A stretch of 64,000 nucleotides of DNA from Lyngbya aestuarii BL J. GTDB taxonomy: Bacteria; Cyanobacteriota; Cyanobacteriia; Cyanobacteriales; Microcoleaceae. Below, in pieces: positions 1 to 64,000 of the stretch. The position numbers and the translations under genes are program-made. The stretch spans positions 1 to 64,000 of the forward strand of contig NZ_AUZM01000022.1 of assembly GCF_000478195.2 (NCBI RefSeq). The letters run 5' to 3'. The notes under the pieces were generated by a model. That model had not been told where the DNA came from. It saw nothing but the letters and a program-made list of their open reading frames with translations, and made no database searches. How positions within the stretch are numbered: the first letter of the stretch is position 1; every line of letters begins with the position of its first letter.

Positions 1-1
1 T

Positions 2-238
2 GATGGGGACTGGGTTTACTGGTCAACCCGAATGGGGAGACATCCCGAAGCCAAAAAGAAAGTCGCTTACCTACTAAATCAACAAAAGGGAAAATGCTCT
101 CATTGTGGACTCAGATTCTTCGTGGATGACCTCATGGAAATCCACCACATCGATAAGAATCACCATAACAGCAAATGGGAAAATTTAACCTTATTACATC
201 GCCACTGCCACGATGAGGTACACAAGACAAGTGCCTAG
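2..238 (+). CDS. Group II intron-encoded protein, C-terminal HNH endonuclease part (partial)
   Basis: The gene runs in from before the window; an open frame continues from base 2 to the TAG ending at 238, so the ATG at 32 is internal. The visible 78 residues are the tail of a group II intron reverse transcriptase/maturase: a WSTR stretch, then an HNH nuclease zinc module with CSHCG, IHHID and LLHRHCH motifs. In this family the HNH domain nicks the bottom strand of the target so that the intron RNA can be copied into DNA by target-primed reverse transcription. The intron's domain V follows nine bases after the stop, which is the standard arrangement. The reverse transcriptase and maturase domains lie outside the window, so activity of the whole protein cannot be judged. 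The visible part shows no frameshift or stop. Confidence 0.9.
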   Translation, partial: DGDWVYWSTRMGRHPEAKKKVAYLLNQQKGKCSHCGLRFFVDDLMEIHHIDKNHHNSKWENLTLLHRHCHDEVHKTSA

Positions 239-246
239 TTATTGAG

Positions 247-320
247 GAGCGGTGTGAACGAAAGTCTCATGCACCGTTCTGAAGACGAGTATAAAACGGT
301 GACGTTTATGCTTAGTTTAA
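247..320 (+). ncRNA. Group II intron domains V and VI (3' end of intron)
   Basis: Bases 247-279 form the typical domain V hairpin: GAGCGGTGTGAACG, a GAAA-type turn, then a pairing arm ending ACCGTTC. It is followed by GAAGACGAG and a second hairpin, ATAAAACG-GTGA-CGTTTAT (291-309), in which one unpaired A is the expected branch-point adenosine of domain VI. Domain V is the catalytic core of the ribozyme and domain VI supplies the lariat nucleophile. The exact 3' splice site is not certain; it should be near 320, after TTAGTTTAAC. No recognisable gene follows as 3' exon before tnpB. Confidence 0.85.
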
Positions 321-372
321 CAACATTCCTGGAATACTGGATAAACGCTTCCGGACAGATGAGCCTCTTTTG

Positions 373-390
373 TATTGATGAAAATCAATA
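373..390. other. Perfect stem-loop beside the tnpB stop codon
   Basis: TATTGAT, a GAAA tetraloop and ATCAATA form a perfect seven-pair hairpin two bases beyond the tnpB stop codon. It may be part of the right end of the IS200/IS605-type element or a transcript-end structure. The cleavage site of the element cannot be fixed without a second copy. Confidence 0.5.
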
Positions 391-392
391 CT

Positions 393-1634
393 CTAAGTTC
401 GCTGGTTGAAGGAAGAATCCCCCGCTAAAATCTTCGATTTAGCGGCGGGAGTGTCAATCCGACTTACATCTGGGCGACAGGCTTTATCCCCCGTTCCAGG
501 GGTCTGTCTTGAGTGCGTCTTACATTCGCCGTGCGACGGCGAATTGCGTACTCGCAAAATTCGTAGTCCCTCGTCTCTGAGGTTAATAGCTGCGTTCACA
601 TCCCTATCATGTTTTGTATGGCAGTTATTGCAAGTCCAATATCTTACATCAAGTGGCAAACTACCAACTTGATTAAGGCAAACATGACAGATTTTTGAAC
701 TCGGGAAAAATCTATCAACTTCCTGATAAATTTTCCCTTCCATTTCTGTTTTGTATTTCAGCATTGTGCAAAACATTCCCCATCCTACTTGATGTATAGC
801 TTTGGCTAGTTTATGATTCTGCATCATGCCTTTAACATTGAGATTTTCAGCCACAATAACTTGGTTTTCGTTGACTATCCTACGAGATAGCTTGTGTAGA
901 AAATCCTCACGGCAGTTAGTTATTTTCCTGTGAACTCTAGCAACTTTTCTTCTAGCTTTTATACGGTTATTAGAACCTTTCTTTTTCCTAGATAATTGTT
1001 GCTGCTTGAATTTTAAGTTTTTTTCATGTTTATTGAGTATTCTAGGATTTTCAAACTTAGAACCATCGCTAGTAATAACAAAGTGAGTCAAGCCCAAATC
1101 AATACCTATCGCTTTACCATCTGTGTTTGATTCTGGCTTATCCTTACCATCATCAAACAGAATAGCAGCAAAATATTGATTAGAACAGTTTTTGGATATA
1201 GTTACAGTCTTAACTTTTCCATCAATCGGTCTATGAATTATTGCTGATACATCCCCTATCTTGGGCAGACTTAAATAATTATCAGCAACCTTGACGTTTT
1301 GAGGATATTGTATTGACTGCTTACCATGTTTTGATTTGAATCTAGGGTATTTAGCTCGTTTTTCAAAGAAATTATTGAAAGCTACACCCAAGTTTAAACA
1401 GACTTGTTGCAAGCATTGTGAATAGGTCGAAGTTAACCATTCATACTCTTTCTTTAACTGGGGAATTATCTTTTTTACTGCATAGCCAGATAAACCCTTA
1501 CCAGTCTCTTTGTATGTTTGATTCATCAAATTCAGGCAGTAATTCCAAAGCCAACGACAACAGCCAAAAGATTGCGCTAGAGACTGCTGTTGTTGGACAT
1601 CTGGATATAACCTGACTTTGACGACCTTGAACAT
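393..1634 (-). CDS. tnpB: TnpB, RNA-guided endonuclease of an IS200/IS605-type element
   Basis: A 413-residue OrfB/TnpB protein, full length for the family. The RuvC-like nuclease triad is intact: D179 in GIDLGL, E263 in VAENL and the final DRDVNAA motif (343-349). A four-cysteine zinc ribbon (C316, C319, C335, C338) sits between the second and third motifs. TnpB proteins are guided by a short RNA from the element's 3' end to cut DNA and keep the element in place; they are the ancestors of Cas12. No TnpA transposase gene is present on either side, so this is a tnpB-only copy that would need a transposase in trans. The last codons overlap a hairpin (422-445) typical of these elements' right ends, so the coding end and guide-RNA scaffold probably share sequence. 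No stop or frameshift is seen. Confidence 0.95.
   Translation of the reverse strand: MFKVVKVRLYPDVQQQQSLAQSFGCCRWLWNYCLNLMNQTYKETGKGLSGYAVKKIIPQLKKEYEWLTSTYSQCLQQVCLNLGVAFNNFFEKRAKYPRFKSKHGKQSIQYPQNVKVADNYLSLPKIGDVSAIIHRPIDGKVKTVTISKNCSNQYFAAILFDDGKDKPESNTDGKAIGIDLGLTHFVITSDGSKFENPRILNKHEKNLKFKQQQLSRKKKGSNNRIKARRKVARVHRKITNCREDFLHKLSRRIVNENQVIVAENLNVKGMMQNHKLAKAIHQVGWGMFCTMLKYKTEMEGKIYQEVDRFFPSSKICHVCLNQVGSLPLDVRYWTCNNCHTKHDRDVNAAINLRDEGLRILRVRNSPSHGECKTHSRQTPGTGDKACRPDVSRIDTPAAKSKILAGDSSFNQRT
422..445 (-). ncRNA. Hairpin in the tnpB 3' end, probable right-end / guide RNA scaffold element
   Basis: CCGCTAAA and TTTAGCGG pair perfectly around an eight-base loop, inside the last codons of tnpB (the PAAKSKILAG segment). 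IS200/IS605 right ends carry such an imperfect palindrome, and the guide RNA of TnpB covers this region. The RNA assignment is inference from family knowledge; only the hairpin is seen. Confidence 0.5.
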
Positions 1635-1695
1635 ATTAGAATAAACAGCGTTTGCTATAAAATACTATATCATAATGATTGCTCGTTTCCGACCT

Positions 1696-1739
1696 GTTCT
1701 GTTCTCTGTTTTTCCGAAGGGAAAAATTGGTCACAGAAC
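1696..1739. repeat. Nested inverted repeat between tnpB and truncated Uma2
   Basis: An outer stem GTTCTGT/ACAGAAC (1696-1702 with 1733-1739) encloses an inner stem TTTTTCC/GGAAAAA (1709-1715 with 1720-1726) with a GAAG loop. The double cruciform is not explained by a gene. It may belong to the tnpB element's left end or be a MITE-like palindrome. Confidence 0.6.
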
Positions 1740-1763
1740 TGTCGTCAACTCGCGCGCAATTCA

Positions 1764-1787
1764 TCTCACGCTCCCCTTCGGGTGAGA
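1764..1787. repeat. Short palindrome at the break of the Uma2 gene
   Basis: TCTCAC (1764-1769) pairs with GTGAGA (1782-1787) around CCCCTTCGG. The palindrome contains the stop codon of the truncated Uma2 frame, and the encoded tail no longer resembles the Uma2 family, which places the damage at or next to this element. Confidence 0.5.
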
Positions 1788-2083
1788 CGTGGGGCAACAT
1801 GGCTGTTCAAGCTAAATCCTGTCGAAGAATCGAAAGCTTCTCCTAACTCCTGATGCTCCTCATACCAGCGAGCAAGTTGCCCAATAATACTAAAATTCCG
1901 TTTACCTGATTCACCACCCGTAGGAGGATTCACAATTAACTCTCCAAGTGAGGTACGTTCTAGTCTTAAATCCCGGTTCGTTATGGCGATCGCTTCAAAC
2001 TGTTCTGGAGTAACATTGAGAACAATTTCAGGAGGTATTTCTAAAGATAAAGTGTCTGATTCAAATGAAATTTGCATGAGCAA
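1766..2083 (-). pseudogene. Truncated Uma2 family (DUF820) endonuclease gene
   Basis: The 105-residue product matches the N-terminal half of Uma2-type PD-(D/E)XK proteins, which are very numerous in cyanobacteria: TPEQFEAIA, a LIVNPPTGGESGKRN segment and DSSTGF. Family members are usually about 180-200 residues and continue with an SPDxxW motif and the catalytic core. Here the frame leaves the family directly after GFSL and ends 13 residues later inside a palindrome, so the catalytic residues are missing. It is most likely a remnant damaged by the mobile DNA next to it. Whether a short protein is still made is unknown. Confidence 0.75.
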
Positions 2084-2214
2084 TCATCTCCACCGAAAAT
2101 TTGAGTAAGCCAGCCTTGAACTTAATTCTGAATGTAGAATTCATAATTCTGAAAAGAACTCCCGAATCGGAAAACAAAAATCTCTGTCCTCTCAGAATTA
2201 ATCCTTTTGATCAT

Positions 2215-2814
2215 TCATAATTCTGTTCCTTGTCCGATATATTTTAACTTCCATAAACAACCAGAGATCAAGTTGGTAAAAATATGAGCGACAATCGGCA
2301 CAAATAAATTCCCTGTGATGATCGCACTATATCCCAAAATCAATCCGACTACGGTTGCCCAAATCACATAAGGCCATTGTTGAGAACCACTAAAATGCAG
2401 CACCCCAAAACAAACACTAGAAATCACTAACCCTATCGGAGTAAAGCCAAACGCAGCCAAAATCACACCTCGAAAAAGCAATTCCTCACTTAAACCCGGT
2501 AACAATCCTAACCACACCAAATCCGGCCATAAAAGTGGCGTAAGCACCAACTTCAAATATAAATCAGCACTGCGACTATAAGCCTGCCAAAGCCGATAAA
2601 TGACCGAACTAGCAAGGGTAATTACAATCCCAATGGTCAAACCCCAAAATAGATCAAGAGGGGTAAAATGCACAGGTAACATTGAGATGTTCCCCAAAGA
2701 AAGCCACAATTTAGCAACAATAAACAGTAACGTCGCTGTCCCCCCCATCGCCACAAGAACTTGGGTGCGCGTTAACGATTCAAACTCTGGATTTTTAGGA
2801 CTATGTTCTACCAC
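2215..2814 (-). CDS. CPBP family intramembrane metalloprotease
   Basis: A 199-residue multi-spanning membrane protein of the CPBP/Abi (CAAX protease-like) family. All three family motifs are present: EELLFRG (E110, E111, R115), FGVLH (H140) and HIFTN (H177, N181). These residues bind the metal and cut substrates within or next to the membrane. It has four or more hydrophobic segments and no extra domain. The start is a GTG at 2812-2814; no clear ribosome binding site decides between it and the ATG at codon 23. In cyanobacteria the substrates of most such proteases are unknown. A second, frameshifted member of the family lies at 37593-38448. Confidence 0.85.
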   Translation of the reverse strand: MVEHSPKNPEFESLTRTQVLVAMGGTATLLFIVAKLWLSLGNISMLPVHFTPLDLFWGLTIGIVITLASSVIYRLWQAYSRSADLYLKLVLTPLLWPDLVWLGLLPGLSEELLFRGVILAAFGFTPIGLVISSVCFGVLHFSGSQQWPYVIWATVVGLILGYSAIITGNLFVPIVAHIFTNLISGCLWKLKYIGQGTEL

Positions 2815-2849
2815 GATATTTTGATAAAATGCAAAAACAAAAAAACAGT

Positions 2850-3941
2850 TTAAACAAAAGAACTCGAATTAATTTTAGCGATCGCTAGCAGATTTGGACG
2901 CAGAGTATTGGGATCAATTCCGGCTCGAAAAGCCGCCAAAACCCCTAAAGCTTCCAGATAAGAATTCACCGTGATGGCTTTAATTCCTAGTGATTCTGGA
3001 GAAACTTGCATTTGAGTTTGATTTTCCTCCACTGCAATAATCTGAGTCTGGTGATCACTAAAACTTAGAATAGCACTCCCACCGCAGGCTGTGGCAGGAA
3101 CAACAACCGCATCTACAGTATTTCCCCAAATCAGATCCGATGAAAAATGAGAACCCGGAGTCTCGAATGCAGGAGTCACAAACTGCGGCGCCCGACTCAA
3201 CCCCACCAAAACACAAGGAAGAAAAGTATACCCTAATTCCTCGGCTGCCGAACGAGGCGATAAATCAGGATCGAGCGGTAAAGTCGATAAAGCTGGAGCA
3301 TGAGCGCAAGGAATGTTAAACTGGCGGACAATTAAGTGAGAGATCACGGCTTCTGCTCCCGCTAATGGATCAACACCTTGGCCATGTCGGTAGTGTTCGA
3401 GGGCAAGACTGTCTTGATCTTCAGGAAATCGAGTCACAACTGCAATTGCATTGGCTTTAGCTTTTTCAATCAAAGCTGTCGCACCTCGTAACAAGCTACC
3501 GGGGTTGCCAATCGTTCCCCAGGAGCCTCCAGAAGCCGCCGTTCGCAGCTCAACATCAATTGGAGCATCTGTGACGACATAATCGGTTAAACTTAAACCT
3601 AGCGTCGCTCGTGCCGCATCAGCCACTTGTAGATGGCGTTGGCGTAACTCCGGTTCAATTGCTTGATCGAGAAGTAACCCGACACGATTTTGATGAACGG
3701 GTTGTAGTCCCCAATTTCCTCTGGCAAACTGATCGAGTGCATAGCCTTCGACATAAAACACATTTGACAGCGGCCAATAGAGTTGAGCGCCATTGAGAAC
3801 GTTAGGATGAGTAATCAGGCGATCGCAAACTTGAGACATCGCTCTAGCGACAGGTAAAGCATCTCCAGCATACCCTCCAATAGCGGCACCAACTCCGGTT
3901 GGTACGATTAAAACAACAGTGTATGGACGAAACATAGTCAT
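2850..3941 (-). CDS. DUF3326 domain-containing protein
   Basis: A 363-residue soluble protein matching the cyanobacterial and plant DUF3326 family over its whole length. Conserved-looking stretches are the N-terminal PTGVGAAIGGYAGDALP, a Gly-rich SGGSWGTIGNPGSLLRG and VVPATACGGSAILSF. The Gly-rich segments suggest a ligand-binding fold, but I know of no established function. It is 35 bases from the CPBP gene on the same strand, so the two may be co-transcribed. ATG codons at residues 1 and 3 are both possible starts. Confidence 0.75.
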   Translation of the reverse strand: MTMFRPYTVVLIVPTGVGAAIGGYAGDALPVARAMSQVCDRLITHPNVLNGAQLYWPLSNVFYVEGYALDQFARGNWGLQPVHQNRVGLLLDQAIEPELRQRHLQVADAARATLGLSLTDYVVTDAPIDVELRTAASGGSWGTIGNPGSLLRGATALIEKAKANAIAVVTRFPEDQDSLALEHYRHGQGVDPLAGAEAVISHLIVRQFNIPCAHAPALSTLPLDPDLSPRSAAEELGYTFLPCVLVGLSRAPQFVTPAFETPGSHFSSDLIWGNTVDAVVVPATACGGSAILSFSDHQTQIIAVEENQTQMQVSPESLGIKAITVNSYLEALGVLAAFRAGIDPNTLRPNLLAIAKINSSSFV

Positions 3942-4055
3942 TTCAATTGTGAAGACAACGACAGCGATTGCTCATTCCTGATAAATTGTGCCTTAGAATG
4001 GAAGTCTGCACATCCCAAAAACCCTAACGACTTTATCGCTCTAGGGAATCGAGTT

Positions 4056-6206
4056 ATGCTGGTCTGTCCCCAATGTCTGTTTGAAAATCCGAGTCATCAC
4101 AAGTTTTGTCAGAAATGCGGCTATAGTTTAACGCAGAAGGTTTGTGGTGAATGTGGTTCTACGGTTTCTCTGAGTGTGCTTGATTGTCCGAATTGCGGTG
4201 CAAGGACAGGCACGGTAGCGATCGCGGTTATTTCTCGCTTACCTGTTGAGCGTGAGCATGATATTCTTGATCGGGTTGAAAATCCTTCATCTTCACCAGA
4301 ACAAGATCGACTCGGTGGGGCGATCGCTGAAATTCCTGAAGAAACTCAGACACAAAGTGATAAAATTCAAGCGGCTTCGGTCAAATCTGAGCTAGAACTG
4401 ACTCCTGATGAGATTGCATCTTTGAGTGAAAATGCTGTAGAAGTTGATTCGGTGGCGGCTGAAACGGAGTCTAATCAGATTTGGGGTTTAGAGGCTTTTG
4501 ATGCGAGTGAAATTCCTGTTAATGATGCTCTCGATCCTGATTCAAATGACTCTGTTGAGTTAAAATCAGATGGCTCTTGTCTTTCGGATTTAGAGAAGGG
4601 AATGTATTTAGATGAAAATCAGCGATATCAACTGATTAAACCTTTAAAGACGTTGAAACCGGATGAAACGGTAACGGTAGAAGTTCTTGATACTCAGCCG
4701 CTGGAGATGTCTCCCCCAGAAGCCGCCCAACTTAATTTACTGTCGTCATCCGAGAAGATGGATACTTTTGTGATTGCTGCGGCGCAAGCTTATTTGATTT
4801 TACAATCTCAGTTTCAAGACCATTTTCCCAAACTTAAAGATGCGTGGAAATCGGATCTTTACACGGTTGTTATTCTGGAAAATTACTCTGATTTTCCGAT
4901 GTTACTTGAAAAATTTAGGGATTCACAAACCACACCTCAACAAATTCTCTCATGGTTTCAACAAATGGCGAATTTATGGGGAGATTTAGAAAGTTTTCAG
5001 TGTCGTCAAAGTTTACTTGAATTAACGAATATTCGGGTTTATCCGACTTCTCCTCATCAAATTTGTTTACAACAGTTGTATCAGGAACTGCAAGCGGATA
5101 CTATTTCTCTATCGGATTTGGGCAAAGCTTGGAAAACGTTAATCCAACAGTCACAGCGTACTTTGTTGGGTTCTTTGACTCAATTACTGCGAGATCTAAA
5201 TGAAGGTGAAATTAAAACGATTACTCAACTTCAAGATCACTTAGCAGAGATTGAACAAGAACTTCATTCTTCTTCGACTGAAACCCCGTCTATACCTATT
5301 TCTTCCCCAACTCGTATTCAGGAAAATGTTGATGAGGATATCACTGATGTACCGACTGGGGGTAGCGTTGCGCCCACGATTCCTCGTCTTAGTCAATTGT
5401 TGCATTTAGAGGCAGTTGGAGCAACTGATATTGGTCGCCGACGTCAACGCAATGAAGATTCGTTTGGTGTACAAACGACTATACACGAACAACAAACGCC
5501 TCAAGGGCGAGTGGTAGAAGCCAAAGGATTGTATATTTTGTGTGATGGTATGGGAGGACACGCCAGTGGTGATGTGGCGAGTCAGTTGGCTGTCAATACA
5601 CTCAAGCAATATTTTCAAAGCCAATTGACGGGTGAACTTCCCACCCAAGAGATGATCAAAAATGCGATTATCCAAGCCAATACGACAATTTATGAAGCCA
5701 ATCAAGGAGCGGTTCGTTCTGGAGTTGGACGCATGGGGACAACCCTAGTGATGGCAATTGTAGCAGAAAATCAAGTGGCGATCGCTCATGTCGGAGATAG
5801 TCGGCTTTATCGCTTAACGTCTCAGGGGATTGAACAAGTTACGGTGGATCACGAAGTCGGACAACGGGAAATTCAACGGGGAGTGAGTCCAGAGGTGGCT
5901 TACGCTCGTCCTGACGCTTACCAACTGACTCAAGCGTTAGGGCCACGCGATCGCAATTTTGTTAAGCCTGATATCCAGTTTTTGGAAGTACAAGAAGATA
6001 CTGTTTTTATTTTAGCATCGGATGGGCTAACAGACAATGATTTACTCGAAATTTATTATGCGACTCATCTTGATCCTCTACTCAATCCCAAAACCGATCT
6101 TAATACGGGAGTGAAACAGTTAATTGAGCTAGCAAACGAACATAATGGTCACGATAATATCACGATTATTGCGATTCGGATGTTAGTCTCTCCCAGTCGG
6201 AAATAG
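4056..6206 (+). CDS. PP2C-type Ser/Thr protein phosphatase with N-terminal zinc ribbons
   Basis: A 716-residue protein in three parts. Residues 1-47 hold two zinc ribbons in series (C4, C7, C18, C21 and C30, C33, C44, C47). Residues of about 60-440 are a poorly conserved, acidic then helical region. Residues of about 450-712 form a PPM/PP2C phosphatase: RNEDSFG, LCDGMGGHASGD, a GTT segment, HVGDSRLYRL, ASDGLTDN and GHDNITIIAI. The aspartates in these motifs bind the two Mn/Mg ions that activate water. Such phosphatases oppose Hanks-type kinases or reverse RsbW-type kinases in partner switching. No kinase gene is adjacent. The ribbons probably mediate protein contact; the target is unknown. 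Confidence 0.9.
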   Translation: MLVCPQCLFENPSHHKFCQKCGYSLTQKVCGECGSTVSLSVLDCPNCGARTGTVAIAVISRLPVEREHDILDRVENPSSSPEQDRLGGAIAEIPEETQTQSDKIQAASVKSELELTPDEIASLSENAVEVDSVAAETESNQIWGLEAFDASEIPVNDALDPDSNDSVELKSDGSCLSDLEKGMYLDENQRYQLIKPLKTLKPDETVTVEVLDTQPLEMSPPEAAQLNLLSSSEKMDTFVIAAAQAYLILQSQFQDHFPKLKDAWKSDLYTVVILENYSDFPMLLEKFRDSQTTPQQILSWFQQMANLWGDLESFQCRQSLLELTNIRVYPTSPHQICLQQLYQELQADTISLSDLGKAWKTLIQQSQRTLLGSLTQLLRDLNEGEIKTITQLQDHLAEIEQELHSSSTETPSIPISSPTRIQENVDEDITDVPTGGSVAPTIPRLSQLLHLEAVGATDIGRRRQRNEDSFGVQTTIHEQQTPQGRVVEAKGLYILCDGMGGHASGDVASQLAVNTLKQYFQSQLTGELPTQEMIKNAIIQANTTIYEANQGAVRSGVGRMGTTLVMAIVAENQVAIAHVGDSRLYRLTSQGIEQVTVDHEVGQREIQRGVSPEVAYARPDAYQLTQALGPRDRNFVKPDIQFLEVQEDTVFILASDGLTDNDLLEIYYATHLDPLLNPKTDLNTGVKQLIELANEHNGHDNITIIAIRMLVSPSRK

Positions 6207-6245
6207 GGAATTTTGAGAACTAGAGAAAAAGTGATCAACTTCAAA

Positions 6246-6293
6246 CCCCAAAGATTCGGTTTTCCTCCCCAAAGGTTCGGTTAAAGATTCGGT
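6246..6293 (+). repeat. Three short direct repeats upstream of hspA
   Basis: CCCCAAAGATTCGGTT (6246-6261) is repeated as CCCCAAAGGTTCGGTT (6267-6282), with a third core AAAGATTCGGT at 6283-6293. A hairpin CCTCAC/GTGGGG follows at 6301-6318. The group lies 115 bases or more before the heat-shock gene, so the repeats could be an operator or a mere duplication. Confidence 0.5.
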
Positions 6294-6407
6294 GTGGAAA
6301 CCTCACTCTAAAGTGGGGTTCTCTACTCTTTAAAATTGCTTTTTTGATTGGCATTATTAAAACTGTAAGCAATAAATCATCACCACAAAAACAGGAGAGA
6401 AAACAAT

Positions 6408-6878
6408 ATGATGTTAGTCAGTCGTTACAACCCCTTCGCTGAAGTTGAAAAAATGCACAACCAATTTGAAAGAATGTTTGAAGAAATGACAACAACTAGA
6501 ATGACAAATGATTGGACTCCCGCAGTTGAGTTACAAGACAAGTCAAATCACTTTATTCTACGAGCGATTATTCCCGGTTTAGAGACATACAAACTGGATA
6601 TTCAAGCCACAAAGAAAGGGATTGTATTCTCAGGAAAAACAACACGTCCCCAACTCAATGAGGCTGAAAAATACCTGTACAGTGAGTTTCCAGTGGGTGA
6701 ATTTCGTCGAGTTGTTGCTTTACCAGAAGCGATTATCAATACAGAAGTTAAAGCCGATTATACCAACGGAATTTTAACTCTAACTTTACCCAAAGCACCG
6801 GAAGCTGTCAATCGTGTGGTTAAGGTAAACTTAATGGAAACTCATCAACCTGAACAGTTAGAAACTGCCGAAGTTTAA
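6408..6878 (+). CDS. hspA: Small heat-shock protein, Hsp20/alpha-crystallin family
   Basis: A 156-residue protein with the usual Hsp20 layout: a short variable N-terminus (NPFAEVEKMHNQFERMFEE), an alpha-crystallin beta-sandwich from about residue 38 to 140, and a short tail. The family signature GILTLTLPK is present near residue 125. These chaperones form large oligomers and hold unfolding proteins, and in cyanobacteria also bind thylakoid membranes. A strong AGGAG sequence lies ten bases before the start. The gene stands alone, with repeats and a hairpin upstream (6246-6318) that might be regulatory, and a terminator directly downstream. Confidence 0.93.
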   Translation: MMLVSRYNPFAEVEKMHNQFERMFEEMTTTRMTNDWTPAVELQDKSNHFILRAIIPGLETYKLDIQATKKGIVFSGKTTRPQLNEAEKYLYSEFPVGEFRRVVALPEAIINTEVKADYTNGILTLTLPKAPEAVNRVVKVNLMETHQPEQLETAEV

Positions 6879-6886
6879 TCACTCAA

Positions 6887-6907
6887 AACCCCTTTAAATT
6901 TGGGGTT
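6887..6907 (+). terminator. Terminator of hspA
   Basis: AACCCC (6887-6892) pairs with GGGGTT (6902-6907), nine bases after the hspA stop. The following AAAAATAG gives no long T-run on the plus strand, so termination is plausible but not strong. Confidence 0.5.
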
Positions 6908-6924
6908 AAAAATAGATAAATTAA

Positions 6925-6974
6925 CCCGGTTTCTCAAGATAATTTTAACTCTTAATCTCCCCTCAGAAACCGGG
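6925..6974. terminator. Inverted repeat between convergent genes
   Basis: CCCGGTTTCT (6925-6934) and AGAAACCGGG (6965-6974) are perfect ten-base complements with a 30-base AT-rich loop, between hspA and the convergent propeller gene. It is suited to act as a bidirectional transcription barrier. Confidence 0.45.
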
Positions 6975-6981
6975 ATTATTA

Positions 6982-7596
6982 TTAAACTTCAGAATCTATA
7001 GTCCAACACCAAAGTTGATGATCAGAAGTGGCGGCATACAATTTTCCATCCATTCCCGCCATTGCAACCACATTATTAGCATGACCGATTTCTTGCCATT
7101 TTATCCCATCAGAAGTGAGATTAACCTGCCAAAGTTTATGATCAAAAGTTACTGCATAGAGTTGATTATTTGTCGCAGCTAATGAGATCACAGAAATTCC
7201 TCGACCAATCTGTTTCCAGTTGAGATCAACTCGACCATCTCGTACCCAAAATTTATCATCGGAACTCACGGCATAAAGTTTACCATCCATGGCAGTCATT
7301 GTAACTATATTATTCGCCACAGTAATCGCTTGCCAACCCCGATCTTCTGTTACAATAGCTCGTATCCAGAGTTGATCTTCAGAAGTGGCTGCATAGAGTT
7401 TTTCATCCATTGCCGCCATGGCAACTACATTATTTGCATGACCAATAACTTGCCAGTTAATATCACCCCGAATAGCAACTCGTACCCAGAGTTTATTCTC
7501 AGAAGTTGCAGCATAAAGGGTTTCATCCAACGCTGTCATTGCAATCACATTATTCGCATGACCAATCAGTTGCCAATTCACTGAATTAATACTCAT
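6982..7596 (-). CDS. Five-repeat beta-propeller (tachylectin-2/tectonin-like) protein
   Basis: The 204-residue protein is almost entirely five tandem repeats of about 40 residues, each with the pattern W-x-x-I-x-x-A-N-N-V-V-x-M-A-x-M-D, then LYAATS and LW. Five equal blades with a W...LYA...LW pattern recall tachylectin-2, a five-bladed lectin propeller, and tectonin repeats. That suggests carbohydrate or surface binding, but this is an inference from the repeat pattern. There is no signal peptide and no membrane segment. Repeats 1, 2 and 5 are very alike and repeat 4 is the most diverged, pointing to recent internal duplication. It is transcribed away from the LRAT-like gene, with which it shares a 171-base control region. 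Confidence 0.7.
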   Translation of the reverse strand: MSINSVNWQLIGHANNVIAMTALDETLYAATSENKLWVRVAIRGDINWQVIGHANNVVAMAAMDEKLYAATSEDQLWIRAIVTEDRGWQAITVANNIVTMTAMDGKLYAVSSDDKFWVRDGRVDLNWKQIGRGISVISLAATNNQLYAVTFDHKLWQVNLTSDGIKWQEIGHANNVVAMAGMDGKLYAATSDHQLWCWTIDSEV

Positions 7597-7767
7597 TGTA
7601 CCTGATCCTTTTCAATCCCATTAATAAGACAAATGCAGCAAATGCTAGGATACTTCCGGAAAGGTTAATCAACTTTCAAAACAAACAACACTTCTGAAGA
7701 TAAATCATTCTCAGTAGACAACTTAAACAATTTATACTAAAAAATAGAGTTAAACAGCAGGGGAAAT

Positions 7768-8451
7768 ATGGCCAGAGGCGATCAAGTTTATGCTTATCGA
7801 GAATTTTTTAATCTAGATGGCGTTTATGAGCATCATGGAGTAGACTGTGGAGATGGTAGCGTTATTCACTACCGCAAACCCAGCGAAATCGTTGAACGGA
7901 CTTCAATGGAAACTTTTGCACGGGGGGGGAAAGTTTATATTAGACCTTATCCGGTGCGCTATATTCCTGATACTGTGATTCAGCGAGCAGAAAGTCGTTT
8001 GGGAGAGTGTAAATATAATTTATTATTCAACAACTGTGAACATTTTGCGACATGGTGCGTGACAGGTGTCAATGATAGTCGCCAGATTAGAAATTTTGTA
8101 CCGCTTCTCAATCAAATTGATGTTGATCAATTATATCGACCTATTCAAGAAGCTTTAACCGGGATTAAAAAAGATAACGCACCGTTGTTGTTAGATAAAG
8201 CCTTAGCTGATATTCGTACTGCTTGGGATGATGTTCATCCGCAATATAAACAAGCTCTTGAAGATATGAATACTTGGCAAAATGTAGCGAAGGAAGCTTT
8301 AAAACGAAATCGAGAAGATTTAGCTCGCCAAGCATTACAACGAAAGATTGGTTATGAAAAACGCGCTCAAGAACTTGAAGAAAATTTAGAAAATTTAGCT
8401 GCAATGACTCAAACTTTAATTAGTAATCAGAAAAATCTACAAATTCTCTAG
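7768..8451 (+). CDS. LRAT/NC-domain acyltransferase-like protein fused to a PspA/IM30-like helical domain
   Basis: Residues 1-100 match the LRAT/H-rev107 branch of the NlpC/P60 superfamily: GDQVY near the start, catalytic-type histidines in EHHGVD (H22/H23) and IHY (H34), and the nucleophile motif NNCEHF (C90). Such domains are thiol acyltransferases or lipases. Residues of about 140-227 are a long charged helical region. Its segment with LARQALQRKIGYEKRAQELE resembles the helix-2/3 hairpin of PspA/Vipp1 (IM30), proteins that coat membranes. A fusion of a lipid-acting thiol enzyme with a membrane-binding coil is coherent, but the PspA part is my own pattern match. No signal peptide is seen. 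The sequence caggggaaat before the ATG gives a fair ribosome site. Confidence 0.75.
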   Translation: MARGDQVYAYREFFNLDGVYEHHGVDCGDGSVIHYRKPSEIVERTSMETFARGGKVYIRPYPVRYIPDTVIQRAESRLGECKYNLLFNNCEHFATWCVTGVNDSRQIRNFVPLLNQIDVDQLYRPIQEALTGIKKDNAPLLLDKALADIRTAWDDVHPQYKQALEDMNTWQNVAKEALKRNREDLARQALQRKIGYEKRAQELEENLENLAAMTQTLISNQKNLQIL

Positions 8452-8821
8452 AAGGGATTGTCTCTTGACCCTAAAATTAGCGCTGATTTCAATCTGGGTC
8501 AGGAGTGCAGGAGTCCGAAACGCGCCGATGATGAACTCATAGAGGAGTGATCGCGATTTTCTCCCAACCCCATGACCCTGACCCATAAATCCGTCAATAG
8601 GGGCAAGAGTGCTGACTCCATCTGTTCTAACTCCTTAAATAACATTTGAGCCTGTTTGGGGCTGATCAGTAATGAGATTAACCCCTTGTCAAGTTGGAGA
8701 TTTGTGTTATATTTTTAGACTAATGGCTATACTTGCCAATAGTTTGTCCGAGCTATTCGGCTGAGTTTAGATTAAAGTCTTGATTGTAAAGTTGTTAAAC
8801 CCTTGTTCTGGTAACTGACCC
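8452..8821. other. Spacer between LRAT-like gene and clpS
   Basis: This 370-base stretch has no large gene. Its left half carries a short minus-strand frame (8499-8645, listed separately). The right half, from about 8690, is AT-rich and presumably holds the clpS promoter; I see no clear -35/-10 pair. Confidence 0.5.
8499..8645 (-). CDS. Possible small protein or gene remnant (48 residues)
   Basis: A minus-strand frame of 48 codons. Its first half reads like real protein (MLFKELEQMESALLPLL, then TDLWVRVMGLGE), and the same style continues upstream of the ATG (LISLLISPKQAQ) to a stop near 8715. The second half is Ser-rich and may be out of frame. I do not recognise the family. It may be a short cyanobacterial protein with a non-ATG start or the remnant of a larger gene. 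Confidence 0.35.
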   Translation of the reverse strand: MLFKELEQMESALLPLLTDLWVRVMGLGENRDHSSMSSSSARFGLLHS

Positions 8822-9115
8822 ATGACATCTTCTCCTACTGTTGCGCCCAGTCGTTCCAGTCAAGTTACCCAGCAACCTTATCCCAACTATAAGGTAATTG
8901 TTCTGAACGACGACTTCAACACCTTTGAACACGTTTCTAGTTGTCTGATGAAGTATATTCCAGGAATGAATAGCGATCTCGCCTGGAAACTTACGAATCA
9001 AGTTCACTTTGAAGGCCAAGCAACAGTATGGGTTGGCCCTCAAGAACAGGCTGAACTTTATCATACTCAATTAAGTCGAGAAGGATTAACGATGGCCCCC
9101 TTAGAAAAGGCTTAA
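8822..9115 (+). CDS. clpS: ATP-dependent Clp protease adaptor ClpS
   Basis: A 97-residue protein with the ClpS core from about residue 22: YKVIVLNDDFNTFEHV, then CLMKYIPG, a segment ending VHFEGQA, and a C-terminal AELYHTQLSREGLTMAP. ClpS binds the N-domain of ClpC/ClpA and delivers N-end-rule substrates to the Clp protease. The NDD motif and the following Phe-rich helix form the degron pocket. Cyanobacteria often carry two ClpS forms; which one this is cannot be told safely. The stop overlaps the end of the convergent gene by four bases. Confidence 0.93.
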   Translation: MTSSPTVAPSRSSQVTQQPYPNYKVIVLNDDFNTFEHVSSCLMKYIPGMNSDLAWKLTNQVHFEGQATVWVGPQEQAELYHTQLSREGLTMAPLEKA

Positions 9116-9345
9116 CGTTTGGAGTCTAGGATACCGCTTTCCACCATTAATTTTGGCCAGAGTAATAGAAAGTATCCCATCCAAACTAAAATCGGAATAG
9201 CAATAATAGCAGTTAACCAAAGGGTTTGAAAGACCAGCCAACTCCCTCCGATTAAAGAAATTCCTGTTAGCAAGATTGACCAAGGTTGACACCACCAAGG
9301 TTTATAATTCCAGGGATTCAGGGGTTTAGGATTTTCTGAAGTCAT
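9112..9345 (-). CDS. DUF6737 family small membrane protein
   Basis: A small protein beginning MTSENPKPLNPWNYKPWWCQ, with two hydrophobic segments (WSILLTGISLIGGSWLVF and LTAIIAIPILVWMGYFLLLW) and a short charged tail. The Trp-rich N-terminus followed by a two-helix hairpin matches DUF6737, a family of cyanobacteria and plastids without known function. An upstream in-frame ATG at 9375 would add ten residues, but family members start at the MTSEN-like position, so 9345 is chosen. It converges on clpS and overlaps it by four bases. Confidence 0.7.
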   Translation of the reverse strand: MTSENPKPLNPWNYKPWWCQPWSILLTGISLIGGSWLVFQTLWLTAIIAIPILVWMGYFLLLWPKLMVESGILDSKR

Positions 9346-9375
9346 AAAAAAGTATTGAATCTGTTGAGGTAACAA

Positions 9376-9759
9376 CCCTGCTAAAAGTCTTGTAACTTGG
9401 TAATAAGAGTGATCTTTGGTATAAAAAGAACAGTCTCAATGATCAACAAGATCGCTAATGGGTGAAAATACTTCAACAATTCTATCAGATTTACCCTCAA
9501 AATCGATTATATACTACTCAGTCTACATTTTAGCTTCCTAGTCACTCCGTCAAGTGATTTTGGTCGATGGAGAGGATAGTCAACACAATTCTCACAATAT
9601 TTTCTACAACCCATCTAGTTTTCTACAGTTATGTGAAATATTCTAAGTAATCACGAACTCGGTTGTGATGCTTGGGTTGACGCAGTTTTTGTAAGGCTTT
9701 GGCTTCAATTTGACGAACCCGTTCATGATCGCTGAACATCCTATGTTTCTTCAAACTTA
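9376..9759. other. Spacer with sigma-factor remnant
   Basis: About 250 bases of AT-rich DNA without a visible gene, followed by the 3' end of a sigma factor on the minus strand (9629-9759). The first half should contain the promoter of the DUF6737 gene. Confidence 0.5.
9629..9759 (-). pseudogene. 3' remnant of a group 2 sigma-70 factor gene
   Basis: Read on the minus strand, this piece encodes ERVRQIEAKALQKLRQP, then KHHNRVRDYLEYFT and a stop. That is the end of sigma region 4.2 plus the usual cyanobacterial tail; the helix that reads the -35 element is mostly lost. Only some 30 recognisable codons remain, and directly before them the frame runs into the end of the giant WD40/Ig-like gene. 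The rest of the sigma gene is not in the window. This looks like a recombination scar in which the WD40 gene replaced the body of a sigma-factor gene. Confidence 0.75.
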
Positions 9760-12700
9760 CTAGGCGGCGCCGATTTTGTTTTTAGTTTCTTCTAGAATTT
9801 CTTCTATCGCCCAAACAGTGGCTTGTTTTACAGTAATTTTATTATCAGACCCATACATTATTCTTTTTACTTTTCTAGAAACAACTCTCACCAATTCATA
9901 TCTATTGATTTTGTGCGGCTTACATTCCGTTGTTAATCGATCCAATAATAATTGTATGGGATCGAAATCTTTATCAAGATTTGCATGATATTGTGACTGA
10001 TTATTTTGATTGCTTGAACTATTATTTGCGGAAGTTGGTGACTGATTATTTGAATTGCTTGAGCTATTATTTTCGGGATTTTGTGGCTGATTATTCGGTG
10101 AATAAAACTGAAAATCCAGAGCTTCAATTTTTATCGATATTGAATGACTACGTTCTCCAACTCTAGCTTGAAATGAGAAATCACCCTCTACATCGCCAGC
10201 AATAAAATCAAATTCAGCAATCCAATCGTTAGACTTTTTAGAAATCCTTAAATTCAAGATTTGATTATCTTTTTTAGCGGTAATTTTACCCCCTTTTGAC
10301 TGCCATTTTACATCATTTACTTTAATTGAATCTCCAACTTGATCGTACCCCTTAAGCGTTAAAGTACACTGTTCACCGGGTTGAAGTTTAGTTTGGCTAG
10401 TGGATATTTCTAATGTTCTGAGTACAGGAACAATTTCAACCGTTACTGTATCATCAACTCCTGATACTTCGATAAATCCATCGGCAATCCATTCAATGAT
10501 ATTCAATATGTATTTAAGAACTGTTTTAAGTACCCAGGCTTGAAGATTTAACTCTGCTGTAGATATATCAGGATCAAAATCAGCATCTGAATCAATGATT
10601 TCTTCTCCCATCTCATCTTCTGGCTGTAACTCAGCATTTTCTTCTTTATCCTTAAACAAATTTGTAAATTTTTTAATCTTGATACCCCATGAAAAAATTT
10701 GTTGTATTTGTCGGATGATCTGTAAAATCAGTTTGAGATAAATTCCCCAAGTAAAGAGTTGTACTTGAATCCCATATTTAGGAACACTACAAGTTTTAGC
10801 TTTAACCCTGTATACACCCTTTGAGTTATAGCCAGCAGTATAATGTCCTTTCTGGTTAATTATTCCTCCGGTTGCTTCCCAGTTAATTATTCCAGGGTCT
10901 ATAGAATAACCAAACTGATCTAAACCAATTACAGTAAATTGCTGATGTTCACCAGGTTCTAATTGAATAATTGAACTCGGATTAATCTTGATTTCTCGTA
11001 AGACAGGAAGTAATGTAACAGAAGCAGTTTTATAAACTTCTCCCACACTCGCAGTAACAGTTACATAACGTTCTTCATATCCTCCTTTAAAAACTCCATT
11101 AGAATTAATTTTACCTCCTGGACTACACTCCCATTTCACATCATCCAAAGCACAGAGTTCGCCTGTCTGATCGTATGCAATCACATCAAAATGCACGGGT
11201 TGATTCGGTTCAACAGATATGTTTTCTGGTGAAATTAAGACATATTCTAAGACAGAAGGAACAATAAATTGAACAGAGGCTTTGAGATTATAACTGGGAA
11301 TAGATGCGGTAACTTCAAAAGAACCTTTAGCGTTTTCATCAACAGTTAAACAGCCTTGTTGGTCAATTTTTCCTCCTACCGCTTTCCAATAAACAGACTT
11401 AACAGGAAACTCATTCCCCCTTTGGTCAAAACCTTTAACTGTAAATTGGAAAGTTTTACCGGGGTTTAATTCTATTAAAGATGAATTCAACTTGCATATT
11501 GTTTCAGGTAGAGCAATCTCGATAGCATCAAGACGCGCAGGTTCAAAAACTTTAACAAATGCTTTACCTGAAATGTTGTTAGCAGTTGCAGTAATCGTAA
11601 CATAAGCATCTCGATTAGATACTTCATTACCATCCGATAAAGATTCTTCTGTGTGCGGATCAATAGGCAAATCTTGATTCTCTAATTCGGATGGGAGTTC
11701 ATTCGAGTCATCATAATCTTGATTAGATACTTCATTACCATCCGATAAAGATTCTTCTGTGTGCGGATCAATAGGCAAATCTTGATTCTCTAATTCGGAT
11801 GGGAGTTCATTCGAGTCATCATAATCTTGATTAAATACTTCATTACCATCCGATAAAGATTCTTCCGCCATAAATTGATAGGGTTGGTCAGGTTTGAGTG
11901 AAATATATTCCGGTTCAATCTTTAAGTTTTTAACAATAGGAGGAACTTCAACAGTAGTAGAACCTTTGACATTCAACTCCGATGAAATAGCTTGAACTGT
12001 AAATTTTCCTTTTGTATTTTGACCAACTTTTAGATAGCCGTTGTTGTCAATTTCAAGACCTTCTGCTTCCCAGATGATAGGATTTTCCGTTGAAATTTCC
12101 CGTTGATGTTGGTCAAAGCCACGAACTTTTAATTGTTTAGTTTCACCCGGCTTTAAAGTGAAATCAGAAGGAATGATTTCTAGAGATGTTAACTTAGCAG
12201 GTTCAAGGACTGTAACCTCAACTTCAGCTTTTATTTCTCCAACAGTAGCGGTAATTTTTACTTTTTCTTCGGTCTGACTGGCGGTAAAAGTTCCATCCTC
12301 ATTAATCTTTCCACTTGTTGAAGTCCAGCAAACCCGATCTATTTTGATAGTCTGTTTATATTGATCAAAACCTTTGACTTGAAAAGACTGAGTTTCACCA
12401 AATTCTAACCCAACAAAAGATGGGGAAATTTCTAAAATCGTCAGTTTGGGAGGTTCAAGAACTTTAACCGTTACCTCGTTACTACTAATACTTCCAGACT
12501 TGGCGGTAACTTGAAAAATCCCATCATTATTTCCGGCTGTATAGATACCATTTTCAATAGTTCCACTCGTTGCATTCCAAGAAACAGTTTCAAGTTTAAA
12601 TTCGTTATTATATTGATCGAATCCTACGACGGTAAACGTTTGTTTTTCTTGAAAGTACAGCTTAGACACAAAACCCGGTTTAATGACTAACTTATCAAGC

Positions 12701-14211
12701 CTTGGCGGTTCTAAAACATCAATAGTAATGCAATCCTTTAGACAAGTTCCAGCTTTTGCTGTAACGGTAACTTTAGCCGTTTTTTGATCCGCTTTATATT
12801 CACCCGTCTGAGGATTGATTTTACCCTCTGTAACTTGCCAAAATACAGGTTGAGTTATTTCAAATATTTTATCATATTGGTCAAATCCCTGAGCTTTAAA
12901 CTGATAAACATCTCCGACTTCCAAAGGTTTAGTCGGTCTTAAAATTTGAACTTTGCTTAATTCGGGTTTGGAACTTCCTTTAAATGTATAGGGTGATTCC
13001 TTCGTGTCTAGATTCCAAACTTTTAGCCAATCACAGCTTCCGCAAATTAGCTTTTTATAATCAGAATAAATTGCTATACAATTAGTCAAGCCATGATTTA
13101 AAACCCAAGATTTTTCCGTTTCTATATTTTGAAACCAGATTGTACCATTACTGTCTACAATCACGAGAGTCTTTTCATCTAAAGTTAACTTAATGTCTTG
13201 AATTTTAGTGGACTTTTTGAAAATAGTATTACTGGAAATAAAGTCATATTTTTTTGGATTATCTTGGTCATTATTAAAGTTTAATAAAATAGACATAAAA
13301 CCCAGACTCATTCCACCTGTCAACTTAACCAATATAAGTGAAATAGCTATAATTAATACTTTAAAAGCGTTGATTATTTTGTTGTTTTTATCGGAAGGAA
13401 CATTTTTCCAAAATTTTATTTCTCCATTTCGACTTCCACTAAATAGCCGTTCACCATCTGAACTAATCGCTAAGGCTTGAACCCAGTCCGAATGTTCCTT
13501 GAGAGTTTGTAAGAGTTTACCGCTATTTAAGTCCCATAATTTAATCGTGTTATCGGTGCTACCACTGGCTATAATGCCGTCAGAACTAATTACAGCAGAA
13601 CAAATCCACCCCGAATGATCGGTTAGAGTATGTTGCTGTTTTCTGGTGTTTAAATCCCAAATTTTAAGGGTTTTATCGCAACTCCCACTGACCAATTTTT
13701 TTCCATCAGGACTAACGGCGAGCGTTGTTACCCAACTCGAATGTCCTTCCAAGGTAAATAAAATTTTTCCGGTTTCCAGACTCCAAATCTTAATTTGACT
13801 ATCTGTACCCCCCGTAATTAGAGTTTTACTATCTGGAGCGATAGCAACAGACAAAACCCAATGAGAATCAGCCTCTATTTTTCGTAATAATTCTCCGGTT
13901 TCCGCATCCCAAACTCTAACAATCTTCCAACTTCCACCAACAATATATTTATTATCAGGACTAATAACAATACTTGTAATTGTATCGGTAGCAATGGGTA
14001 AGTTACCGTTTTCAGTTAAATCTGGGTTGTATCCCTGCAAAATTCTATAGGTTGATTGTTGTACTTTTTCGGATTTATCTTTTAACGCCTGTCGTGTAAA
14101 CAAATCCAAGTGTTCGTTAGATTTTAAGCAATTTTGCAAGGCATTGAGTCGAACATGAATATCGGGACTATTTAGGCAAGATTCAAGAGTAGGTTTGGGT
14201 AGAGTTTCCAT
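9760..14211 (-). CDS. Giant WD40 / Ig-like repeat protein with RNA polymerase omega-like C-terminus
   Basis: About 1483 residues from the ATG at 14211, which has an AAGGT sequence before it; a longer TTG start at 14280 is possible. Order: a helical start (about 1-70), some six WD40 units (about 75-300) with repeated LKIWDL-type ends, a hydrophobic segment (about 305-330), a degenerate WD-like stretch, then about nine Big-2/Ig-like domains of 80-90 residues. The Ig-like units share GFDQY, an SGKIN-like turn and VEVTVLEP-like ends. One Ig-like unit is interrupted by a 36-residue acidic tandem repeat. Near the end come a Ser/Asn/Gln-rich linker and a last 65 residues containing NRYELVRVVSRK and WAIEEILEE, which resemble the omega subunit (RpoZ). 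No signal peptide is visible. Function is unknown; the repeats argue for a scaffold. Confidence 0.8.
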   Translation of the reverse strand: METLPKPTLESCLNSPDIHVRLNALQNCLKSNEHLDLFTRQALKDKSEKVQQSTYRILQGYNPDLTENGNLPIATDTITSIVISPDNKYIVGGSWKIVRVWDAETGELLRKIEADSHWVLSVAIAPDSKTLITGGTDSQIKIWSLETGKILFTLEGHSSWVTTLAVSPDGKKLVSGSCDKTLKIWDLNTRKQQHTLTDHSGWICSAVISSDGIIASGSTDNTIKLWDLNSGKLLQTLKEHSDWVQALAISSDGERLFSGSRNGEIKFWKNVPSDKNNKIINAFKVLIIAISLILVKLTGGMSLGFMSILLNFNNDQDNPKKYDFISSNTIFKKSTKIQDIKLTLDEKTLVIVDSNGTIWFQNIETEKSWVLNHGLTNCIAIYSDYKKLICGSCDWLKVWNLDTKESPYTFKGSSKPELSKVQILRPTKPLEVGDVYQFKAQGFDQYDKIFEITQPVFWQVTEGKINPQTGEYKADQKTAKVTVTAKAGTCLKDCITIDVLEPPRLDKLVIKPGFVSKLYFQEKQTFTVVGFDQYNNEFKLETVSWNATSGTIENGIYTAGNNDGIFQVTAKSGSISSNEVTVKVLEPPKLTILEISPSFVGLEFGETQSFQVKGFDQYKQTIKIDRVCWTSTSGKINEDGTFTASQTEEKVKITATVGEIKAEVEVTVLEPAKLTSLEIIPSDFTLKPGETKQLKVRGFDQHQREISTENPIIWEAEGLEIDNNGYLKVGQNTKGKFTVQAISSELNVKGSTTVEVPPIVKNLKIEPEYISLKPDQPYQFMAEESLSDGNEVFNQDYDDSNELPSELENQDLPIDPHTEESLSDGNEVSNQDYDDSNELPSELENQDLPIDPHTEESLSDGNEVSNRDAYVTITATANNISGKAFVKVFEPARLDAIEIALPETICKLNSSLIELNPGKTFQFTVKGFDQRGNEFPVKSVYWKAVGGKIDQQGCLTVDENAKGSFEVTASIPSYNLKASVQFIVPSVLEYVLISPENISVEPNQPVHFDVIAYDQTGELCALDDVKWECSPGGKINSNGVFKGGYEERYVTVTASVGEVYKTASVTLLPVLREIKINPSSIIQLEPGEHQQFTVIGLDQFGYSIDPGIINWEATGGIINQKGHYTAGYNSKGVYRVKAKTCSVPKYGIQVQLFTWGIYLKLILQIIRQIQQIFSWGIKIKKFTNLFKDKEENAELQPEDEMGEEIIDSDADFDPDISTAELNLQAWVLKTVLKYILNIIEWIADGFIEVSGVDDTVTVEIVPVLRTLEISTSQTKLQPGEQCTLTLKGYDQVGDSIKVNDVKWQSKGGKITAKKDNQILNLRISKKSNDWIAEFDFIAGDVEGDFSFQARVGERSHSISIKIEALDFQFYSPNNQPQNPENNSSSNSNNQSPTSANNSSSNQNNQSQYHANLDKDFDPIQLLLDRLTTECKPHKINRYELVRVVSRKVKRIMYGSDNKITVKQATVWAIEEILEETKNKIGAA
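11613..11872 (-). repeat. 108-base tandem repeat inside the WD40/Ig-like gene
   Basis: Two full copies (11613-11720, 11721-11828) and a partial third (from 11829) of a 108-base unit, in frame, encoding a 36-residue acidic segment with EESLSDGNEVSN and ELPSELENQDLP. The copies are nearly identical at DNA level, with a few changes in the outer ones, so the duplication is young and may vary in number between strains. Confidence 0.9.
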
Positions 14212-14478
14212 GATTTTACCTTGTTTAAAATTGCTTTTTAGATTAGAATTTGGAGATTGGAGATGATGCAGGTTAATCAAGCTTTAATTGAAATCTTGGT
14301 GGTGGCAACTGGATGATGAGTTTATTTCAACCTCTACTCTCCAGATTAAGCGTTTTAAACTTGGATAGCTACGGGGTAATTACGGAACTTTGATAATTTT
14401 ATTAGCCTCAAAAATTAGATCGTTCTCAGTAGAATTACTGATCTGATAGCCCAACACCCTATAGGCTATGCTTTTCAT

Positions 14479-14661
14479 TCAACTGTTGAATAAGTAAGTC
14501 GGTGTGAAAAAATTGAAGTCTGTAACAAAATATACAATATTTAAATATTTCTTCCCTGTGGCATAAGTGCCTATTGCCTTGCCATAAGGACTATTTTCAA
14601 CGTCAACCGACTTAAATGTCAGAGTATTAATATTAGTTGTAGATTGATTATCGCTCGTCAT
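14479..14661 (-). CDS. Possible small hypothetical protein
   Basis: A 60-residue frame from the ATG at 14661 (an in-frame ATG at 14685 would add eight residues). The middle, FKSVDVENSPYGKAIGTYATGKK split by ordinary residues, reads like part of a small beta-barrel, but the Phe/Thr/Tyr-rich end does not. It lies divergent from the 68-residue gene at 14712. I do not recognise it and it may be non-coding or a remnant. Confidence 0.3.
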   Translation of the reverse strand: MTSDNQSTTNINTLTFKSVDVENSPYGKAIGTYATGKKYLNIVYFVTDFNFFTPTYLFNS

Positions 14662-14711
14662 TGCGATCGCCAGAAAATTGTACAATGTAATGATTCACAA
14701 GAAGACAACTA

Positions 14712-14918
14712 ATGAGTAAAATCACAGTAGAACACAACCAACTCAATCATTTTCCTCAAGTTGGTGACACCATTGCCAATGCTTCAACCGGAGTACAATA
14801 TGAAGTTTTGAGTTATGAATCTGGAATTTTCACTTTAACAAAACTTCCGCCAGAGGATGAAGTTACATCTGATTACATAGTTGCGGTTTTTAATGGAGAA
14901 GTTTTAGAGTCTGACTAA
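14712..14918 (+). CDS. Small hypothetical protein (68 residues)
   Basis: A compact frame that starts with MSKITVEHNQLNHFPQVGD and continues with GVQYEVLSYESGIFTLTKL. The pattern of short beta strands suggests a small all-beta fold. There is no signal peptide or membrane segment. AAGAAGACAAC before the ATG gives a modest ribosome site, and a strong terminator follows 35 bases after the stop, which supports a real single-gene unit. I do not recognise the family. Confidence 0.6.
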   Translation: MSKITVEHNQLNHFPQVGDTIANASTGVQYEVLSYESGIFTLTKLPPEDEVTSDYIVAVFNGEVLESD

Positions 14919-14952
14919 AATATTCCCCGATAACTAGCAGGATTATAGAGAT

Positions 14953-14988
14953 AAAAAAAGCCTCCTGCTTTCAATTTGGAGGCTTTTT
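14953..14988. terminator. Strong bidirectional terminator
   Basis: AAAAGCCTCC (14956-14965) pairs with GGAGGCTTTT (14978-14987) over ten bases. It has a T-run on the plus strand and an A-run before the stem, so it can end both the 68-residue gene and the convergent peroxiredoxin-like gene. Confidence 0.85.
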
Positions 14989-15060
14989 AACTTCAGTTTA
15001 TGGAGAGCTTAAAAATTATTGATTTAAGAGTTGATAGCGCAAATTCTGTTGTTGATTTGA

Positions 15061-15849
15061 CTAATATTTATTAGGAGTAACAAAACCCGAGAGGAAAGAG
15101 AGCGGATTACTCATATTAGCAGCGAAGTCAAGGATGGCGCGATCGCGATGTTCATAAAGCAATTTCCCTTGTTGATTAAACAGGAAAGTGGCTCCTCGTT
15201 GAGTCAGATAAGCAGAATTAGGAACATAGGTTTTCCAGTTGGTCAGCACTTCTGTCATATTTCGTAGTCGCAAAGTCGCTAACTCAAATGGACGCTGAAA
15301 ACCCCGACCCCCTGCCCATTGGAAGAATGAACCTTTGAGTGGAGGTAGAGGAGTCGCCCGAACAATTTCGTCATCGCCAATTAACTGAGGTGCTTTGGCA
15401 TCACCCCGATATCCGCGAAACACTTCGGCTAAAGTGCCGGGGCTACCAATTCCAGCACACATCAGCATCAGGTTCAGCCCTGCATTTACACCCGGTGATA
15501 AACCCGGTAACTTCAGAGATAAACCTGAATATAGATCGAGTGTTTGATGCAGTTCGGCGCTGCGATCGACAAACAAACAAGCGGGCGGAAATCCAGTATA
15601 ATCACAGAATCGCTGACCCGAACTGCGATCGCCAATTCCTACAGCTCGAATTGTGATGGGTTGCTGAGATAGCTGTTCGGCATCTCGTCGCAACCACCAA
15701 GCATACTCCAAGCTGTCGAAATCTCCCAATTGTGGCAAGATTAGCACCAACTGCCAGGGTTTATATTGGCAACCGCTCAAGATAGATGTGACAACTCCAT
15801 CACTCACCCGTTGCCGTTCAGTTTGATTCAAGAGAGTATATATATTCAT
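15061..15849 (-). CDS. Peroxiredoxin-like (AhpC/TSA, PRXL2-type) protein
   Basis: A 262-residue protein with a thioredoxin-like pattern: LVLILPQLGDFDSLEYAWWL (strand and helix), IRAVGIGD, RFCDYTGFP and CLFVDRSAELHQTLDLYSG, which is typical of the AhpC/TSA-2 (PRXL2) group found in cyanobacteria and chloroplasts. The C-terminal part (LYEHRDRAILDFA) fits the last beta hairpin and helix of that fold. The usual peroxiredoxin PxxxTxxC site is not present, so peroxidase activity is uncertain; the cysteine in RFCDYTGFP is the best candidate. It faces the small gene at 14712 across a shared terminator. Confidence 0.7.
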   Translation of the reverse strand: MNIYTLLNQTERQRVSDGVVTSILSGCQYKPWQLVLILPQLGDFDSLEYAWWLRRDAEQLSQQPITIRAVGIGDRSSGQRFCDYTGFPPACLFVDRSAELHQTLDLYSGLSLKLPGLSPGVNAGLNLMLMCAGIGSPGTLAEVFRGYRGDAKAPQLIGDDEIVRATPLPPLKGSFFQWAGGRGFQRPFELATLRLRNMTEVLTNWKTYVPNSAYLTQRGATFLFNQQGKLLYEHRDRAILDFAANMSNPLSFLSGFVTPNKY

Positions 15850-15988
15850 CAGCGACCTGTCTACTCATTCCTACATTTTCCTTTAACCCCATCAACCCCG
15901 ACAATTTTTTCGGTGAGAATGAATTTAGGAGAATAATCAAGTTATCAAAAAAAGTATTAAACTTAAACCATCAAAATGCGGGTTAAAA

Positions 15989-16498
15989 TTAAGAAGATTT
16001 TAATTGGGTGATCAAATGAGTGAGTTCAGGTAAAATCAGCTTTTCCATGGCTAATTTGACTGCATTGGTTGAACCGGGAAGCGAAAACACCAACGTCCCC
16101 TGACAAATTCCAGCCACAGCCCGAGAAGCGATCGCCCGTGACCCGACTTCAGCGTAACTCAAACTGCGAAAAATTTCACCAAACCCCGGCAACGTTTTCT
16201 CTAAAATCCCTGCGATCGCATCATAAGTGGTATCGCGGGGTGCAATTCCGGTACCTCCATTGAGAATTAATACATCAAGATCCCGAAGTTGACACAAGCC
16301 CCGAACTTCAGTATGAATTTCTCCAGGTTCATCGGGAAGAATCAAATATTCTTTAATCTGATATCCCGCTTGTTGGAGTTTATCTTGAATCAACTGACCA
16401 CTACTATCGGTTTCTGGGGTGCGAGTATCACTCACCGTAATCACCACACAATTGATCTTAATCTCAGAATGATCAGCATGAGGACGGGATGAAGTCAT
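15989..16498 (-). CDS. moaB: Molybdenum cofactor biosynthesis protein B (MoaB/MogA family)
   Basis: About 169 residues with the MPT-binding fold of MogA/MoaB: VITVSDTRTPETDSSGQ near the N-terminus, LILNGGTGIAPRD in the middle and FSLPGSTNAVKLAMEKLILPE at the end. These motifs bind molybdopterin and Mg-ATP for adenylation or metal insertion during molybdenum cofactor synthesis, needed for example by nitrate reductase. The ATG at 16498 is preferred over an upstream TTG. No other mo- genes are adjacent. Confidence 0.9.
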   Translation of the reverse strand: MTSSRPHADHSEIKINCVVITVSDTRTPETDSSGQLIQDKLQQAGYQIKEYLILPDEPGEIHTEVRGLCQLRDLDVLILNGGTGIAPRDTTYDAIAGILEKTLPGFGEIFRSLSYAEVGSRAIASRAVAGICQGTLVFSLPGSTNAVKLAMEKLILPELTHLITQLKSS

Positions 16499-16614
16499 CG
16501 TCAATTTCCTCGTTTATACTTCTGACAAAGAGGGTTGGAAAAATGTCCATTTTCTAATGAGAAGTCAGGTTTTATGGGACGTAAAGACCTTTCCCGACTT
16601 CCCCTAGCACCCTA

Positions 16615-16950
16615 TCAAGATTTGCTAAATTCTAAGCCATTGGCTTCAGCATAACGGTTCATAAACCGCATAAACCGATTCCACTCCTCCTCCGACTGCA
16701 TTAAATAAAATGCCTCTATTGCTTCGGGCTTACCATTAATAAACTTTGCTTTCACCTCACGGGTTAGTAATTCTCCTTCCTCGTCAATTAAGTACATTCC
16801 CGTAATTTCCTCAGCAAAATCATTCGCGAGGGCGTTGGGATTATCAAAATAAAAAGTCGCCGTTCCCTGAGTGTTATCGCGAGAACGAGTTAAACGAACA
16901 TTCGGAATTACATCTTCATCAATTCCTTTTGCAAATTGGATTGTAGCCAT
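16615..16950 (-). CDS. psb28: Photosystem II assembly protein Psb28
   Basis: A 111-residue protein starting [20 protein letters not shown] and ending with [16 protein letters not shown], a full-length match to Psb28-1. Psb28 binds the CP47/D1-D2 region of photosystem II intermediates on the stromal side during assembly and repair, and leaves before the complex is finished. The open frame extends 22 codons upstream to 17016, but the family starts at the MATIQ methionine. It stands alone between moaB and the SLH protein. Confidence 0.95.
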
Positions 16951-17071
16951 AATCTTACGAACAGATTTTAAACAATTGTTAAATTTCCATCCTCCATCAT
17001 AAAACGCCAAGGGCACCTAAAACTAGATGCCCTCAAAAATTGAAGATGAATTTCTCGAACTTCACCCTACC

Positions 17072-19450
17072 TTAGACAATATAAGGAGAATCAATTCTCT
17101 GGGCGCGACCTGTCGCCACTAAGGTTTGATATAAAATCGCTGCCACTTCTCCGCGAGTAATATCCCGTTGAGGCGACAATAAATCCCGACGGGGATGATT
17201 AACCACCATTCGTTTTTCTGTTGCTGTCGCCACCGCATCTGTCGCAAAACTCGGAATTTGGGCGCGATCGCTATAAGCGAGTAAAGAGTTCGAGGTTCCC
17301 CCGGTCAGCTTCAATCCATTTACTAACGATACAATGGCTTGGGCGCGAGTTAAATTTTGGCTAGCCCGAAATGTACCATCGGGGAACCCGGCTAAAAATC
17401 CCCCCCGGTTGGCTTTCTCAATTACCGCTTTTGCCCAGAAATCAGAGGCAATATCCTTAAAGTTCGTCCCGGAACGAATGGGAGTGAGTTCAAACGCCTT
17501 TGCTAATAATGCGGCGTGTTCAGCGCGACTTAAACTATTATCGGGTCGGAAAGTACCATCAGGATAACCGCTAATAATATCTAAATCAACTAACCCCTCA
17601 ATAAACGCTTTTGCCCAATGTGTACTAATATCGGTTAGACCATTACCACCAGGTGTGGGTGTAGGAGTGGGGGTTGGAGTGGGTGTGGGTGTGGGTGTGG
17701 GGTCACTAATACCATAATCAATGTCTCCTTTTGTGTTATTCGGGTTAATTTGGTTTCCGACGGAGATCAGTTTAAATTTTCCCGCATTCTGCACATCATA
17801 TTTGCCGTTATCGCGGAAAATATTCTCACCCGGATCTTGATAATTGCCTAAATCGGGAAGGGCATCTGCAATTACAGTTAACCCATCTTGGAGGTTCTTT
17901 TCAATTAGATTTTTCCGTAAAACGGGTTTACTACTCCCGGAGAGAACCAATCCGGTGCGATTTCCTGAAATCTCATTATCTACAATTAACGGCGCGGCTT
18001 GAGATTGTACTGCGATCGCATATCCAGTATCTTGAAACTTATTACCGCGAATTTCTCCTTTGGCATTTCCGGCTAAAGCAATTCCATTCCCGGCATTTTG
18101 CAGGAATACACTGTTTAAAATTTCAGGAGTCGCGGTTCCGGTAATAAATACCCCTTCTCGCTTAGATTTCGCAAAAGTACATTGACTCACGGTACAAGAA
18201 ATTGATTCGATCCAAACGGCGGTTCCGCGAATTTGGTCATTGGTGACACTAAATCCTTCTAGCGTAGAACCATTTTCCATCCACACCGTCACATTCTGAC
18301 CTGCCGCACTCGGACTGGTAAACCGTCCACTTCCGGTAATTTGAGTATCCTGACCCTTTTTAGCTGCATTTCCAGAAAGCTTCACCCCAGACGAGACAAA
18401 GATCGGAAAGCTTTCTCCACTAGCTGCGGTATAGGTTCCCGGTGCGACTTGTACAACGGTTCCCGCTTGGGCTTGTTGGAGGGCTTTTGTAATTGTTTTA
18501 AATGGACTCGATTGAGTACCGGAGTTAGAATCATTTCCTGTAGTGGAATTAACGTAAAGAGTCATAACTGAAACTGTAGTAAAATTCTGAGCAACAACAT
18601 TGACATTACCTTGAATGCGATTTCCGCTAACCTGATTGCCAAAGGAAGCGATCGCCACAAGGCTACTATTTTGTACATCAAATCCGCCATTAGCGGTGAA
18701 GGTATTTCTCCCCGGATCTTGAGAAGATCCCAAATCAGGGGCAGCATTTTGAGTAATGACGATGCCATCACTACTATTGCGTTCAATTCTATTGCGGCGT
18801 AAGATGGGCTTGGCATCACCTGAGATCAAGATCCCCGAGCGATTTTCAAAGATGCCATTATCGCTAATGTAGGGGGCAGCCTGGTCTTGGATAGAAAGGC
18901 CGTATCCAGTATTTTGAAAGATATTTCCCCGGACTTCTCCGGTGACAGTCCCGACGATCGACAAGCCATAGCCAATATTCTCGATCAACAGATTATTGAG
19001 AATCTGCGGACTTCCTGAACCTGTGGCGTAAATCCCTTCCCGTTTGTTATGCGTTAGAGTACAGTTGGCTATTGTTACTGTTGCAGACTCTAACCAGATC
19101 CCCGTTCCGCGAATCTCGCTATTGCTGACAGTAACACCTCGGAGTTGAGCCTTATTTTCTAATAATAAGGTAACACTTTGACGACCTGCACTCACACTGG
19201 GGAAAAGACCACTTCCCTCAATCAAAATACCACTGCCTTTCCCTGACTCATTCCCCATAACAATCACTCCAGCAGGAATCTTTAACGGAAAAATTTCTCC
19301 ACTGGCGGCGCTGTAAGTTCCAACCTCAAGTTGTACTGTTGTATCAGACTGCGCTTGAGATAATGCTTGTGTCAAGGTTTTCAAAGGCACTGACTGACTA
19401 CCCTCACCCTGATCATTACCTAAAGCTGGGTTGACATATATCGTTGTCAT
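17072..19450 (-). CDS. Surface protein: two DUF1565 beta-helix modules and three SLH domains
   Basis: A 792-residue protein. Residues of about 1-290 and 295-595 are two copies of the same module: IYVNPALGND or LYVNSTTGND, PLKTLTQAL or PFKTITKAL, GTYSAASGE or GTYTAASGE, then right-handed parallel beta-helix repeats with a QDPGxNxF ending. A Pro-Thr linker follows (about 603-622, a GT-rich microsatellite at 17648-17700), then three SLH domains (HWAKAFIEGLVDLDIISGYP, GFLAGFPDGTFRASQN, and a last one with RGEVAAILYQ). SLH domains anchor proteins to wall polysaccharide; beta-helices usually bind or cut sugars. There is no N-terminal signal peptide, which is odd for an SLH protein. Confidence 0.85.
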   Translation of the reverse strand: MTTIYVNPALGNDQGEGSQSVPLKTLTQALSQAQSDTTVQLEVGTYSAASGEIFPLKIPAGVIVMGNESGKGSGILIEGSGLFPSVSAGRQSVTLLLENKAQLRGVTVSNSEIRGTGIWLESATVTIANCTLTHNKREGIYATGSGSPQILNNLLIENIGYGLSIVGTVTGEVRGNIFQNTGYGLSIQDQAAPYISDNGIFENRSGILISGDAKPILRRNRIERNSSDGIVITQNAAPDLGSSQDPGRNTFTANGGFDVQNSSLVAIASFGNQVSGNRIQGNVNVVAQNFTTVSVMTLYVNSTTGNDSNSGTQSSPFKTITKALQQAQAGTVVQVAPGTYTAASGESFPIFVSSGVKLSGNAAKKGQDTQITGSGRFTSPSAAGQNVTVWMENGSTLEGFSVTNDQIRGTAVWIESISCTVSQCTFAKSKREGVFITGTATPEILNSVFLQNAGNGIALAGNAKGEIRGNKFQDTGYAIAVQSQAAPLIVDNEISGNRTGLVLSGSSKPVLRKNLIEKNLQDGLTVIADALPDLGNYQDPGENIFRDNGKYDVQNAGKFKLISVGNQINPNNTKGDIDYGISDPTPTPTPTPTPTPTPTPGGNGLTDISTHWAKAFIEGLVDLDIISGYPDGTFRPDNSLSRAEHAALLAKAFELTPIRSGTNFKDIASDFWAKAVIEKANRGGFLAGFPDGTFRASQNLTRAQAIVSLVNGLKLTGGTSNSLLAYSDRAQIPSFATDAVATATEKRMVVNHPRRDLLSPQRDITRGEVAAILYQTLVATGRAQRIDSPYIV

Positions 19451-19571
19451 CGCTATTGGTGGCTACCTAACCCTTTTCGCTTATTCTATGATTCAATTAC
19501 ACCTTCGTTAAACATTGTTCGGGAAATGTCCATTAAAAAATTAATTTCACTTTTCCTGTTCGCTTAAAAGA

Positions 19572-19610
19572 TGCTGTAACCTCGATTATCAAAGGATTAC
19601 AGCTTTTTTT
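19572..19610 (+). terminator. Plus-strand intrinsic terminator without an upstream gene
   Basis: GCTGTAACC (19573-19581) pairs with GGATTACAGC (19594-19603), with one bulge, and is followed by seven T residues. Both neighbouring genes are on the minus strand, so no annotated transcript ends here. It may end a small RNA starting after about 19490. Confidence 0.65.
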
Positions 19611-19744
19611 GTCAAAAAGTCCCTTTAGGCAAGGTTTGAACGTAAACTCTTTCCCAAGTTCGTCAGTGCTATCCCATTTTTTTAAGCGAAAGATTTCACT
19701 TTTGTGATCCACTTACCCAATTTATTTTTTTATTACCATTACAT

Positions 19745-20293
19745 TTAGATTTGATATTTCAACCAGATTGAGGTCACAGTCCCAATAAAATGAGCCGCAA
19801 CTCCATTCAAATTAGCCACCATAATCAAAACATCTAGCGCCCGCACGGCTTCACTGGCATCGGTTAATGTGGTTCCCGGAGGTTGAGAAATTGTTTTGGC
19901 CACTAATACTGCTGCTGTTAAACCTGAACCGATTAAAGTCACAAACATTCCTCCTAAACCGATGATTAACCCCAGTTGAATCAGTCGAGTTAAATCTGAT
20001 TTTGGAGGGGGTTGAGTGGAATCCGCTTTTCGTAAACGTTGACCCACTTGCGTATACCAAAATGCCAAAATAATACTGACGACCGCAGCGATCATTCCAC
20101 TGATCGCCAAAAATACTCCCCATCCCATTGCTGGATTGGTTTGGGCAGAAATCTGACGACCTGTAATCACAAACAACAAGGAAATTCCCGAAACTAAAAC
20201 CCCTACAATTTGCAACCAGAAGCAACTCCATCCAGTTAGACGCAAGTTTAATGCTTTTTTCTTTAAGTTTGGAGAAACGGATGAGCTATTCAT
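19745..20293 (-). CDS. DUF3611 family membrane protein
   Basis: A 182-residue protein with four hydrophobic segments: FWLQIVGVLVSGISLLFVI, FLAISGMIAAVVSIILAFWY, LIQLGLIIGLGGMFVTLIG and a C-terminal one near MVANLNGVAAHFIG. The Trp-rich start and the RLRKADSTQPPPKSDLTR loop between helices 2 and 3 fit DUF3611, which occurs in cyanobacteria and chloroplasts. The function is not established. Confidence 0.75.
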   Translation of the reverse strand: MNSSSVSPNLKKKALNLRLTGWSCFWLQIVGVLVSGISLLFVITGRQISAQTNPAMGWGVFLAISGMIAAVVSIILAFWYTQVGQRLRKADSTQPPPKSDLTRLIQLGLIIGLGGMFVTLIGSGLTAAVLVAKTISQPPGTTLTDASEAVRALDVLIMVANLNGVAAHFIGTVTSIWLKYQI

Positions 20294-20451
20294 TTTTTTA
20301 CTTTTGTATTATGTTAATAAAACTGTCAGTAAACTGCCTAAATTTTCGCTAAATTTTCAACATAATCTAGCTTTCCAGTAAGAGATAAAAAATTAATCAA
20401 TGTTATGTCTATTTAAAAAAAATTGAGACATTGAGCTGGATATTTCAGTTT

Positions 20452-20760
20452 CTATTCTTCTATTGAGGGTTTAGAGGAGCGGCGATAAACAGAATTCAGT
20501 AATACATCCAATACACCGATTTGTCTAGCTTTTAGGACAGCTTTATGAGTAATTAAATCACCGACATTGAGAATAATTTTGTCCTGTTTATCTCGAATGA
20601 TGCGCTTAATGGGACGGCCGAGAGCCGCCTTAATTTCCTTGTCTTGTGTGATGCTAGCGATTTGATCTTCGGTGAGGTGAACCGATGAAGACTCTTTCCT
20701 GCTTCTTCCTCCCCCCGGTGATCCCATCTGAACTTGTTTTAGATAACTGGGTACTCTCAT
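20452..20760 (-). CDS. Conserved hypothetical protein (102 residues)
   Basis: The protein has a basic, Ser/Gly-rich N-terminus and a compact domain from about residue 45: AALGRPIKRIIRDKQDKIIL, then NVGDLITHKAVLKARQIGVL. The strand-turn-strand pattern followed by VGDLITHKA resembles a PRC-barrel-like module, but I cannot assign the family. An ideal Shine-Dalgarno sequence AGGAGGT lies eight bases before the ATG, so it is translated. It has no membrane segment, and a gene-free stretch of nearly 700 bases lies upstream. Confidence 0.65.
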   Translation of the reverse strand: MRVPSYLKQVQMGSPGGGRSRKESSSVHLTEDQIASITQDKEIKAALGRPIKRIIRDKQDKIILNVGDLITHKAVLKARQIGVLDVLLNSVYRRSSKPSIEE

Positions 20761-21454
20761 TTGTGATAACCTCCTGTTTTGGTTTTGGATTTAACGCTGT
20801 TTTGATTTAAAATATAGGTTGTAAAAATCAAGTTTTTTAAAATTTACCCCATATATAATATAGTTGAAATCCCCTCTTAGTTTTATCTTCCATAGGTCAT
20901 AACTTTAGCTGGAAAGGGCATTCTCGTTAAAAATAGTCTCCCTCAACTTGACTGAGAACAGTTCCCAGAAAAGGCTAATCGTCTCAAAAATTGCTATTTT
21001 AGCAGAGGAAAATAGTAGACTGACCAAGAAAATATTAAAACTTTCTGAAAATTGATCAAGTTCAACACATTATTCATCTGGATCAAAATAACCGATTAGA
21101 TTTTACAATCTCTGGCTTAAGTTTGCAAAACACTGGGCGTTACTAAGACTAATCGTATACAAGTTTAAAATGTCCCCACTAAATTTTTTGTAAATTAAGG
21201 GCAAACAAGGCTAACTGTTTACTGTTCCCTGTGGACTAACTGAGCCTCCCCATCCTGATTTATATCTTCTCATAGCGATTAATCTGTCTTAGGTTAGAGG
21301 AAATTTGATCTATATTTATATATTCTCAAGATATTAGTCTATAATCGGAATCTTTAACCAAAAATTACTGGAAATTCGAGGTACGGCGAGCATAGCCTCA
21401 GTTAAATCATCTGATTTCAGATATATTAATTATCGATTAGAGGAAACAATTATC
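20761..21454. other. Long intergenic region upstream of apgM
   Basis: About 690 bases between divergent genes with no coding signal in either direction. It is AT-rich. A TATAAT at about 21340-21345 could be a -10 box for a leader of apgM, and the right end carries a GAGGAAAC ribosome site for that gene. The length is enough for a non-coding RNA, but I see no convincing terminator or named RNA motif. Confidence 0.4.
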
Positions 21455-22669
21455 ATGGATATAACAACCGTTTGGGAAGAACTCGCCTGGGAACGAGGGG
21501 GCAAGATTATATACATAATTCTCGATGGTGTTGGAGGACTTCCTCACCCCGAAAAAGGAGGCACTGAACTCCAAATTGCTCACACTCCCAACCTCGATCA
21601 AATTGCCCAACAGTCGAGTTGTGGACTCTTAGAAATTGTCGGCCCAGGAATTACCCCCGGCAGTGGCCCCGGTCATTTAAGTTTGTTCGGTTATGATCCC
21701 CTATCCTGGGATGTAGGTCGGGGGATTTTATCAGCTTTGGGGATTGAATTTGACTTACAACCGGGAGATATTGCCGCCCGAGTTAACTTCGCAACGCTTG
21801 ATGAACAAGGAAATGTTTCTGACCGTCGCGCAGGTCGTATTGAAACCGATCTAAACCGTCGTTTATGCAAAAAAATTAATGAAAAAGTTACATTAGATTT
21901 TGAGGGAGAATATTTTTTTGAAACCGTTAGTGAACATCGAGCGGTATTTGTATTACGAGGAAAAGAATTAGATGGTCAGTTAGAAGATACCGACCCACAA
22001 GCAACAGGAATCCCGCCAAAAGATCCAAAGCCGTCATCAGAAGAATCTGAAGCAACAGCAGAGTTAGTTAGGTCTTTTATCAATCAAGTTAATCAAGTTC
22101 TCGCCGATGAAAACCCCGCGAATAGTATTTTGATGCGAGGATTTGATCGTTATGTTCCTTTTCCTTCTTTAAATGATCGCTTTGAGTTAAATGGGGTTTG
22201 TATTGCCGATTATCCCATGTATCGGGGTGTTAGTCGGTTGGTGGGAATGGAGGTTTTACCGCGTCCGGGTGGCATGAAACAACGGTTTCAAGCTTTAGAA
22301 TCTTGCTACGGCGATGATTATAATTTCTATTTTCTTCATGTTAAACATTCAGATAGTCGCGGTGAAGACGAAGACTTTGAAGCAAAAGTGAAAGTGATTG
22401 AAGAAGTTGATCAACTGATGCCAACCGTTACTCAATTAAATCCGGATGTATTAGTGGTGAGCGCTGATCATTCTACACCTGCAATTATGGGCCGCCATAG
22501 TTGGCATCCAGTTCCAGTTATGATACAAGCCAAAACAGCACGAATTGATGATGTGGCTACCTTTGATGAATATGCTTGTTTGCGAGGCGCATTAGGGACA
22601 AGACCCGGTGTTCATCTGATTGGATTGGCATTAGCTCATGCTCAACGATTGCGGAAATTTGGGGCGTAA
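21455..22669 (+). CDS. apgM: 2,3-bisphosphoglycerate-independent phosphoglycerate mutase, ApgM type
   Basis: A 404-residue enzyme of the alkaline phosphatase superfamily, interconverting 3- and 2-phosphoglycerate in glycolysis. It matches the archaeal-type (COG3635) form: YIILDGVGGLPHP, a TPNLDQIA segment, GITPGSGPGHLSLFGYDP, ARVNFATLD, DRRAGR, FLHVKHSDSRGED and VVSADHSTPAIMGRHSWHPV. The last two motifs hold Asp/His metal ligands, and the serine in GSGPGH is the expected nucleophile. GAGGAAAC eleven bases before the ATG is a good ribosome site. The yihY gene follows 40 bases later and may be co-transcribed. Confidence 0.92.
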   Translation: MDITTVWEELAWERGGKIIYIILDGVGGLPHPEKGGTELQIAHTPNLDQIAQQSSCGLLEIVGPGITPGSGPGHLSLFGYDPLSWDVGRGILSALGIEFDLQPGDIAARVNFATLDEQGNVSDRRAGRIETDLNRRLCKKINEKVTLDFEGEYFFETVSEHRAVFVLRGKELDGQLEDTDPQATGIPPKDPKPSSEESEATAELVRSFINQVNQVLADENPANSILMRGFDRYVPFPSLNDRFELNGVCIADYPMYRGVSRLVGMEVLPRPGGMKQRFQALESCYGDDYNFYFLHVKHSDSRGEDEDFEAKVKVIEEVDQLMPTVTQLNPDVLVVSADHSTPAIMGRHSWHPVPVMIQAKTARIDDVATFDEYACLRGALGTRPGVHLIGLALAHAQRLRKFGA

Positions 22670-22709
22670 TTTAGGGAAATTTATTGAATAATAACTCGGA
22701 GTAATTTTG

Positions 22710-23582
22710 ATGGGATTTAAGCAAATTTTTCGGCTTTTAAAAGAAACCTTTCAAGAATGGCAAGAGGATAAATCTTCTCGTTTAGCGGCTGCTTTAGCTT
22801 ATTATACTGTTTTTTCATTAGCACCTTTGTTAATTATTGTAATCGCGATCGCGGGGGCTATTTTTGGAGAAGAAGCAGCTCGGGGTGAAATAGTTGGTCA
22901 AATTCAAGGGTTAGTTGGAAAAGACGGGGCGACGGTTATAGAAGAAGCGATTCAAAATGCAGATAAACCTCGAATTAGTAGTATTGCTTCAATTTTTAGT
23001 CTAATTTTTCTATTGATTGGAGCATCCGGTGTGTTTGCTCATTTGCAGGAATCTCTGAATGCAATTTGGAATGTTAAAGCCAAGCCTAAAAATGGTTTAG
23101 CCGGATTAATCAGAAAGCGAGTTCTCTCCTTTTCTGCGGTTCTGGGAATTGGATTTTTGCTATTGGTTTCTCTGGTTCTCAGTGCAGTTATTTCAGCTTT
23201 GAGTAATTATTTAAGCGGTTTAATTCCAGGCGTAGATTTCCTTTGGCAAATTCTAAACTTTGTGGTGTCTTTTGGTGTGATTACTCTGTTATTTGCGTTG
23301 ATGTACAAGTTCTTACCGGATGCTAAAATTCAGTGGAGTGATGTTTGGATTGGTTCGCTAATTACGGCTTTATTATTTACGATTGGTAAATTCGCACTCG
23401 GACTCTATCTCGGACGGGGTAGCTTTGGTTCAACCTATGGTGCAGCAGGTTCTCTGGTGATTATTTTGGCTTGGGTTTACTATTCGGCTCAAATTCTATT
23501 TTTTGGGGCAGAATTCACTCAAGTTTATGCCCGAAAATATGGTTCTCGAATTGTTCCAGATGAACACGCAATCCGAATTTAA
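22710..23582 (+). CDS. yihY: YihY/virulence factor BrkB family membrane protein
   Basis: A 290-residue protein with six hydrophobic segments. Typical family stretches are SRLAAALAYYTVFSLAPLL, a GASGVFAHLQESLNAIW segment, LPDAKIQWSDVWIGS and GAAGSLVIILAWVYYSAQIL followed by FGAEFTQVYARKYG. The family was once called RNase BN, wrongly; its role is still unsettled and a transport function has been suggested. The ATG at 22710, eight bases after CGGAG, is preferred over a TTG one codon earlier. Confidence 0.9.
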   Translation: MGFKQIFRLLKETFQEWQEDKSSRLAAALAYYTVFSLAPLLIIVIAIAGAIFGEEAARGEIVGQIQGLVGKDGATVIEEAIQNADKPRISSIASIFSLIFLLIGASGVFAHLQESLNAIWNVKAKPKNGLAGLIRKRVLSFSAVLGIGFLLLVSLVLSAVISALSNYLSGLIPGVDFLWQILNFVVSFGVITLLFALMYKFLPDAKIQWSDVWIGSLITALLFTIGKFALGLYLGRGSFGSTYGAAGSLVIILAWVYYSAQILFFGAEFTQVYARKYGSRIVPDEHAIRI

Positions 23583-23627
23583 TTCTAGAGAAAAAACCGT
23601 TGGTTAGAAAGGGTTTATTATAGAAAA

Positions 23628-23671
23628 GTAGACTGAGTTAATCGGAATTTTAGCAGCAATACTCAGTCTAC
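23628..23671. terminator. Bidirectional terminator between yihY and the P450 gene
   Basis: GTAGACTGAGT (23628-23638) and ACTCAGTCTAC (23661-23671) are perfect 11-base complements between convergent genes. A long T-run is absent, so it may act more as an RNA end-stabilising stem. Confidence 0.55.
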
Positions 23672-23714
23672 AAATATCAAGGTTATTCTTGAAAAAACTA
23701 GAAATTTTATCAGC

Positions 23715-25196
23715 CTATGAAGGTAACTTTACCATTTCTCTAACGTTACCTTCTACACAGCCAACTCCTCGCACAAATTCCCGATCTTGTGGACAGACTT
23801 TCATTTGCATTCCAAATTTGGGTTTAATGGCAATAAAACCATTACGATCTATTTTTTGTACCGGAAGATATTCCCAGCGGAAACGCTGTAACAACATCGC
23901 TAAAACGATTTTAATTTCCATCATCGCAAAAGCCGCACCCAAACATAAACGGGGGCCAGCACTAAACGGATTGTATTCATAAACAGAAGGATTAATATTC
24001 TCCCATCGATTAGGATTAAATGCTTCAGGGTCGCGATAAATATCAGATAGATGATGAGTGTGATAAATACTCACAAAAACCTCTGTTCCCTTCGGTAATA
24101 AATAACCTCCTAATTCAGTGGTCTGGGAAGTTACTCGTCCATTCCAAGGAACAGAAGTTATGACTCGTAAACTTTCCTTGATTACTCTTTCAAGTAAAGG
24201 TAATTGCTGTAATTGTTTGACGCTTGGAGAGTCGCCATGTAGGGTACTATCAAGTTCATCAAGGAGATCGTTACAGACTTGAGGATGTTGGGAAAGCAAT
24301 AATAAAGTCCAAGTTAGAGCGTTGGCTGTGGTTTCGTGACCTGCGAGAAAAAGGACTCCGGTATGAGCAATTAATTCGTCTTCTGTTAACGGATGACCCG
24401 TATCTTCATAACGGGCTTTGATCAACATTGAAAGTACATCTGAGTCGGGAGTTGTTTTAGCTTTCTTTTCTGCAATAATCCCTTTCATTTGTGTTTCAAA
24501 CAGGCTCAAGTAATTGAGATATCGATGAAAACTAAAGCCGGGTAAATCTAAGGGCAAGAGTTTGGTAAAAGGAGAGATTTGAATATTAAGAATTTCTTGC
24601 AGCAGACTCCCTGCACTTTGATCTTTTTGAGTAACATCCTCACCAAATAAACTCTTAGTAGCGATTCGTAACGTTAACCTTTTCATAAATTGGTTAATTT
24701 CACAAGGCTCATTCATCTTAATTTGTTCGATTTCTGACTGCGTGATAGCAACCATATCATCTCGATAAGAATGAAGTTGTTGATGATGAAAAGCGGGCAT
24801 CATCAATTTTCGTTGCTGTAAATGAGTCTCGTCATTGACTCCAAATAATCCAACACCATAATTTTTGAGGGGTTTAGTTCGTTCTGAAATATCTTTGTAA
24901 CGATAAAGTGTTCCCGATAAAGGTGCTTTATGATAAATATGAGTTTGAGTGGCAACCTGACGCACAATTTCCGGCCCATAAGCAATCACACTACCCGGAC
25001 AGTCCGAAGCAGCAGAATAAAGATTTGTTCCCCCTCCCGCAACGATAGAAGCAACTTTACCATAGGTTTTAAACAGTTCACTACTGTAGCCAATAGAGTC
25101 TTTAGCGAAGTTGATTGTATTCACTGTCCGTCCTACTAACGGTAGGGGACTAGGGCCAGGAATTGTCCATGCTTTTTGATTAGCGATGGCAGTCAT
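23715..25196 (-). CDS. Cytochrome P450 (CYP110-like)
   Basis: A 493-residue P450 from the ATG at 25196 (an upstream ATG at 25250 would add 18 residues). All core motifs are intact: I-helix FLAGHETTANA, K-helix KESLR (ExxR), a PxRW-type NPNRWENI, and the haem loop YNPFSAGPRLCLG with the cysteine ligand. The proline-rich PGPSPLPLVG start fits a membrane-associated bacterial class that includes cyanobacterial CYP110, enzymes reported to hydroxylate alkanes or fatty acids; the subfamily is my inference. There is no N-terminal membrane helix. No ferredoxin or reductase gene is adjacent, so electrons must come from elsewhere. Confidence 0.93.
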   Translation of the reverse strand: MTAIANQKAWTIPGPSPLPLVGRTVNTINFAKDSIGYSSELFKTYGKVASIVAGGGTNLYSAASDCPGSVIAYGPEIVRQVATQTHIYHKAPLSGTLYRYKDISERTKPLKNYGVGLFGVNDETHLQQRKLMMPAFHHQQLHSYRDDMVAITQSEIEQIKMNEPCEINQFMKRLTLRIATKSLFGEDVTQKDQSAGSLLQEILNIQISPFTKLLPLDLPGFSFHRYLNYLSLFETQMKGIIAEKKAKTTPDSDVLSMLIKARYEDTGHPLTEDELIAHTGVLFLAGHETTANALTWTLLLLSQHPQVCNDLLDELDSTLHGDSPSVKQLQQLPLLERVIKESLRVITSVPWNGRVTSQTTELGGYLLPKGTEVFVSIYHTHHLSDIYRDPEAFNPNRWENINPSVYEYNPFSAGPRLCLGAAFAMMEIKIVLAMLLQRFRWEYLPVQKIDRNGFIAIKPKFGMQMKVCPQDREFVRGVGCVEGNVREMVKLPS

Positions 25197-25334
25197 CTTT
25201 TTTACTCCCAGATCTATAAATTTGGCTTGATATGCTACCGAAGTTAACATAGGTCGCTATACATTACAAGTGTTTTTTATAAACAATTCTAATGATTGTA
25301 GAACCATTAAAGCTTTACACTAATATTCAGTTCA

Positions 25335-25463
25335 ATGGGTATCAATATGCAAAATCTACAATATTTATCTGAGAGTGGAATTCTAGATTGGCTTGTTGTT
25401 TTTGGATATCTGGGAATTACCGTTTTTATCATGTGGCAAGTGTTTAATACAAAACCCCGATAA
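25335..25463 (+). CDS. Possible single-helix membrane protein (38-42 residues)
   Basis: A short frame with ATG codons at 25335 and 25347. The product has a polar start (MQNLQYLSESG), one membrane helix (ILDWLVVFGYLGITVFIMW) and a short basic tail (QVFNTKPR). This is the layout of the tiny subunits of photosystem, cytochrome b6f and NDH-1 complexes, but I cannot match it to a named one. A strong hairpin follows 47 bases after the stop. Translation is not proved; no good ribosome site is visible. Confidence 0.5.
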   Translation: MGINMQNLQYLSESGILDWLVVFGYLGITVFIMWQVFNTKPR

Positions 25464-25510
25464 AATTAACTCTGAACCCAATTTCACTTAAATTGAATCA
25501 AAAAACAAAA

Positions 25511-25534
25511 AGCACCCCAACTCCTGGGTGCTTC
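25511..25534. terminator. Hairpin terminator after the small membrane-protein frame
   Basis: AAGCACCC (25511-25518) pairs with GGGTGCTT (25527-25534). The plus-strand tail CTTATAT is moderately T-rich; the minus-strand tail is an almost pure T-run, so it may work in both directions. Confidence 0.75.
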
Positions 25535-25920
25535 TTATATAACTCTAGCTCATCGTGATTCAATCACGTTTCATCCCAATCAACTCAAGGAGTTGGGTTG
25601 ATAATTGAATTAAAGATCGACCATAGACAAAAACAATTACTGATCTTAGTATTGTTATATCTAGAACTCATAAGATTGAATTGTGAAGTCAGTTCTCTTT
25701 CAGGATGAAACCCGGACTCTTGTCGGTTAGGGATAGTTGTTAGGACATAATAGAGGAGTGAGTCAGGGGGGCAAATGCCGTCACCTGATAGCGATGACCT
25801 TAGATCAAACAAGAATGAGATTTAATTTTAAATTAACAACCTCCTAAAGATAGATATTTTAAACATGAAGGGTCTGCTAAAGTATATAAAATTATTCGGT
25901 TAGGAATAGAAGCTATTACT

Positions 25921-27615
25921 GTGTCTGGAAACTCTCAGGTTGTGATTGTTGGAGCCGGGTTTAGTGGAATTACGGCTAGCAAGATTCTCGCTCAAGCGGG
26001 AGTTAACGTTATACTCATTGATCGTAATAGTTATAACACTTTTATTCCGTTACTCTATCAAGTTGCAACTGGACTTCTACAGCCCCAACAGGTTATTTAT
26101 CCAGTTAGTCGTATCTTAAAAAATTATCCTCAAGCTCGATTTTTGCAAGCTGAGGTTAATGATACAGACTTTGAACGTCAAATTATTCATACCCATGCGG
26201 GAGAAATTGACTACAACTATTTGGTTTTAGCCACGGGAAGTCAGCCCCAATTTGCTGAAGTTCCTGGTGCTTCTGAATACGGAAAACCCTTAGTTTCACT
26301 TTCAGATGCGGTTAAACTTCGACAACATTTGCTGACTTGTATTGAGCAAGCTCAACAAGAATTAAGCCCAGAACAGTGTAAAATGCTGTTAACATTTGTG
26401 ATTGTAGGAGGAGGGCCAACTGGAGTTGAAATGGCGGGGGGTTTATGTGAACTCTTGAACAGTTTATTGACGAAGAATTATCCCCAATTACGACAACTCT
26501 CTGAAGTTATTTTACTCCAATCTCGCGATCGCTTATTGGTCAGTTTTCCCGAAAAACTGAGTCGATATACCGCCCAACATTTGCAGAAAATGGGCGTAAA
26601 ATTGCAATTTTCCAGCCGAGTTCAGCGTGTGAGTCCAGAGGGTGTACAATTAGAAGATGGTACGATAATCCCGACAGCAACGACGATCTGGACAGCCGGA
26701 GTCGAAGCCAACCCCGCCACCGACACTGAAAACCTTCCCACCGCCCGCAAAGGAAAAATTGTTGTCCAGCCAACCCTACAAATTCCGAATTATGATCATG
26801 TTTATGCGGTTGGGGATGTTGCTTATGTGAAATTGGGGGATGAAGCCTTAGCAGGAGTGGCGCCGGAAGCGTTACAACAAGGAGAAGCAACGGCTCATAA
26901 TATTCTTCGACAAATTCGGGGTAAATCTCCTCAGCCTTTTGAATATATTGATAAAGGTAGAGCAGCAATTATTGGGCGAAATGCGGGTGTTGTTAGCAAA
27001 GATAAATTACAACTACAGGGAATATTGGGATGGTTAATTTGGTTAGGAATTCACTTCTATTATCTTCCCGGTGGGCGAAATCGTCTTAATGTTGTTTATA
27101 GTTGGATTTGCGATAATATACAACAGTCTCGCTTTGTTAAGCCCATTCTTTCACCTTACCCCGAGTTCAAATCTCTCTATCCTCATAATAAACCGATTTT
27201 AACTGTTAGTCAAGGAGCTAAACCCATGAAATATATTCCTTTAGTTGGACGTTCTTTTTTATCGAGTATCTTTCTGTATTCAGCCATTACTAAAATTTTT
27301 GGCTTTGCAGGCACCCAACAAATGATCGCAGATCGTGGATTACCGTTTCCGACTTTAATGCTCTTAGGAAATATTATCTTTCAGTTAGTTGGAGGAATTT
27401 CGTTAATTTTGGGATATAAAACCCGGATTGGAGCTTTGGTTTTAATTGCCTTTTTAATTCCCACAACATTAGTCTTTCATAATTTTCTCGCTGATCCCGC
27501 AGAAACAACAGCATTTCTTAAGAATTTAGCTCTAATTGGGGCATTATTAATGGTATCCTATTTTGGAGCGGGGCCGGTGAGTTTAGATACTGGCAGTGGT
27601 GTTGATAAAATTTAA
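25921..27615 (+). CDS. Type II NADH dehydrogenase (NDH-2) fused to a DoxX domain
   Basis: A 564-residue protein with a GTG start. Residues 1 to about 400 are a two-dinucleotide-fold flavoprotein: VVIVGAGFSGITASKIL for FAD, FVIVGGGPTGVEMAGGL for NAD(P)H, and VYAVGDVAYV near the FAD end. This is the NDH-2 family, which passes electrons from NADH to quinone at the membrane without pumping protons. From about residue 436 a second domain with four hydrophobic helices begins (RSFLSSIFLYSAITKIFGF), matching the DoxX family, and runs to the C-terminus. The fused DoxX helices could anchor the enzyme and supply a quinone site; that is inference. Confidence 0.88.
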   Translation: MSGNSQVVIVGAGFSGITASKILAQAGVNVILIDRNSYNTFIPLLYQVATGLLQPQQVIYPVSRILKNYPQARFLQAEVNDTDFERQIIHTHAGEIDYNYLVLATGSQPQFAEVPGASEYGKPLVSLSDAVKLRQHLLTCIEQAQQELSPEQCKMLLTFVIVGGGPTGVEMAGGLCELLNSLLTKNYPQLRQLSEVILLQSRDRLLVSFPEKLSRYTAQHLQKMGVKLQFSSRVQRVSPEGVQLEDGTIIPTATTIWTAGVEANPATDTENLPTARKGKIVVQPTLQIPNYDHVYAVGDVAYVKLGDEALAGVAPEALQQGEATAHNILRQIRGKSPQPFEYIDKGRAAIIGRNAGVVSKDKLQLQGILGWLIWLGIHFYYLPGGRNRLNVVYSWICDNIQQSRFVKPILSPYPEFKSLYPHNKPILTVSQGAKPMKYIPLVGRSFLSSIFLYSAITKIFGFAGTQQMIADRGLPFPTLMLLGNIIFQLVGGISLILGYKTRIGALVLIAFLIPTTLVFHNFLADPAETTAFLKNLALIGALLMVSYFGAGPVSLDTGSGVDKI

Positions 27616-27639
27616 CGGAGTCTGAAACTAATTATTCAG

Positions 27640-28875
27640 ATGAACTTTCACATTGAAGATATTGTTCAAAAAGTTAAGGCTTGGTTTCCTAAAGCTCAAG
27701 CCCAGATTGAGGCTCAAGCTGCTGAACTTGAAGCCCGATTTAATGAGCAGAATTATATGCCGCTTTCCCCCGAAGAAGTTGCGGATTATCAAAATAAAAT
27801 TCAGTCTTTATCCTTGCCAGAAGTCTATAACAATGCAATTCAAACTAAACTTTCAGAGGTTTTAACGCCCTGGAAAAAAAACAAAAATTCTGCCAACCAT
27901 TTATTTATTGTATTTAGTCCTGTTGAGCCAACACAAGCCATTTTTAAGCAAACATTAGAGCAAGTAAATGATGAAACTTTACTGAGAAAATCTCTATCTT
28001 GGGAAACTCGCCCGGACGACTATTTGACACTTGAAAATCAGCTTCAAAGCCAAATAGAATCCTCAGAGGATTCTGAGGGAAGCGATAACAACACAAACTC
28101 CCAATCTTTAGTAATTATTCCCGACTTAAGTTTATGTTTTTTACGCTGTGTTGAGGGATTAGATAGTGTCGAATACTTGTTTGATTTGATTCTCAAAGAT
28201 CATTCTCGATTTTGGGTGGTGGGTTGTAATCAATGGGCTTGGAACTATTTTAACTATCTCTATAAAGTGAATAGTTGCTTTGAGCATATTTTTCCTTTAA
28301 CGAGTTTGAATGCAGTTCAACTAAAACAATGGTTAACTCCCCTTTATGAAAACCTTCCTATAGAATTTGGTGATAATAATGAAGAAAATTATGAGAATAA
28401 AGCGAACGAATGGGATGAAGATCAAAACTGGATTTCTAAAGAGGAAAAACAATATTTTGAGCGTTTAGCAGATATTTCCGAAGGATTAAGTCAGCCTGGT
28501 GCTTATCTTTGGTTAGATTCCCTGCGATATGTTAAACAGCAAGAAGAAACGAACTCAAAAACGGTAGAACTTCAGGAAGATAAACAAGAAAAACGCTTAA
28601 TTCTCAAGCGAGCAACTCTGCCCAATTTACCGGAACTGACGAAAGAAGATCGATATTTATTATCTTCTATTGGCTTACATGGAGAAATCAATTTGTCAGC
28701 TTTAGCTGTGAGTTTAGGAGAGCCAGAAAGTCAGATAAGAATTCAAGTACAGGGATTATTAAAAACTGGACTTATTTTGCAACAACAGGAATTATTACTA
28801 TTAAGTTCAGCCTATTATCCTCGACTCAAACGAGATTTAATTGACAATCAAATTTTAGCCGGAGAAAAGGATTAA
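27640..28875 (+). CDS. AAA-like regulator without visible P-loop, C-terminal winged helix
   Basis: A 411-residue soluble protein. After a helical start, the middle (about 85-240) alternates hydrophobic strands and helices: HLFIVFSP, SLVIIPDLSLCFLRC, FWVVGCNQWAWNYF and a FPLTSL turn. This reads like a STAND/AAA-type core, yet no Walker A GxxxxGK[ST] motif is present. Residues of about 330-400 look like a MarR-type winged helix (ELTKEDRYLLSSIGLHGEIN and IRIQVQGLLKTGLILQ). The stop codon overlaps the ATG of the MscS-type channel by one base, so the two are translationally coupled. A function in controlling the channel or its expression is inferred from this alone. Confidence 0.6.
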   Translation: MNFHIEDIVQKVKAWFPKAQAQIEAQAAELEARFNEQNYMPLSPEEVADYQNKIQSLSLPEVYNNAIQTKLSEVLTPWKKNKNSANHLFIVFSPVEPTQAIFKQTLEQVNDETLLRKSLSWETRPDDYLTLENQLQSQIESSEDSEGSDNNTNSQSLVIIPDLSLCFLRCVEGLDSVEYLFDLILKDHSRFWVVGCNQWAWNYFNYLYKVNSCFEHIFPLTSLNAVQLKQWLTPLYENLPIEFGDNNEENYENKANEWDEDQNWISKEEKQYFERLADISEGLSQPGAYLWLDSLRYVKQQEETNSKTVELQEDKQEKRLILKRATLPNLPELTKEDRYLLSSIGLHGEINLSALAVSLGEPESQIRIQVQGLLKTGLILQQQELLLLSSAYYPRLKRDLIDNQILAGEKD

Positions 28876-29732
28876 TGCTACTCGGATATTTTTTGGCTCA
28901 AATCAATAATGATAATGGTTTAGAAAAAGCTTCAGATATTCTCTCAGAAATTACAACTTCTAAAATCATTCAAGCCCTGATTATTCTTGCCATTACTTAC
29001 GTGGGAATGTTTGCTATCGATAAGTTAATTCATTGGTTGGCAGAAGAAGTTCCCCTCAGATTTCGCTTGAGTGTAAAACAATCTTTACCCTTTTGGAGAG
29101 CATTTTTACTCGGTTTAGCGATCATTCTGTTGATTCGGTTATTTTTGAAGCTGTCTTCTAACAATGTTTTAGCTTTAACGGGAACAGTTGCAGTTGCGTT
29201 AGGGTTTGCATTTAAGGATTATATTAGTTCGGTTATTGCTGGAATTATTGCTTTATTTGAACGTCCCTATCAAGTCGGTGATCGGGTTAAAATTGGAGAT
29301 GAATATGGAGAAATTGTTGACTATGGTTTGCGAGGTATTCGTTTACAAACACCCGATGATAATATTGTTTCTATTCCCCATAACAAAATTTGGACGGAAG
29401 CGATTTCCAATTCTAATAAAGGGGATGTAGAAGCTCAAGTTGTCGCCAATTTTTATTTTGAACATAATGTTGATGTTGACAAAGTGATTAAAATCTTATA
29501 CCGAGTTGCGTATACGAGTAAATACACTCAATTAATGCTACCAGTTTTGGTGATTATGGATGAAAAACCTTGGGTAACTAACTTTAAACTGAAATGTTAT
29601 CCCATCGATGCTCGGGATGAATTTATTTACAAAACGGACTTAATTAAACGGGCTAAACAAACCTTTGCAAAACAAGGAATTTCCTATCCGATGCTCTCTC
29701 CTCAATCCTACGACCTTTTGGAAACCGATTGA
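28875..29732 (+). CDS. MscS-type mechanosensitive ion channel
   Basis: A 285-residue protein with three hydrophobic helices in the first 130 residues and the MscS pore and beta domain: LALTGTVAVALGFAFKDY, IIALFERPYQVGDRVKIG, then VDYGLRGIRLQTPDDNIVSI and PHNKIWTEAISN. MscS channels open under membrane tension and release solutes on osmotic downshock. The length is that of the small MscS form, with no ligand-binding extra domain. Its ATG overlaps the stop of the preceding regulator-like gene. Confidence 0.9.
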   Translation: MLLGYFLAQINNDNGLEKASDILSEITTSKIIQALIILAITYVGMFAIDKLIHWLAEEVPLRFRLSVKQSLPFWRAFLLGLAIILLIRLFLKLSSNNVLALTGTVAVALGFAFKDYISSVIAGIIALFERPYQVGDRVKIGDEYGEIVDYGLRGIRLQTPDDNIVSIPHNKIWTEAISNSNKGDVEAQVVANFYFEHNVDVDKVIKILYRVAYTSKYTQLMLPVLVIMDEKPWVTNFKLKCYPIDARDEFIYKTDLIKRAKQTFAKQGISYPMLSPQSYDLLETD

Positions 29733-29756
29733 TAATTATATCCTGAATTCAAAAGT

Positions 29757-30176
29757 TTAAATTCTCCGCCTTCCGCTAACATAGTCTATCCAATATGCCG
29801 CAACAATTCCCCAAATGGCGTTAAAAAGAATCACAAAAACCGGAGTCAAAGCCCCCAAGTCCAAACCCATCATTCCCTTTTGGGCTTTTAACGGAAAAAC
29901 GATAAATAACTGTACCAAAGTTGGCCCAATACTCAATAATAATCCCTTTAAAAAAGGTTTGTAAGCTAATCCCGGAAGAAAAAATAAAAAGCCCCATAAA
30001 CCGCCCCAAACAATGCGAGGATAAAGCCAAGCTGGGGTAAGTTGAGGGGCGATACTCACACCCAGAGAAGTCGTAATTCCCAGTAGTCCAAATAACCAAA
30101 CTGCTAGACTATTCACTAAACCCCCTAAACAGCCGGCTGCAAAAAATAGTGTTAATTTTTGGGTGATTGATTTCAT
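29757..30176 (-). CDS. Hypothetical membrane protein (139 residues)
   Basis: A protein with four hydrophobic segments (LFFAAGCLGGLVNSLAVWLF, IVWGGLWGFLFFLP, LLLSIGPTLVQLFIVFP and VFVILFNAIWGIVAAYWI) and a basic C-terminus GRRRI. Gly-rich, tightly packed helices of this kind occur in several uncharacterised cyanobacterial families; I cannot name one. It converges on the mscS gene and is transcribed away from the aminotransferase remnant. Confidence 0.65.
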   Translation of the reverse strand: MKSITQKLTLFFAAGCLGGLVNSLAVWLFGLLGITTSLGVSIAPQLTPAWLYPRIVWGGLWGFLFFLPGLAYKPFLKGLLLSIGPTLVQLFIVFPLKAQKGMMGLDLGALTPVFVILFNAIWGIVAAYWIDYVSGRRRI

Positions 30177-30270
30177 GTTAAAGTTAACCTAAGTTTAATA
30201 TTAAATTGAATGTAATCAGAGATTTAGTCTAAAATTATTTTACTAAAAAATCACTCATTTTTCAAGGTTT

Positions 30271-30687
30271 ATGACTTCTCAATTTTCTCGAATGCAGTTT
30301 GTTCAGTCTCCGATTATTCCCGTTGTTGCTGAACTGATTAGCGCCCATCCCGGTACAATCTCGTTAGGTCAAGGTGTAGTCTATTATAACCCGCCAACTG
30401 CCGCATTTGAAGCGATTTCTAATTTTGCCAATTCCGATAATCACAAATACAAAGCCGTTGTCGGAATTGAACCTTTACAAGAGGTTATCGCCGCCAAACT
30501 CCAAGCCGAAAATCAGATTTCAATCACCGATAAAAACTGTATTGTTGTCACCGCAGGGAGCAATATGGGGTTGATGAATACGATTTTAGCGATGACCTCT
30601 CCCGGCGATGAAATTATTTGACAAACGCCTTATTATTTTAACCCTGAAATGGCGATTGTGATGGCAAGTAAAGTTTGTCAGTTTTAT
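30271..30687 (+). pseudogene. Aminotransferase class I/II pseudogene (nonsense and 3' deletion)
   Basis: The first 117 codons match the N-terminal part of a PLP-dependent fold-type I aminotransferase: PIIPVVAELISAHPGTISLG, KYKAVVGIEPLQEVIAAKL and VTAGSNMGLMNTILAM. An in-frame TGA at 30619-30621 interrupts the conserved DEII-QTPYYFNPEMA run. Sixteen family-like codons follow, and then the match stops at about 30665. The pyridoxal lysine and the whole C-terminal half are missing. It is therefore a dead gene with at least two lesions. Confidence 0.88.
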
Positions 30688-31022
30688 TGAGTTAATGTTG
30701 CTGCACAAGCTGTTCCTACATCAAAAATTGCGGCGGGGGGTTCATCACTTTGATTAGTCTCCGCATAAACTTGAACAAACTCATCAAAAGTATATCGAGC
30801 TTGAAACTGTTCGAGTGTACAAGTACATAAAGATTTTGACTGTTTTTCTGTCAAACCTTGAGCCATAGATCCTTGCAAACAAGCCTCTAAATAAGCATCA
30901 GTAACCTCTTGAGGATAGGGATTTTTTGGTTGTTCTTGAGTCGGTTGTGCCGTCACACTGGTGATGGTTCCATAACCGAGAATAGCAGACAAAAGAATAA
31001 CAGAAAGTTTTAAGATTTTCAT
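30684..31022 (-). CDS. Small secreted Cys-containing hypothetical protein
   Basis: A 112-residue protein with a typical signal peptide (MKILKLSVILLSAILGYGTI, cleavage likely after SVTAQ). The mature part carries YPQEVTDAYLEACL, then LTEKQSKSLCTCTLEQFQARY and a last cysteine in GTACAA. The pattern of one Cys in the first helix, then CxC before a helix, recurs in many small bacterial secreted proteins of unknown role, where the cysteines probably form disulfides. It is divergent from the YdcF-like gene and abuts the end of the aminotransferase pseudogene. Confidence 0.7.
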   Translation of the reverse strand: MKILKLSVILLSAILGYGTITSVTAQPTQEQPKNPYPQEVTDAYLEACLQGSMAQGLTEKQSKSLCTCTLEQFQARYTFDEFVQVYAETNQSDEPPAAIFDVGTACAATLTQ

Positions 31023-31100
31023 GGTTATTGTTAGCTCAATCTGGTGTTAAATAAAATTACATCAATTCCCATCAAGACTGCTTCATCGTTCCCAATTTCT

Positions 31101-31844
31101 ATGAGCCATCCCGCTAGCAAACCCTCAGTATTTAGACGTAGACTGTCTCAAAAAGTTCTACTGATTAGTTTGGGAATTTTGCTGATTGTGACTTCCGTTC
31201 GACTCATTTCTCAAGTGATCACTTTACCCTCCGCTGCCCAACACCCTGTTGATGCCTTTTTGGTTCTGGGGGGAAGTATCAAGCGAGAAATATATGTCTC
31301 CGAGTTAGCGGCGCAGTCTCCTAACACTCGAATTTTAATTTCAACGGGTTCTGATGACCCTTGTATTTTAAAACTATTTGAACGCAACAACACCCCCTTA
31401 AAACAAGTTTGGTTAGAAAAATGTGCCAACTCAACCTTTACTAATTTTGTCTTTTCCCAACCGCTTCTCAGTCAGTGGAATGTACATCATATTCAGTTAA
31501 TTACTTCCAAAAGTCATCTTCCTCGGGCGCTGTGGATGGCGCAAATTATTCTCGGTGCCCACGGAATTTGGGTAGAACCGAACCTAGTCCCTGAAACGGG
31601 GGTTCCGGGAAATCGAGAGTCTATTGTCAAAACCGGACTTGATCTGACTCGCGCTGTCATTTGGGCGTTTGTGAGTCAAGGGGTTCAACTGTCTTGTTCT
31701 AACGTTGTTCAACTTCGTGATGTTAATCTTAAACAATGGTGTAAAGATGGATTTTCCTGTGAATATCAAGGCGGAGTTAATCCTCAACAGATTTGTCAGG
31801 AGTTGGGAAAGGGCGAAAAAAAAAACCCGCCCCTACAGTGGTAA
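31101..31844 (+). CDS. YdcF/ElyC (DUF218) family protein
   Basis: A membrane-anchored DUF218 protein: basic start FRRRLSQK, one helix (VLLISLGILLIVTSVRLIS), then the domain with AFLVLGGSIKREIY, ILISTGSDDPC and IQLITSKSHLPRA followed by LWMAQIIL. The GGS and TSxxHxxRA motifs form the predicted active site. Family members such as ElyC act in envelope polysaccharide precursor metabolism; the substrate here is unknown. A GTG at 31044 would add 19 residues, but the ATG at 31101 is directly before the basic membrane start and is preferred. Its last codons overlap the apcD terminator hairpin. Confidence 0.8.
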   Translation: MSHPASKPSVFRRRLSQKVLLISLGILLIVTSVRLISQVITLPSAAQHPVDAFLVLGGSIKREIYVSELAAQSPNTRILISTGSDDPCILKLFERNNTPLKQVWLEKCANSTFTNFVFSQPLLSQWNVHHIQLITSKSHLPRALWMAQIILGAHGIWVEPNLVPETGVPGNRESIVKTGLDLTRAVIWAFVSQGVQLSCSNVVQLRDVNLKQWCKDGFSCEYQGGVNPQQICQELGKGEKKNPPLQW

Positions 31845-31853
31845 AAGGCGGGT
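31825..31853 (-). terminator. Intrinsic terminator of apcD
   Basis: ACCCGCC (31825-31831) and GGCGGGT (31847-31853) form a GC-rich stem; on the minus strand it is followed by nine T residues (A-run 31816-31824). The hairpin spans the last codons and stop of the convergent YdcF-like gene. Confidence 0.85.
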
Positions 31854-31877
31854 GAGGTAATCCTAAAAAGATAAAGA

Positions 31878-32363
31878 TTAAGACATCGCTTGAATGATAA
31901 AGTCGAAATAAGGCCCTGCTTCGCGGGCATCATCTTCATCTAATAGGGCTAGAGAAGCATCCTTTAAACAGCGAATTGCTTCAACCATTCCCGGCATCGG
32001 GACACCGAGAGAGTTGTACATCTCTTTAACCCCAATTAAGCCAATGCTTTCAATGGGGTCTTTGTCTCCAGAGAGAATCCCGTAGGTAATCAAACGCAAA
32101 TACCAACCATAATCGCGCAGACACAGCGCTTTTTTTTGTTGTCCGAAAGCATTACCCCCTGGGGCAAGGAAGTCAGGACGCTTTTTCCACAGTTGACCAC
32201 TGGCGCGATCAACAATTTTCTTTTCATTTTCAGACAACGTGGTGGCAATACGCACCCGTTGTTCCCCCGTTTTTAAAAAGTCGCTGATGTTTTGGAGTTC
32301 ACCAGTGCTAGGATAACGGAGTTCATCGTCAGCTTTGAGAATAACTTGGCTTACTACAGTCAT
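31878..32363 (-). CDS. apcD: Allophycocyanin B alpha subunit (ApcD)
   Basis: A 161-residue phycobiliprotein. The chromophore cysteine is C81 in [18 protein letters not shown]. The sequence follows ApcD rather than Apc[52 protein letters not shown] and the end [10 protein letters not shown]. ApcD is a terminal emitter of the phycobilisome core and passes energy to photosystem I and II. As in other cyanobacteria it is separate from the apcABC operon. A strong terminator follows. Confidence 0.95.
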
Positions 32364-32521
32364 CTGTAATTGGAGTTTATCAAGATCACATTAAGTAGTT
32401 TAGCGACTCTGGGATACACAAACCAACAAATAGCCAATTTTAACAAAACACTAAGTAATAATTCTTATTGCTATCTGTGTAAAACTTGATATCTAACAAA
32501 TTTTACAGTGAACTCCGCGCC

Positions 32522-33922
32522 ATGAGTGATTCCCTTTGGAAACAGGGTCAACAGCTTGAACTCGAAATTACCGACTTGACCGACACAGGCGATGGTTTAG
32601 GACGCGACCAACAACGGGTGGTGTTTGTTGCCGATACGGTTCCTGGCGATCGCATTATCGCCCGTCTGCTACACGTTAAACGCCAATACGCCACCGCTAA
32701 ACTCGAAAAACTCCTCACCCCCTCTCCTCAACGCATTCGTCCAGCTTGCATTGTGGCTGATAAATGCGGGGGTTGTCAGTGGCAACATATTGATTATGAC
32801 GCTCAACTGACCACAAAACAAAATTTAGTCGTTCAAGCTTTAGAACACATTGGCGGCTTTTCCCAACCCCCGGTGAATTCGATTTTACCCTCGCCCTCTC
32901 TACTCAATTATCGCAATAAAGCCACTTATCCTCTGAGTCGGTCATCGACAGGTCAAGTCCGGGCAGGATATTATCAAAAAGGCTCTCATCGTTTGATCAA
33001 CCTCAATCAGTGTCCTGTACAAGATGAAAATCTTGATCCCTTCTTAGCGAATATTAAACAAGATATTCAAGATCAAGGCTGGTCGATTTACAATGAACGC
33101 CAACATCAAGGGATTATCCGACATCTATCAGTCCGAATTGGACGACTCACCGGAGAAATTTTATTAACTCTCGTCGCCACTCGCCCCTTACCTCGACTCG
33201 AAGAACAAGCCGAAACCTGGTTACAACAATATCCTCAATTAGTGGGGGTTTGTCTCAATATTAACCCCAATCAAACCAATGTGATTTTTGGGGACAAGAC
33301 TCACTGCGTTAAGGGTCAAGGCTTCCTCCGGGAAGAATTTGCGGGGTTGACTTTTCATCTGACCCCAGAAACGTTTTTTCAGGTGAATACAGAAGCGGCT
33401 GAGACAGTCTTGAAAGTCATTCAACAGCAGTTAAACTTACAAGGTGATGAAATTATCATTGATGCTTATTGTGGCATCGGAACGTTAACGCTACCCATTG
33501 CTAAACAAGTACAGCTTCTGGCTTCTTCCCGAGAGAAAAACTCACAAAAACAGGTGATTGGGATAGAAGTCCAACCCTCAGCGATACAGCAAGCTTACCA
33601 AAATGCTTGGTTAAATGGGATTGATAACGTTACTTTTGAAACGGGAACAGTACAAAAGGTTTTATCTCGGTTCAGCCTAAAACCTGATATTATTTTACTT
33701 GATCCCCCCCGCAAAGGATGCGATCGCCAAGTTTTAGAGAGTTTGTTGAAGTTGCAACCCACTCAAATTGTTTATATGAGTTGTAAACCTGCGACTCTAG
33801 CCCGTGATTTGAAAATACTCTGTGAAAATGGATTTTATCACTTAACTCAAGTTCAGCCAATTGACTTCTTTCCCCAAACCCCTCACGTTGAATGTGTGGC
33901 TTTCCTAGAAGCAAAAGGTTAA
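32522..33922 (+). CDS. rlmD: 23S rRNA (uracil-C5)-methyltransferase RlmD family
   Basis: A 466-residue RNA methyltransferase from the ATG at 32522; the open frame continues 12 codons upstream to a TTG. Order: TRAM domain (LEITDLTDTGDGLGRDQQRV), an iron-sulfur cluster site with CGGCQWQH, and a SAM-binding domain with DAYCGIGTLTLP, ILLDPPRKGCD and the catalytic YMSCKPATLARDL. These motifs identify the RumA/TrmA class, which makes 5-methyluridine in 23S rRNA. A more exact position of the target base cannot be told from sequence. It is transcribed away from apcD. Confidence 0.9.
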   Translation: MSDSLWKQGQQLELEITDLTDTGDGLGRDQQRVVFVADTVPGDRIIARLLHVKRQYATAKLEKLLTPSPQRIRPACIVADKCGGCQWQHIDYDAQLTTKQNLVVQALEHIGGFSQPPVNSILPSPSLLNYRNKATYPLSRSSTGQVRAGYYQKGSHRLINLNQCPVQDENLDPFLANIKQDIQDQGWSIYNERQHQGIIRHLSVRIGRLTGEILLTLVATRPLPRLEEQAETWLQQYPQLVGVCLNINPNQTNVIFGDKTHCVKGQGFLREEFAGLTFHLTPETFFQVNTEAAETVLKVIQQQLNLQGDEIIIDAYCGIGTLTLPIAKQVQLLASSREKNSQKQVIGIEVQPSAIQQAYQNAWLNGIDNVTFETGTVQKVLSRFSLKPDIILLDPPRKGCDRQVLESLLKLQPTQIVYMSCKPATLARDLKILCENGFYHLTQVQPIDFFPQTPHVECVAFLEAKG

Positions 33923-34042
33923 CGAGAAGATCGCGAAATCGGGAAATCGGGAGATTTTTACTTTTGCCTTTTGATCTTACAACCTCACAACCTCACGACA
34001 TATACGCTGTTCCCTGTTTAGCAATTATTCTATTTTGATTCA

Positions 34043-34363
34043 ATGCGGATTTCTATTCAAGCTTTGTATAGCCTCTATCGCAGTATCATCCGTAATCCAA
34101 AATACCGAGGATGGGTGATCTTGGGAACCTTGGTTTATTTACTCAGTCCGTTGGATATCTCTCCAGACGTCATCCCCATTTTAGGACAAGTCGATGATGT
34201 TCTACTGCTGACCATTTTCTTTTCAGAAGGGTATCAGATGTTAGTGGATTATACCCGTTCTTTAATGGGTCAGAGCGCAGAAAAAAAAGCCGACACTCCA
34301 GAATATCAAGGTTCGTCTCCGAGTCAAACCGTCGTTGATGTCGAAGCCGAAACAGTAGAATGA
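34043..34363 (+). CDS. DUF1232 (YkvA family) membrane protein
   Basis: A 106-residue protein whose core matches DUF1232: SLYRSIIRNPKYRGWVILGT, then LVYLLSPLDISPDVIPILG and QVDDVLLLTIFF. The conserved SPLD and P-x-x-GxxDD motifs lie in a helical hairpin in or at the membrane. The tail is polar and acidic. The function of the family is not established. Confidence 0.88.
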   Translation: MRISIQALYSLYRSIIRNPKYRGWVILGTLVYLLSPLDISPDVIPILGQVDDVLLLTIFFSEGYQMLVDYTRSLMGQSAEKKADTPEYQGSSPSQTVVDVEAETVE

Positions 34364-34788
34364 TTGCTATCCATTCTCACTGAGGTATTCCCACTCACTA
34401 TTGTGATCTCAGGTATTTTTACTGAGATTTGGGATCTTTTTCTGCAAAAGTTTTAAGAAAACTTACCAAACCCAATAAATTGATCACTTTTATAGTATGA
34501 TTTTATTGAATATAGATCAACAGTGAAAACTTCTAGAGCATCGGTCTGGTTACAAAAAAACTGCTTTCGTTTCCAGGAATCATCGAGAGACACACACCAG
34601 ACTTTTTGTGCCGATACTGGTAGGACTCTATCCCTCGTTTGATCAGCACGCTAACCGAAGTTCGGGTCAAGGAAATCATCCATTTTTGGGGAAACTGACC
34701 CAAACAATAATCACAGCAGATGTTTCGACTGGGTTTAATGGGGTTCAATTTTCTCAATGCTGCTGTCAAACTGATGGGAGGTAAGAAG
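34364..34788. other. Intergenic region upstream of uspA
   Basis: A 425-base region. The first third is AT-rich. Open frames exist on both strands in the right half but look like chance frames: the minus one overlaps the uspA coding start and the plus one is an N-terminal extension without family support. A GGGAGGTAAG ribosome site precedes uspA. No terminator or RNA motif is clear. Confidence 0.5.
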
Positions 34789-35280
34789 ATGTTTACAAAA
34801 ATTCTAGTTGCGATTGATCTTTCGACCGTGAGTGAGAACGTGTTTGAAAAAGCATTATCCATCGCCAAACTCACTCAAGCCAAGCTGATGATCCTTCATA
34901 TTCTCTCTCACGATGAACAAGGAAGTCCGATTGTAGAAGGAATCACCGGTTTGAACTACTACGAAATGGTAGAACTCGAAACCCTCAAAAGCTATCAAAA
35001 ACGATGGCAAGAGTATGTAGAAACAGGGGTAGAAACCCTAAAAACCTATGCAAATCAAGCCACAGAAGCGCTCGTCAGTAGCGAATATTCTCAACTGACA
35101 GGAAAACCCGGTCGTCAAATTTGTCAAGTCGCCCAAGAATGGAATGCCGATCTGATTGTGATGGGACGTCGAGGATATTCAGGTTTAAGTCAGTTAATTT
35201 TAGGAAGTGTGAGTAATTATGTACTCCATCATGCTCATTGTTCCGTTTTAATCGTACAATTATCTCCACAGACTGAATAA
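34789..35280 (+). CDS. Universal stress protein (UspA family)
   Basis: A 163-residue protein from the ATG at 34789, which has an excellent GGGAGGT ribosome site; the open frame reaches back to 34720 but without homology. The fold markers are MFTKILVAIDLS at the start, AKLMILHIL, ADLIVMGRRGYSGLSQLILG and SVSNYVLHHAHCSVLIV at the end. The G-x2-G-x9-G-S pattern is that of ATP-binding Usp proteins. The specific role is unknown; such proteins usually act in stress or signalling. Confidence 0.92.
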   Translation: MFTKILVAIDLSTVSENVFEKALSIAKLTQAKLMILHILSHDEQGSPIVEGITGLNYYEMVELETLKSYQKRWQEYVETGVETLKTYANQATEALVSSEYSQLTGKPGRQICQVAQEWNADLIVMGRRGYSGLSQLILGSVSNYVLHHAHCSVLIVQLSPQTE

Positions 35281-35427
35281 AGATTTGGAGTAGCGAGGAA
35301 CTTTTGCCGATCTTAAACAGACCATTCCTGTGAAGACGAATAAATCTAATGGTAATCAGACCAAACCTACAACGGTAGGTTTTCTTTTTGGGGATGATGT
35401 GTGGAGTTTAATCAAATCAAGTCGCCC

Positions 35428-36477
35428 ATGAAATTTAGTGAATTGCTAAAAAAACTTAGTGCTTCTATTACTCAGCATAGCCTCAACACGGCTGAGTCCA
35501 CTGATCTTGAACTCTGGGGAATAGATGCTATTGATCGCGCCGAAGCCGGAATGTTGAGTTATATTGAAGGGCCGAAATTTGCCGCCTACGTCGAGAAAAC
35601 AGCCGCCAGCGCCTTAATTTTACCTGTCGATGAAACGCTACAAACACAAGCGACACAACGGGGCATTGCTTGGCTTTCAACCCCTCAACCGCGACTGGTC
35701 TTTGCTGAAGCAATCGGCTTATTTTATCAACCCTTTCGACCAGCGCCGAGTATTCACCCTTCTGCAATAATCGATCCCAATACAACGATTGGTGATCAAG
35801 TTTATATCGGCCCTCATGTCGTGATTCAAGCTGGTGTCACCATTGGGGATGGAGTCTGTATTCATCCGAATGTGACGATTTACCCCGACGTCCAAATCGG
35901 TTCACGTACTATTCTTCACGCGAGTTGTACAATTCACGAACGGAGTCAAATTGGTGCCGACTGTGTGATTCATAGCGGGGCGGTTATTGGTGCTGAAGGG
36001 TTTGGGTTCGTTCCCACTGCTGAAGGCTGGTTCAAGATGCAGCAGTCGGGGGTGACGGTATTAGAAGATGGAGTCGAAGTGGGATGTAATAGCACCATTG
36101 ATCGTCCAGCAGTCGGAGAAACCCGAATTCAAAAAAATACAAAACTCGATAATTTAGTCCATATTGGTCACGGTTGTCGGGTGGGTGAAAATTGTGCATT
36201 AGCCGCACAAGTGGGCTTGGCAGGAGGCGTGGTGGTCGGTAATCAAGTCATATTAGCAGGTCAGGTGGGAGTCGCCAACCAAGCCAAAATTGGAGACAAG
36301 GCGATCGCTACCGCCCAAGCCGGAATTCATAGTAATGTAAAAGCGGGAGAGATTGTTTCTGATTCTCCGGCAATTCCCAATAAACTCTATCTGAAAATTT
36401 CTGCAATTCGCAAGCGCCTCCCCGAAATTTACAAAACTATTAAAGAACTCCAGCGCCAGTTGAATGATCATCAGTAG
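35428..36477 (+). CDS. lpxD: UDP-3-O-acylglucosamine N-acyltransferase LpxD
   Basis: A 349-residue enzyme from the ATG at 35428 (a GTG at 35401 is less likely, as the family starts MKFSEL). Residues 1 to about 100 are the uridine-binding domain, followed by left-handed parallel beta-helix hexapeptide repeats (ITIGDGVCIHPNVTIYPDV type) and a C-terminal helix pair. The catalytic histidine region LDNLVHIGHGCRVGENC is intact. LpxD adds the N-linked acyl chain to UDP-acyl-glucosamine in lipid A synthesis. No other lpx gene is next to it, although cyanobacteria often cluster lpxC, fabZ and lpxA. Confidence 0.95.
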   Translation: MKFSELLKKLSASITQHSLNTAESTDLELWGIDAIDRAEAGMLSYIEGPKFAAYVEKTAASALILPVDETLQTQATQRGIAWLSTPQPRLVFAEAIGLFYQPFRPAPSIHPSAIIDPNTTIGDQVYIGPHVVIQAGVTIGDGVCIHPNVTIYPDVQIGSRTILHASCTIHERSQIGADCVIHSGAVIGAEGFGFVPTAEGWFKMQQSGVTVLEDGVEVGCNSTIDRPAVGETRIQKNTKLDNLVHIGHGCRVGENCALAAQVGLAGGVVVGNQVILAGQVGVANQAKIGDKAIATAQAGIHSNVKAGEIVSDSPAIPNKLYLKISAIRKRLPEIYKTIKELQRQLNDHQ

Positions 36478-36586
36478 GAATTGATACCTGTTGGTCAATT
36501 CTCAACCCTCCTCAGCACAAACGAGTGAAGTTCATTAGACCTTAGAAACATCTCAGCGGCCGATCAGGGTTCCTGGGGTTTGTTTT

Positions 36587-36621
36587 GTCTGGGTTGGAAA
36601 CCCGGCTGTAGATAGCCAGAC
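36587..36621 (+). ncRNA. Compact three-way-junction fold (candidate structured RNA)
   Basis: GTCT (36587-36590) pairs with AGAC (36618-36621). Between them lie two perfect hairpins back to back: GGGTT-GGA-AACCC and GGCT-GTAGAT-AGCC, with no unpaired base between the three helices. It is only 35 bases and could be chance. Confidence 0.35.
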
Positions 36622-37053
36622 TGTTTGTTCATCGGCAATTCAGCAAATTGAGTGTATTTTCTGAGGGGATTGAAATTTGCTCCGTGATCATTCCTGTTGT
36701 TGTCAAGACAAATTTCGTCAATATTGGCAACTCACCGTGAACAGTACAGTCTGAGCGAGCAGTTGCTGTTGGCAAAAAATTAATGCTTTGATTCCCTGAC
36801 ATTGAGGCAGGATAGTCGCTTTGTCATTTTTAAAATAGAAGGCATCTCCGCGTTCAGGACTCGACAAATCCACTCAGGATGCTGATACCCCCTAAGTAAA
36901 ATTGTCTGATGTCAGCCCAGACCGCCGATCCCTTGGGCAGAATTTCAGCCGAGATTTTTTCATCCAATCCCAAAATAGACAAAAATTTTTCTTCTGTTGA
37001 GCAATTCCCCGTACCGAATCCTTACAATCTTCACAAGAATACTCAAAAAAACT

Positions 37054-37083
37054 TTGTCAAATTGATAAAATTAAGTATATATT
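37054..37083 (+). promoter_or_regulatory. Probable sigma-70 promoter of cyabrB
   Basis: TTGTCA at 37054-37059 lies 16 to 18 bases before an overlapping TATATA/TATATT at 37076-37083. The spacing and bases fit a housekeeping promoter; the start of cyabrB is about 70 bases downstream. Confidence 0.55.
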
Positions 37084-37155
37084 ATTTTTAGCAGCCCGAA
37101 ACATACACTGGACTGACTTAATGTTTTCAATGACAAAAGGAGATTGTGTCAAACG

Positions 37156-37563
37156 ATGTCTAAAGCAGCAACAGCACCCCTGACCGGAAAGGCTTTACTT
37201 CAAAAAGTCAAAGAACTTTCTCACCTTCCTCGCCGAGAAACAGCTAGACTGTGTGGATATTACAGTGTTACAAAAGATGATCAAGTCCGTGTGAATCTGA
37301 CTGATTTTTATGATGCAGTTCTCAAAGCACGGGGAATTCCTCTTAGCCCAGATGGAGCTAGCGATGGTCGGGGACGCGCTCCTACCTATATGGTCAGCGT
37401 TCACAAAAATGGTCAAATTGTGATCGGTTCCACCTATACCAAAGAGATGGGATTGAAGCCGGGTGATGAATTTGATATTAAATTAGGCTACAAACATATT
37501 CACCTGATTCAAGTCGGTGAAGATGATGAGAGAAATGGCAGCATCGATCACGAAGAAGAGTAA
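37156..37563 (+). CDS. Cyanobacterial AbrB-like transcriptional regulator
   Basis: A 135-residue protein from the ATG at 37156; a TTG four codons earlier is too close to the AAGGAG site. The sequence follows the cyAbrB family: GKALLQKVKELSHLPRRETA, RLCGYYS, then a C-terminal swapped-hairpin-type DNA-binding part ending GLKPGDEFDIKLGYKHIHLI. cyAbrB proteins bind DNA widely and balance carbon and nitrogen genes. Cyanobacteria have two classes (A and B); I cannot tell which. The acidic tail (DDERNGSIDHEEE) is unusual-looking but not rare. The CPBP gene follows 29 bases later. Confidence 0.9.
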   Translation: MSKAATAPLTGKALLQKVKELSHLPRRETARLCGYYSVTKDDQVRVNLTDFYDAVLKARGIPLSPDGASDGRGRAPTYMVSVHKNGQIVIGSTYTKEMGLKPGDEFDIKLGYKHIHLIQVGEDDERNGSIDHEEE

Positions 37564-37592
37564 ACACTTTATTTATTGATCGCGAAGAGAAT

Positions 37593-38448
37593 ATGAACCC
37601 CTGGGAACTTCTAAATGCTCCAGCGATCATCAAAGTTGCTCTATTTTTTGGGGTTTGGGGACTGGTTTGGTTGCCAATTGCTGTCGTAACGGCAAAAGCA
37701 CTCAATTGGCATCCGCCTCAACCCTTGAAAGAGGAACAAAAGCCCTTTTTTCTCGCTCTCACTGTATGTGATAGTTCCTTTTCTGGTGGGCTATCTGTCT
37801 CAAGTCGAGAATCTATCCTTTTCTAGCTACGGTTGGTTCTGGCAAATCTCAACCGGAATTTTGATGGTTCTCGGGTTGAGTGTGGCGATTCTCAGTTTAG
37901 TTGTATTATTAGCCTTTGAATGGATTTTGGGTTGGATCAATTGGCAACCTCAACCTCCTCTAGAACTCACGACTTCTCCCCAATCCTCAACCCTCTTTTC
38001 TGCTGTCTGTTCGCTATTGTCTATCCTTTTGCTGGCATTCTGGATTAGTGCGACAGAAGAATTGGTCTTTCGGGGATTTGTACACTATCATTTGCAACAA
38101 GATTATACTCTTGTGATTGCCGCCACGATCACCAGTTTAATTTTTGCTTTAACTCATTTGATTTGGAATATCCAAGAGACAATTCCTCAATTACCGGGAC
38201 TGTGGTTAATGGGAATGGTACTCACCCTCGCTTGTCTCTGCGATCAGGGTTTGGGGTTAGCCATCGGCTTACACGCAGGTTTGATTTGGGGAATCACCAG
38301 TATACAGACTCTCGGAACCTTAACTTACACTCGGCGTGTTCCCCCATGGGTGACAGGGATTGCGGATCAACCCTTAGCAGGGGGAATGGGAATCACGATG
38401 TTACTCATGTTGGCCGGTTTATTCTGGACTGTCTACAATCTAGGGTGA
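37593..38448 (+). pseudogene. CPBP intramembrane protease gene with a frameshift in a T-run
   Basis: Two overlapping frames together make one CPBP protease. The first (37593-about 37752) gives the N-terminal helices up to EEQKPFF; the second (to 38448) gives VIVPFLVGYLSQ and the catalytic core with EELVFRG, FALTH and HAGLIWG. Removing one T from the six-T run at 37747-37752 restores a continuous reading (PFFSLSLYVIVPF). So the gene has a single +1 slip, which may be a real mutation, a phase-variable tract or a sequencing error. The catalytic motifs are intact. It lies between cyabrB and the radical SAM gene, all on one strand with short gaps. Confidence 0.8.
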
Positions 38449-38454
38449 AGTGTG

Positions 38455-39276
38455 ATGGCACAGGAAAAGATGATGGCAAATTCCACAACAGTTCCCGTTT
38501 CTACAGTTTATGGCCCGGTTTCTTCCTGGCGATATGGGCGATCGCTGGGGATTGATCCGATTGGTGTAGTCTCCACTTGTTCATTTAACTGTGTTTATTG
38601 TCAACTCGGAGAAATTGAACAAATCACCAGCGATCGCCAAGTTTATATTCCGACTGCACAAATTTTAGAGGAGTTAAAAGGATTTGCCCCTTGGGATGTG
38701 GATGTGATTACCCTCAGTGGGAGTGGTGAACCGACGTTAGCTGTAAATTTAGGCGAAATTCTCCGCGAAATTAAACAATTAACCCATCGCCCGACTTTAG
38801 TATTAACCAATGCGACACTGTTACATGATCCGACAGTTCGTTCCCAATTAGCTTTCGCCGATCGCGTCTCTGTTAAAATGGATGCGGTTTCACCAGAAGG
38901 ATTAAGACGAGTTAATCGCCCAGATTCTCAGGTCAACTTCAGTCAGTTATGGGCTGGAATTGAACAATTTTGTGCAGAATATCCCGGAGATTTAGGAATT
39001 CAAACCATGATACTATCAGCGTGGGATGAGCAAGCTAAAGCCGAATATATTCGCCAGATTAAAGCCATTAAACCAACAGAAGTTCAACTCAATACTCCCA
39101 GTCGTCCTAAACCCGTTAAACGTCAATTGGATGGCCGAGGCAATCATTCCGGTTCTGAGGATCGTCCCTACGAAGTTCGTCAGTTTAAATGTGTGAGTCA
39201 GGCGGTTTTACAAGCCTTAGCCCAAGAGATTCAAACTCAGACTGGGGTGCGGGTGAGAACAGTACACTCAAATTAA
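38455..39276 (+). CDS. Radical SAM domain protein (COG0731-like)
   Basis: A 273-residue radical SAM enzyme. The cluster-binding motif is CSFNCVYCQLG (CxxxCxxC), followed by ITLSGSGEPTLA (the GGE-type SAM motif) and SVKMDAVSPEGLRRVNRP. These fit a family of uncharacterised radical SAM proteins related to the wyosine enzyme group (COG0731). ATG codons at 38455 and 38470 or 38473 are possible starts. It follows the CPBP gene by six bases, so an operon is likely. The reaction is unknown. Confidence 0.85.
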   Translation: MAQEKMMANSTTVPVSTVYGPVSSWRYGRSLGIDPIGVVSTCSFNCVYCQLGEIEQITSDRQVYIPTAQILEELKGFAPWDVDVITLSGSGEPTLAVNLGEILREIKQLTHRPTLVLTNATLLHDPTVRSQLAFADRVSVKMDAVSPEGLRRVNRPDSQVNFSQLWAGIEQFCAEYPGDLGIQTMILSAWDEQAKAEYIRQIKAIKPTEVQLNTPSRPKPVKRQLDGRGNHSGSEDRPYEVRQFKCVSQAVLQALAQEIQTQTGVRVRTVHSN

Positions 39277-39299
39277 GCGAATACCTGCTGAATATAAAT

Positions 39300-42200
39300 T
39301 CAATGTTCGGCAAGTTCCATAATGCGATCAAAGCGAAAATTACCCACTAATTCCCTCAATTTGTGAGCGAGTTGGGAATTTTCTGGGGGAATTTGTTCAA
39401 TTAAGTGATAAGTCATGACATCGCTACACTGAGAAGCCGTCTGATAGAGTTGCTTAACCCAATCTGGGGGCATGACGTTTAAAGCATTAGAATCTAAAAT
39501 AAAATCAGAGTCAGCCACAGGATTTAAAACTGAATATCCTCGTAAATCGGTTGGGTCTGCATAGAGATATTCTACACCTAAATGTTGACTAATAACAGTC
39601 AGTAGTTCTTCTTCTTGAAACGGTTTCCGAATAAAATCATCACATCCAGCCGATAAAATCGTTTGGCGATCTTCTTCAAATGCACTGGCTGTTAAAGCAA
39701 CAATAACAGTTTGTTCTCCATTCGGTGTAGACTTAATCTGCTGAGTCGCTTCATAACCATTCACCACAGGCATTCGGATATCCATCAAGATTAAATCCGG
39801 TTGCCAACTTGACCAAATTGTAATCGCGTCTTCTCCATTGTGGGCTTCTTTAACGTCAAATCCAATCGACTGAAGTAACTTCAATAAGAGTAAACGATTG
39901 CTAAATTTATCCTCAACGATCAAAATCCGATAAATTCTTTGCTGAGTCGCTAAACCCACAACTTTTCGGTCAGAATCAATCGGTTTAACTGCTGTTTTTT
40001 CAGCCAACTTAACGATAATATTGAATGCAAAAACACTCCCCACTTGGGGTTGAGAATTAACCGTGATATCTCCTCCCATTAGTTGTACAAAGCGTTGACT
40101 AATGGGTAATCCTAGCCCCGTTCCTTCACTCGATTTTAAGCCAGTTTCTGTTTGACTAAACGCTTCAAATAAGCCATCTAATTCATGGGGTGCAATTCCT
40201 AAACCCGTATCTTCAACTTCAAAGTAAATCGGAATCGACTCTGAAGCAAGGATTGTAGTTGTTTTTTTCATAAGTTCTGACTGATCATCACAGGGAAAAG
40301 AACCATTTTTAAGGAGAGGTTGGGAGAAAACTCGTAAGGTGACATGACCAGATTCAGTAAATTTAATCGCATTATTTAAGAGATTGATTAAAACCTGACG
40401 TAACTTCTTGTCATCAGTTGTGATAAATTGAGGAACATCGACATCACAATAAAACTGTAATTTTAAGCCTTTTAATTTGGCTTTAAGTTGCAGCATTTCT
40501 TCAAGATTATTGAGTAAGCAATGCAAATCAAAACAGTTTTCATTCAGGGTAAGCTGTCCGGCTTCAATTTTCGACATTTCCAAAACATCATTAATCAAAT
40601 TGAGCAAATATTCACCCGCTTGACTGATAATATGAATATATTGCTGATACTCTACCGATAAAGCCGGATCATTGTACATCAACTGAGTAAAACCTAGAAT
40701 TGCATTTAAAGGCGTTCGGAGTTCGTGACTCATATTCGCTAAAAATTCGCTTTTTGCAAGGTTCGCAGCATCAGCGGTTTCTTTGGCGAGTTGAAGTTCT
40801 TCGGCTTGCTGTTGAGTTTTAGTTAAGAGTTCGGCTTGTTGAACCGCTACCCCTAATTGAATCCCAATTTGTACCATGATACGAATTTCGGATTCTTCCC
40901 ATTGACGGGGAATTGCATTTTGATAAGTGGCGAGGAGTCCCCAGAGTTGAGTTCCACAAAAAATCGGAACCGTAATATAAGCCCGGGCTTGAAAGTATTC
41001 TAATAATTCTACATAACAATCGGAAAAATCAGCTTCATAGATATCATTAACACATAGATAGGTCACACCCTGTCGATACAAACCGCCTTGAGTATCTTTG
41101 AGATAGGTATCTTGAATACTAACCAACTTTTGAACTGTACATTCATTTTCAGAGACTGCATTTTCTACATTCGGATCAGAAGTCTTAGCGTTGAGTAAAG
41201 GTCGCCATTCGGAACTCACAGACTCAGCCACAAACTTTCCACTCCAGTCGGGTAAAAATTGATAAATCACCACCCGATCACTCTTGAAGGCTTCTTGAAG
41301 TTCAACCGTCGTGCTATTAAAAATAGTCTCTAAGTCGAGAGACTGGCGCATCCGTCGTAAAACTTTGGAAAAAGCCTGTTCTCGTTCAGCCATATTTCGC
41401 AAAGCTTGTTCAGAACGCTTCCGTTCAGTAATGTCAAGCGTCGTCCCCACTGCTCGAATGATTTGTCCTTGACTGTTAAAAATCCCCTGTCCTCGCGCTT
41501 CAATATGGCGGATCGAACCATCAGAGCGAATAATTCGACAGTCAAATTCAGTGGATTTTCCAAACTCCAACAATTGTCTAACTTGATGGTGCCATAAGGG
41601 TCGATCAACCGGATGAATTTGTTTAACCAGTTCTACATATCGGGGTTCTGCTTGGGCTGGATCGCGACCAAACATTCGGAATAATTCATCTGACCAAGTG
41701 AGCTTTTGAGTTTGAATTTCTAGCTCCCAGTTTCCCACATGAGCGACTCGTTGAGCGCTTGCCAGACTGGCTTCACTGGCGCGAAGTTGTTCTTCAGCTT
41801 GCTTACGTTCAGTGATATCTTCATAGGTGCTGAGAATACCGATCGCATCACCTTCGACATCATGGAGAGGAATTTTATGAGTATCAAGCCAGATGGGTTT
41901 TCCTTCGACATTTAACTGAGCTTCAATCAGATAATATTCTAATAACTCATGATTGATAGCTTGGTGCTGGTCTTGATCAGATCCCAGATATTTTTGTTTT
42001 GCCCAAGGCAAATCATAGTCAGTTTTACCCACAATTTGTTCGGGTGTGTTTAATCCAACAAGTTGAGCGAAGTTCTGGTTACATCCGAGATAAATGGAGT
42101 TGCAATCTTTCCAGAAAATTAATTGCGGGATATTATCAATCACTAATTGCAAAAGTTGTTTGGAGTTTCGCAGTTGAGTTTCTGCAAGTTTAACTTCGGT

Positions 42201-44171
42201 AATATCGTCAGCGGTGCCGAGAATTTGTTGGGGTTGTCCAGACTCGTTACACGAAAAAACAGTATCTCGACTCACTAGCCATAACCAATGTCCGTCGCGG
42301 TGTTTCATGCGATATTCAATTTCAAAGATATCTCCCTCACAACCAATTGACATTTGTGCGTAGTAATCGGACAATCCTGCTAAGTCTTCGGGGTGCATTA
42401 AGGCTTGAAAGAAATTTTGACTCATCTCTTGAATTTCTGTGGCGCTATATCCGAGAATATCGGCAATGGTGCGGTTCACGTAGAGGTTGCGCTGGTGTTG
42501 GAGATCGTAGAGATATAAGATTCCCGGACTCGCATCTGCAATTTGCTGGACCCAACGTTGGCTTGATTGTAAGGCGGCTTCAGTTTGTTTGCGTTCCTGG
42601 CTTTCAAGCGCGAGAGAGGTCATCTGAGCGAGGTAGGTGGTGAAGTTTTGTTCTTCTACAGCCCAATCTCGACTGTGACTGTCTTCTAAACTAATTACCC
42701 CGATAATTTCTCCGTGAAACCGAATGGGAACGGTGAGTAAGGCGGTGATCGAGTGTGGTTTTAGGTAGACTTTGCTGAGTTGTTGGGTGCGTTCGTCGGT
42801 ACGAGCGTTGGCGGTGCTGATCACCCGTTGGGTCTCGATAGCAGCAAAATAGGCAGAACATTGTGATCGATTCAGGGAAATCTCTATTTTGTTCCGAGAA
42901 TAGGTCGAATTCGGATATAAATAAGCACAAGAGAGTTGGGATTGATCTTCGGTGTAGAACCAAATCCCGGAACGGGCTACATTCAGGGTACGAGCCGCAA
43001 TTCGAGTGATTTCGCTCAGGGCTTGGGTGAGATTTCCCTCGAAGATATTGGGACTTTGAGCGAGTTCGAGTAGTCCTACTTGTTGTTTTCGGAGGCGAAT
43101 TCCACTGGTGAGGATGCTAAATTCGGCGGCGACTCGTTCTTGGATTTCTCGTTCAAGATTGGCGTTGACGGTTTCGAGTTCAGCCGTTCGCGATCGCAGT
43201 CCGACGGTGGCTTCGTTGACTCGGATTTCTAACTGGTTGTACGATTGTCTGCGGGCGAGTTCTGCTTGTTCGCGTTGGATTTCGGCGACGACTCTTGCGG
43301 CAAATAGGGTTAAAATCGCCTGGGTTGTGGTTTCATTGATCAGGGGTTGATCGCTGAGAATACACAGGGTACCGATGGCTTGTTGTTTTCCATTGAGAAG
43401 CGGAACTCCTAAATAGCTAACGGCTTTGATGGTTTTGAGAATTTTGGCTTCGGGAAACTGTTCGGGCAGACTATTATTATAAAATTGCAAGGTAGCCGTG
43501 TTGATCACGAGTTCACAAGGTATCCCCAGTCGGTCGCATTCAATCTCTTGCTGAAGTTCTCCTTTTGACCAAAAAGCCAGAATTTGCAGTTTTTTGGGAT
43601 TTTGAGGATGAATGTGGGTAATGAGGACGTAGGGAACCTCTAAGCTAGTGGCGAGTTGTTCGACTAGAGTGGAAAAAAATTGGTTTCCGGTGACGGTGGC
43701 GGTGACAGCAACCAGTTTTTTGAGTAGGTTTTCGGCTTTGATCCGTTGCTGAATTTCGACTTGTAGGGTTTTGTCAATCGCTGCAAATTGGTCGGACGTG
43801 GGTAATGCGAGAACTTTTGGGAGTTTGGGGAGTAAGATTAAAGCAGTGTAAATCGATGCCAGAATCAAGAGGAATCGGGTTAGTTCTGGGAATAGATCAG
43901 CGGGATATCCTAACATCCACAGGTCAAGGAGTTTGATGGTTCCACAAGTAAAAAGGAAAATCCCGAGCCAGATGTAAGCTTGTCTTTCGGGAAAATCTTT
44001 TCGCCGATTCACCCAGTAGATCAATCGGGCTAAAATTAAATAGTAAGTTAGAGCAATGAGAATATCGCCCCCCGTATGTAGTAAGATCACGGAATATTGT
44101 CTGAAGTTGTCGAGATCGTGCTGATCACTCCAACTCAGAGTAAACAGGTTTTGTATGACTATTTTCCACAT
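39300..44171 (-). CDS. Hybrid sensor histidine kinase with ethylene-receptor-like membrane domain, PAS and GAF domains
   Basis: A 1623-residue hybrid kinase. Residues of about 28-110 are three helices matching the ethylene-receptor domain (LLHTGGDILIALTYY and FLFTCGTIKLLDLW), with C76 but Lys80 where the second copper ligand His should be. Then follow GAF1 (about 155-310), GAF2 (365-515), three PAS domains (530-920, each ending DITE-like) and GAF3 (about 935-1105). GAF3 has C1052 in SDCYVELLEYFQAR, the bilin-binding position of cyanobacteriochromes. The kinase core follows: HisKA with H1149 in NMSHELRTPL, an N box (LLNNAIKF), DTGLGIAP, GTGLGL, and a receiver with D1464 (LILMDIRMP). The tail has no clear HPt motif. 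It is expected at the membrane; its partner is not adjacent. Confidence 0.92.
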   Translation of the reverse strand: MWKIVIQNLFTLSWSDQHDLDNFRQYSVILLHTGGDILIALTYYLILARLIYWVNRRKDFPERQAYIWLGIFLFTCGTIKLLDLWMLGYPADLFPELTRFLLILASIYTALILLPKLPKVLALPTSDQFAAIDKTLQVEIQQRIKAENLLKKLVAVTATVTGNQFFSTLVEQLATSLEVPYVLITHIHPQNPKKLQILAFWSKGELQQEIECDRLGIPCELVINTATLQFYNNSLPEQFPEAKILKTIKAVSYLGVPLLNGKQQAIGTLCILSDQPLINETTTQAILTLFAARVVAEIQREQAELARRQSYNQLEIRVNEATVGLRSRTAELETVNANLEREIQERVAAEFSILTSGIRLRKQQVGLLELAQSPNIFEGNLTQALSEITRIAARTLNVARSGIWFYTEDQSQLSCAYLYPNSTYSRNKIEISLNRSQCSAYFAAIETQRVISTANARTDERTQQLSKVYLKPHSITALLTVPIRFHGEIIGVISLEDSHSRDWAVEEQNFTTYLAQMTSLALESQERKQTEAALQSSQRWVQQIADASPGILYLYDLQHQRNLYVNRTIADILGYSATEIQEMSQNFFQALMHPEDLAGLSDYYAQMSIGCEGDIFEIEYRMKHRDGHWLWLVSRDTVFSCNESGQPQQILGTADDITEVKLAETQLRNSKQLLQLVIDNIPQLIFWKDCNSIYLGCNQNFAQLVGLNTPEQIVGKTDYDLPWAKQKYLGSDQDQHQAINHELLEYYLIEAQLNVEGKPIWLDTHKIPLHDVEGDAIGILSTYEDITERKQAEEQLRASEASLASAQRVAHVGNWELEIQTQKLTWSDELFRMFGRDPAQAEPRYVELVKQIHPVDRPLWHHQVRQLLEFGKSTEFDCRIIRSDGSIRHIEARGQGIFNSQGQIIRAVGTTLDITERKRSEQALRNMAEREQAFSKVLRRMRQSLDLETIFNSTTVELQEAFKSDRVVIYQFLPDWSGKFVAESVSSEWRPLLNAKTSDPNVENAVSENECTVQKLVSIQDTYLKDTQGGLYRQGVTYLCVNDIYEADFSDCYVELLEYFQARAYITVPIFCGTQLWGLLATYQNAIPRQWEESEIRIMVQIGIQLGVAVQQAELLTKTQQQAEELQLAKETADAANLAKSEFLANMSHELRTPLNAILGFTQLMYNDPALSVEYQQYIHIISQAGEYLLNLINDVLEMSKIEAGQLTLNENCFDLHCLLNNLEEMLQLKAKLKGLKLQFYCDVDVPQFITTDDKKLRQVLINLLNNAIKFTESGHVTLRVFSQPLLKNGSFPCDDQSELMKKTTTILASESIPIYFEVEDTGLGIAPHELDGLFEAFSQTETGLKSSEGTGLGLPISQRFVQLMGGDITVNSQPQVGSVFAFNIIVKLAEKTAVKPIDSDRKVVGLATQQRIYRILIVEDKFSNRLLLLKLLQSIGFDVKEAHNGEDAITIWSSWQPDLILMDIRMPVVNGYEATQQIKSTPNGEQTVIVALTASAFEEDRQTILSAGCDDFIRKPFQEEELLTVISQHLGVEYLYADPTDLRGYSVLNPVADSDFILDSNALNVMPPDWVKQLYQTASQCSDVMTYHLIEQIPPENSQLAHKLRELVGNFRFDRIMELAEH

Positions 44172-44884
44172 AGAAGTTGAACGACTGGTGATGAAGTGGG
44201 AAAGGCTATCGTAAATTTGTGCAAATAATGTCCCTTTCCCTCGGGAAAAGGCTAACTTATGAGCTTAAGTTTTTAGTTCGCGACTGCACCCCAACTCAGT
44301 GCGATTGGTTATTAGTCCTAGAGATTAAGGGTAATGAGATGGGTTTCAAGAATTTTTAGGGTTCTTGTTTCCAGTATAGATTGTAGCTCTATCTATCCTG
44401 AAGTAAACTTTCGGGGGGAGTAATCTGTTAAACTGAGGTCTTAAATCTTAATCTTGTTATGCTGTTAATTAATGATTAGAAATATCTCTAACGGATTTTT
44501 TCAATTCTGTTCTTTATTGCTGTTGATCAGAAGTATAACTAACTTTAGAAATCTCCAACACAGCAGAGAGTATCATAAAAAACAGTTTTTGTCAAGCTTA
44601 GTCTGTAGCCTTTCTCAAACAAAACTCAATAAAATTTATTCATAAAGAGCTACAATGTTTGCGAACAATATATGAGAATATTGTGCCTGTGCCGTTTTCT
44701 AAACTCAATCATAGGAGTCAATCAAGCATTGCTCAAACTATTATGCAGCGGTGAACGCATCAAAAGACCTCAATGTAGATAAACAACCGCTATTCGATTT
44801 CACGTAACATTAAATACCGAGTATCAGATCGTTGAATACTCAAAATCCTAAAACCATCGTAAAATTTCTTCATGTGCCTTCTCA
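44172..44884. other. Long divergent intergenic region between the hybrid kinase and the AAA-GGDEF gene
   Basis: A 713-base AT-rich region that must carry both promoters. I see no coding frame with protein character, no tRNA and no strong terminator. ACTTA and TAAGT near 44260 can form a weak hairpin. No repeats of note. Confidence 0.5.
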
Positions 44885-46927
44885 ATGATAATTGATGAAG
44901 TGATACAGGTGCTTAATGCTAGCCTGTCAGAACCTTTAACTTCTCTCCAAGAACTGATACTCCGTCAATCATGGGAGGGAAAAACCTATACAGTTATTGC
45001 TCAGGAAGCCTTTTATGGAGCAGAACGAGTTCGTAAAGTGGCAGCCCGATTATGGTTGTTACTCAGTGAAACCTGGTCTGAACCCATAAACAAAGCCAAT
45101 TTTCGCAAAATTTTGGAGTCCCGTTCTTTGACCCTTGCTCAACAGCAGTTAATCCAAAAGCAATCAGAATCTTTAGTGAGAACCGTTGTCGAATTTCCCA
45201 ATCGTCCTTTACTGTATAACTCTCGCTTTTATATTCCTCGACCTCCCATCGAGGAACTCGCCCATGCAGAAATGACCCAACCCGGAAGTCTGATTCGGAT
45301 TAGAGCGCCTCGAAAAATGGGAAAAAGCTCCCTCATTTTTTATTTGTTAGCTCAAGCAGAAGTTGAAAACTACCAGAGTGTGATTATCGATTTTCAGCAA
45401 GCAGATCGAATTATTTTTAGCGATCTCAATAAACTCTTACGTTGGTTCAGTATTAATGTCACGCGCGAACTCAACTTAGAGTCAAGACTCGATCAATATT
45501 GGGATGAAGATATTGGGAGCAAAGTAAGCTGCACCAACTACTTTCAAGCTTATATTTTAACTCAAATCCAGTCTCCTATTATTCTGGCTTTAACAGAAGT
45601 TGATCGGGTGTTTGAATATCCCGAAATTGCTGGAGAATTTTTTCCGTTGTTGAGATTTTGGCACGAACAAGCTCGCCAGGTTAATAGTTGGCAAAAACTA
45701 CGGATGATTGTTACCTACTCAACAGAAATTTATCTTCCTCTCCAGCTTCATCAATCCCCGTTTAATGTGGGTTTACCTCTAACATTAAAATCGTTTACCG
45801 CTCAACAAGTCCAACAACTTGCTCACCAATACGGATTAACTTGGATCGGAAATTCTCACATCGAACAACTGATGAATATGGTTGGAGGACATCCTTATTT
45901 AATTCAGTTAGCATTTTATCATCTCGCTTTTCCAGAATATCCCTTTCATCAACAATCTGTTATCCAGTCATCTAATTCTACACCTGAAAATGAAGTCTTA
46001 ACTTCTCCTCAAAGTCGCTTTCAAAATCTATTAGAAAAAGCTCCAACGGAAGCGGGAATTTTTAATGACTATTTGCGTCATTTATTGACAAAAATTCAAT
46101 CTGATCCCCAATTAAAAGCTTCAGTTAAAAAGATAGTTGAATCGGATACAGGTGTAGAAATCGAGTCAATTATTGCACACAAATTAAAGAGTCTTGGACT
46201 GATTCATCTAGAAGGTGATCGAGTTCAGCTTTGTTGTGCATTGTACCGTCTGTATTTGACCAAACAACTTTTATCCACTTCGGGGGACGCCCCCCTCTCC
46301 ACATTAATTCCATATCCTGATACAAGTGAGATGGAAGATACTTCTGATTCTGAACAGTTGAAAAAAGAAAACTTAGAATTGCAGCAGCTTTGTAACTTAG
46401 ATGAATTAACTCAACTGGCGAATCAACGTTATTTTAATAGCTATTTGCAAATGGAATGGCAACGTGCATCCCGTAACCAGACTGATCTATCTTTAATTGT
46501 TTGTGATATTGATTATTTCAAAATCTACAATCAAATTTATGGCTATTCTGCGGGGGATGATTGTTTGCGACAAATTGCAAGATCAATTCGAGAATGTGTG
46601 AACCGTCCAGATGATGTTGTTGCTCGTTATGGCGGCGAAGAATTTTCGATTGTACTTCCTCGAACTGATCTTTCAGGAGCAGTATGTGTTGCCGAAAGAA
46701 TCCGTGAAAAGGTAAGATCTTTAGCAATTGAAATTAAAAGCAATAAGTTTGGTGGCTTTCCTGATGAATTTGTCACAGTTAGTGTGGGTGTCTCTCATAC
46801 AATTCCCCATTCAGATGAAGACTATACATCGATTGTACAAGCAACGGAACGCGCACTGTATCAATCCAAAAGAAAGGGACGTAATCGAGTAACGGTGAGT
46901 CAGTTTCAAGCCAGTACAGTGAATTAA
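44885..46927 (+). CDS. AAA-like ATPase fused to a GGDEF diguanylate cyclase
   Basis: A 680-residue protein. Residues 1-80 are a helix-turn-helix-like N-terminal domain (QELILRQSWEGKTYTVIAQE, then YGAERVRKVAARLWLLL) common in cyanobacterial STAND-type proteins. Residues of about 110-450 are an AAA-like NTPase (AAA_35 type) with P-loop RAPRKMGKSSL (about 140-150) and a Walker B-like IILALTEVDRVF. Residues of about 500-670 are a GGDEF domain with LIVCDIDYFKIYN and active-site GGEEF (583-587); RPDD five residues before it fits the inhibitory I-site. So it should make c-di-GMP and be product-inhibited. Coupling of an ATPase switch to a cyclase is unusual. Confidence 0.88.
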   Translation: MIIDEVIQVLNASLSEPLTSLQELILRQSWEGKTYTVIAQEAFYGAERVRKVAARLWLLLSETWSEPINKANFRKILESRSLTLAQQQLIQKQSESLVRTVVEFPNRPLLYNSRFYIPRPPIEELAHAEMTQPGSLIRIRAPRKMGKSSLIFYLLAQAEVENYQSVIIDFQQADRIIFSDLNKLLRWFSINVTRELNLESRLDQYWDEDIGSKVSCTNYFQAYILTQIQSPIILALTEVDRVFEYPEIAGEFFPLLRFWHEQARQVNSWQKLRMIVTYSTEIYLPLQLHQSPFNVGLPLTLKSFTAQQVQQLAHQYGLTWIGNSHIEQLMNMVGGHPYLIQLAFYHLAFPEYPFHQQSVIQSSNSTPENEVLTSPQSRFQNLLEKAPTEAGIFNDYLRHLLTKIQSDPQLKASVKKIVESDTGVEIESIIAHKLKSLGLIHLEGDRVQLCCALYRLYLTKQLLSTSGDAPLSTLIPYPDTSEMEDTSDSEQLKKENLELQQLCNLDELTQLANQRYFNSYLQMEWQRASRNQTDLSLIVCDIDYFKIYNQIYGYSAGDDCLRQIARSIRECVNRPDDVVARYGGEEFSIVLPRTDLSGAVCVAERIREKVRSLAIEIKSNKFGGFPDEFVTVSVGVSHTIPHSDEDYTSIVQATERALYQSKRKGRNRVTVSQFQASTVN

Positions 46928-46958
46928 ATTTTTCAGATTAAATAATGGGTGGGTGCTA

Positions 46959-48158
46959 ATGTTTGTCTCTAGGTATCAGGTTGGTGGCAGTCTCAAAAGT
47001 GATGATTCAAGTTATATCATTAGAACAGCAGATTTGGAGCTTTATCAAGCCCTTAAACAGGGAAAATTTTGTTCTATTTTGGATGCTCGTCAAATGGGTA
47101 AGTCATCTTTATTAGTTAGAACAAAACAACATTTAGAAGCAGAAAAATTTTGTTGTATCTCTCTCAATCTAAGTAGTTTGAGTGACAAAAATACAAATCG
47201 AGAATGCTGGTATAAAGGACTTTTGTTTCAAATTAGTGGCGAGCTAAATTTAATCAAAAAAATCAACTTTAATTTTAATATTTGGTGGAATCAACATAGA
47301 AATCTCCAACCCATTCAGCGACTCCATTACTTTATTCGAGAAATTTTGACCCTTTATCTTCCGCAAGCCCAACTAATTTTCTTGATGGATGAGGTCGATA
47401 GTCTCCTCAGTTTACCTTTTTCTCTCGATGATTTTTTTAGCTTGATTCGATTTTACTATAGTCAGCGTGCGATCGCACTTGAATATAACCGTCTAACTTT
47501 TGCTGTATTTGGTGTAGCAACACCCTCCGATTTAATCAAAGATAGCCTTCAGAGTCCCTTTTTGATTGGGACTGAAATCAAACTTTCAGGATTTAAAGCC
47601 ACAGAAGTTCAACCCTTGATTAAAGGATTTGAAGGCAAAGTCTCTCCCCCTAATCTGATCTTAAAAGAAATATTGTTGTGGACAGATGGACAACCTTTTT
47701 TAACTCAAAAAATTTGTCAAATTATTTGGAAAATTAGTCAGAAAAGGCCGAGAAAACAGATGATGATTCCCGAAGGGAAAGAAAAAAAATGGATAGCAAT
47801 AATTATCTATAATTTTATTTTGCAAAATTGGCAATTTCAAGACGAACCCGAACATTTAAAAACAATCCAAAACCGTCTAACTTATCATCAAGAAAAAACT
47901 CAAAAAAACTTAAAAATTTATCAGCAAATTTTACAAAATGTTGACGTTAAAGTTGATCAGAGTCTAGAACAGACCGAACTCTTACTCAGTGGATTAGTCG
48001 TTAAACAGCAAGGTTTATTAAAAGTAAAAAATCCCATTTATCGCCATGTATTTAACCTCAACTGGGTTGAAGATCAACTGACTCAGTTTCAAGACTTAGA
48101 ACATCAAGATTTAGAATACCAATCCGTTTTCAATAAATCAAGCTTTTCTTCGAGTTGA
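46959..48158 (+). CDS. AAA-like domain (AAA_35) protein
   Basis: About 399 residues of the AAA_35 ATPase family, abundant in cyanobacteria: YQVGGSLKSDDSSYIIRTAD at the start, P-loop DARQMGKSSLL, Walker B LIFLMDEVDSLL and sensor-like FAVFGVATPSDLI. In most relatives this module is followed by WD40, CHAT or receiver domains; here it ends without an output domain. It starts 31 bases after the AAA-GGDEF gene and both carry the same ATPase type, so they probably form an operon and may act together. The GTG at 46953 is an alternative start. Its last 55 bases overlap the convergent pyruvyl transferase gene. Confidence 0.85.
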   Translation: MFVSRYQVGGSLKSDDSSYIIRTADLELYQALKQGKFCSILDARQMGKSSLLVRTKQHLEAEKFCCISLNLSSLSDKNTNRECWYKGLLFQISGELNLIKKINFNFNIWWNQHRNLQPIQRLHYFIREILTLYLPQAQLIFLMDEVDSLLSLPFSLDDFFSLIRFYYSQRAIALEYNRLTFAVFGVATPSDLIKDSLQSPFLIGTEIKLSGFKATEVQPLIKGFEGKVSPPNLILKEILLWTDGQPFLTQKICQIIWKISQKRPRKQMMIPEGKEKKWIAIIIYNFILQNWQFQDEPEHLKTIQNRLTYHQEKTQKNLKIYQQILQNVDVKVDQSLEQTELLLSGLVVKQQGLLKVKNPIYRHVFNLNWVEDQLTQFQDLEHQDLEYQSVFNKSSFSSS

Positions 48159-49027
48159 ACGGTTAAGCCTTCCAGTTGGGAATCTGAACTCAGTTGTTGT
48201 CGTCCCGTTTGAGCAATTTTTAGGAGTTGCATTCCATAAAGTTCTTCTTGTTCTTGCCAAAATTGACTAATTTTTGGAAACTGTAGGAAACTATTTTTCC
48301 AATGGGTAAAAGCATTGAAACCTGAACGAATTCCCCGAGCATACTTTGGATAAGATTTAATCAAAGGAGAAAGAAAATAAGGATAATATTGAACATCAAT
48401 AGAAGAACACCAATCTTGCCATTTAAACAGTAAAATTCTCGGACTGGTTATTATCGGAATCCAAGGAACTCTAAAAGTATCCGCAATAATGGCACCGTGC
48501 ATCGCTTCAGCGAGTAAAACTTCAGTTTGGCTAATAGTAGATAAAACCTCATCAACGGAGGAACGAGGATCAAGATAATGAAACCCAATTTGTTCACAGA
48601 TATTTTGCCAGATGTTATCTGCAAAAGTGGCATGATGAATATGGGGCATATAGGTAAAACGATAATTTTTTTGGGGTGAGGGCTGATATAAACGTCGGGT
48701 TAAAATTGCGCCATCTGTAATTGCTAAATCGGGAGATAACCCTAACTTTTGAGCCGATAATTTTCCACGAACACAATAAAGTTTCCAGTTTTTATCTAAA
48801 GTTTTTAAAGGCTGTTCATAACCCACACCCGTACTAAAAATAATTAACTGTTTTGCTTGAGGAACTCGTTGAGATAAAAATTGATTGAGTAGTGTTCCTA
48901 TGCCTATAAAAGTCGTGGTTTCATCTTCATCAAATAATCCCGGCAAGAGTTGGGGCCACAACCAATTGTTTAGTTGATCTCCAAAGTTATTAGACCCATC
49001 CCGACGCTTGTAATAAAAGAGTTTCAT
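48104..49027 (-). CDS. Polysaccharide pyruvyl transferase family protein
   Basis: A 307-residue GT-B-like protein. The family pattern is seen in YKRRDGSNNFGDQLNNWLWP, FIGIGTLLN, IIFSTGVGYEQP, YCVRGKLSAQKLGL, ITDGAILT and AEAMHGAIIADTFRVPWI. Such enzymes transfer pyruvate from PEP to sugars of exopolysaccharide (CsaB/ExoV-like). It is the last of three genes with overlapping or close ends (48104-51019), so it is probably co-transcribed with the two glycosyltransferases. The 3' end overlaps the convergent AAA-like gene by 55 bases. Confidence 0.85.
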   Translation of the reverse strand: MKLFYYKRRDGSNNFGDQLNNWLWPQLLPGLFDEDETTTFIGIGTLLNQFLSQRVPQAKQLIIFSTGVGYEQPLKTLDKNWKLYCVRGKLSAQKLGLSPDLAITDGAILTRRLYQPSPQKNYRFTYMPHIHHATFADNIWQNICEQIGFHYLDPRSSVDEVLSTISQTEVLLAEAMHGAIIADTFRVPWIPIITSPRILLFKWQDWCSSIDVQYYPYFLSPLIKSYPKYARGIRSGFNAFTHWKNSFLQFPKISQFWQEQEELYGMQLLKIAQTGRQQLSSDSQLEGLTVQLEEKLDLLKTDWYSKS

Positions 49028-50058
49028 CGTTTAAGTGTGTTTAAGGCGAAAGATGCAATTTTAGATTGTCCTCGATTAATCATCCAAGATAGATAGCGAC
49101 TTTCAAGAATCATGTTTTGAACTTGACGGGGTTTAGAACACCATTCATAAAACGCCGCAGTTGCAGTTTCTTCGAGAAAATAACGCCAGTTTTGAGTGAT
49201 TTTATCCCGGTGAATTTGATTCAGTTTTGATTGAGCATTCCGAATTAAGTATTTTCGGATCGTTTGATTGGATTTTAACTGTTTTAGAGCGAAAAGCAAC
49301 TCATTTAAAGAAGTGACTTCTAAATAATGAAAATTTGGTATTCCCTCGGCGCGATAAGCGGACTCGTAACCCAAAACAGCGGGTACACCCGCCAACCAAG
49401 CATTAAAAAGTTTTGTTGCCGGTTTATTAATATATTTATTCTCTTTTCCAAAACTGCGAATAGCAACCACAGCATCGGCTTGACTGTAATCATTCCAACG
49501 AGGATCAATTGTTTGATAATCTGTCCAGTGATTTTTATTAATAATCGGACACCAATTTAAGCCGAGTTGAGACAGGGTATTTTTCCATTCATCGCTTAAA
49601 AGTTCGGGAGCGAGATTATTAAGATGACCAAAAAAAACGACATTTTCAAACCTTTCTCCCCGTTTATAATCCCGAGGAATTAATCCGGGTTGTGGCCAGT
49701 GAGGAATATAATGTCCGGGGTTTATTCTTTCTACTTCTTCAGGATTTTGAACCACATGAAGTTGAGCATAGGGATAGAAATTTGATTCGGCTTTGATACA
49801 AATGAGCAGTAAATTTCTGCCCGGTTTGGATGGTTTATGAACCGAAAGACAGTTGCGATGAGTCAGGACAATTCCAGACTGAGGGAAATAATCGACTAAT
49901 TGACAAGGAAAACCATCTGCTTTTAAACGAAGATAAGTTTGTAAGATCCAAGCATAAATTCCGAGTCCAAATCCTGCCCAATTTTCATTAATATTTTGAG
50001 GTATTGTTTTGGGAAAAAGAGCATGAGGGATGTAAAAATAGATATTTGGCTGAATCAT
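49024..50058 (-). CDS. Glycosyltransferase-like protein (GT-B type)
   Basis: A 344-residue protein. The C-terminal half reads like the donor half of a GT-B glycosyltransferase: NVVFFGHLNNLAPELL, a SQADAVVAIRSFG stretch, NKPATKLFNAWLAGVPAVLG and an E in GYESAYR. The N-terminal half lacks clear motifs. Its stop overlaps the next gene's ATG by four bases and it starts 13 bases after the GT2 gene, so the three act in one pathway, likely surface polysaccharide. The donor and acceptor are unknown. Confidence 0.72.
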   Translation of the reverse strand: MIQPNIYFYIPHALFPKTIPQNINENWAGFGLGIYAWILQTYLRLKADGFPCQLVDYFPQSGIVLTHRNCLSVHKPSKPGRNLLLICIKAESNFYPYAQLHVVQNPEEVERINPGHYIPHWPQPGLIPRDYKRGERFENVVFFGHLNNLAPELLSDEWKNTLSQLGLNWCPIINKNHWTDYQTIDPRWNDYSQADAVVAIRSFGKENKYINKPATKLFNAWLAGVPAVLGYESAYRAEGIPNFHYLEVTSLNELLFALKQLKSNQTIRKYLIRNAQSKLNQIHRDKITQNWRYFLEETATAAFYEWCSKPRQVQNMILESRYLSWMINRGQSKIASFALNTLKR

Positions 50059-50071
50059 TGATTGTTTATTT

Positions 50072-51019
50072 CTAGGTTTTTAACCAATAATAAAAAGGAC
50101 TAATTAAACTATTCCAGTAAAGTTCCAATTCACAACGACTGACTAAATCTGTATTGAGAATTTTATAATAAGTCCAGTAATGAATAATCAATTTACGAAG
50201 ATCATTGAAAATATAAACGATTGTAAAAACAGGTTTTTTCCAAGTTGGAAGTTGCAGCATTCGAGTGTGATAACGACTTAAGCCAATTCCCCGCAGCAGC
50301 TTCAAAAGATAGGATTTTTGTAAGCGATTGTTAGGAATATGATGATCGACTTTCATGTGGGGATTGTGCCAAATTTCCCAACCCGTTTTCCTTAAATAAG
50401 ACAGAATTTCAATATCTTCGCCTTTATTGTTTAAAGACTGGGCTGATACTCCCGTGAAAAAAGGCCGTTCGGGGACGCATTCCAACCAAGCTTGCTTGCG
50501 AATCACCAAACCCGCACCGGGAGGAAATAACCAGCGTTCTAATAAGTCATAACGAAACGTTTCTTCTCCGCGATCAATAATGGCTAAAAAGCAAGCAATT
50601 CGATGGAAATTTTCGGGGGGATTCGCTTCATATAATGGCTTCAGTTGACTTCCGTAAGCCCCCGCTTGAGGGTGCAATTGAGCAAACGAATAAGCCGAAT
50701 AAATCCAATCCGTATGGGGTAAGTTATCATCATCAAGAAAACCAATTAGAGGACTTTTGGCTTCCTTGAAAGCCAAACGTCGGGCAAATGCTATCCCCTG
50801 TTTCGATTCAAAACAATAGCGAATTTGGGGATAATTTTGGGTGCATTCTGACTGGTATTTTTGAATTATTTTTTGGGTGTTATCCGTACTGTTGTTGTCA
50901 ACGATCAGAATTTCCCAAGCCAGGTTTTCGGTCTGCTTTTGAGCAAGGAGCCGTTCCAAAACTTCGGGTAATCGATATTCTCCGTTATAGGTGCAGATTA
51001 CAACCGTAAAATTCATCAT
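50072..51019 (-). CDS. Family 2 glycosyltransferase, HpsE-like
   Basis: A 315-residue GT-A enzyme: VVICTYNGEYRLPEVLERLL, ILIVDNNSTDNT, IGFLDDDNLPHTDWI (DxD metal motif), PPGAGLVIRKQAWLE and NNKGEDIEILSYLR (catalytic ED). The PPGAGLVIRK signature and the C-terminal YYWLK-type end are as in HpsE, a glycosyltransferase of the hormogonium polysaccharide genes of filamentous cyanobacteria; the assignment is by memory of that family and not certain. It heads the three-gene cluster that ends with the pyruvyl transferase. Two adjacent ATG codons (51019 and 51016) are possible starts. Confidence 0.82.
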   Translation of the reverse strand: MMNFTVVICTYNGEYRLPEVLERLLAQKQTENLAWEILIVDNNSTDNTQKIIQKYQSECTQNYPQIRYCFESKQGIAFARRLAFKEAKSPLIGFLDDDNLPHTDWIYSAYSFAQLHPQAGAYGSQLKPLYEANPPENFHRIACFLAIIDRGEETFRYDLLERWLFPPGAGLVIRKQAWLECVPERPFFTGVSAQSLNNKGEDIEILSYLRKTGWEIWHNPHMKVDHHIPNNRLQKSYLLKLLRGIGLSRYHTRMLQLPTWKKPVFTIVYIFNDLRKLIIHYWTYYKILNTDLVSRCELELYWNSLISPFYYWLKT

Positions 51020-51378
51020 AATCAGAAAACAAAGTCAACGATTGAGTTTACATTTATTCAAATTATCATTATCAACTACAACGGTAACAGCGTTCAAGAC
51101 TTTTGCCTCTCATTTTAGAGAAATGGTACTCCGGTAAAATTAGAATGTACGGGTTAATTAGACATTAAAGCTCCGGGCAAAGCAAGGGTTTTTACTGAAT
51201 ATTTACATTAATTTGATACCGGAGAGCCTTTTTTAAAGTTTTGAGCGAATATGCGGTTGATGTTTTAATCTGAGCAACGGGTTAAATTGATCTGAATTGC
51301 CCGGCTGTGAAAAAACTTGATTTCTTGAAAAACTCTGTGATAATATATTTATCTGTTTAAAAAATAACCGTTGAGCGA
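51020..51378. other. Intergenic region between hpsE-like and DUF790 genes
   Basis: A 359-base divergent spacer. It contains a long-range inverted repeat ended by a T-run (51125-51234, listed separately) and AT-rich DNA on both sides. Confidence 0.5.
51125..51234 (+). ncRNA. Candidate structured RNA with terminator-like end
   Basis: GGTACTCCGGTA (51125-51136) pairs with TACCGGAGAGCC (51217-51228) over twelve positions with two mismatches, and six T residues follow at 51229-51234. Inside, AATGT and ACATT can form a small hairpin. The closed 100-base fold with a T-run suggests a small RNA or a leader attenuator of the DUF790 gene 145 bases downstream. Confidence 0.45.
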
Positions 51379-52608
51379 ATGCTACCGAGCGATTTATTAA
51401 GTCATCGTCAACAGGGAGAAACAATTATTCCTCTGCGCCTGAAGATTGACGCTCAAAATTTAGAGACTGCAACTCAGGCAATTTCCTGCTTTCAAAATGC
51501 GGTAAATTCGACTCAGGGAGAACTCAACCAACGCCTCAGTGAATTTGAAGGAGACAGTCCCAATTATCGTCTGCAACGAGGACTAGCTCATATACTCAAA
51601 AGTAGTTTTTGTACCTTTGAAATTATTAGTCCTCTCGAACCTGTTGAATTACGAGAACAGGTGTTTACATTAGCCGCCCAAACAATTCCGAGTGTAGAAA
51701 GTACACAAAAAACATTAGAAACTCTGGCTTTAAATTTATCTCAAAACCTGAAAAGAGAGGTGGTTTTAGATGAAATTAGAGCTGGTTTATATGCCGATTT
51801 ACAAGAAAATAGAATCCTCACTCAATTTGACGAACCGACTCCAGAAGCCTTATTACATCGGTTTAATTTATCTCAAGTTCAGGGGATTTTTTATCGAGCC
51901 AGTGAGATTAAAATTAATGCTCATCGTAATGATCCCGGTGAATATAAGCTCTTATTTCGCTATCTCAAGCTATTTCAATTAATGACCTATATTGAAGGTG
52001 ACGCCGAACATGGTTTTACCCTAACTTTAGACGGGCCAACCAGTTTATTTAAACCCAGTACCCGTTATGGTTTAGCATTAGCTAAAATGATTCCGGCTTT
52101 ACTTCATGTGACTCGCTGGAGTCTCAAAGCTAAACTACAACAACGTGATCCTTATAGTGGAGTCATTCGGACTGGCTACTTTAGCCTCAATTCTGATTGT
52201 GATTTAGTCAGTCATTATCCCCCTGGAAAACCCTATGATAGTATGCTAGAACAGTCTTTTGCCAAACGTTGGAAATCACTAAAAACAGACTGGAAACTCG
52301 AACGCGAAGTTGATCTAATTCCCCTTCCCGGAAGTGTAATGATTCCTGATTTTCGTTTGGTTCATCCGGATGGACGAGTGTTTTTATTAGAAATTGTTGG
52401 GTATTGGCGTCCGGAATATTTACAAAAGAAATTTTATCAAGTTCGTCATTCTGACTGTGATCATTTAATCTTAGCGATTTCCGAACGCTTGAATTTAGAA
52501 AAAGCAGGTGTTAAACTTAATAATATTCCTGCTTGTATTGTCTGGTTTAAAAACAAGTTACAGCCGAAAGCAATTTTAGAGGCGATTGAACCCTCATCAA
52601 AGGACTAA
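51379..52608 (+). CDS. DUF790 family nuclease (archaeal Bax1-like)
   Basis: A 409-residue protein matching DUF790, the family of archaeal Bax1, a nuclease that works with the XPB helicase in DNA unwinding and cutting. The N-terminal half has HRFNLSQVQGIFYRASEIKI and LLFRYLKLFQLM. The C-terminal nuclease core is PD-(D/E)xK-like: D324 in IPDFRLVHPDGR and E338 in LLEIVGYWRPEYLQKK, with a lysine after it. In many genomes the XPB-like helicase gene is next door; none is present here. A role in DNA repair is inferred from the family. Confidence 0.82.
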   Translation: MLPSDLLSHRQQGETIIPLRLKIDAQNLETATQAISCFQNAVNSTQGELNQRLSEFEGDSPNYRLQRGLAHILKSSFCTFEIISPLEPVELREQVFTLAAQTIPSVESTQKTLETLALNLSQNLKREVVLDEIRAGLYADLQENRILTQFDEPTPEALLHRFNLSQVQGIFYRASEIKINAHRNDPGEYKLLFRYLKLFQLMTYIEGDAEHGFTLTLDGPTSLFKPSTRYGLALAKMIPALLHVTRWSLKAKLQQRDPYSGVIRTGYFSLNSDCDLVSHYPPGKPYDSMLEQSFAKRWKSLKTDWKLEREVDLIPLPGSVMIPDFRLVHPDGRVFLLEIVGYWRPEYLQKKFYQVRHSDCDHLILAISERLNLEKAGVKLNNIPACIVWFKNKLQPKAILEAIEPSSKD

Positions 52609-52889
52609 CTGACTTCCATAAATTCCATAACAGGGCCAGTTGAATCTTTAACCATTGCGATTCCTGTAAATCCCCAACGTTGTAAAATCCCTTTTAATTG
52701 AGAACCTGAAATCGATTCTACACTAAAACGGTCAGCCATATCACTGGCGTGTTTATTGAGATAACTTAAGGCTTCAAAATCTTCAGAAAAAAGCAATAAA
52801 AAGCTTTGAACTGAATCAGGATTAGGTCGAGCGGAAACATATTGACCATCGGCTCTAGAACGCAAAAGATAGTAAATTTGAGAATACAT
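52605..52889 (-). CDS. Hypothetical protein (94 residues)
   Basis: A small soluble protein: YYLLRSRADGQYVSARPNP, then SFLLLFSEDFEALSYLNKHA and LKGILQRWGFTGIAMVKD. The mix of strands and helices and the ordinary composition suggest a real, conserved protein, but I do not recognise its family. It converges on the DUF790 gene with a four-base overlap. Confidence 0.65.
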   Translation of the reverse strand: MYSQIYYLLRSRADGQYVSARPNPDSVQSFLLLFSEDFEALSYLNKHASDMADRFSVESISGSQLKGILQRWGFTGIAMVKDSTGPVMEFMEVS

Positions 52890-52963
52890 TTCAATTCAGT
52901 TATTCGAGATTACAAGATGGATAGAAAAAAACGAAAAGCAATCGAATCTTCGGTCTAATTATT

Positions 52964-54016
52964 CTATTTTAGATTTTCTAGTTTAATTCTAGGATCAACA
53001 AATTTAAGTAGCAAATCTGCTAAAAGATTACCCACAATCAACATCACAGCCCCGAGCATCAAACTCGCCATAACCAAATACAAATCTTGTTGTCGAACCG
53101 CTTGCAAAACCAGTTTACCGAGTCCCGGCCAATTAAAAAAGTTTTCGGTAATAAAAGCACCTCCCAATAAACCTGCAAACTCAAAACCCAGTAAAGTAAT
53201 TAAAGGATTAACAGCATTTCGCAAAGCATGAACATAAATCACCCGATTTTCTGGAAGTCCTTTTGCTCGTGCAGTTTGAATATAATCTTGACGTAAAACA
53301 TCCAATAATTGTCCCCGCATTAACCGTTGTAAACCTGCAAAACTGGTAATACTTAAAGCAATCGTAGGTAAGATCATATGCCAGGCTATATCCACAATTT
53401 TACCGCCCAAAGAAAGATCAGGAAAATCAATACTGGTCATTCCCCCCACTGGAAATAAGGGAGACGTTGTTTGAGCTAGATAGAGTAACAATAAAGCGGT
53501 GATAAAAGCGGGGAACCCTTGCCCGGTATAACTCAACACTTGTAAAATTCGATCTAGCCTTTTATTTTGATTAACTGCGGCAATAATTCCCAGAGGGATG
53601 GCAATTGCCCACGTAATAATCAGAGAAGAAATCGCTAGTAATAAAGTTGCTGGAACTCGCTCCCAAAGCAATTCAGAGACAGGCCGACGGTTCTCAAAAC
53701 TAAAGCCAAAATCGCCTTGAGTAATGATTTGTTTTAACCAAATCCAATATTGTTGAATCGGAGGTTGATCCAAGCCAAATTCTTCTCGGAGTTGGGCAAT
53801 AGTTTCCGGGGAAATTTGCGGCATATCTTGATATTTATCTAAAAAATTACCGGGTGCAAGCTGAGTAATGGTAAAACAAAGAGCCGAAGCTAAAAGAAGC
53901 GTAATAGCCGCTTGTAAAAGACGCTTGACAATATAAGCAAACGTTTCATTAGCAAAGATCGAAAGCAAAGAATTCCAAAACCGTTTTCCGACTTGAGTAA
54001 AAGTTTCACTGGTCAT
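52964..54016 (-). CDS. ABC transporter permease, DppB/OppB family
   Basis: A 350-residue permease with six membrane helices. Family markers are FTITQLAPGNFLDKY after the first helix, LREEFGLDQPPIQQYWIWL, FGFSFENRRPVSELLWERVP and the coupling loop YIQTARAKGLPENRVIYVHA followed by LRNAVNPLITLLG. It is one of two permeases of a peptide/nickel-type importer. The other permease, ATPase and binding-protein genes are not in the window, so its substrate is unknown; cyanobacteria often scatter these genes. Confidence 0.92.
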   Translation of the reverse strand: MTSETFTQVGKRFWNSLLSIFANETFAYIVKRLLQAAITLLLASALCFTITQLAPGNFLDKYQDMPQISPETIAQLREEFGLDQPPIQQYWIWLKQIITQGDFGFSFENRRPVSELLWERVPATLLLAISSLIITWAIAIPLGIIAAVNQNKRLDRILQVLSYTGQGFPAFITALLLLYLAQTTSPLFPVGGMTSIDFPDLSLGGKIVDIAWHMILPTIALSITSFAGLQRLMRGQLLDVLRQDYIQTARAKGLPENRVIYVHALRNAVNPLITLLGFEFAGLLGGAFITENFFNWPGLGKLVLQAVRQQDLYLVMASLMLGAVMLIVGNLLADLLLKFVDPRIKLENLK

Positions 54017-54126
54017 TGTAATTATTCAGTTTAAAAGAGCGTAGGAAAGACGTTGCACGCAACGCCTCTAGAAAAATATCAAATCACTCACTGATCATTG
54101 AGGAGCAATCTGATTTTTACCCTTGA

Positions 54127-54642
54127 CTATTCGTATTGTAATAAAGTTACAATCGGTACATCGGGTAAATTTTTTCGTCCAGCTAAAGCAATTAATTCGA
54201 TCACAAAAGCAAAACCCACCAATTCACAGCCCGCTTTTTCGACCAATTGAGCGGTTGCTTGGGCGGTTCCGCCTGTCGCAATCAAATCATCAACAATTAA
54301 CACTCGACTCCCAGAAGACATCGCATCTTGGTGCATTTCCAGGCAATCTTTGCCATACTCTAGCTGATATTCAACCGCATAGACAGGGGCGGGTAATTTT
54401 TTCGGTTTACGAACCGGGACAAAGCCAATCCCCAACTGGTAAGCCAGAGGAACACCAAATAAAAAGCCGCGAGACTCCATCCCGACAATATAATCTGGGG
54501 ACAGAGAAGCACATTTTTCGCTAAGTTGGTCAATGGTATAGCGTAACCCTTTCGCATCAGACAACAAAGTTGTAATATCCCGGAAGACGATACCGGGCTG
54601 AGGAAAATCTGGAATATCACGAATCAGAGACTTGAGATCCAT
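54127..54642 (-). CDS. apt: Adenine phosphoribosyltransferase
   Basis: A 171-residue enzyme that makes AMP from adenine and PRPP. The family motifs are [52 protein letters not shown], and the PRPP loop [16 protein letters not shown]. The length and start ([14 protein letters not shown]) are standard. It is 111 bases from the permease gene on the same strand. A structured-looking leader lies upstream. Confidence 0.95.
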
Positions 54643-55017
54643 AAATCGTTAGGATAGGTGTTAGGGTTGATACTCCCACAGTTTGTTCTCGTGGGGTTTT
54701 CGGCTCGATTTTGGAAAGCCTTACCCTCATTATTAGGGTTATGGAGGCCAACGAGCAGGCGATTATATGCCTCAAAAATCCTACACTAGAAGGTTACAGG
54801 GTGATTCAGTTTAGATTGCTGATCTGATGATTGCTTTTGTCTCCTGATTATCGGAGAAATTGCCCAAAAAATCTCATAATTGAGTTGATCGCGATCAATT
54901 TGTATTAGATATGGATTCTAAAAATTGCGGGTATCCCTAAATGATGTCCTGTTCTGAGCAGTTATATTCTTTTCAATATTTCCTGTCCGTCGTGAATTCC
55001 GTTAACCGTAAGTGTAA
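54643..55017. other. Divergent spacer between apt and DUF3038
   Basis: A 375-base region. CCCAC (54675-54679) pairs with GTGGG (54691-54695); ACCCT/AGGGT and GAGGC/GCCTC near 54723-54772 can also pair. These could form a leader on the apt transcript. No known riboswitch consensus is recognised. The right half is AT-rich. Confidence 0.4.
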
Positions 55018-55623
55018 ATGCAAGTAGAAAGTACCACCACCACAACCAACCCCATCATTTTGGACAGCTTACCGGATTTTCCTCTCTCCGATAAGGGATG
55101 TCCCCGTCGTACCCGTTTACAAATCGACTTGATGTTATTGGCGATTGAAGCATTATATCTTGGCGGTTCTGAACATATGCTAGCGTTGGTGTCCCAACTT
55201 GACCTGCAAGATATTATTAAAAATCGGGTGATCTTATGGCAACTTCGCAGTACGAACCCCCTACGCCGTAATAGTCAGCGACGCCCTCTCAGTCTGATAG
55301 AAGCCAAAGCGTTAGTCGTGATTATCTCAAATTTAGGCCGCAGATTAACCGTTCGGAATCGTCAGTTATTGATGGACTACGAACAAATGCAAAAGAAACA
55401 AATGCCCCTCAACCAGCATTTACAATTATCAAGTTATCTCGAACGTTTTCGCGCCCACTTCCGCAGTCGGATGAATCCTCGTAGAGCCGGAGTCATGGTT
55501 TATAGTTCAGATGAGAAGTTAGATGAACTGGCAATGGACTTGTTGAGGAAATTGCTGTTTTGTACGGGTACAAACGGAATGCAGAGATTTTGGATTAGTT
55601 TGTTTGATGGAGAAGTAGAATGA
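55018..55623 (+). CDS. DUF3038 domain-containing protein
   Basis: A 201-residue cyanobacterial protein: CPRRTRLQIDLMLLAIEALY, then RPLSLIEAKALVVIISNLGR and LSSYLERFRAHFRSRMNPRR. It is mostly helical and basic. Its stop overlaps the start of the DUF4335 gene by four bases (ATGA). The two families are regular neighbours in cyanobacteria, so they probably act together; no function is known. Confidence 0.82.
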   Translation: MQVESTTTTTNPIILDSLPDFPLSDKGCPRRTRLQIDLMLLAIEALYLGGSEHMLALVSQLDLQDIIKNRVILWQLRSTNPLRRNSQRRPLSLIEAKALVVIISNLGRRLTVRNRQLLMDYEQMQKKQMPLNQHLQLSSYLERFRAHFRSRMNPRRAGVMVYSSDEKLDELAMDLLRKLLFCTGTNGMQRFWISLFDGEVE

Positions 55624-56705
55624 CGATCGAACGCCAGTACAGTTTGCCCAACTGTAAACTGATTTTGCAAGGGTTAAGTGAGGCCAACAGCAACCCTAAC
55701 GACAAACGCCCCTTGCTTTCGTTGCTGATGAATGCAGAATGTCATTTTGTGGGTCATCCTCAACCCGTGACAGGTGGACGAGATTTTTTTGAGAGTTTGG
55801 TTCAACAAGTCAGTTTATATGCTCAAAGCTTTCTCAGTGGGATTTCCTCTCTGGAGTCTGTCGAGAGTCAGCGGGAAATTGTTCAAATGCAACGACTTGA
55901 TGAAAATAAGCATCGGTTAGTGGTTAATGACCAGAAAACCGGAGAAGTTCAAGACGCTTCTACACCCAACCCCTCTATCCAACAAATTGATTTAAGTACG
56001 GTACAACTGTTTGATCTCGTAGAAGCCGTCGATCAATTTTTTGCAGACTCGCGTACTCTACCGGAATTGTCGTTGCAGTTGCGCCCCGTTTCCAAACGAA
56101 CCCTCAAAGCCGAAAAACCTGTAACTCAAAAAGCTCTACCTGCGGCGATTGGTATCTCCAGTTTAGCCGTGGCGGCGCTGGCTTTATTCTTTGTGCCGAT
56201 TCCTGAAGTTCGTCGCCCAGAAGAACCTGTTCCCCAATCCCAAAGCCAATTAGAAACTCCCGAATCGCCTACAGCTAGCGGTTCCGATGATCCTCCGATC
56301 ACAACACCGACAGACACTCCAGAACCGTCTTTAGAGTCTAACCTCTCCCCTGTTGGGTCTATTAATGATCCCGTTGAAATTGAACGTCTACAAGCCTTAT
56401 TATTTGAGGAAATTAACCGAGAATGGGTCACATCACCCACATTTATAGATCCGTTAATTTATCGGGTTAGCGTTGCCCCGGATGGTGCGATTGTCGGGTA
56501 TAAAGCAGTTAATGAGATTACTCCGGCTACCGAAGATCAAATACCCTTACCAGAACTTCTGTACAAACCAGTCGGAAGTCGAACCCCTGATGAACCTCTA
56601 GCAGACTATCAGGTGATTTTTAATCCGGATGGGATTTTGGATATTACACCCTGGAACAAGAAGACTCAAGACTCCCCTGCTTCTGACTCCATGAGTCCCG
56701 AGTAG
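55620..56705 (+). CDS. DUF4335 domain-containing membrane protein
   Basis: A 361-residue protein. Residues 1 to about 160 are the DUF4335 part (MTIERQYSLPNCKLILQGLS and LNAECHFVGHPQPVTGGRDF). A single hydrophobic segment lies at about 175-195 (AAIGISSLAVAALALFFVP), followed by a Pro/Ser/Thr-rich spacer and a C-terminal domain with EINREWVTSPTFIDPLIYRV. It is thus a single-pass membrane protein with a domain on each side. It overlaps and is coupled to the DUF3038 gene. Confidence 0.82.
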   Translation: MTIERQYSLPNCKLILQGLSEANSNPNDKRPLLSLLMNAECHFVGHPQPVTGGRDFFESLVQQVSLYAQSFLSGISSLESVESQREIVQMQRLDENKHRLVVNDQKTGEVQDASTPNPSIQQIDLSTVQLFDLVEAVDQFFADSRTLPELSLQLRPVSKRTLKAEKPVTQKALPAAIGISSLAVAALALFFVPIPEVRRPEEPVPQSQSQLETPESPTASGSDDPPITTPTDTPEPSLESNLSPVGSINDPVEIERLQALLFEEINREWVTSPTFIDPLIYRVSVAPDGAIVGYKAVNEITPATEDQIPLPELLYKPVGSRTPDEPLADYQVIFNPDGILDITPWNKKTQDSPASDSMSPE

Positions 56706-56891
56706 AACTTTTTGAGAGGTGTGTATGTGACTTAACCGGATCAAACGGAAATCCGACTGAAAATATTGATTAAGTTTGTTCGATGGAACCCCGGCTGCGC
56801 GCGCGCGTCGGACTAAAATTTGAGGGGTGAGGAGGTTGGGGAGGTTGGGAGTTAGAAAAATAGGGAGATGGGAAGACAGTGATCAGTATTC

Positions 56892-56935
56892 ACTTCATAA
56901 CTTTTGACTTCTAACTTCATAACTTCTGACTTCTA
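56892..56935 (+). repeat. 22-base tandem repeat
   Basis: ACTTCATAACTTTTGACTTC (start of copy 1, 56892-56913) is repeated with one change at 56914-56935. It lies in the 294-base spacer before the OmpA-family gene, next to a G-rich stretch (56824-56850) of GGGGAGG-type runs. Such short tandem repeats are common between genes of filamentous cyanobacteria. Confidence 0.75.
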
Positions 56936-56999
56936 AAACAGCCCTGATCCCTATCCCTGAATTTAAAGCACTTCTGCTTCTACCTCAGAAAATAGATCG

Positions 57000-57890
57000 A
57001 TGACTAAATCCCCCCAAGCCAAAACAATTCGCCCCCCCAAGCCACGCCCGCCTATTTCTGTAATTTTGTTGTCGATTTTATTTCGGCTATTATTACTTGG
57101 AGTCGGAAGTGGTTTCGCCTGGGTTATTGGTATGGCGATCGCTCAAGTTTATCCGAGTAGTCGTTTACAGCCGCCTTTAGTCGAAAAACTGTTTGACAGG
57201 GGACAGGAAACCGGAAATAGTTATCAGCTTAGTCCATCTTCGGAGTCTACTCCCTCTTTTCCCTCCCCCACAACTCCTCAAGTTCAACTCACATCTAGCG
57301 AACGTCAACAACTCCAAACCCAACTGCAAGAACTCCAAGAACAACTTAATACTCTGATTGGACGTACCGCCGCCTTAGAAACACAATTAGGAATTAGTCG
57401 TCCGAGTGAAACCCTAGAAAAACGTCTACAAATTGTTGATCGACAACTTTCTCTAACCGATGAGACTGTTCCTCTTTCTGCAACTCCCTCCCCCACCCCA
57501 ACACCGACTTCGACTCCAGCACAAACCCGTTTTCGGGCTTCTCAAGGTTTAGTGGTAACGCTTCCGAGTGATGTCTTATTTGAGACAAACACCAACAGTT
57601 TACGTCCCGGTGCGAGTGTCATTCTAGATACTTTAATTGCCGATTTAGAAAACTACAAAGGAGCCTCGGTACGGGTAGCGGCTCATACCGATGATACTGG
57701 AAAGGCTCAAGATAATCTCAGTCTATCGCTGCAACAAGCCGAAGCAATTGTTGCTTATCTCTCAACCGCTATCGGTTCAGAATATCATTGGGTGGCTATT
57801 GGTTATGGAGAAGGTCAGCCCACCGTAGAAAATGATTCAACTACCAATAAACAGCTAAACCGACGTGTAGAAGTGGCAATTGCACCTTAA
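57000..57890 (+). CDS. OmpA family protein
   Basis: A 296-residue protein. After a basic Pro-rich start there is one membrane helix (VILLSILFRLLLLGVGSGFA). Residues of about 100-155 are a coiled coil rich in Gln and Leu (QLQTQLQELQEQLNTLIG), followed by a Pro/Thr linker and an OmpA/MotB-like domain from about 182 (LFETNTNSLRPGASVILDTL and ASVRVAAHTDDTGKAQDN, ending with LNRRVEVAI). Such domains bind peptidoglycan through a conserved Asp and Arg. The inner-membrane anchor with a periplasmic OmpA domain resembles MotB-like or scaffold proteins. No MotA-like partner is adjacent. Confidence 0.88.
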   Translation: MTKSPQAKTIRPPKPRPPISVILLSILFRLLLLGVGSGFAWVIGMAIAQVYPSSRLQPPLVEKLFDRGQETGNSYQLSPSSESTPSFPSPTTPQVQLTSSERQQLQTQLQELQEQLNTLIGRTAALETQLGISRPSETLEKRLQIVDRQLSLTDETVPLSATPSPTPTPTSTPAQTRFRASQGLVVTLPSDVLFETNTNSLRPGASVILDTLIADLENYKGASVRVAAHTDDTGKAQDNLSLSLQQAEAIVAYLSTAIGSEYHWVAIGYGEGQPTVENDSTTNKQLNRRVEVAIAP

Positions 57891-57891
57891 A

Positions 57892-57930
57892 CAGGGAACA
57901 CCGGATCAGGGAACACCGGATCAGGGAACA
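57892..57930 (+). repeat. 15-base tandem repeat after the OmpA-family gene
   Basis: CAGGGAACACCGGAT occurs at 57892-57906 and 57907-57921, and nine more bases follow in a third partial copy. Confidence 0.85.
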
Positions 57931-58003
57931 GCGCTTGCCTTGCGGCCCGGCGGTTTCCGGCGAGACTTAGTTTGCAATCTTAGGGAATAGGCAATTCTAA
58001 ACC

Positions 58004-58102
58004 TCTGACCTCACGACTTCTGACCTCACGACTCCCCACCGATAACCCATCCGTTACCAAAAGGATTAACCCAAAAAACCCACCGACAACCCATCCGTTA
58101 CC
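58004..58102 (+). repeat. Tandem and direct repeats upstream of fmt
   Basis: TCTGACCTCACGACT occurs twice in tandem (58004-58018, 58019-58033). AACCCATCCGTTACC occurs at 58044-58058 and again at 58088-58102, within a longer near-identical 24-base stretch. Confidence 0.85.
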
Positions 58103-58124
58103 CATCCCCATCTCCCTCTCTGCT

Positions 58125-59108
58125 ATGAAAATCATCTTTTTTGGTACTCCCTTATTTGCGGTTCCCAGTCTAGAAAAATTATTGCATCACCCCGAATTTG
58201 AAGTCTTAGCTGTTGTCACTCAGCCCGATAAACGGCGAGGACGAGGGAGCAAGTTAACCCCGTCTCCCGTCAAAGCATTGGCTGTTGAGCATCAAATACC
58301 CGTCTGGCAGCCGAAACGAATCAAAAAACATCCAGAAACCCTTTCTCGCCTCAAACAAGCCCAAGCTGATGCGTTTGTTGTGGTTGCCTACGGACAGATT
58401 TTATCACCCGAAATCTTACAAATGCCTCGTCTGGGCTGTATCAATGGTCATGGTTCGATTTTACCGGAGTATCGCGGCGCCGCCCCCATTCAATGGTGTC
58501 TTTACAATGGTGAGAAGTCAACCGGAATTACAACGATGTTGATGGATGCAGGAATGGATACCGGGCCAATGCTACTCAAGCAGTCTACTCCGATTGGACT
58601 CTTGGATCATGCGATTAATTTAGCTGAACGCTTATCGAGTATAACTGCCGATTTATTAGTCGAAACACTCATCAAGCTAGATCGTGGAGACATTCAACCC
58701 ACACCTCAAGACGACACTCAAGCCACCTACGCCCCCCTGATTCAACCCGTATATTATCGCTTAGACTGGTCAAAATCAGCACTCGCCCTTCATAACCAAG
58801 TCCGGGGTTTTTTCCCCAACTGCGTGACCCCATTTCGCGAACAAGCCTTAAAAATTAGTGGGACTATTCCTTTAGGAGTAAAACTTCCCTCAGAACTCCA
58901 AGAACTCGAACAGCAATGGCCTACATTGTCACAATTATCGGGAAAACAGGGAGAAATTCTCCACATTGTTAAACGCTTCGGGCCAGTTGTACAAACCGGA
59001 GACGGATTATTATTATTGCAGGAAGTTAAACTCGCTGGAAAACGCACTCAGTCAGGTTGGGACTTTGCTAATGGAACCCGTCTCGCTTCTGGAGAAATCT
59101 TGAGCTAG
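58125..59108 (+). CDS. fmt: Methionyl-tRNA formyltransferase
   Basis: A 327-residue enzyme that formylates initiator Met-tRNA with 10-formyl-tetrahydrofolate. N-terminal markers are [29 protein letters not shown], and the catalytic [18 protein letters not shown] (Asn and His) with DAGMDTGPM supplying the Asp. The C-terminal OB-like domain binds tRNA. The catalytic loop reads [12 protein letters not shown] where NVHASLLPRYRG is more usual; the key residues are kept. It stands alone after a repeat-rich spacer. Confidence 0.95.
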
Positions 59109-59427
59109 AATTAGGGAGAATCTTTAGATTCAACTCCCATTCGGGTCACGACTTCTATCGCCAAAACTGAATATTGATTGGAAAGACATCCAGATTGGGT
59201 CGTTCACGTCTTGAATAGATTCAGAGAAACCGTTTTTCAGTCAATTGTTACTTCGACTTCATTGCTGTTTTGAAGTACGGTTTTTGAGTTTAATTTCATC
59301 TCAAGATTGGGTGATGGGTAGAGAGATAATACGACTGCCCTTTTTTTGGGCTTCTCTTTCCAAAAGCATCTGTTTTAGACTAGGATAGAGCAAAAATAGT
59401 AGCAGTATAATTTAGCGGAACGTTGCG
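59109..59427. other. Intergenic region between fmt and the STAS-sugar transferase gene
   Basis: A 319-base spacer. ACTTCA (59256-59261) pairs with TGAAGT (59271-59276) ahead of a TTTTT run and may end fmt. GCCC/GGGC around a T-run forms a second small hairpin near 59337-59351. TATAAT at 59406-59411, 17 bases before the next start, would fit a -10 box with a very short leader. Confidence 0.45.
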
Positions 59428-60432
59428 ATGGTTAGCCAAACTCCCCAGGTGAATTTTGAAGTCATTATCCAAGAAAATATTACCTATATTCATCTTCCGG
59501 TTCGCTTGAGTATCTTGGAAGCGGTTGCTTTCAAAACCACCTGTCAAGAACTCATCAGTGCTGATCCGACTCCTGAAAAAATCATCCTTGATTTTAGCCA
59601 AACAACATTCCTTGATAGTAGCGGTGTGGGTGCTTTGATTAGCAATCTCAAAGCCGCCAAAGCAAAGGAGATTGAGCTGATTTTAACCAATGTTGGCCCT
59701 CAAGTGATGGCGGTGTTTTCGCTAACCTCTCTCGATCAAGTCCTAACGATTGAGCAACAGCCCGATCCCACTCCTTTTACAGAGAATAAGCCGCCGATTA
59801 ATAATAATCAGCTTCCTATCACTCATCCGTCGGTTCGATCTTGGGTCAAACGTTTAATTGATATTGTTGGGGCAATTGTCGGATTAGGAATTACGGGGAT
59901 TTTATCAATTCCCATTATTATCGCCATTAAACGCGATAGTTCCGGGCCGATTTTCTTCGGTCAAGTTCGGTGTGGTTGGATGGGTAAAAAGTTCCGGATG
60001 TGGAAATTTCGGTCAATGACTGCGGATGCGGAAAAACGTAAACACGAAGTCCCCAATGAAGCCACTGGTCATATTTTCAAAAATACAAACGATCCTCGCA
60101 TTACAAAAGTCGGTCGTTTTTTACGGCGGACCAGTTTAGATGAACTTCCTCAATTTTGGAATGTTTTACAAGGAGATATGAGTTTAGTGGGAACTCGTCC
60201 TCCAACTCCAGATGAAGTGGAACGATATGAAGTTCCCCAATGGCAACGCTTAGATGTTAAACCCGGAATGACAGGAGAATGGCAAGTTAATGGTCGTTCT
60301 CAAATCAAGGATTTTGAAGATATCATTCGTCTGGATTTGAAATACCAAGAAAACTGGAGTTTGATGTATGATCTACAACTCATTTTTAAAACTATAATGA
60401 TCTTATTCCAGAAAAATAGTGGTGCAATGTAA
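59428..60432 (+). CDS. STAS domain fused to a bacterial sugar transferase
   Basis: A 334-residue two-domain protein. Residues 1-112 are a STAS (anti-sigma-factor antagonist) domain; the phosphorylatable-serine motif is LDSSGVGALI. Residues of about 135-334 are a polyprenyl-phosphate hexose-1-phosphate transferase of the WbaP/RfbP type: a membrane helix (DIVGAIVGLGITGILSIPII), KFRMWKFRSMTADAEKR, RITKVGRFLRRTSLDELPQF, WNVLQGDMSLVGTRPP and KPGMTGEWQVNGRS. Such enzymes start exopolysaccharide repeat units on a lipid carrier. An RsbW-like kinase gene follows after eight bases. The fusion suggests that phosphorylation of the STAS part controls polysaccharide initiation. Confidence 0.9.
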   Translation: MVSQTPQVNFEVIIQENITYIHLPVRLSILEAVAFKTTCQELISADPTPEKIILDFSQTTFLDSSGVGALISNLKAAKAKEIELILTNVGPQVMAVFSLTSLDQVLTIEQQPDPTPFTENKPPINNNQLPITHPSVRSWVKRLIDIVGAIVGLGITGILSIPIIIAIKRDSSGPIFFGQVRCGWMGKKFRMWKFRSMTADAEKRKHEVPNEATGHIFKNTNDPRITKVGRFLRRTSLDELPQFWNVLQGDMSLVGTRPPTPDEVERYEVPQWQRLDVKPGMTGEWQVNGRSQIKDFEDIIRLDLKYQENWSLMYDLQLIFKTIMILFQKNSGAM

Positions 60433-60440
60433 TCAGATGC

Positions 60441-60887
60441 ATGGGAGATGACACACTTGTGGTGCGATCGCATTTTCAGGTTCAGACCGATCTGAATGCC
60501 CTGAATGAGATTCTACAATGGTTTGAAAAGCAGACATCTACCTATCTATCTGAGGAGCTTTTATATCAATGTAAAATTGCTCTGACAGAAGGCTTTACCA
60601 ATGTAGTTCGCCATGCTCATCGCACCCTTTTACCAACAACACCAATTGATCTAGAAGTCACGATTTTTTCCGATTACATTGAAATCCGAATTTGGGATCT
60701 CGGTCAACCTTTTGATTTAGAACAGACTCTCCAGTGTGTTCGTCATTTACATACAGATCCCCTCGCACATGAGGGAAGTCGTGGACTTCTATTTATGCAA
60801 AAATTAACGGATGAGTTGATCTATACCCGCACAAACGATGATCGTAATTGTTTGTTAATGCGAAAACAAATTGATTCATCTCATTAA
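60441..60887 (+). CDS. RsbW-like anti-sigma factor / serine kinase (HATPase_c)
   Basis: A 148-residue protein of the RsbW/SpoIIAB GHKL ATPase family: the N box CKIALTEGFTNVVRHAH, the G1-type WDLGQPFD and the G2-type EGSRGLLFMQKLTDE. These kinases phosphorylate STAS-domain antagonists on serine. Its position eight bases after a STAS-fused sugar transferase makes that STAS domain the likely substrate. The gene is short but complete for the family. A PP2C phosphatase to complete the switch is not adjacent. Confidence 0.88.
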   Translation: MGDDTLVVRSHFQVQTDLNALNEILQWFEKQTSTYLSEELLYQCKIALTEGFTNVVRHAHRTLLPTTPIDLEVTIFSDYIEIRIWDLGQPFDLEQTLQCVRHLHTDPLAHEGSRGLLFMQKLTDELIYTRTNDDRNCLLMRKQIDSSH

Positions 60888-61099
60888 TTTTTGCTCGGGG
60901 AGCATCTACTCTTAGTTAAATTTTCCAAATGCAACAATAGGTTTTTCTCTAAACTGAGCGGGATTATATCCGATTTCATAGCCTATTTTTGGGCTGAAAA
61001 TTTGAGAGCTAAAGAGAGAGCGATGACGACTTTAAACCCAACCCCTTGATCTTGCCACCCTCCAGAAACTCTGTACAATGAAACCGATAAACCCAAATC

Positions 61100-61657
61100 A
61101 TGGACAAAAGTCTGTCTGATTGGAAATTACTGGATCGCTTTGTCGAAATGCGTTCGGCTTGGCTGACGCTTATTGGTGAACATTTCCAAGATCATCAAGG
61201 GAAAAACCGAGAATATTGGCGAGTGGAAAAAGCAGATTCTGTCGTCATTTTAACGATCAAGTCTGATCAGTTTTTACTTCCTCTTCCGGCCTATCGCCCA
61301 GGTCTAAATCAATTGACTCTTGATTTTCCTGGAGGACGAATTCCCTCCCATAAAACACCTGAAACTACAGTTCCAGATATCCTCAAACGAGAGTTAGGAA
61401 TCGTTCCCAAAGATATCATTCAACTCACTGCTTTAAATACGGTCGGTTGGGCGATTAATAGTTCTTTTTCTAATCAAAAACTTTACGGCTTTGCAGTCAA
61501 GATTCACCCTGATACTGCGATCTGTCCTGACAAAATTGGTGCAACTTATCCTCTCAATTATTTGGGGATTCAAAGTCTACTTCAAGATTTGACCTGTCTC
61601 CAATGTCGATCAATCGTGTTAGAATGGCAAAGGCTTTTTTATCATAAAAATACTTAA
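61100..61657 (+). CDS. Nudix-like protein with incomplete catalytic box
   Basis: A 185-residue protein with the Nudix beta layout: YWRVEKADSVVILTIKSDQF, LLPLPAYRPGLNQLTLDFPG and, after the Gly-Gly turn, a helix ending LKRELGI. The usual box GX5EX7REUXEEXGU is only partly present: RE is kept but the following EExG glutamates are replaced (ELGIVPKD). So it may bind nucleotides without normal hydrolysis. It resembles the ADP-ribose pyrophosphatase branch in length. It stands alone, with a 212-base spacer before it. Confidence 0.7.
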   Translation: MDKSLSDWKLLDRFVEMRSAWLTLIGEHFQDHQGKNREYWRVEKADSVVILTIKSDQFLLPLPAYRPGLNQLTLDFPGGRIPSHKTPETTVPDILKRELGIVPKDIIQLTALNTVGWAINSSFSNQKLYGFAVKIHPDTAICPDKIGATYPLNYLGIQSLLQDLTCLQCRSIVLEWQRLFYHKNT

Positions 61658-61751
61658 AAATCTGCCCATTTTAATAACGGTTTGCTAAAGGATCAGCTTT
61701 GATCTTAATCTTGTAATAGGAAATACAAACAATAATGCTACACATCTTTCT

Positions 61752-61779
61752 CCCTACCTCCCCACCTCCCCACCTCCCC
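61752..61779 (-). repeat. G-quadruplex-type repeat (G-runs on the minus strand)
   Basis: CCC, CCCC, CCCC and CCCC occur at 61752-61754, 61760-61763, 61768-61771 and 61776-61779, separated by four or five bases. The minus strand thus has four runs of at least three G with short loops, the standard G4 pattern. It lies in the 261-base spacer between the convergent Nudix-like and deaminase genes. Confidence 0.75.
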
Positions 61780-61918
61780 ATCGATCATTTGTAGCAAATA
61801 TTTAAGGATTTCATATAATTCTATAGTTTAGAGACGCTCCAGAGAACGCCTCTACCCAAACTCGATTTATAAATAAGTCTGACTTCATTCACAAAAAAAT
61901 CACACCACACCAATCATT

Positions 61919-62953
61919 TTACGATCCAATCGATAAAGGTTCAGGCTTCAATAATTCCGTCAACATTTCCGCTGGAGGCTCACTATAGGGCCAAGCAAAA
62001 GCATGACGAAAAGCAGCCCGTTGACAGGCTTGTAATTGTCGAAAATCAATAATATCCAGCGTTAACAAATTCTCATACTCAAACGGTAAACGGACGTTAT
62101 GCAGTCCTGCATTATCAGTACAAATGGCAATATCAACCCCCGCCTCAAAACACCGTTCAAATACAACTTTAAGCTCACGGATATCGTCCAACGTTCCTGT
62201 CTTAATATAAGTCGTCGGACACACTTCTAAACATTGTTTTTGGCTGGCTAATTCGCTTAATAATTCTGGATATTTTAACGGAATTTGAATGCCATGACCA
62301 ATTCGCATTAAATAGGGGAGGAGTTCCGGATAACAACCGTCGGCTGTTTCATAAACGTGACCTGTTGTTTTTAGTCCTTTTGATCGCGCATACTTGTACA
62401 AACCAACAAACTCATCTAAGCGATCGCGATAGTGAGCATCTCCCCCTGCTAAATCCACTGCACAGACATATTGAGGCATTTGCGCCGCTAAGTCAACAAT
62501 GGCTTTGTTCACCTCGTAGGGAAGCCGAGAGTGCATACAGAGAATTTGACTGGTAACAATCGGATACTCGTTCAACTGGCTGGCTTTCCCGACAATTTCC
62601 ACGACCATGGCCATCGCTTCAATCCGTTCAGATTGACTGAGATGTTCCGGGGTTCGTAGGTAGGGAGTATAACGCAGTTCTAGATAAGCCAGATTTTCAA
62701 AAGTGTACGCCCCCCGCATCAACCGACAAATAAAATAGGGTAATGTCTCAGCCGTTTGGACGTGTTCCACCATCGTATGCAGTTCTAGATACTCATCGAG
62801 AGTATTACGAGGTTTGGTGTAAAACGCCTCAAAGTCTGCGTATTGGGGAAACTTTTCGGCTAAGTCGTCATTGTGGCGTCGGAAGTACCGCCAGAGAATA
62901 CGGGGTACAACTGAACCCCCCAAGTGGCGATGTAATTCTGCGTGTAAGGTCAT
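61919..62953 (-). CDS. Adenosine deaminase family protein
   Basis: A 344-residue metal-dependent amidohydrolase: AELHRHLGGSV (HxH metal motif), TSQILCMHSRLP, VDLAGGDAHY, GHVYETADGCYP, RIGHGIQIP and ICTDNAGLHNVRLPFEYENL. The metal and base residues of adenosine deaminases are present, but the usual HAGE reads HVYE and the TDDP-type end reads TDNAGLH. Such changes mark adenosine-deaminase-like subgroups with other purine or aminodeoxyfutalosine-type substrates, so the substrate is uncertain. It is divergent from purA, with a shared 168-base spacer, which fits purine metabolism. Confidence 0.82.
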   Translation of the reverse strand: MTLHAELHRHLGGSVVPRILWRYFRRHNDDLAEKFPQYADFEAFYTKPRNTLDEYLELHTMVEHVQTAETLPYFICRLMRGAYTFENLAYLELRYTPYLRTPEHLSQSERIEAMAMVVEIVGKASQLNEYPIVTSQILCMHSRLPYEVNKAIVDLAAQMPQYVCAVDLAGGDAHYRDRLDEFVGLYKYARSKGLKTTGHVYETADGCYPELLPYLMRIGHGIQIPLKYPELLSELASQKQCLEVCPTTYIKTGTLDDIRELKVVFERCFEAGVDIAICTDNAGLHNVRLPFEYENLLTLDIIDFRQLQACQRAAFRHAFAWPYSEPPAEMLTELLKPEPLSIGS

Positions 62954-63121
62954 AGGAGTTTTAACTTAAATGATTAATCGTTCGCGCGTGAATTTCTGGT
63001 TATACTTCTAATCTTAACAAATCTTAATAATTCTCCCGTTACAAAAATTCATTTGACAGAAATCAGGTTAGGTGATGATAATTAGGATTTGTGTAAACTA
63101 GAAGCTTGGCGTAGAATTCCC

Positions 63122-64000
63122 TTGGCTAACGTAATTGTGGTCGGTGCCCAGTGGGGTGACGAAGGAAAAGGAAAGATTACTGATCTGCTGAGTCGGTCAG
63201 CAGATGTCGTAGTTCGCTATCAAGGCGGTGTGAACGCTGGTCATACCGTTGTTGTCAATAACCAAACGTTTAAACTGCATTTGATTCCCTCGGGGATTTT
63301 GTATCCCGACACGGAATGTATCATTGCCGGGGGAACGGTCATTGACCCGAAGATACTGATCCAAGAACTTGATCAAGTCGAAAGCCTCAATGTCTCTACA
63401 AGTAAGCTAAAAATTTCTCAAACGGCTCATGTTACGATGCCGTATCATCGATTGTTTGATCAAGCTTCAGAAGAACAACGTGGACAACGTAAAATCGGAA
63501 CAACCGGGCGGGGAATAGGCCCAACTTATGCCGATAAGTCAGAACGAACTGGAATTCGGATGATCGATCTGATGAATCCCGAGGGACTGCGCGCCCAACT
63601 TGAATGGACGATTAGCTGTAAAAATGTTGTCTTAGAAAGATTGTACAACTTACCGCCCCTTGATGCGGAAGCAGTTATTGAAGAATATTTAGGATACGCT
63701 GAACGTCTACGTCCTCATGTGGTGGATAGTTCATTGCGGGTGTATGAAGCAATTCGCCGTCGGGAAAATGTTTTGTTTGAAGGGGCGCAGGGAACCCTTC
63801 TCGACTTGGATCACGGGACTTATCCCTATGTAACTTCCTCTAACCCCATCGCTGGAGGGGCTTGTGTGGGCGCTGGTGTTGGGCCAACGGTGATTGATCG
63901 AGTGATTGGGGTGGCGAAAGCTTACACCACTCGTGTGGGTGAGGGGCCTTTTCCGACGGAAATGGTGGATGGTATTGGAGAAGTATTATGCGCGCGCGGG
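63122..64000 (+). CDS. purA: Adenylosuccinate synthetase (partial, runs off the window)
   Basis: The first 293 codons of an enzyme that makes adenylosuccinate from IMP, aspartate and GTP. The start is a TTG (LANVIV), as often annotated in cyanobacteria; no in-frame ATG lies nearby upstream. Motifs are [17 protein letters not shown] (GTP P-loop with the catalytic Asp), [11 protein letters not shown] (catalytic His), [16 protein letters not shown] and [20 protein letters not shown]. The rest of the protein lies beyond base 64000. It is divergent from the deaminase gene. Confidence 0.95.

Follow-up and report, generated by a model that had tools for sequence, protein, structure and literature searches.

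A cyanobacterial protein family joining an LRAT/PLAAT-type enzyme domain to a truncated PspA/Vipp1 hairpin

The locus

The window analysed here, a stretch of 64,000 nucleotides from Lyngbya aestuarii BL J (contig NZ_AUZM01000022.1, positions 1 to 64,000), bears at 7768-8451 (+) an ORF of 227 aa with an ATG start and a TAG stop. ORF calling and translation confirmed the coordinates and length given in the sequence-only reading, which had proposed an LRAT-type thiol acyltransferase fused to a PspA/IM30-like membrane coil. The features assigned within the gene are listed in window coordinates; 'members' are the distinct family sequences described in the next section. Papers are cited by PMC number, for the sections drawn on.

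7768..8451, + strand: LRAT-PspA fusion gene, 227 aa plus stop (ORF and translation)
7771..8070, + strand: LRAT/PLAAT-type thiol enzyme domain, residues 2-101 (Pfam LRAT, E = 4.9e-27; superposition on PLAAT3 4dot)
7831..7833, + strand: H22, aligned with the PLAAT3 catalytic His (117 of 117 members)
7867..7869, + strand: H34, aligned with the second triad His of PLAAT3 (117 of 117 members)
8035..8037, + strand: C90, putative catalytic Cys in NCEHF (117 of 117 members)
8056..8058, + strand: C97, seven residues past C90 (Cys in 114 of 117 members)
8071..8169, + strand: linker, residues 102-134 (pLDDT below 50 at 112-134)
8170..8304, + strand: hairpin arm 1, residues 135-179, corresponding to Vipp1/PspA alpha1, about 36-80 (model, 7o3w superposition, alignment)
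8275..8277, + strand: W170, corresponding to PspA/Vipp1 W71, an alpha5-contact residue (W in 117 of 117 members; contact list of PMC11746142)
8314..8445, + strand: hairpin arm 2, residues 183-226, corresponding to the start of Vipp1/PspA alpha2-3, about 84-127 (model, superposition, alignment)
8320..8337, + strand: alpha5-facing tip stretch with L185, R187 and L190, corresponding to Vipp1/PspA L86, R88 and L91 (conservation and cited contacts)

The gene is solitary, with a divergently oriented beta-propeller-like gene (6982-7596, - strand) upstream and, 370 bp downstream, a putatively ClpS-like ORF of 97 aa. A scan of 7400-9000 gave 9 promoter-like sites against 4.2 expected, none of them on the + strand ahead of the gene, and 0 terminators. 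Elsewhere in the window (9760-14280, - strand), a protein of 1,506 aa has WD40 repeats close to its N-terminus and, after them, a long repetitive-looking stretch whose acidic repeats (TEESLSDGNEV) are nearly identical.

The host genome (6.86 Mb in 437 contigs) contains photosystem II (PSII) reaction-centre genes. Its one LRAT gene is the fusion itself, besides which there are five PspA-type stretches, three of them consecutive on contig 34. Two further diverged or shortened PspA relatives lie on contig 72 (L198) and contig 29 (L199).

Family and distribution

The fusion is a conserved cyanobacterial family and an accessory gene. Among 59 related genomes (own included), 33 have a full-length fusion, in one copy each, and two more have it in two pieces; leaving out the L. 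aestuarii genome, the 32 of 58 relatives with full-length homologues show 49-73% identity. A draw across the phylum yielded full-length fusions, among the matches listed, in 44 of 386 genomes (own included), 38 in the order of L. aestuarii and 6 in other orders of its class. The search for other proteins with both domains, which the sequence-only reading had suggested as a check, was thus positive in both collections. The other 342 genomes of the phylum draw, which includes many without any match, have no full-length fusion among the matches listed. Nor, among those matches, does any of the 42 genomes of family f25, six of which (G073, G076, G078, G084, G095 and G101) carry full-length PspA-family genes, or any genome of family f36, where the six LRAT proteins read carry other tails.

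Loci in named genomes were found with the patterns NNCEHFA and [DEQ]G[VL]YEHHG, and the best 80 of at least 558 confirmed stretches were kept, a sample that favours those motifs. All 80 carry cyanobacterial titles, including Planktothrix, Arthrospira, Okeania, Trichodesmium, Microcystis, Spirulina, Pleurocapsa and Leptolyngbya. Within these best 80, an Oscillatoriales cyanobacterium has the closest homologue (73% identity). In all, 140 loci with a best ORF gave 117 distinct sequences, the host fusion included; three are short (L078, L082 and L086), and the two of these below 200 aa, L082 and L086, were left out of the hairpin comparisons, which use 115. The reference PspA/Vipp1 set began as 42 cyanobacterial candidates, of which 36 were aligned after 6 without a clear start were removed. 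A plasmid collection returned 30 matching records, and 0 of the 30 cover 80% of the query.

Four genomes under one genus label differ in the state of the gene. In G189 (4.8 Mb) the fusion is intact and six PSII reaction-centre matches are free of stops, whereas G193, G227 and G306 (2.8-3.1 Mb) have fusion remnants with stops, 20 of them in G227. Of their PSII genes, G193 and G306 retain fragments, mostly interrupted by stops, and the search of G227 gave none; each of the three has two intact PspA/Vipp1 genes. These reduced genomes look as if they came from non-photosynthetic endosymbionts. The contrast within the genus fits a thylakoid- or photosynthesis-linked role, but the decay in these three generally reduced genomes may go back to a single event.

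The LRAT/PLAAT half

Residues 2-101 match Pfam LRAT (PF04970) with 95 bits against a cut-off of 24.3 (E = 4.9e-27). PLAAT3 (4dot) and the modelled domain superpose over 94 residues (Z 14.1, rmsd 1.8, 32% identity), Foldseek matches the model to 4fa0 at E = 1.3e-5, and a profile of 20 family members run against the PDB finds PLAAT3 at 2.6e-7. We also note that chain E7 of 8iuf (NDUEG7, a subunit of the Euglena respiratory supercomplex) superposes on the LRAT domain with Z 13.6 over 115 residues.

The PLAAT3 alignment pairs its residues with H22, H34 and C90 of the fusion; the two histidines are numbered H23 (catalytic) and H35 (second of the triad) in PLAAT3. H22, H34, N89, C90, E91 and H92 are identical in all 117 distinct homologues, and the neighbouring H23 of the fusion is near-invariant too (116 of 117). 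The triad is also present in 49 of 49 distinct sequences that were gathered by similarity search of genomes and not by the motif patterns. The His-Cys motifs of the sequence-only reading were H23, H34 and the NCEHF motif with C90: the last two stand, and H23 is rejected as the catalytic His, since H22 is the position that aligns with that of PLAAT3.

A second Cys seven residues downstream matters for the activity of LRAT (PMC3142127), and the corresponding C97 is found in 114 of the 117 members. The hydrophobic pocket of permuted NlpC/P60 enzymes probably accommodates lipid-like substrates (PMC3142127), and the C113S mutant of PLAAT3 is termed lipase-dead (PMC9338259). Given the invariant triad, C97 and the modelled PLAAT fold, the default reading is that the enzyme half is an intact thiol acyl-enzyme, as predicted from alignment and model.

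Both halves are under purifying selection. Over the 14 least alike of 106 sequence pairs, which share members and so are not independent, dN/dS is 0.06-0.18 for the LRAT part; for the hairpin it is 0.13-0.52 in 13 of these pairs and undefined in one, and the LRAT half is the more constrained in those 13 of 14. No transmembrane stretch was seen by hydropathy, the highest 19-residue mean being 0.38 in the fusion protein and at most 1.44 in all 117 members. Secretion or peptidoglycan hydrolysis was rejected on the same analysis, as the N-terminus is not hydrophobic.

The PspA/IM30 half

Pfam PspA_IM30 (PF04012) matches residues 143-217 with 37.3 bits against a cut-off of 33.9 (E = 2.9e-9), and this match covers only positions 43-117 of the 220 in the profile. 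Ten fusion rows appeared in the Pfam search of the 59 genomes, four above the PspA_IM30 cut-off and six below it. The NCBIfam PspA model gives 1e-6, far under its own cut-off, as expected because only a fragment of the domain is present. The 20-member family profile finds Vipp1 structures in the PDB at 2.9e-8, its positions 123-220 falling on Vipp1 26-121. Conversely, a profile of the 42 cyanobacterial PspA/Vipp1 sequences, searched against the 117 fusions only, matches every one of them, with E-values (for that set of 117) of 1e-11 for the host fusion, 1.7e-10 at the median and 0.14 at worst. Curated Pfam cut-offs and these profile E-values led us to reject a chance similarity between coils.

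AlphaFold2 models the fusion (mean pLDDT 78.9, pTM 0.52) as an LRAT domain and a two-helix hairpin (135-179 and 183-226), joined by a stretch, 112-134, with pLDDT below 50; block means of pLDDT along the hairpin are 94-98 at 161-200 and 52-76 toward its base. The hairpin superposes on residues 30-128 of Vipp1 (7o3w) with Z 11.4 and rmsd 3.5 over 99 residues at 24% identity, and on 33-128 of PspA (4whe) with Z 10.6. Unrelated helical hairpins (chemoreceptor, IpaB and others) match it in VIA-align with similar Z, 10-12, so that the fold match by itself is weak and it is the sequence on which we base the assignment to PspA.

The pairing of LRAT with PspA/IM30 proposed by the sequence-only reading is therefore upheld, both Pfam matches exceeding their curated cut-offs. 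On the PspA part that reading had staked itself on a profile match above background and a predicted hairpin, and both were found. Two of its descriptions need correction. What it called the second helical hairpin of PspA/Vipp1 is, by Pfam and by superposition, the tip of the alpha1/alpha2-3 hairpin, about Vipp1 36-128; of the full core from alpha0 to alpha5, only alpha1 to early alpha2-3 is present. 'Membrane-coating coil' is not supported for a protein from which alpha0 and alpha5 are absent and in which lateral hairpin-hairpin residues are lost; with alpha4 missing as well, the fusion should not coat membranes by itself. Against the 36 cyanobacterial PspA/Vipp1 sequences the fusion hairpin shows 23-38% identity over 71 positions, and the closest of them among the matches listed have Vipp1-type starts.

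Tip residues and lateral residues

In PspA rods the fixed contacts between hairpin and alpha5 involve W71, K74, R88 and L91 with F196 and M212, and the fixed lateral contacts involve R44, K55, L125, K128, L138 and R142 (PMC11746142); in Vipp1 an L86-L193 cross-link has been reported, and Vipp1 without alpha5/alpha6 does not polymerise (PMC8281802). Our alignment equates W71, K74, R88 and L91 with W170, V173, R187 and L190 of the fusion, and R44, K55, L125 and K128 with D143, D154, L224 and L227, while positions 138 and 142 lie past the fusion's end.

Three of the four alpha5-contact positions are retained among the 115 fusions: position 71 is W in all 115, position 88 is R in 102 and K in 11, and position 91 is L in 97 and I in 17. 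Over all 117 members, the tip stretch has L at residue 185 in 108, R or K at 187 in 114, and L or I at 190 in 115. The lateral positions present quite another picture, with R44 kept as R in 2% of the 115, L125 as L in 23% and K128 as K in 3%, and with K55 never kept as K (D, N or E in 95 of 115); the lateral residue E126 is also lost. These counts suggest that the fusion has retained most of the alpha5 socket and has lost the lateral face. Among positions at least 94% identical across the 36 PspA/Vipp1 sequences, those kept in at least 80% of the 115 fusions number 8 of 10 in the range 68-94 and 1 of 13 in the rest of 36-128 (Fisher p = 0.0007, with the 68-94 boundaries picked after the alignment table had been viewed).

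The alpha5 site is nonetheless altered: K74 is replaced, by V in 114 and I in 1 of the 115, and L77 and G82, tip residues invariant in PspA, are kept in only 12% and 9%. The fusions also have conserved positions of their own, W153, V173 and L210, where PspA has Q54, R74 and Q111. The tip is also the best-aligned region of the hairpin, and some of its conserved Ala and Leu residues may serve hairpin packing only. A PspA-like hairpin does not require the Trp at position 71, to judge from the diverged PspA relative L198 in the host genome, which has Leu there. Since the fusion has no alpha5 of its own and an invariant Trp that faces alpha5, the alignment suggests that the alpha5 partner of the tip should be in trans.

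Neighbouring genes and detached modules

Neighbours were analysed in the 80 loci where the fusion gene was called (79 of the 80 named loci, L086 being missed, plus the host). Besides the fusion, each ORF cluster is present in at most 11 of the loci, and there are no PSP genes among the recurrent neighbours looked at in subsets of the loci. An upstream ORF of at least 80 aa is present in 72 of the 80 loci, on the same strand in 58 of these 72 and within 100 bp in 32. A GntR-family regulator lies 8-17 bp upstream of the fusion in 5 loci; an Fe/Mn superoxide dismutase is the next upstream gene in 4, two of which it shares with a preceding GntR gene; and FHA-domain genes are among the three nearest upstream in 13. 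The neighbours hint at oxidative stress and signalling.

Both halves also occur in other settings. Cyanobacterial LRAT proteins L157-L162 have long Gly-rich hydrophobic C-terminal segments where the hairpin would be; L154 and L155, from two genomes, have both tail types, Gly-rich and PspA, on LRAT, and in G081 and G090 LRAT and the tip are separated by a Gly-rich segment. A different tail, of about 100 residues and helical-looking, follows LRAT in L148-L153 (family f36); in L150, the one tested, Pfam names LRAT only. On the PspA side, the gene at L164:769-1596 (-) (G212) has an alpha0-like start (11 bits only), a Gly-rich hydrophobic segment and a hairpin tip, and no LRAT. In G084, a gene at L197:893-1759 has two PspA hairpins. 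A nearby gene at L197:2422-3999, cut by the end of the stretch, combines WD40 repeats with a Gly-rich segment and a stretch resembling PspA alpha4/alpha5; this last stretch matches profile positions 162-227 at E = 1.8e-11 in a search of 33 ORFs and is absent among the 25 Pfam rows listed. PspA pieces used apart in this way, in single cases, are what a plug-and-socket reading of the hairpin would expect. As a separate observation, a PspA-like stretch (profile 102-216) lies at G104:C1:368016-368354 within an open frame of 13,639 codons.

Proposed mechanism and alternatives

We propose that the fusion acts as an adapter, attaching a glycerolipid acyl-hydrolase/transferase to Vipp1/PspA polymers where membranes, possibly thylakoids, are under stress, a reading that we find plausible while stopping just short of calling it probable. 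We infer its activity, lipid substrate, docking partner and physiological role along the following lines. The protein would be a cytosolic, membrane-acting enzyme whose C90, in the LRAT/PLAAT domain, takes an acyl chain from a membrane glycerolipid as a thioester; the chain would then be hydrolysed or passed on, in phospholipase A/acyltransferase chemistry. The C-terminal 90 residues would serve as a truncated hairpin with its tip as a socket for the swapped alpha5 of a neighbouring PspA/Vipp1 subunit. Having no alpha0, alpha4 or alpha5 and no lateral packing residues, the fusion should build no polymer, and it would dock on those of Vipp1/PspA by taking a free alpha5 in trans. Docking would place the acyl-enzyme at (thylakoid) membrane that is under stress, leaking or freshly made, where lipids would be trimmed or remodelled; a membrane-stress or lipid-repair role is our best inference for the fusion.

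The hairpin might instead be a self-association module, working tip to tip or side by side, which would make the fusion a dimeric or oligomeric LRAT enzyme unrelated to Vipp1/PspA polymers. This would suit the many unrelated hairpins that superpose about as well as Vipp1, the replacement of K74, and the conserved W153, V173 and L210 that PspA does not share; but the three of four listed alpha5-contact positions that are kept, the invariant Trp among them, and the loss of the lateral residues by which PspA hairpins pack, make it unlikely in our judgement. We think it less likely again that the hairpin binds lipid or another protein directly and merely anchors the enzyme. E. coli PspA(1-144) does associate with PspF (PMC6003685), and the Gly-rich hydrophobic tails that replace the hairpin in L157-L162 suggest that the tail may be just an anchor, yet the fusion has no hydrophobic stretch and lacks the membrane-binding helix alpha0. 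PspF was rejected as the partner here, as the host genome (0 of 1) has no sigma-54 DNA-binding domain.

The stronger constraint on the LRAT half than on the hairpin, with the triad invariant in 117 of 117, would speak for an active enzyme and so against a regulator that occupies alpha5 and caps or depolymerises Vipp1/PspA assemblies, its LRAT domain a sensor of membrane lipid or inactive. We hold such a regulator to be improbable, although a subunit with the tip and without alpha5 would end a filament, much as Vipp1 deprived of alpha5/alpha6 fails to polymerise (PMC8281802). That the fusion serves in phage defence or conflict, attacking membranes when infection sets off the PspA part, strikes us as barely credible and was rejected: PADLOC gives two weak matches only, both in the coil (ZorA, E = 3e-4, and SspC, 0.016), no defence gene is among the recurrent neighbours named, and copies are conserved across many genera. 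One near full-length copy (L204; 49% identity, 230-aa ORF) is on a contig called viral, but this may be host flank, since the adjoining ORF, from its GHSLGG motif, is presumably lipase-like. That recruited PLAAT activity can wreck organelle membranes (PMC9338259) is the other point in favour of a defence role.

The adapter reading may be part of something wider, in which the hairpin tip and alpha5 of bacterial ESCRT-III are a separable socket and plug: the socket would have been grafted onto a PLAAT-like enzyme and the plug (alpha4/alpha5) onto other proteins, such as a WD40 protein, and the polymers would be damage-marked scaffolds that recruit lipid chemistry. This extension is possible, and we are inclined to doubt it.

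Relation to known systems

The sequence-only reading took the fusion for a new type of protein; the domain pairing is, however, already in print. A single sentence from 2024 predicts that a PspA_IM30-NlpC/P60 fusion (example AFZ52345.1) modifies phosphatidylcholine (PMC11237479), and LRAT-like proteins are one of the four main NlpC/P60 families (PMC3142127). We take AFZ52345.1 to share the LRAT-PspA architecture, the published fusion and ours having the same two superfamilies, both domains in one protein, and a predicted lipid-modifying role at membranes. The section of PMC11237479 on that fusion mentions neither the truncation, nor the retention of the tip, nor the breadth of the family. Searches of open-licence literature, mostly titles and the starts of abstracts, gave among the matches listed no experimental study of an LRAT-PspA fusion and nothing on the docking of such a protein through its tip. 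The novelty thus appears to lie in the anatomy that our alignment suggests, in which alpha5-receiving residues (three of four) are kept and lateral polymerisation residues are lost.

Human PLAAT/HRASLS enzymes (PLAAT3) share with the fusion the fold, the His-His-Cys residues and a C-terminal targeting region past the enzyme. In PLAAT3 that region comprises a proline-rich segment and a putative C-terminal transmembrane domain (PMC9338259), whereas the tail of the fusion is a soluble PspA hairpin, and hydropathy gives no sign of the transmembrane helix of the PLAAT subfamily. Vipp1/IM30 and PspA, the bacterial ESCRT-III proteins, have the hairpin sequence and conserved tip in common with the fusion, which differs from them in lacking alpha0, alpha4, alpha5 and alpha6, in the loss of R44, K55, E126 and K128, and in its added enzyme domain. 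The Gly-rich-tailed cyanobacterial proteins have the same LRAT domain, but their tail is hydrophobic and Gly-rich, not PspA.

PLAAT3 goes to damaged membranes, likely via its C-terminal region, and an artificially recruited PLAAT enzyme deforms organelles (PMC9338259); Vipp1 rings seek damaged membrane in vitro (PMC11919738). Cyanobacterial thylakoid lipids are mainly MGDG, DGDG, SQDG and PG (PMC5897459), which makes phosphatidylcholine doubtful as a substrate, and the acyl donor of the fusion is expected among those four. The fusion therefore calls the published guess at phosphatidylcholine into question. It is a concrete candidate for the mending of lipids at damage found by Vipp1, with C90, W170 and R187 as testable residues. 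If the proposal is true, the family would be nature's equivalent of engineered PLAAT recruitment to organelles (PMC9338259); on the wider plug-and-socket reading, ESCRT-III polymers would have a client-recruitment code made from a piece of the polymer itself.
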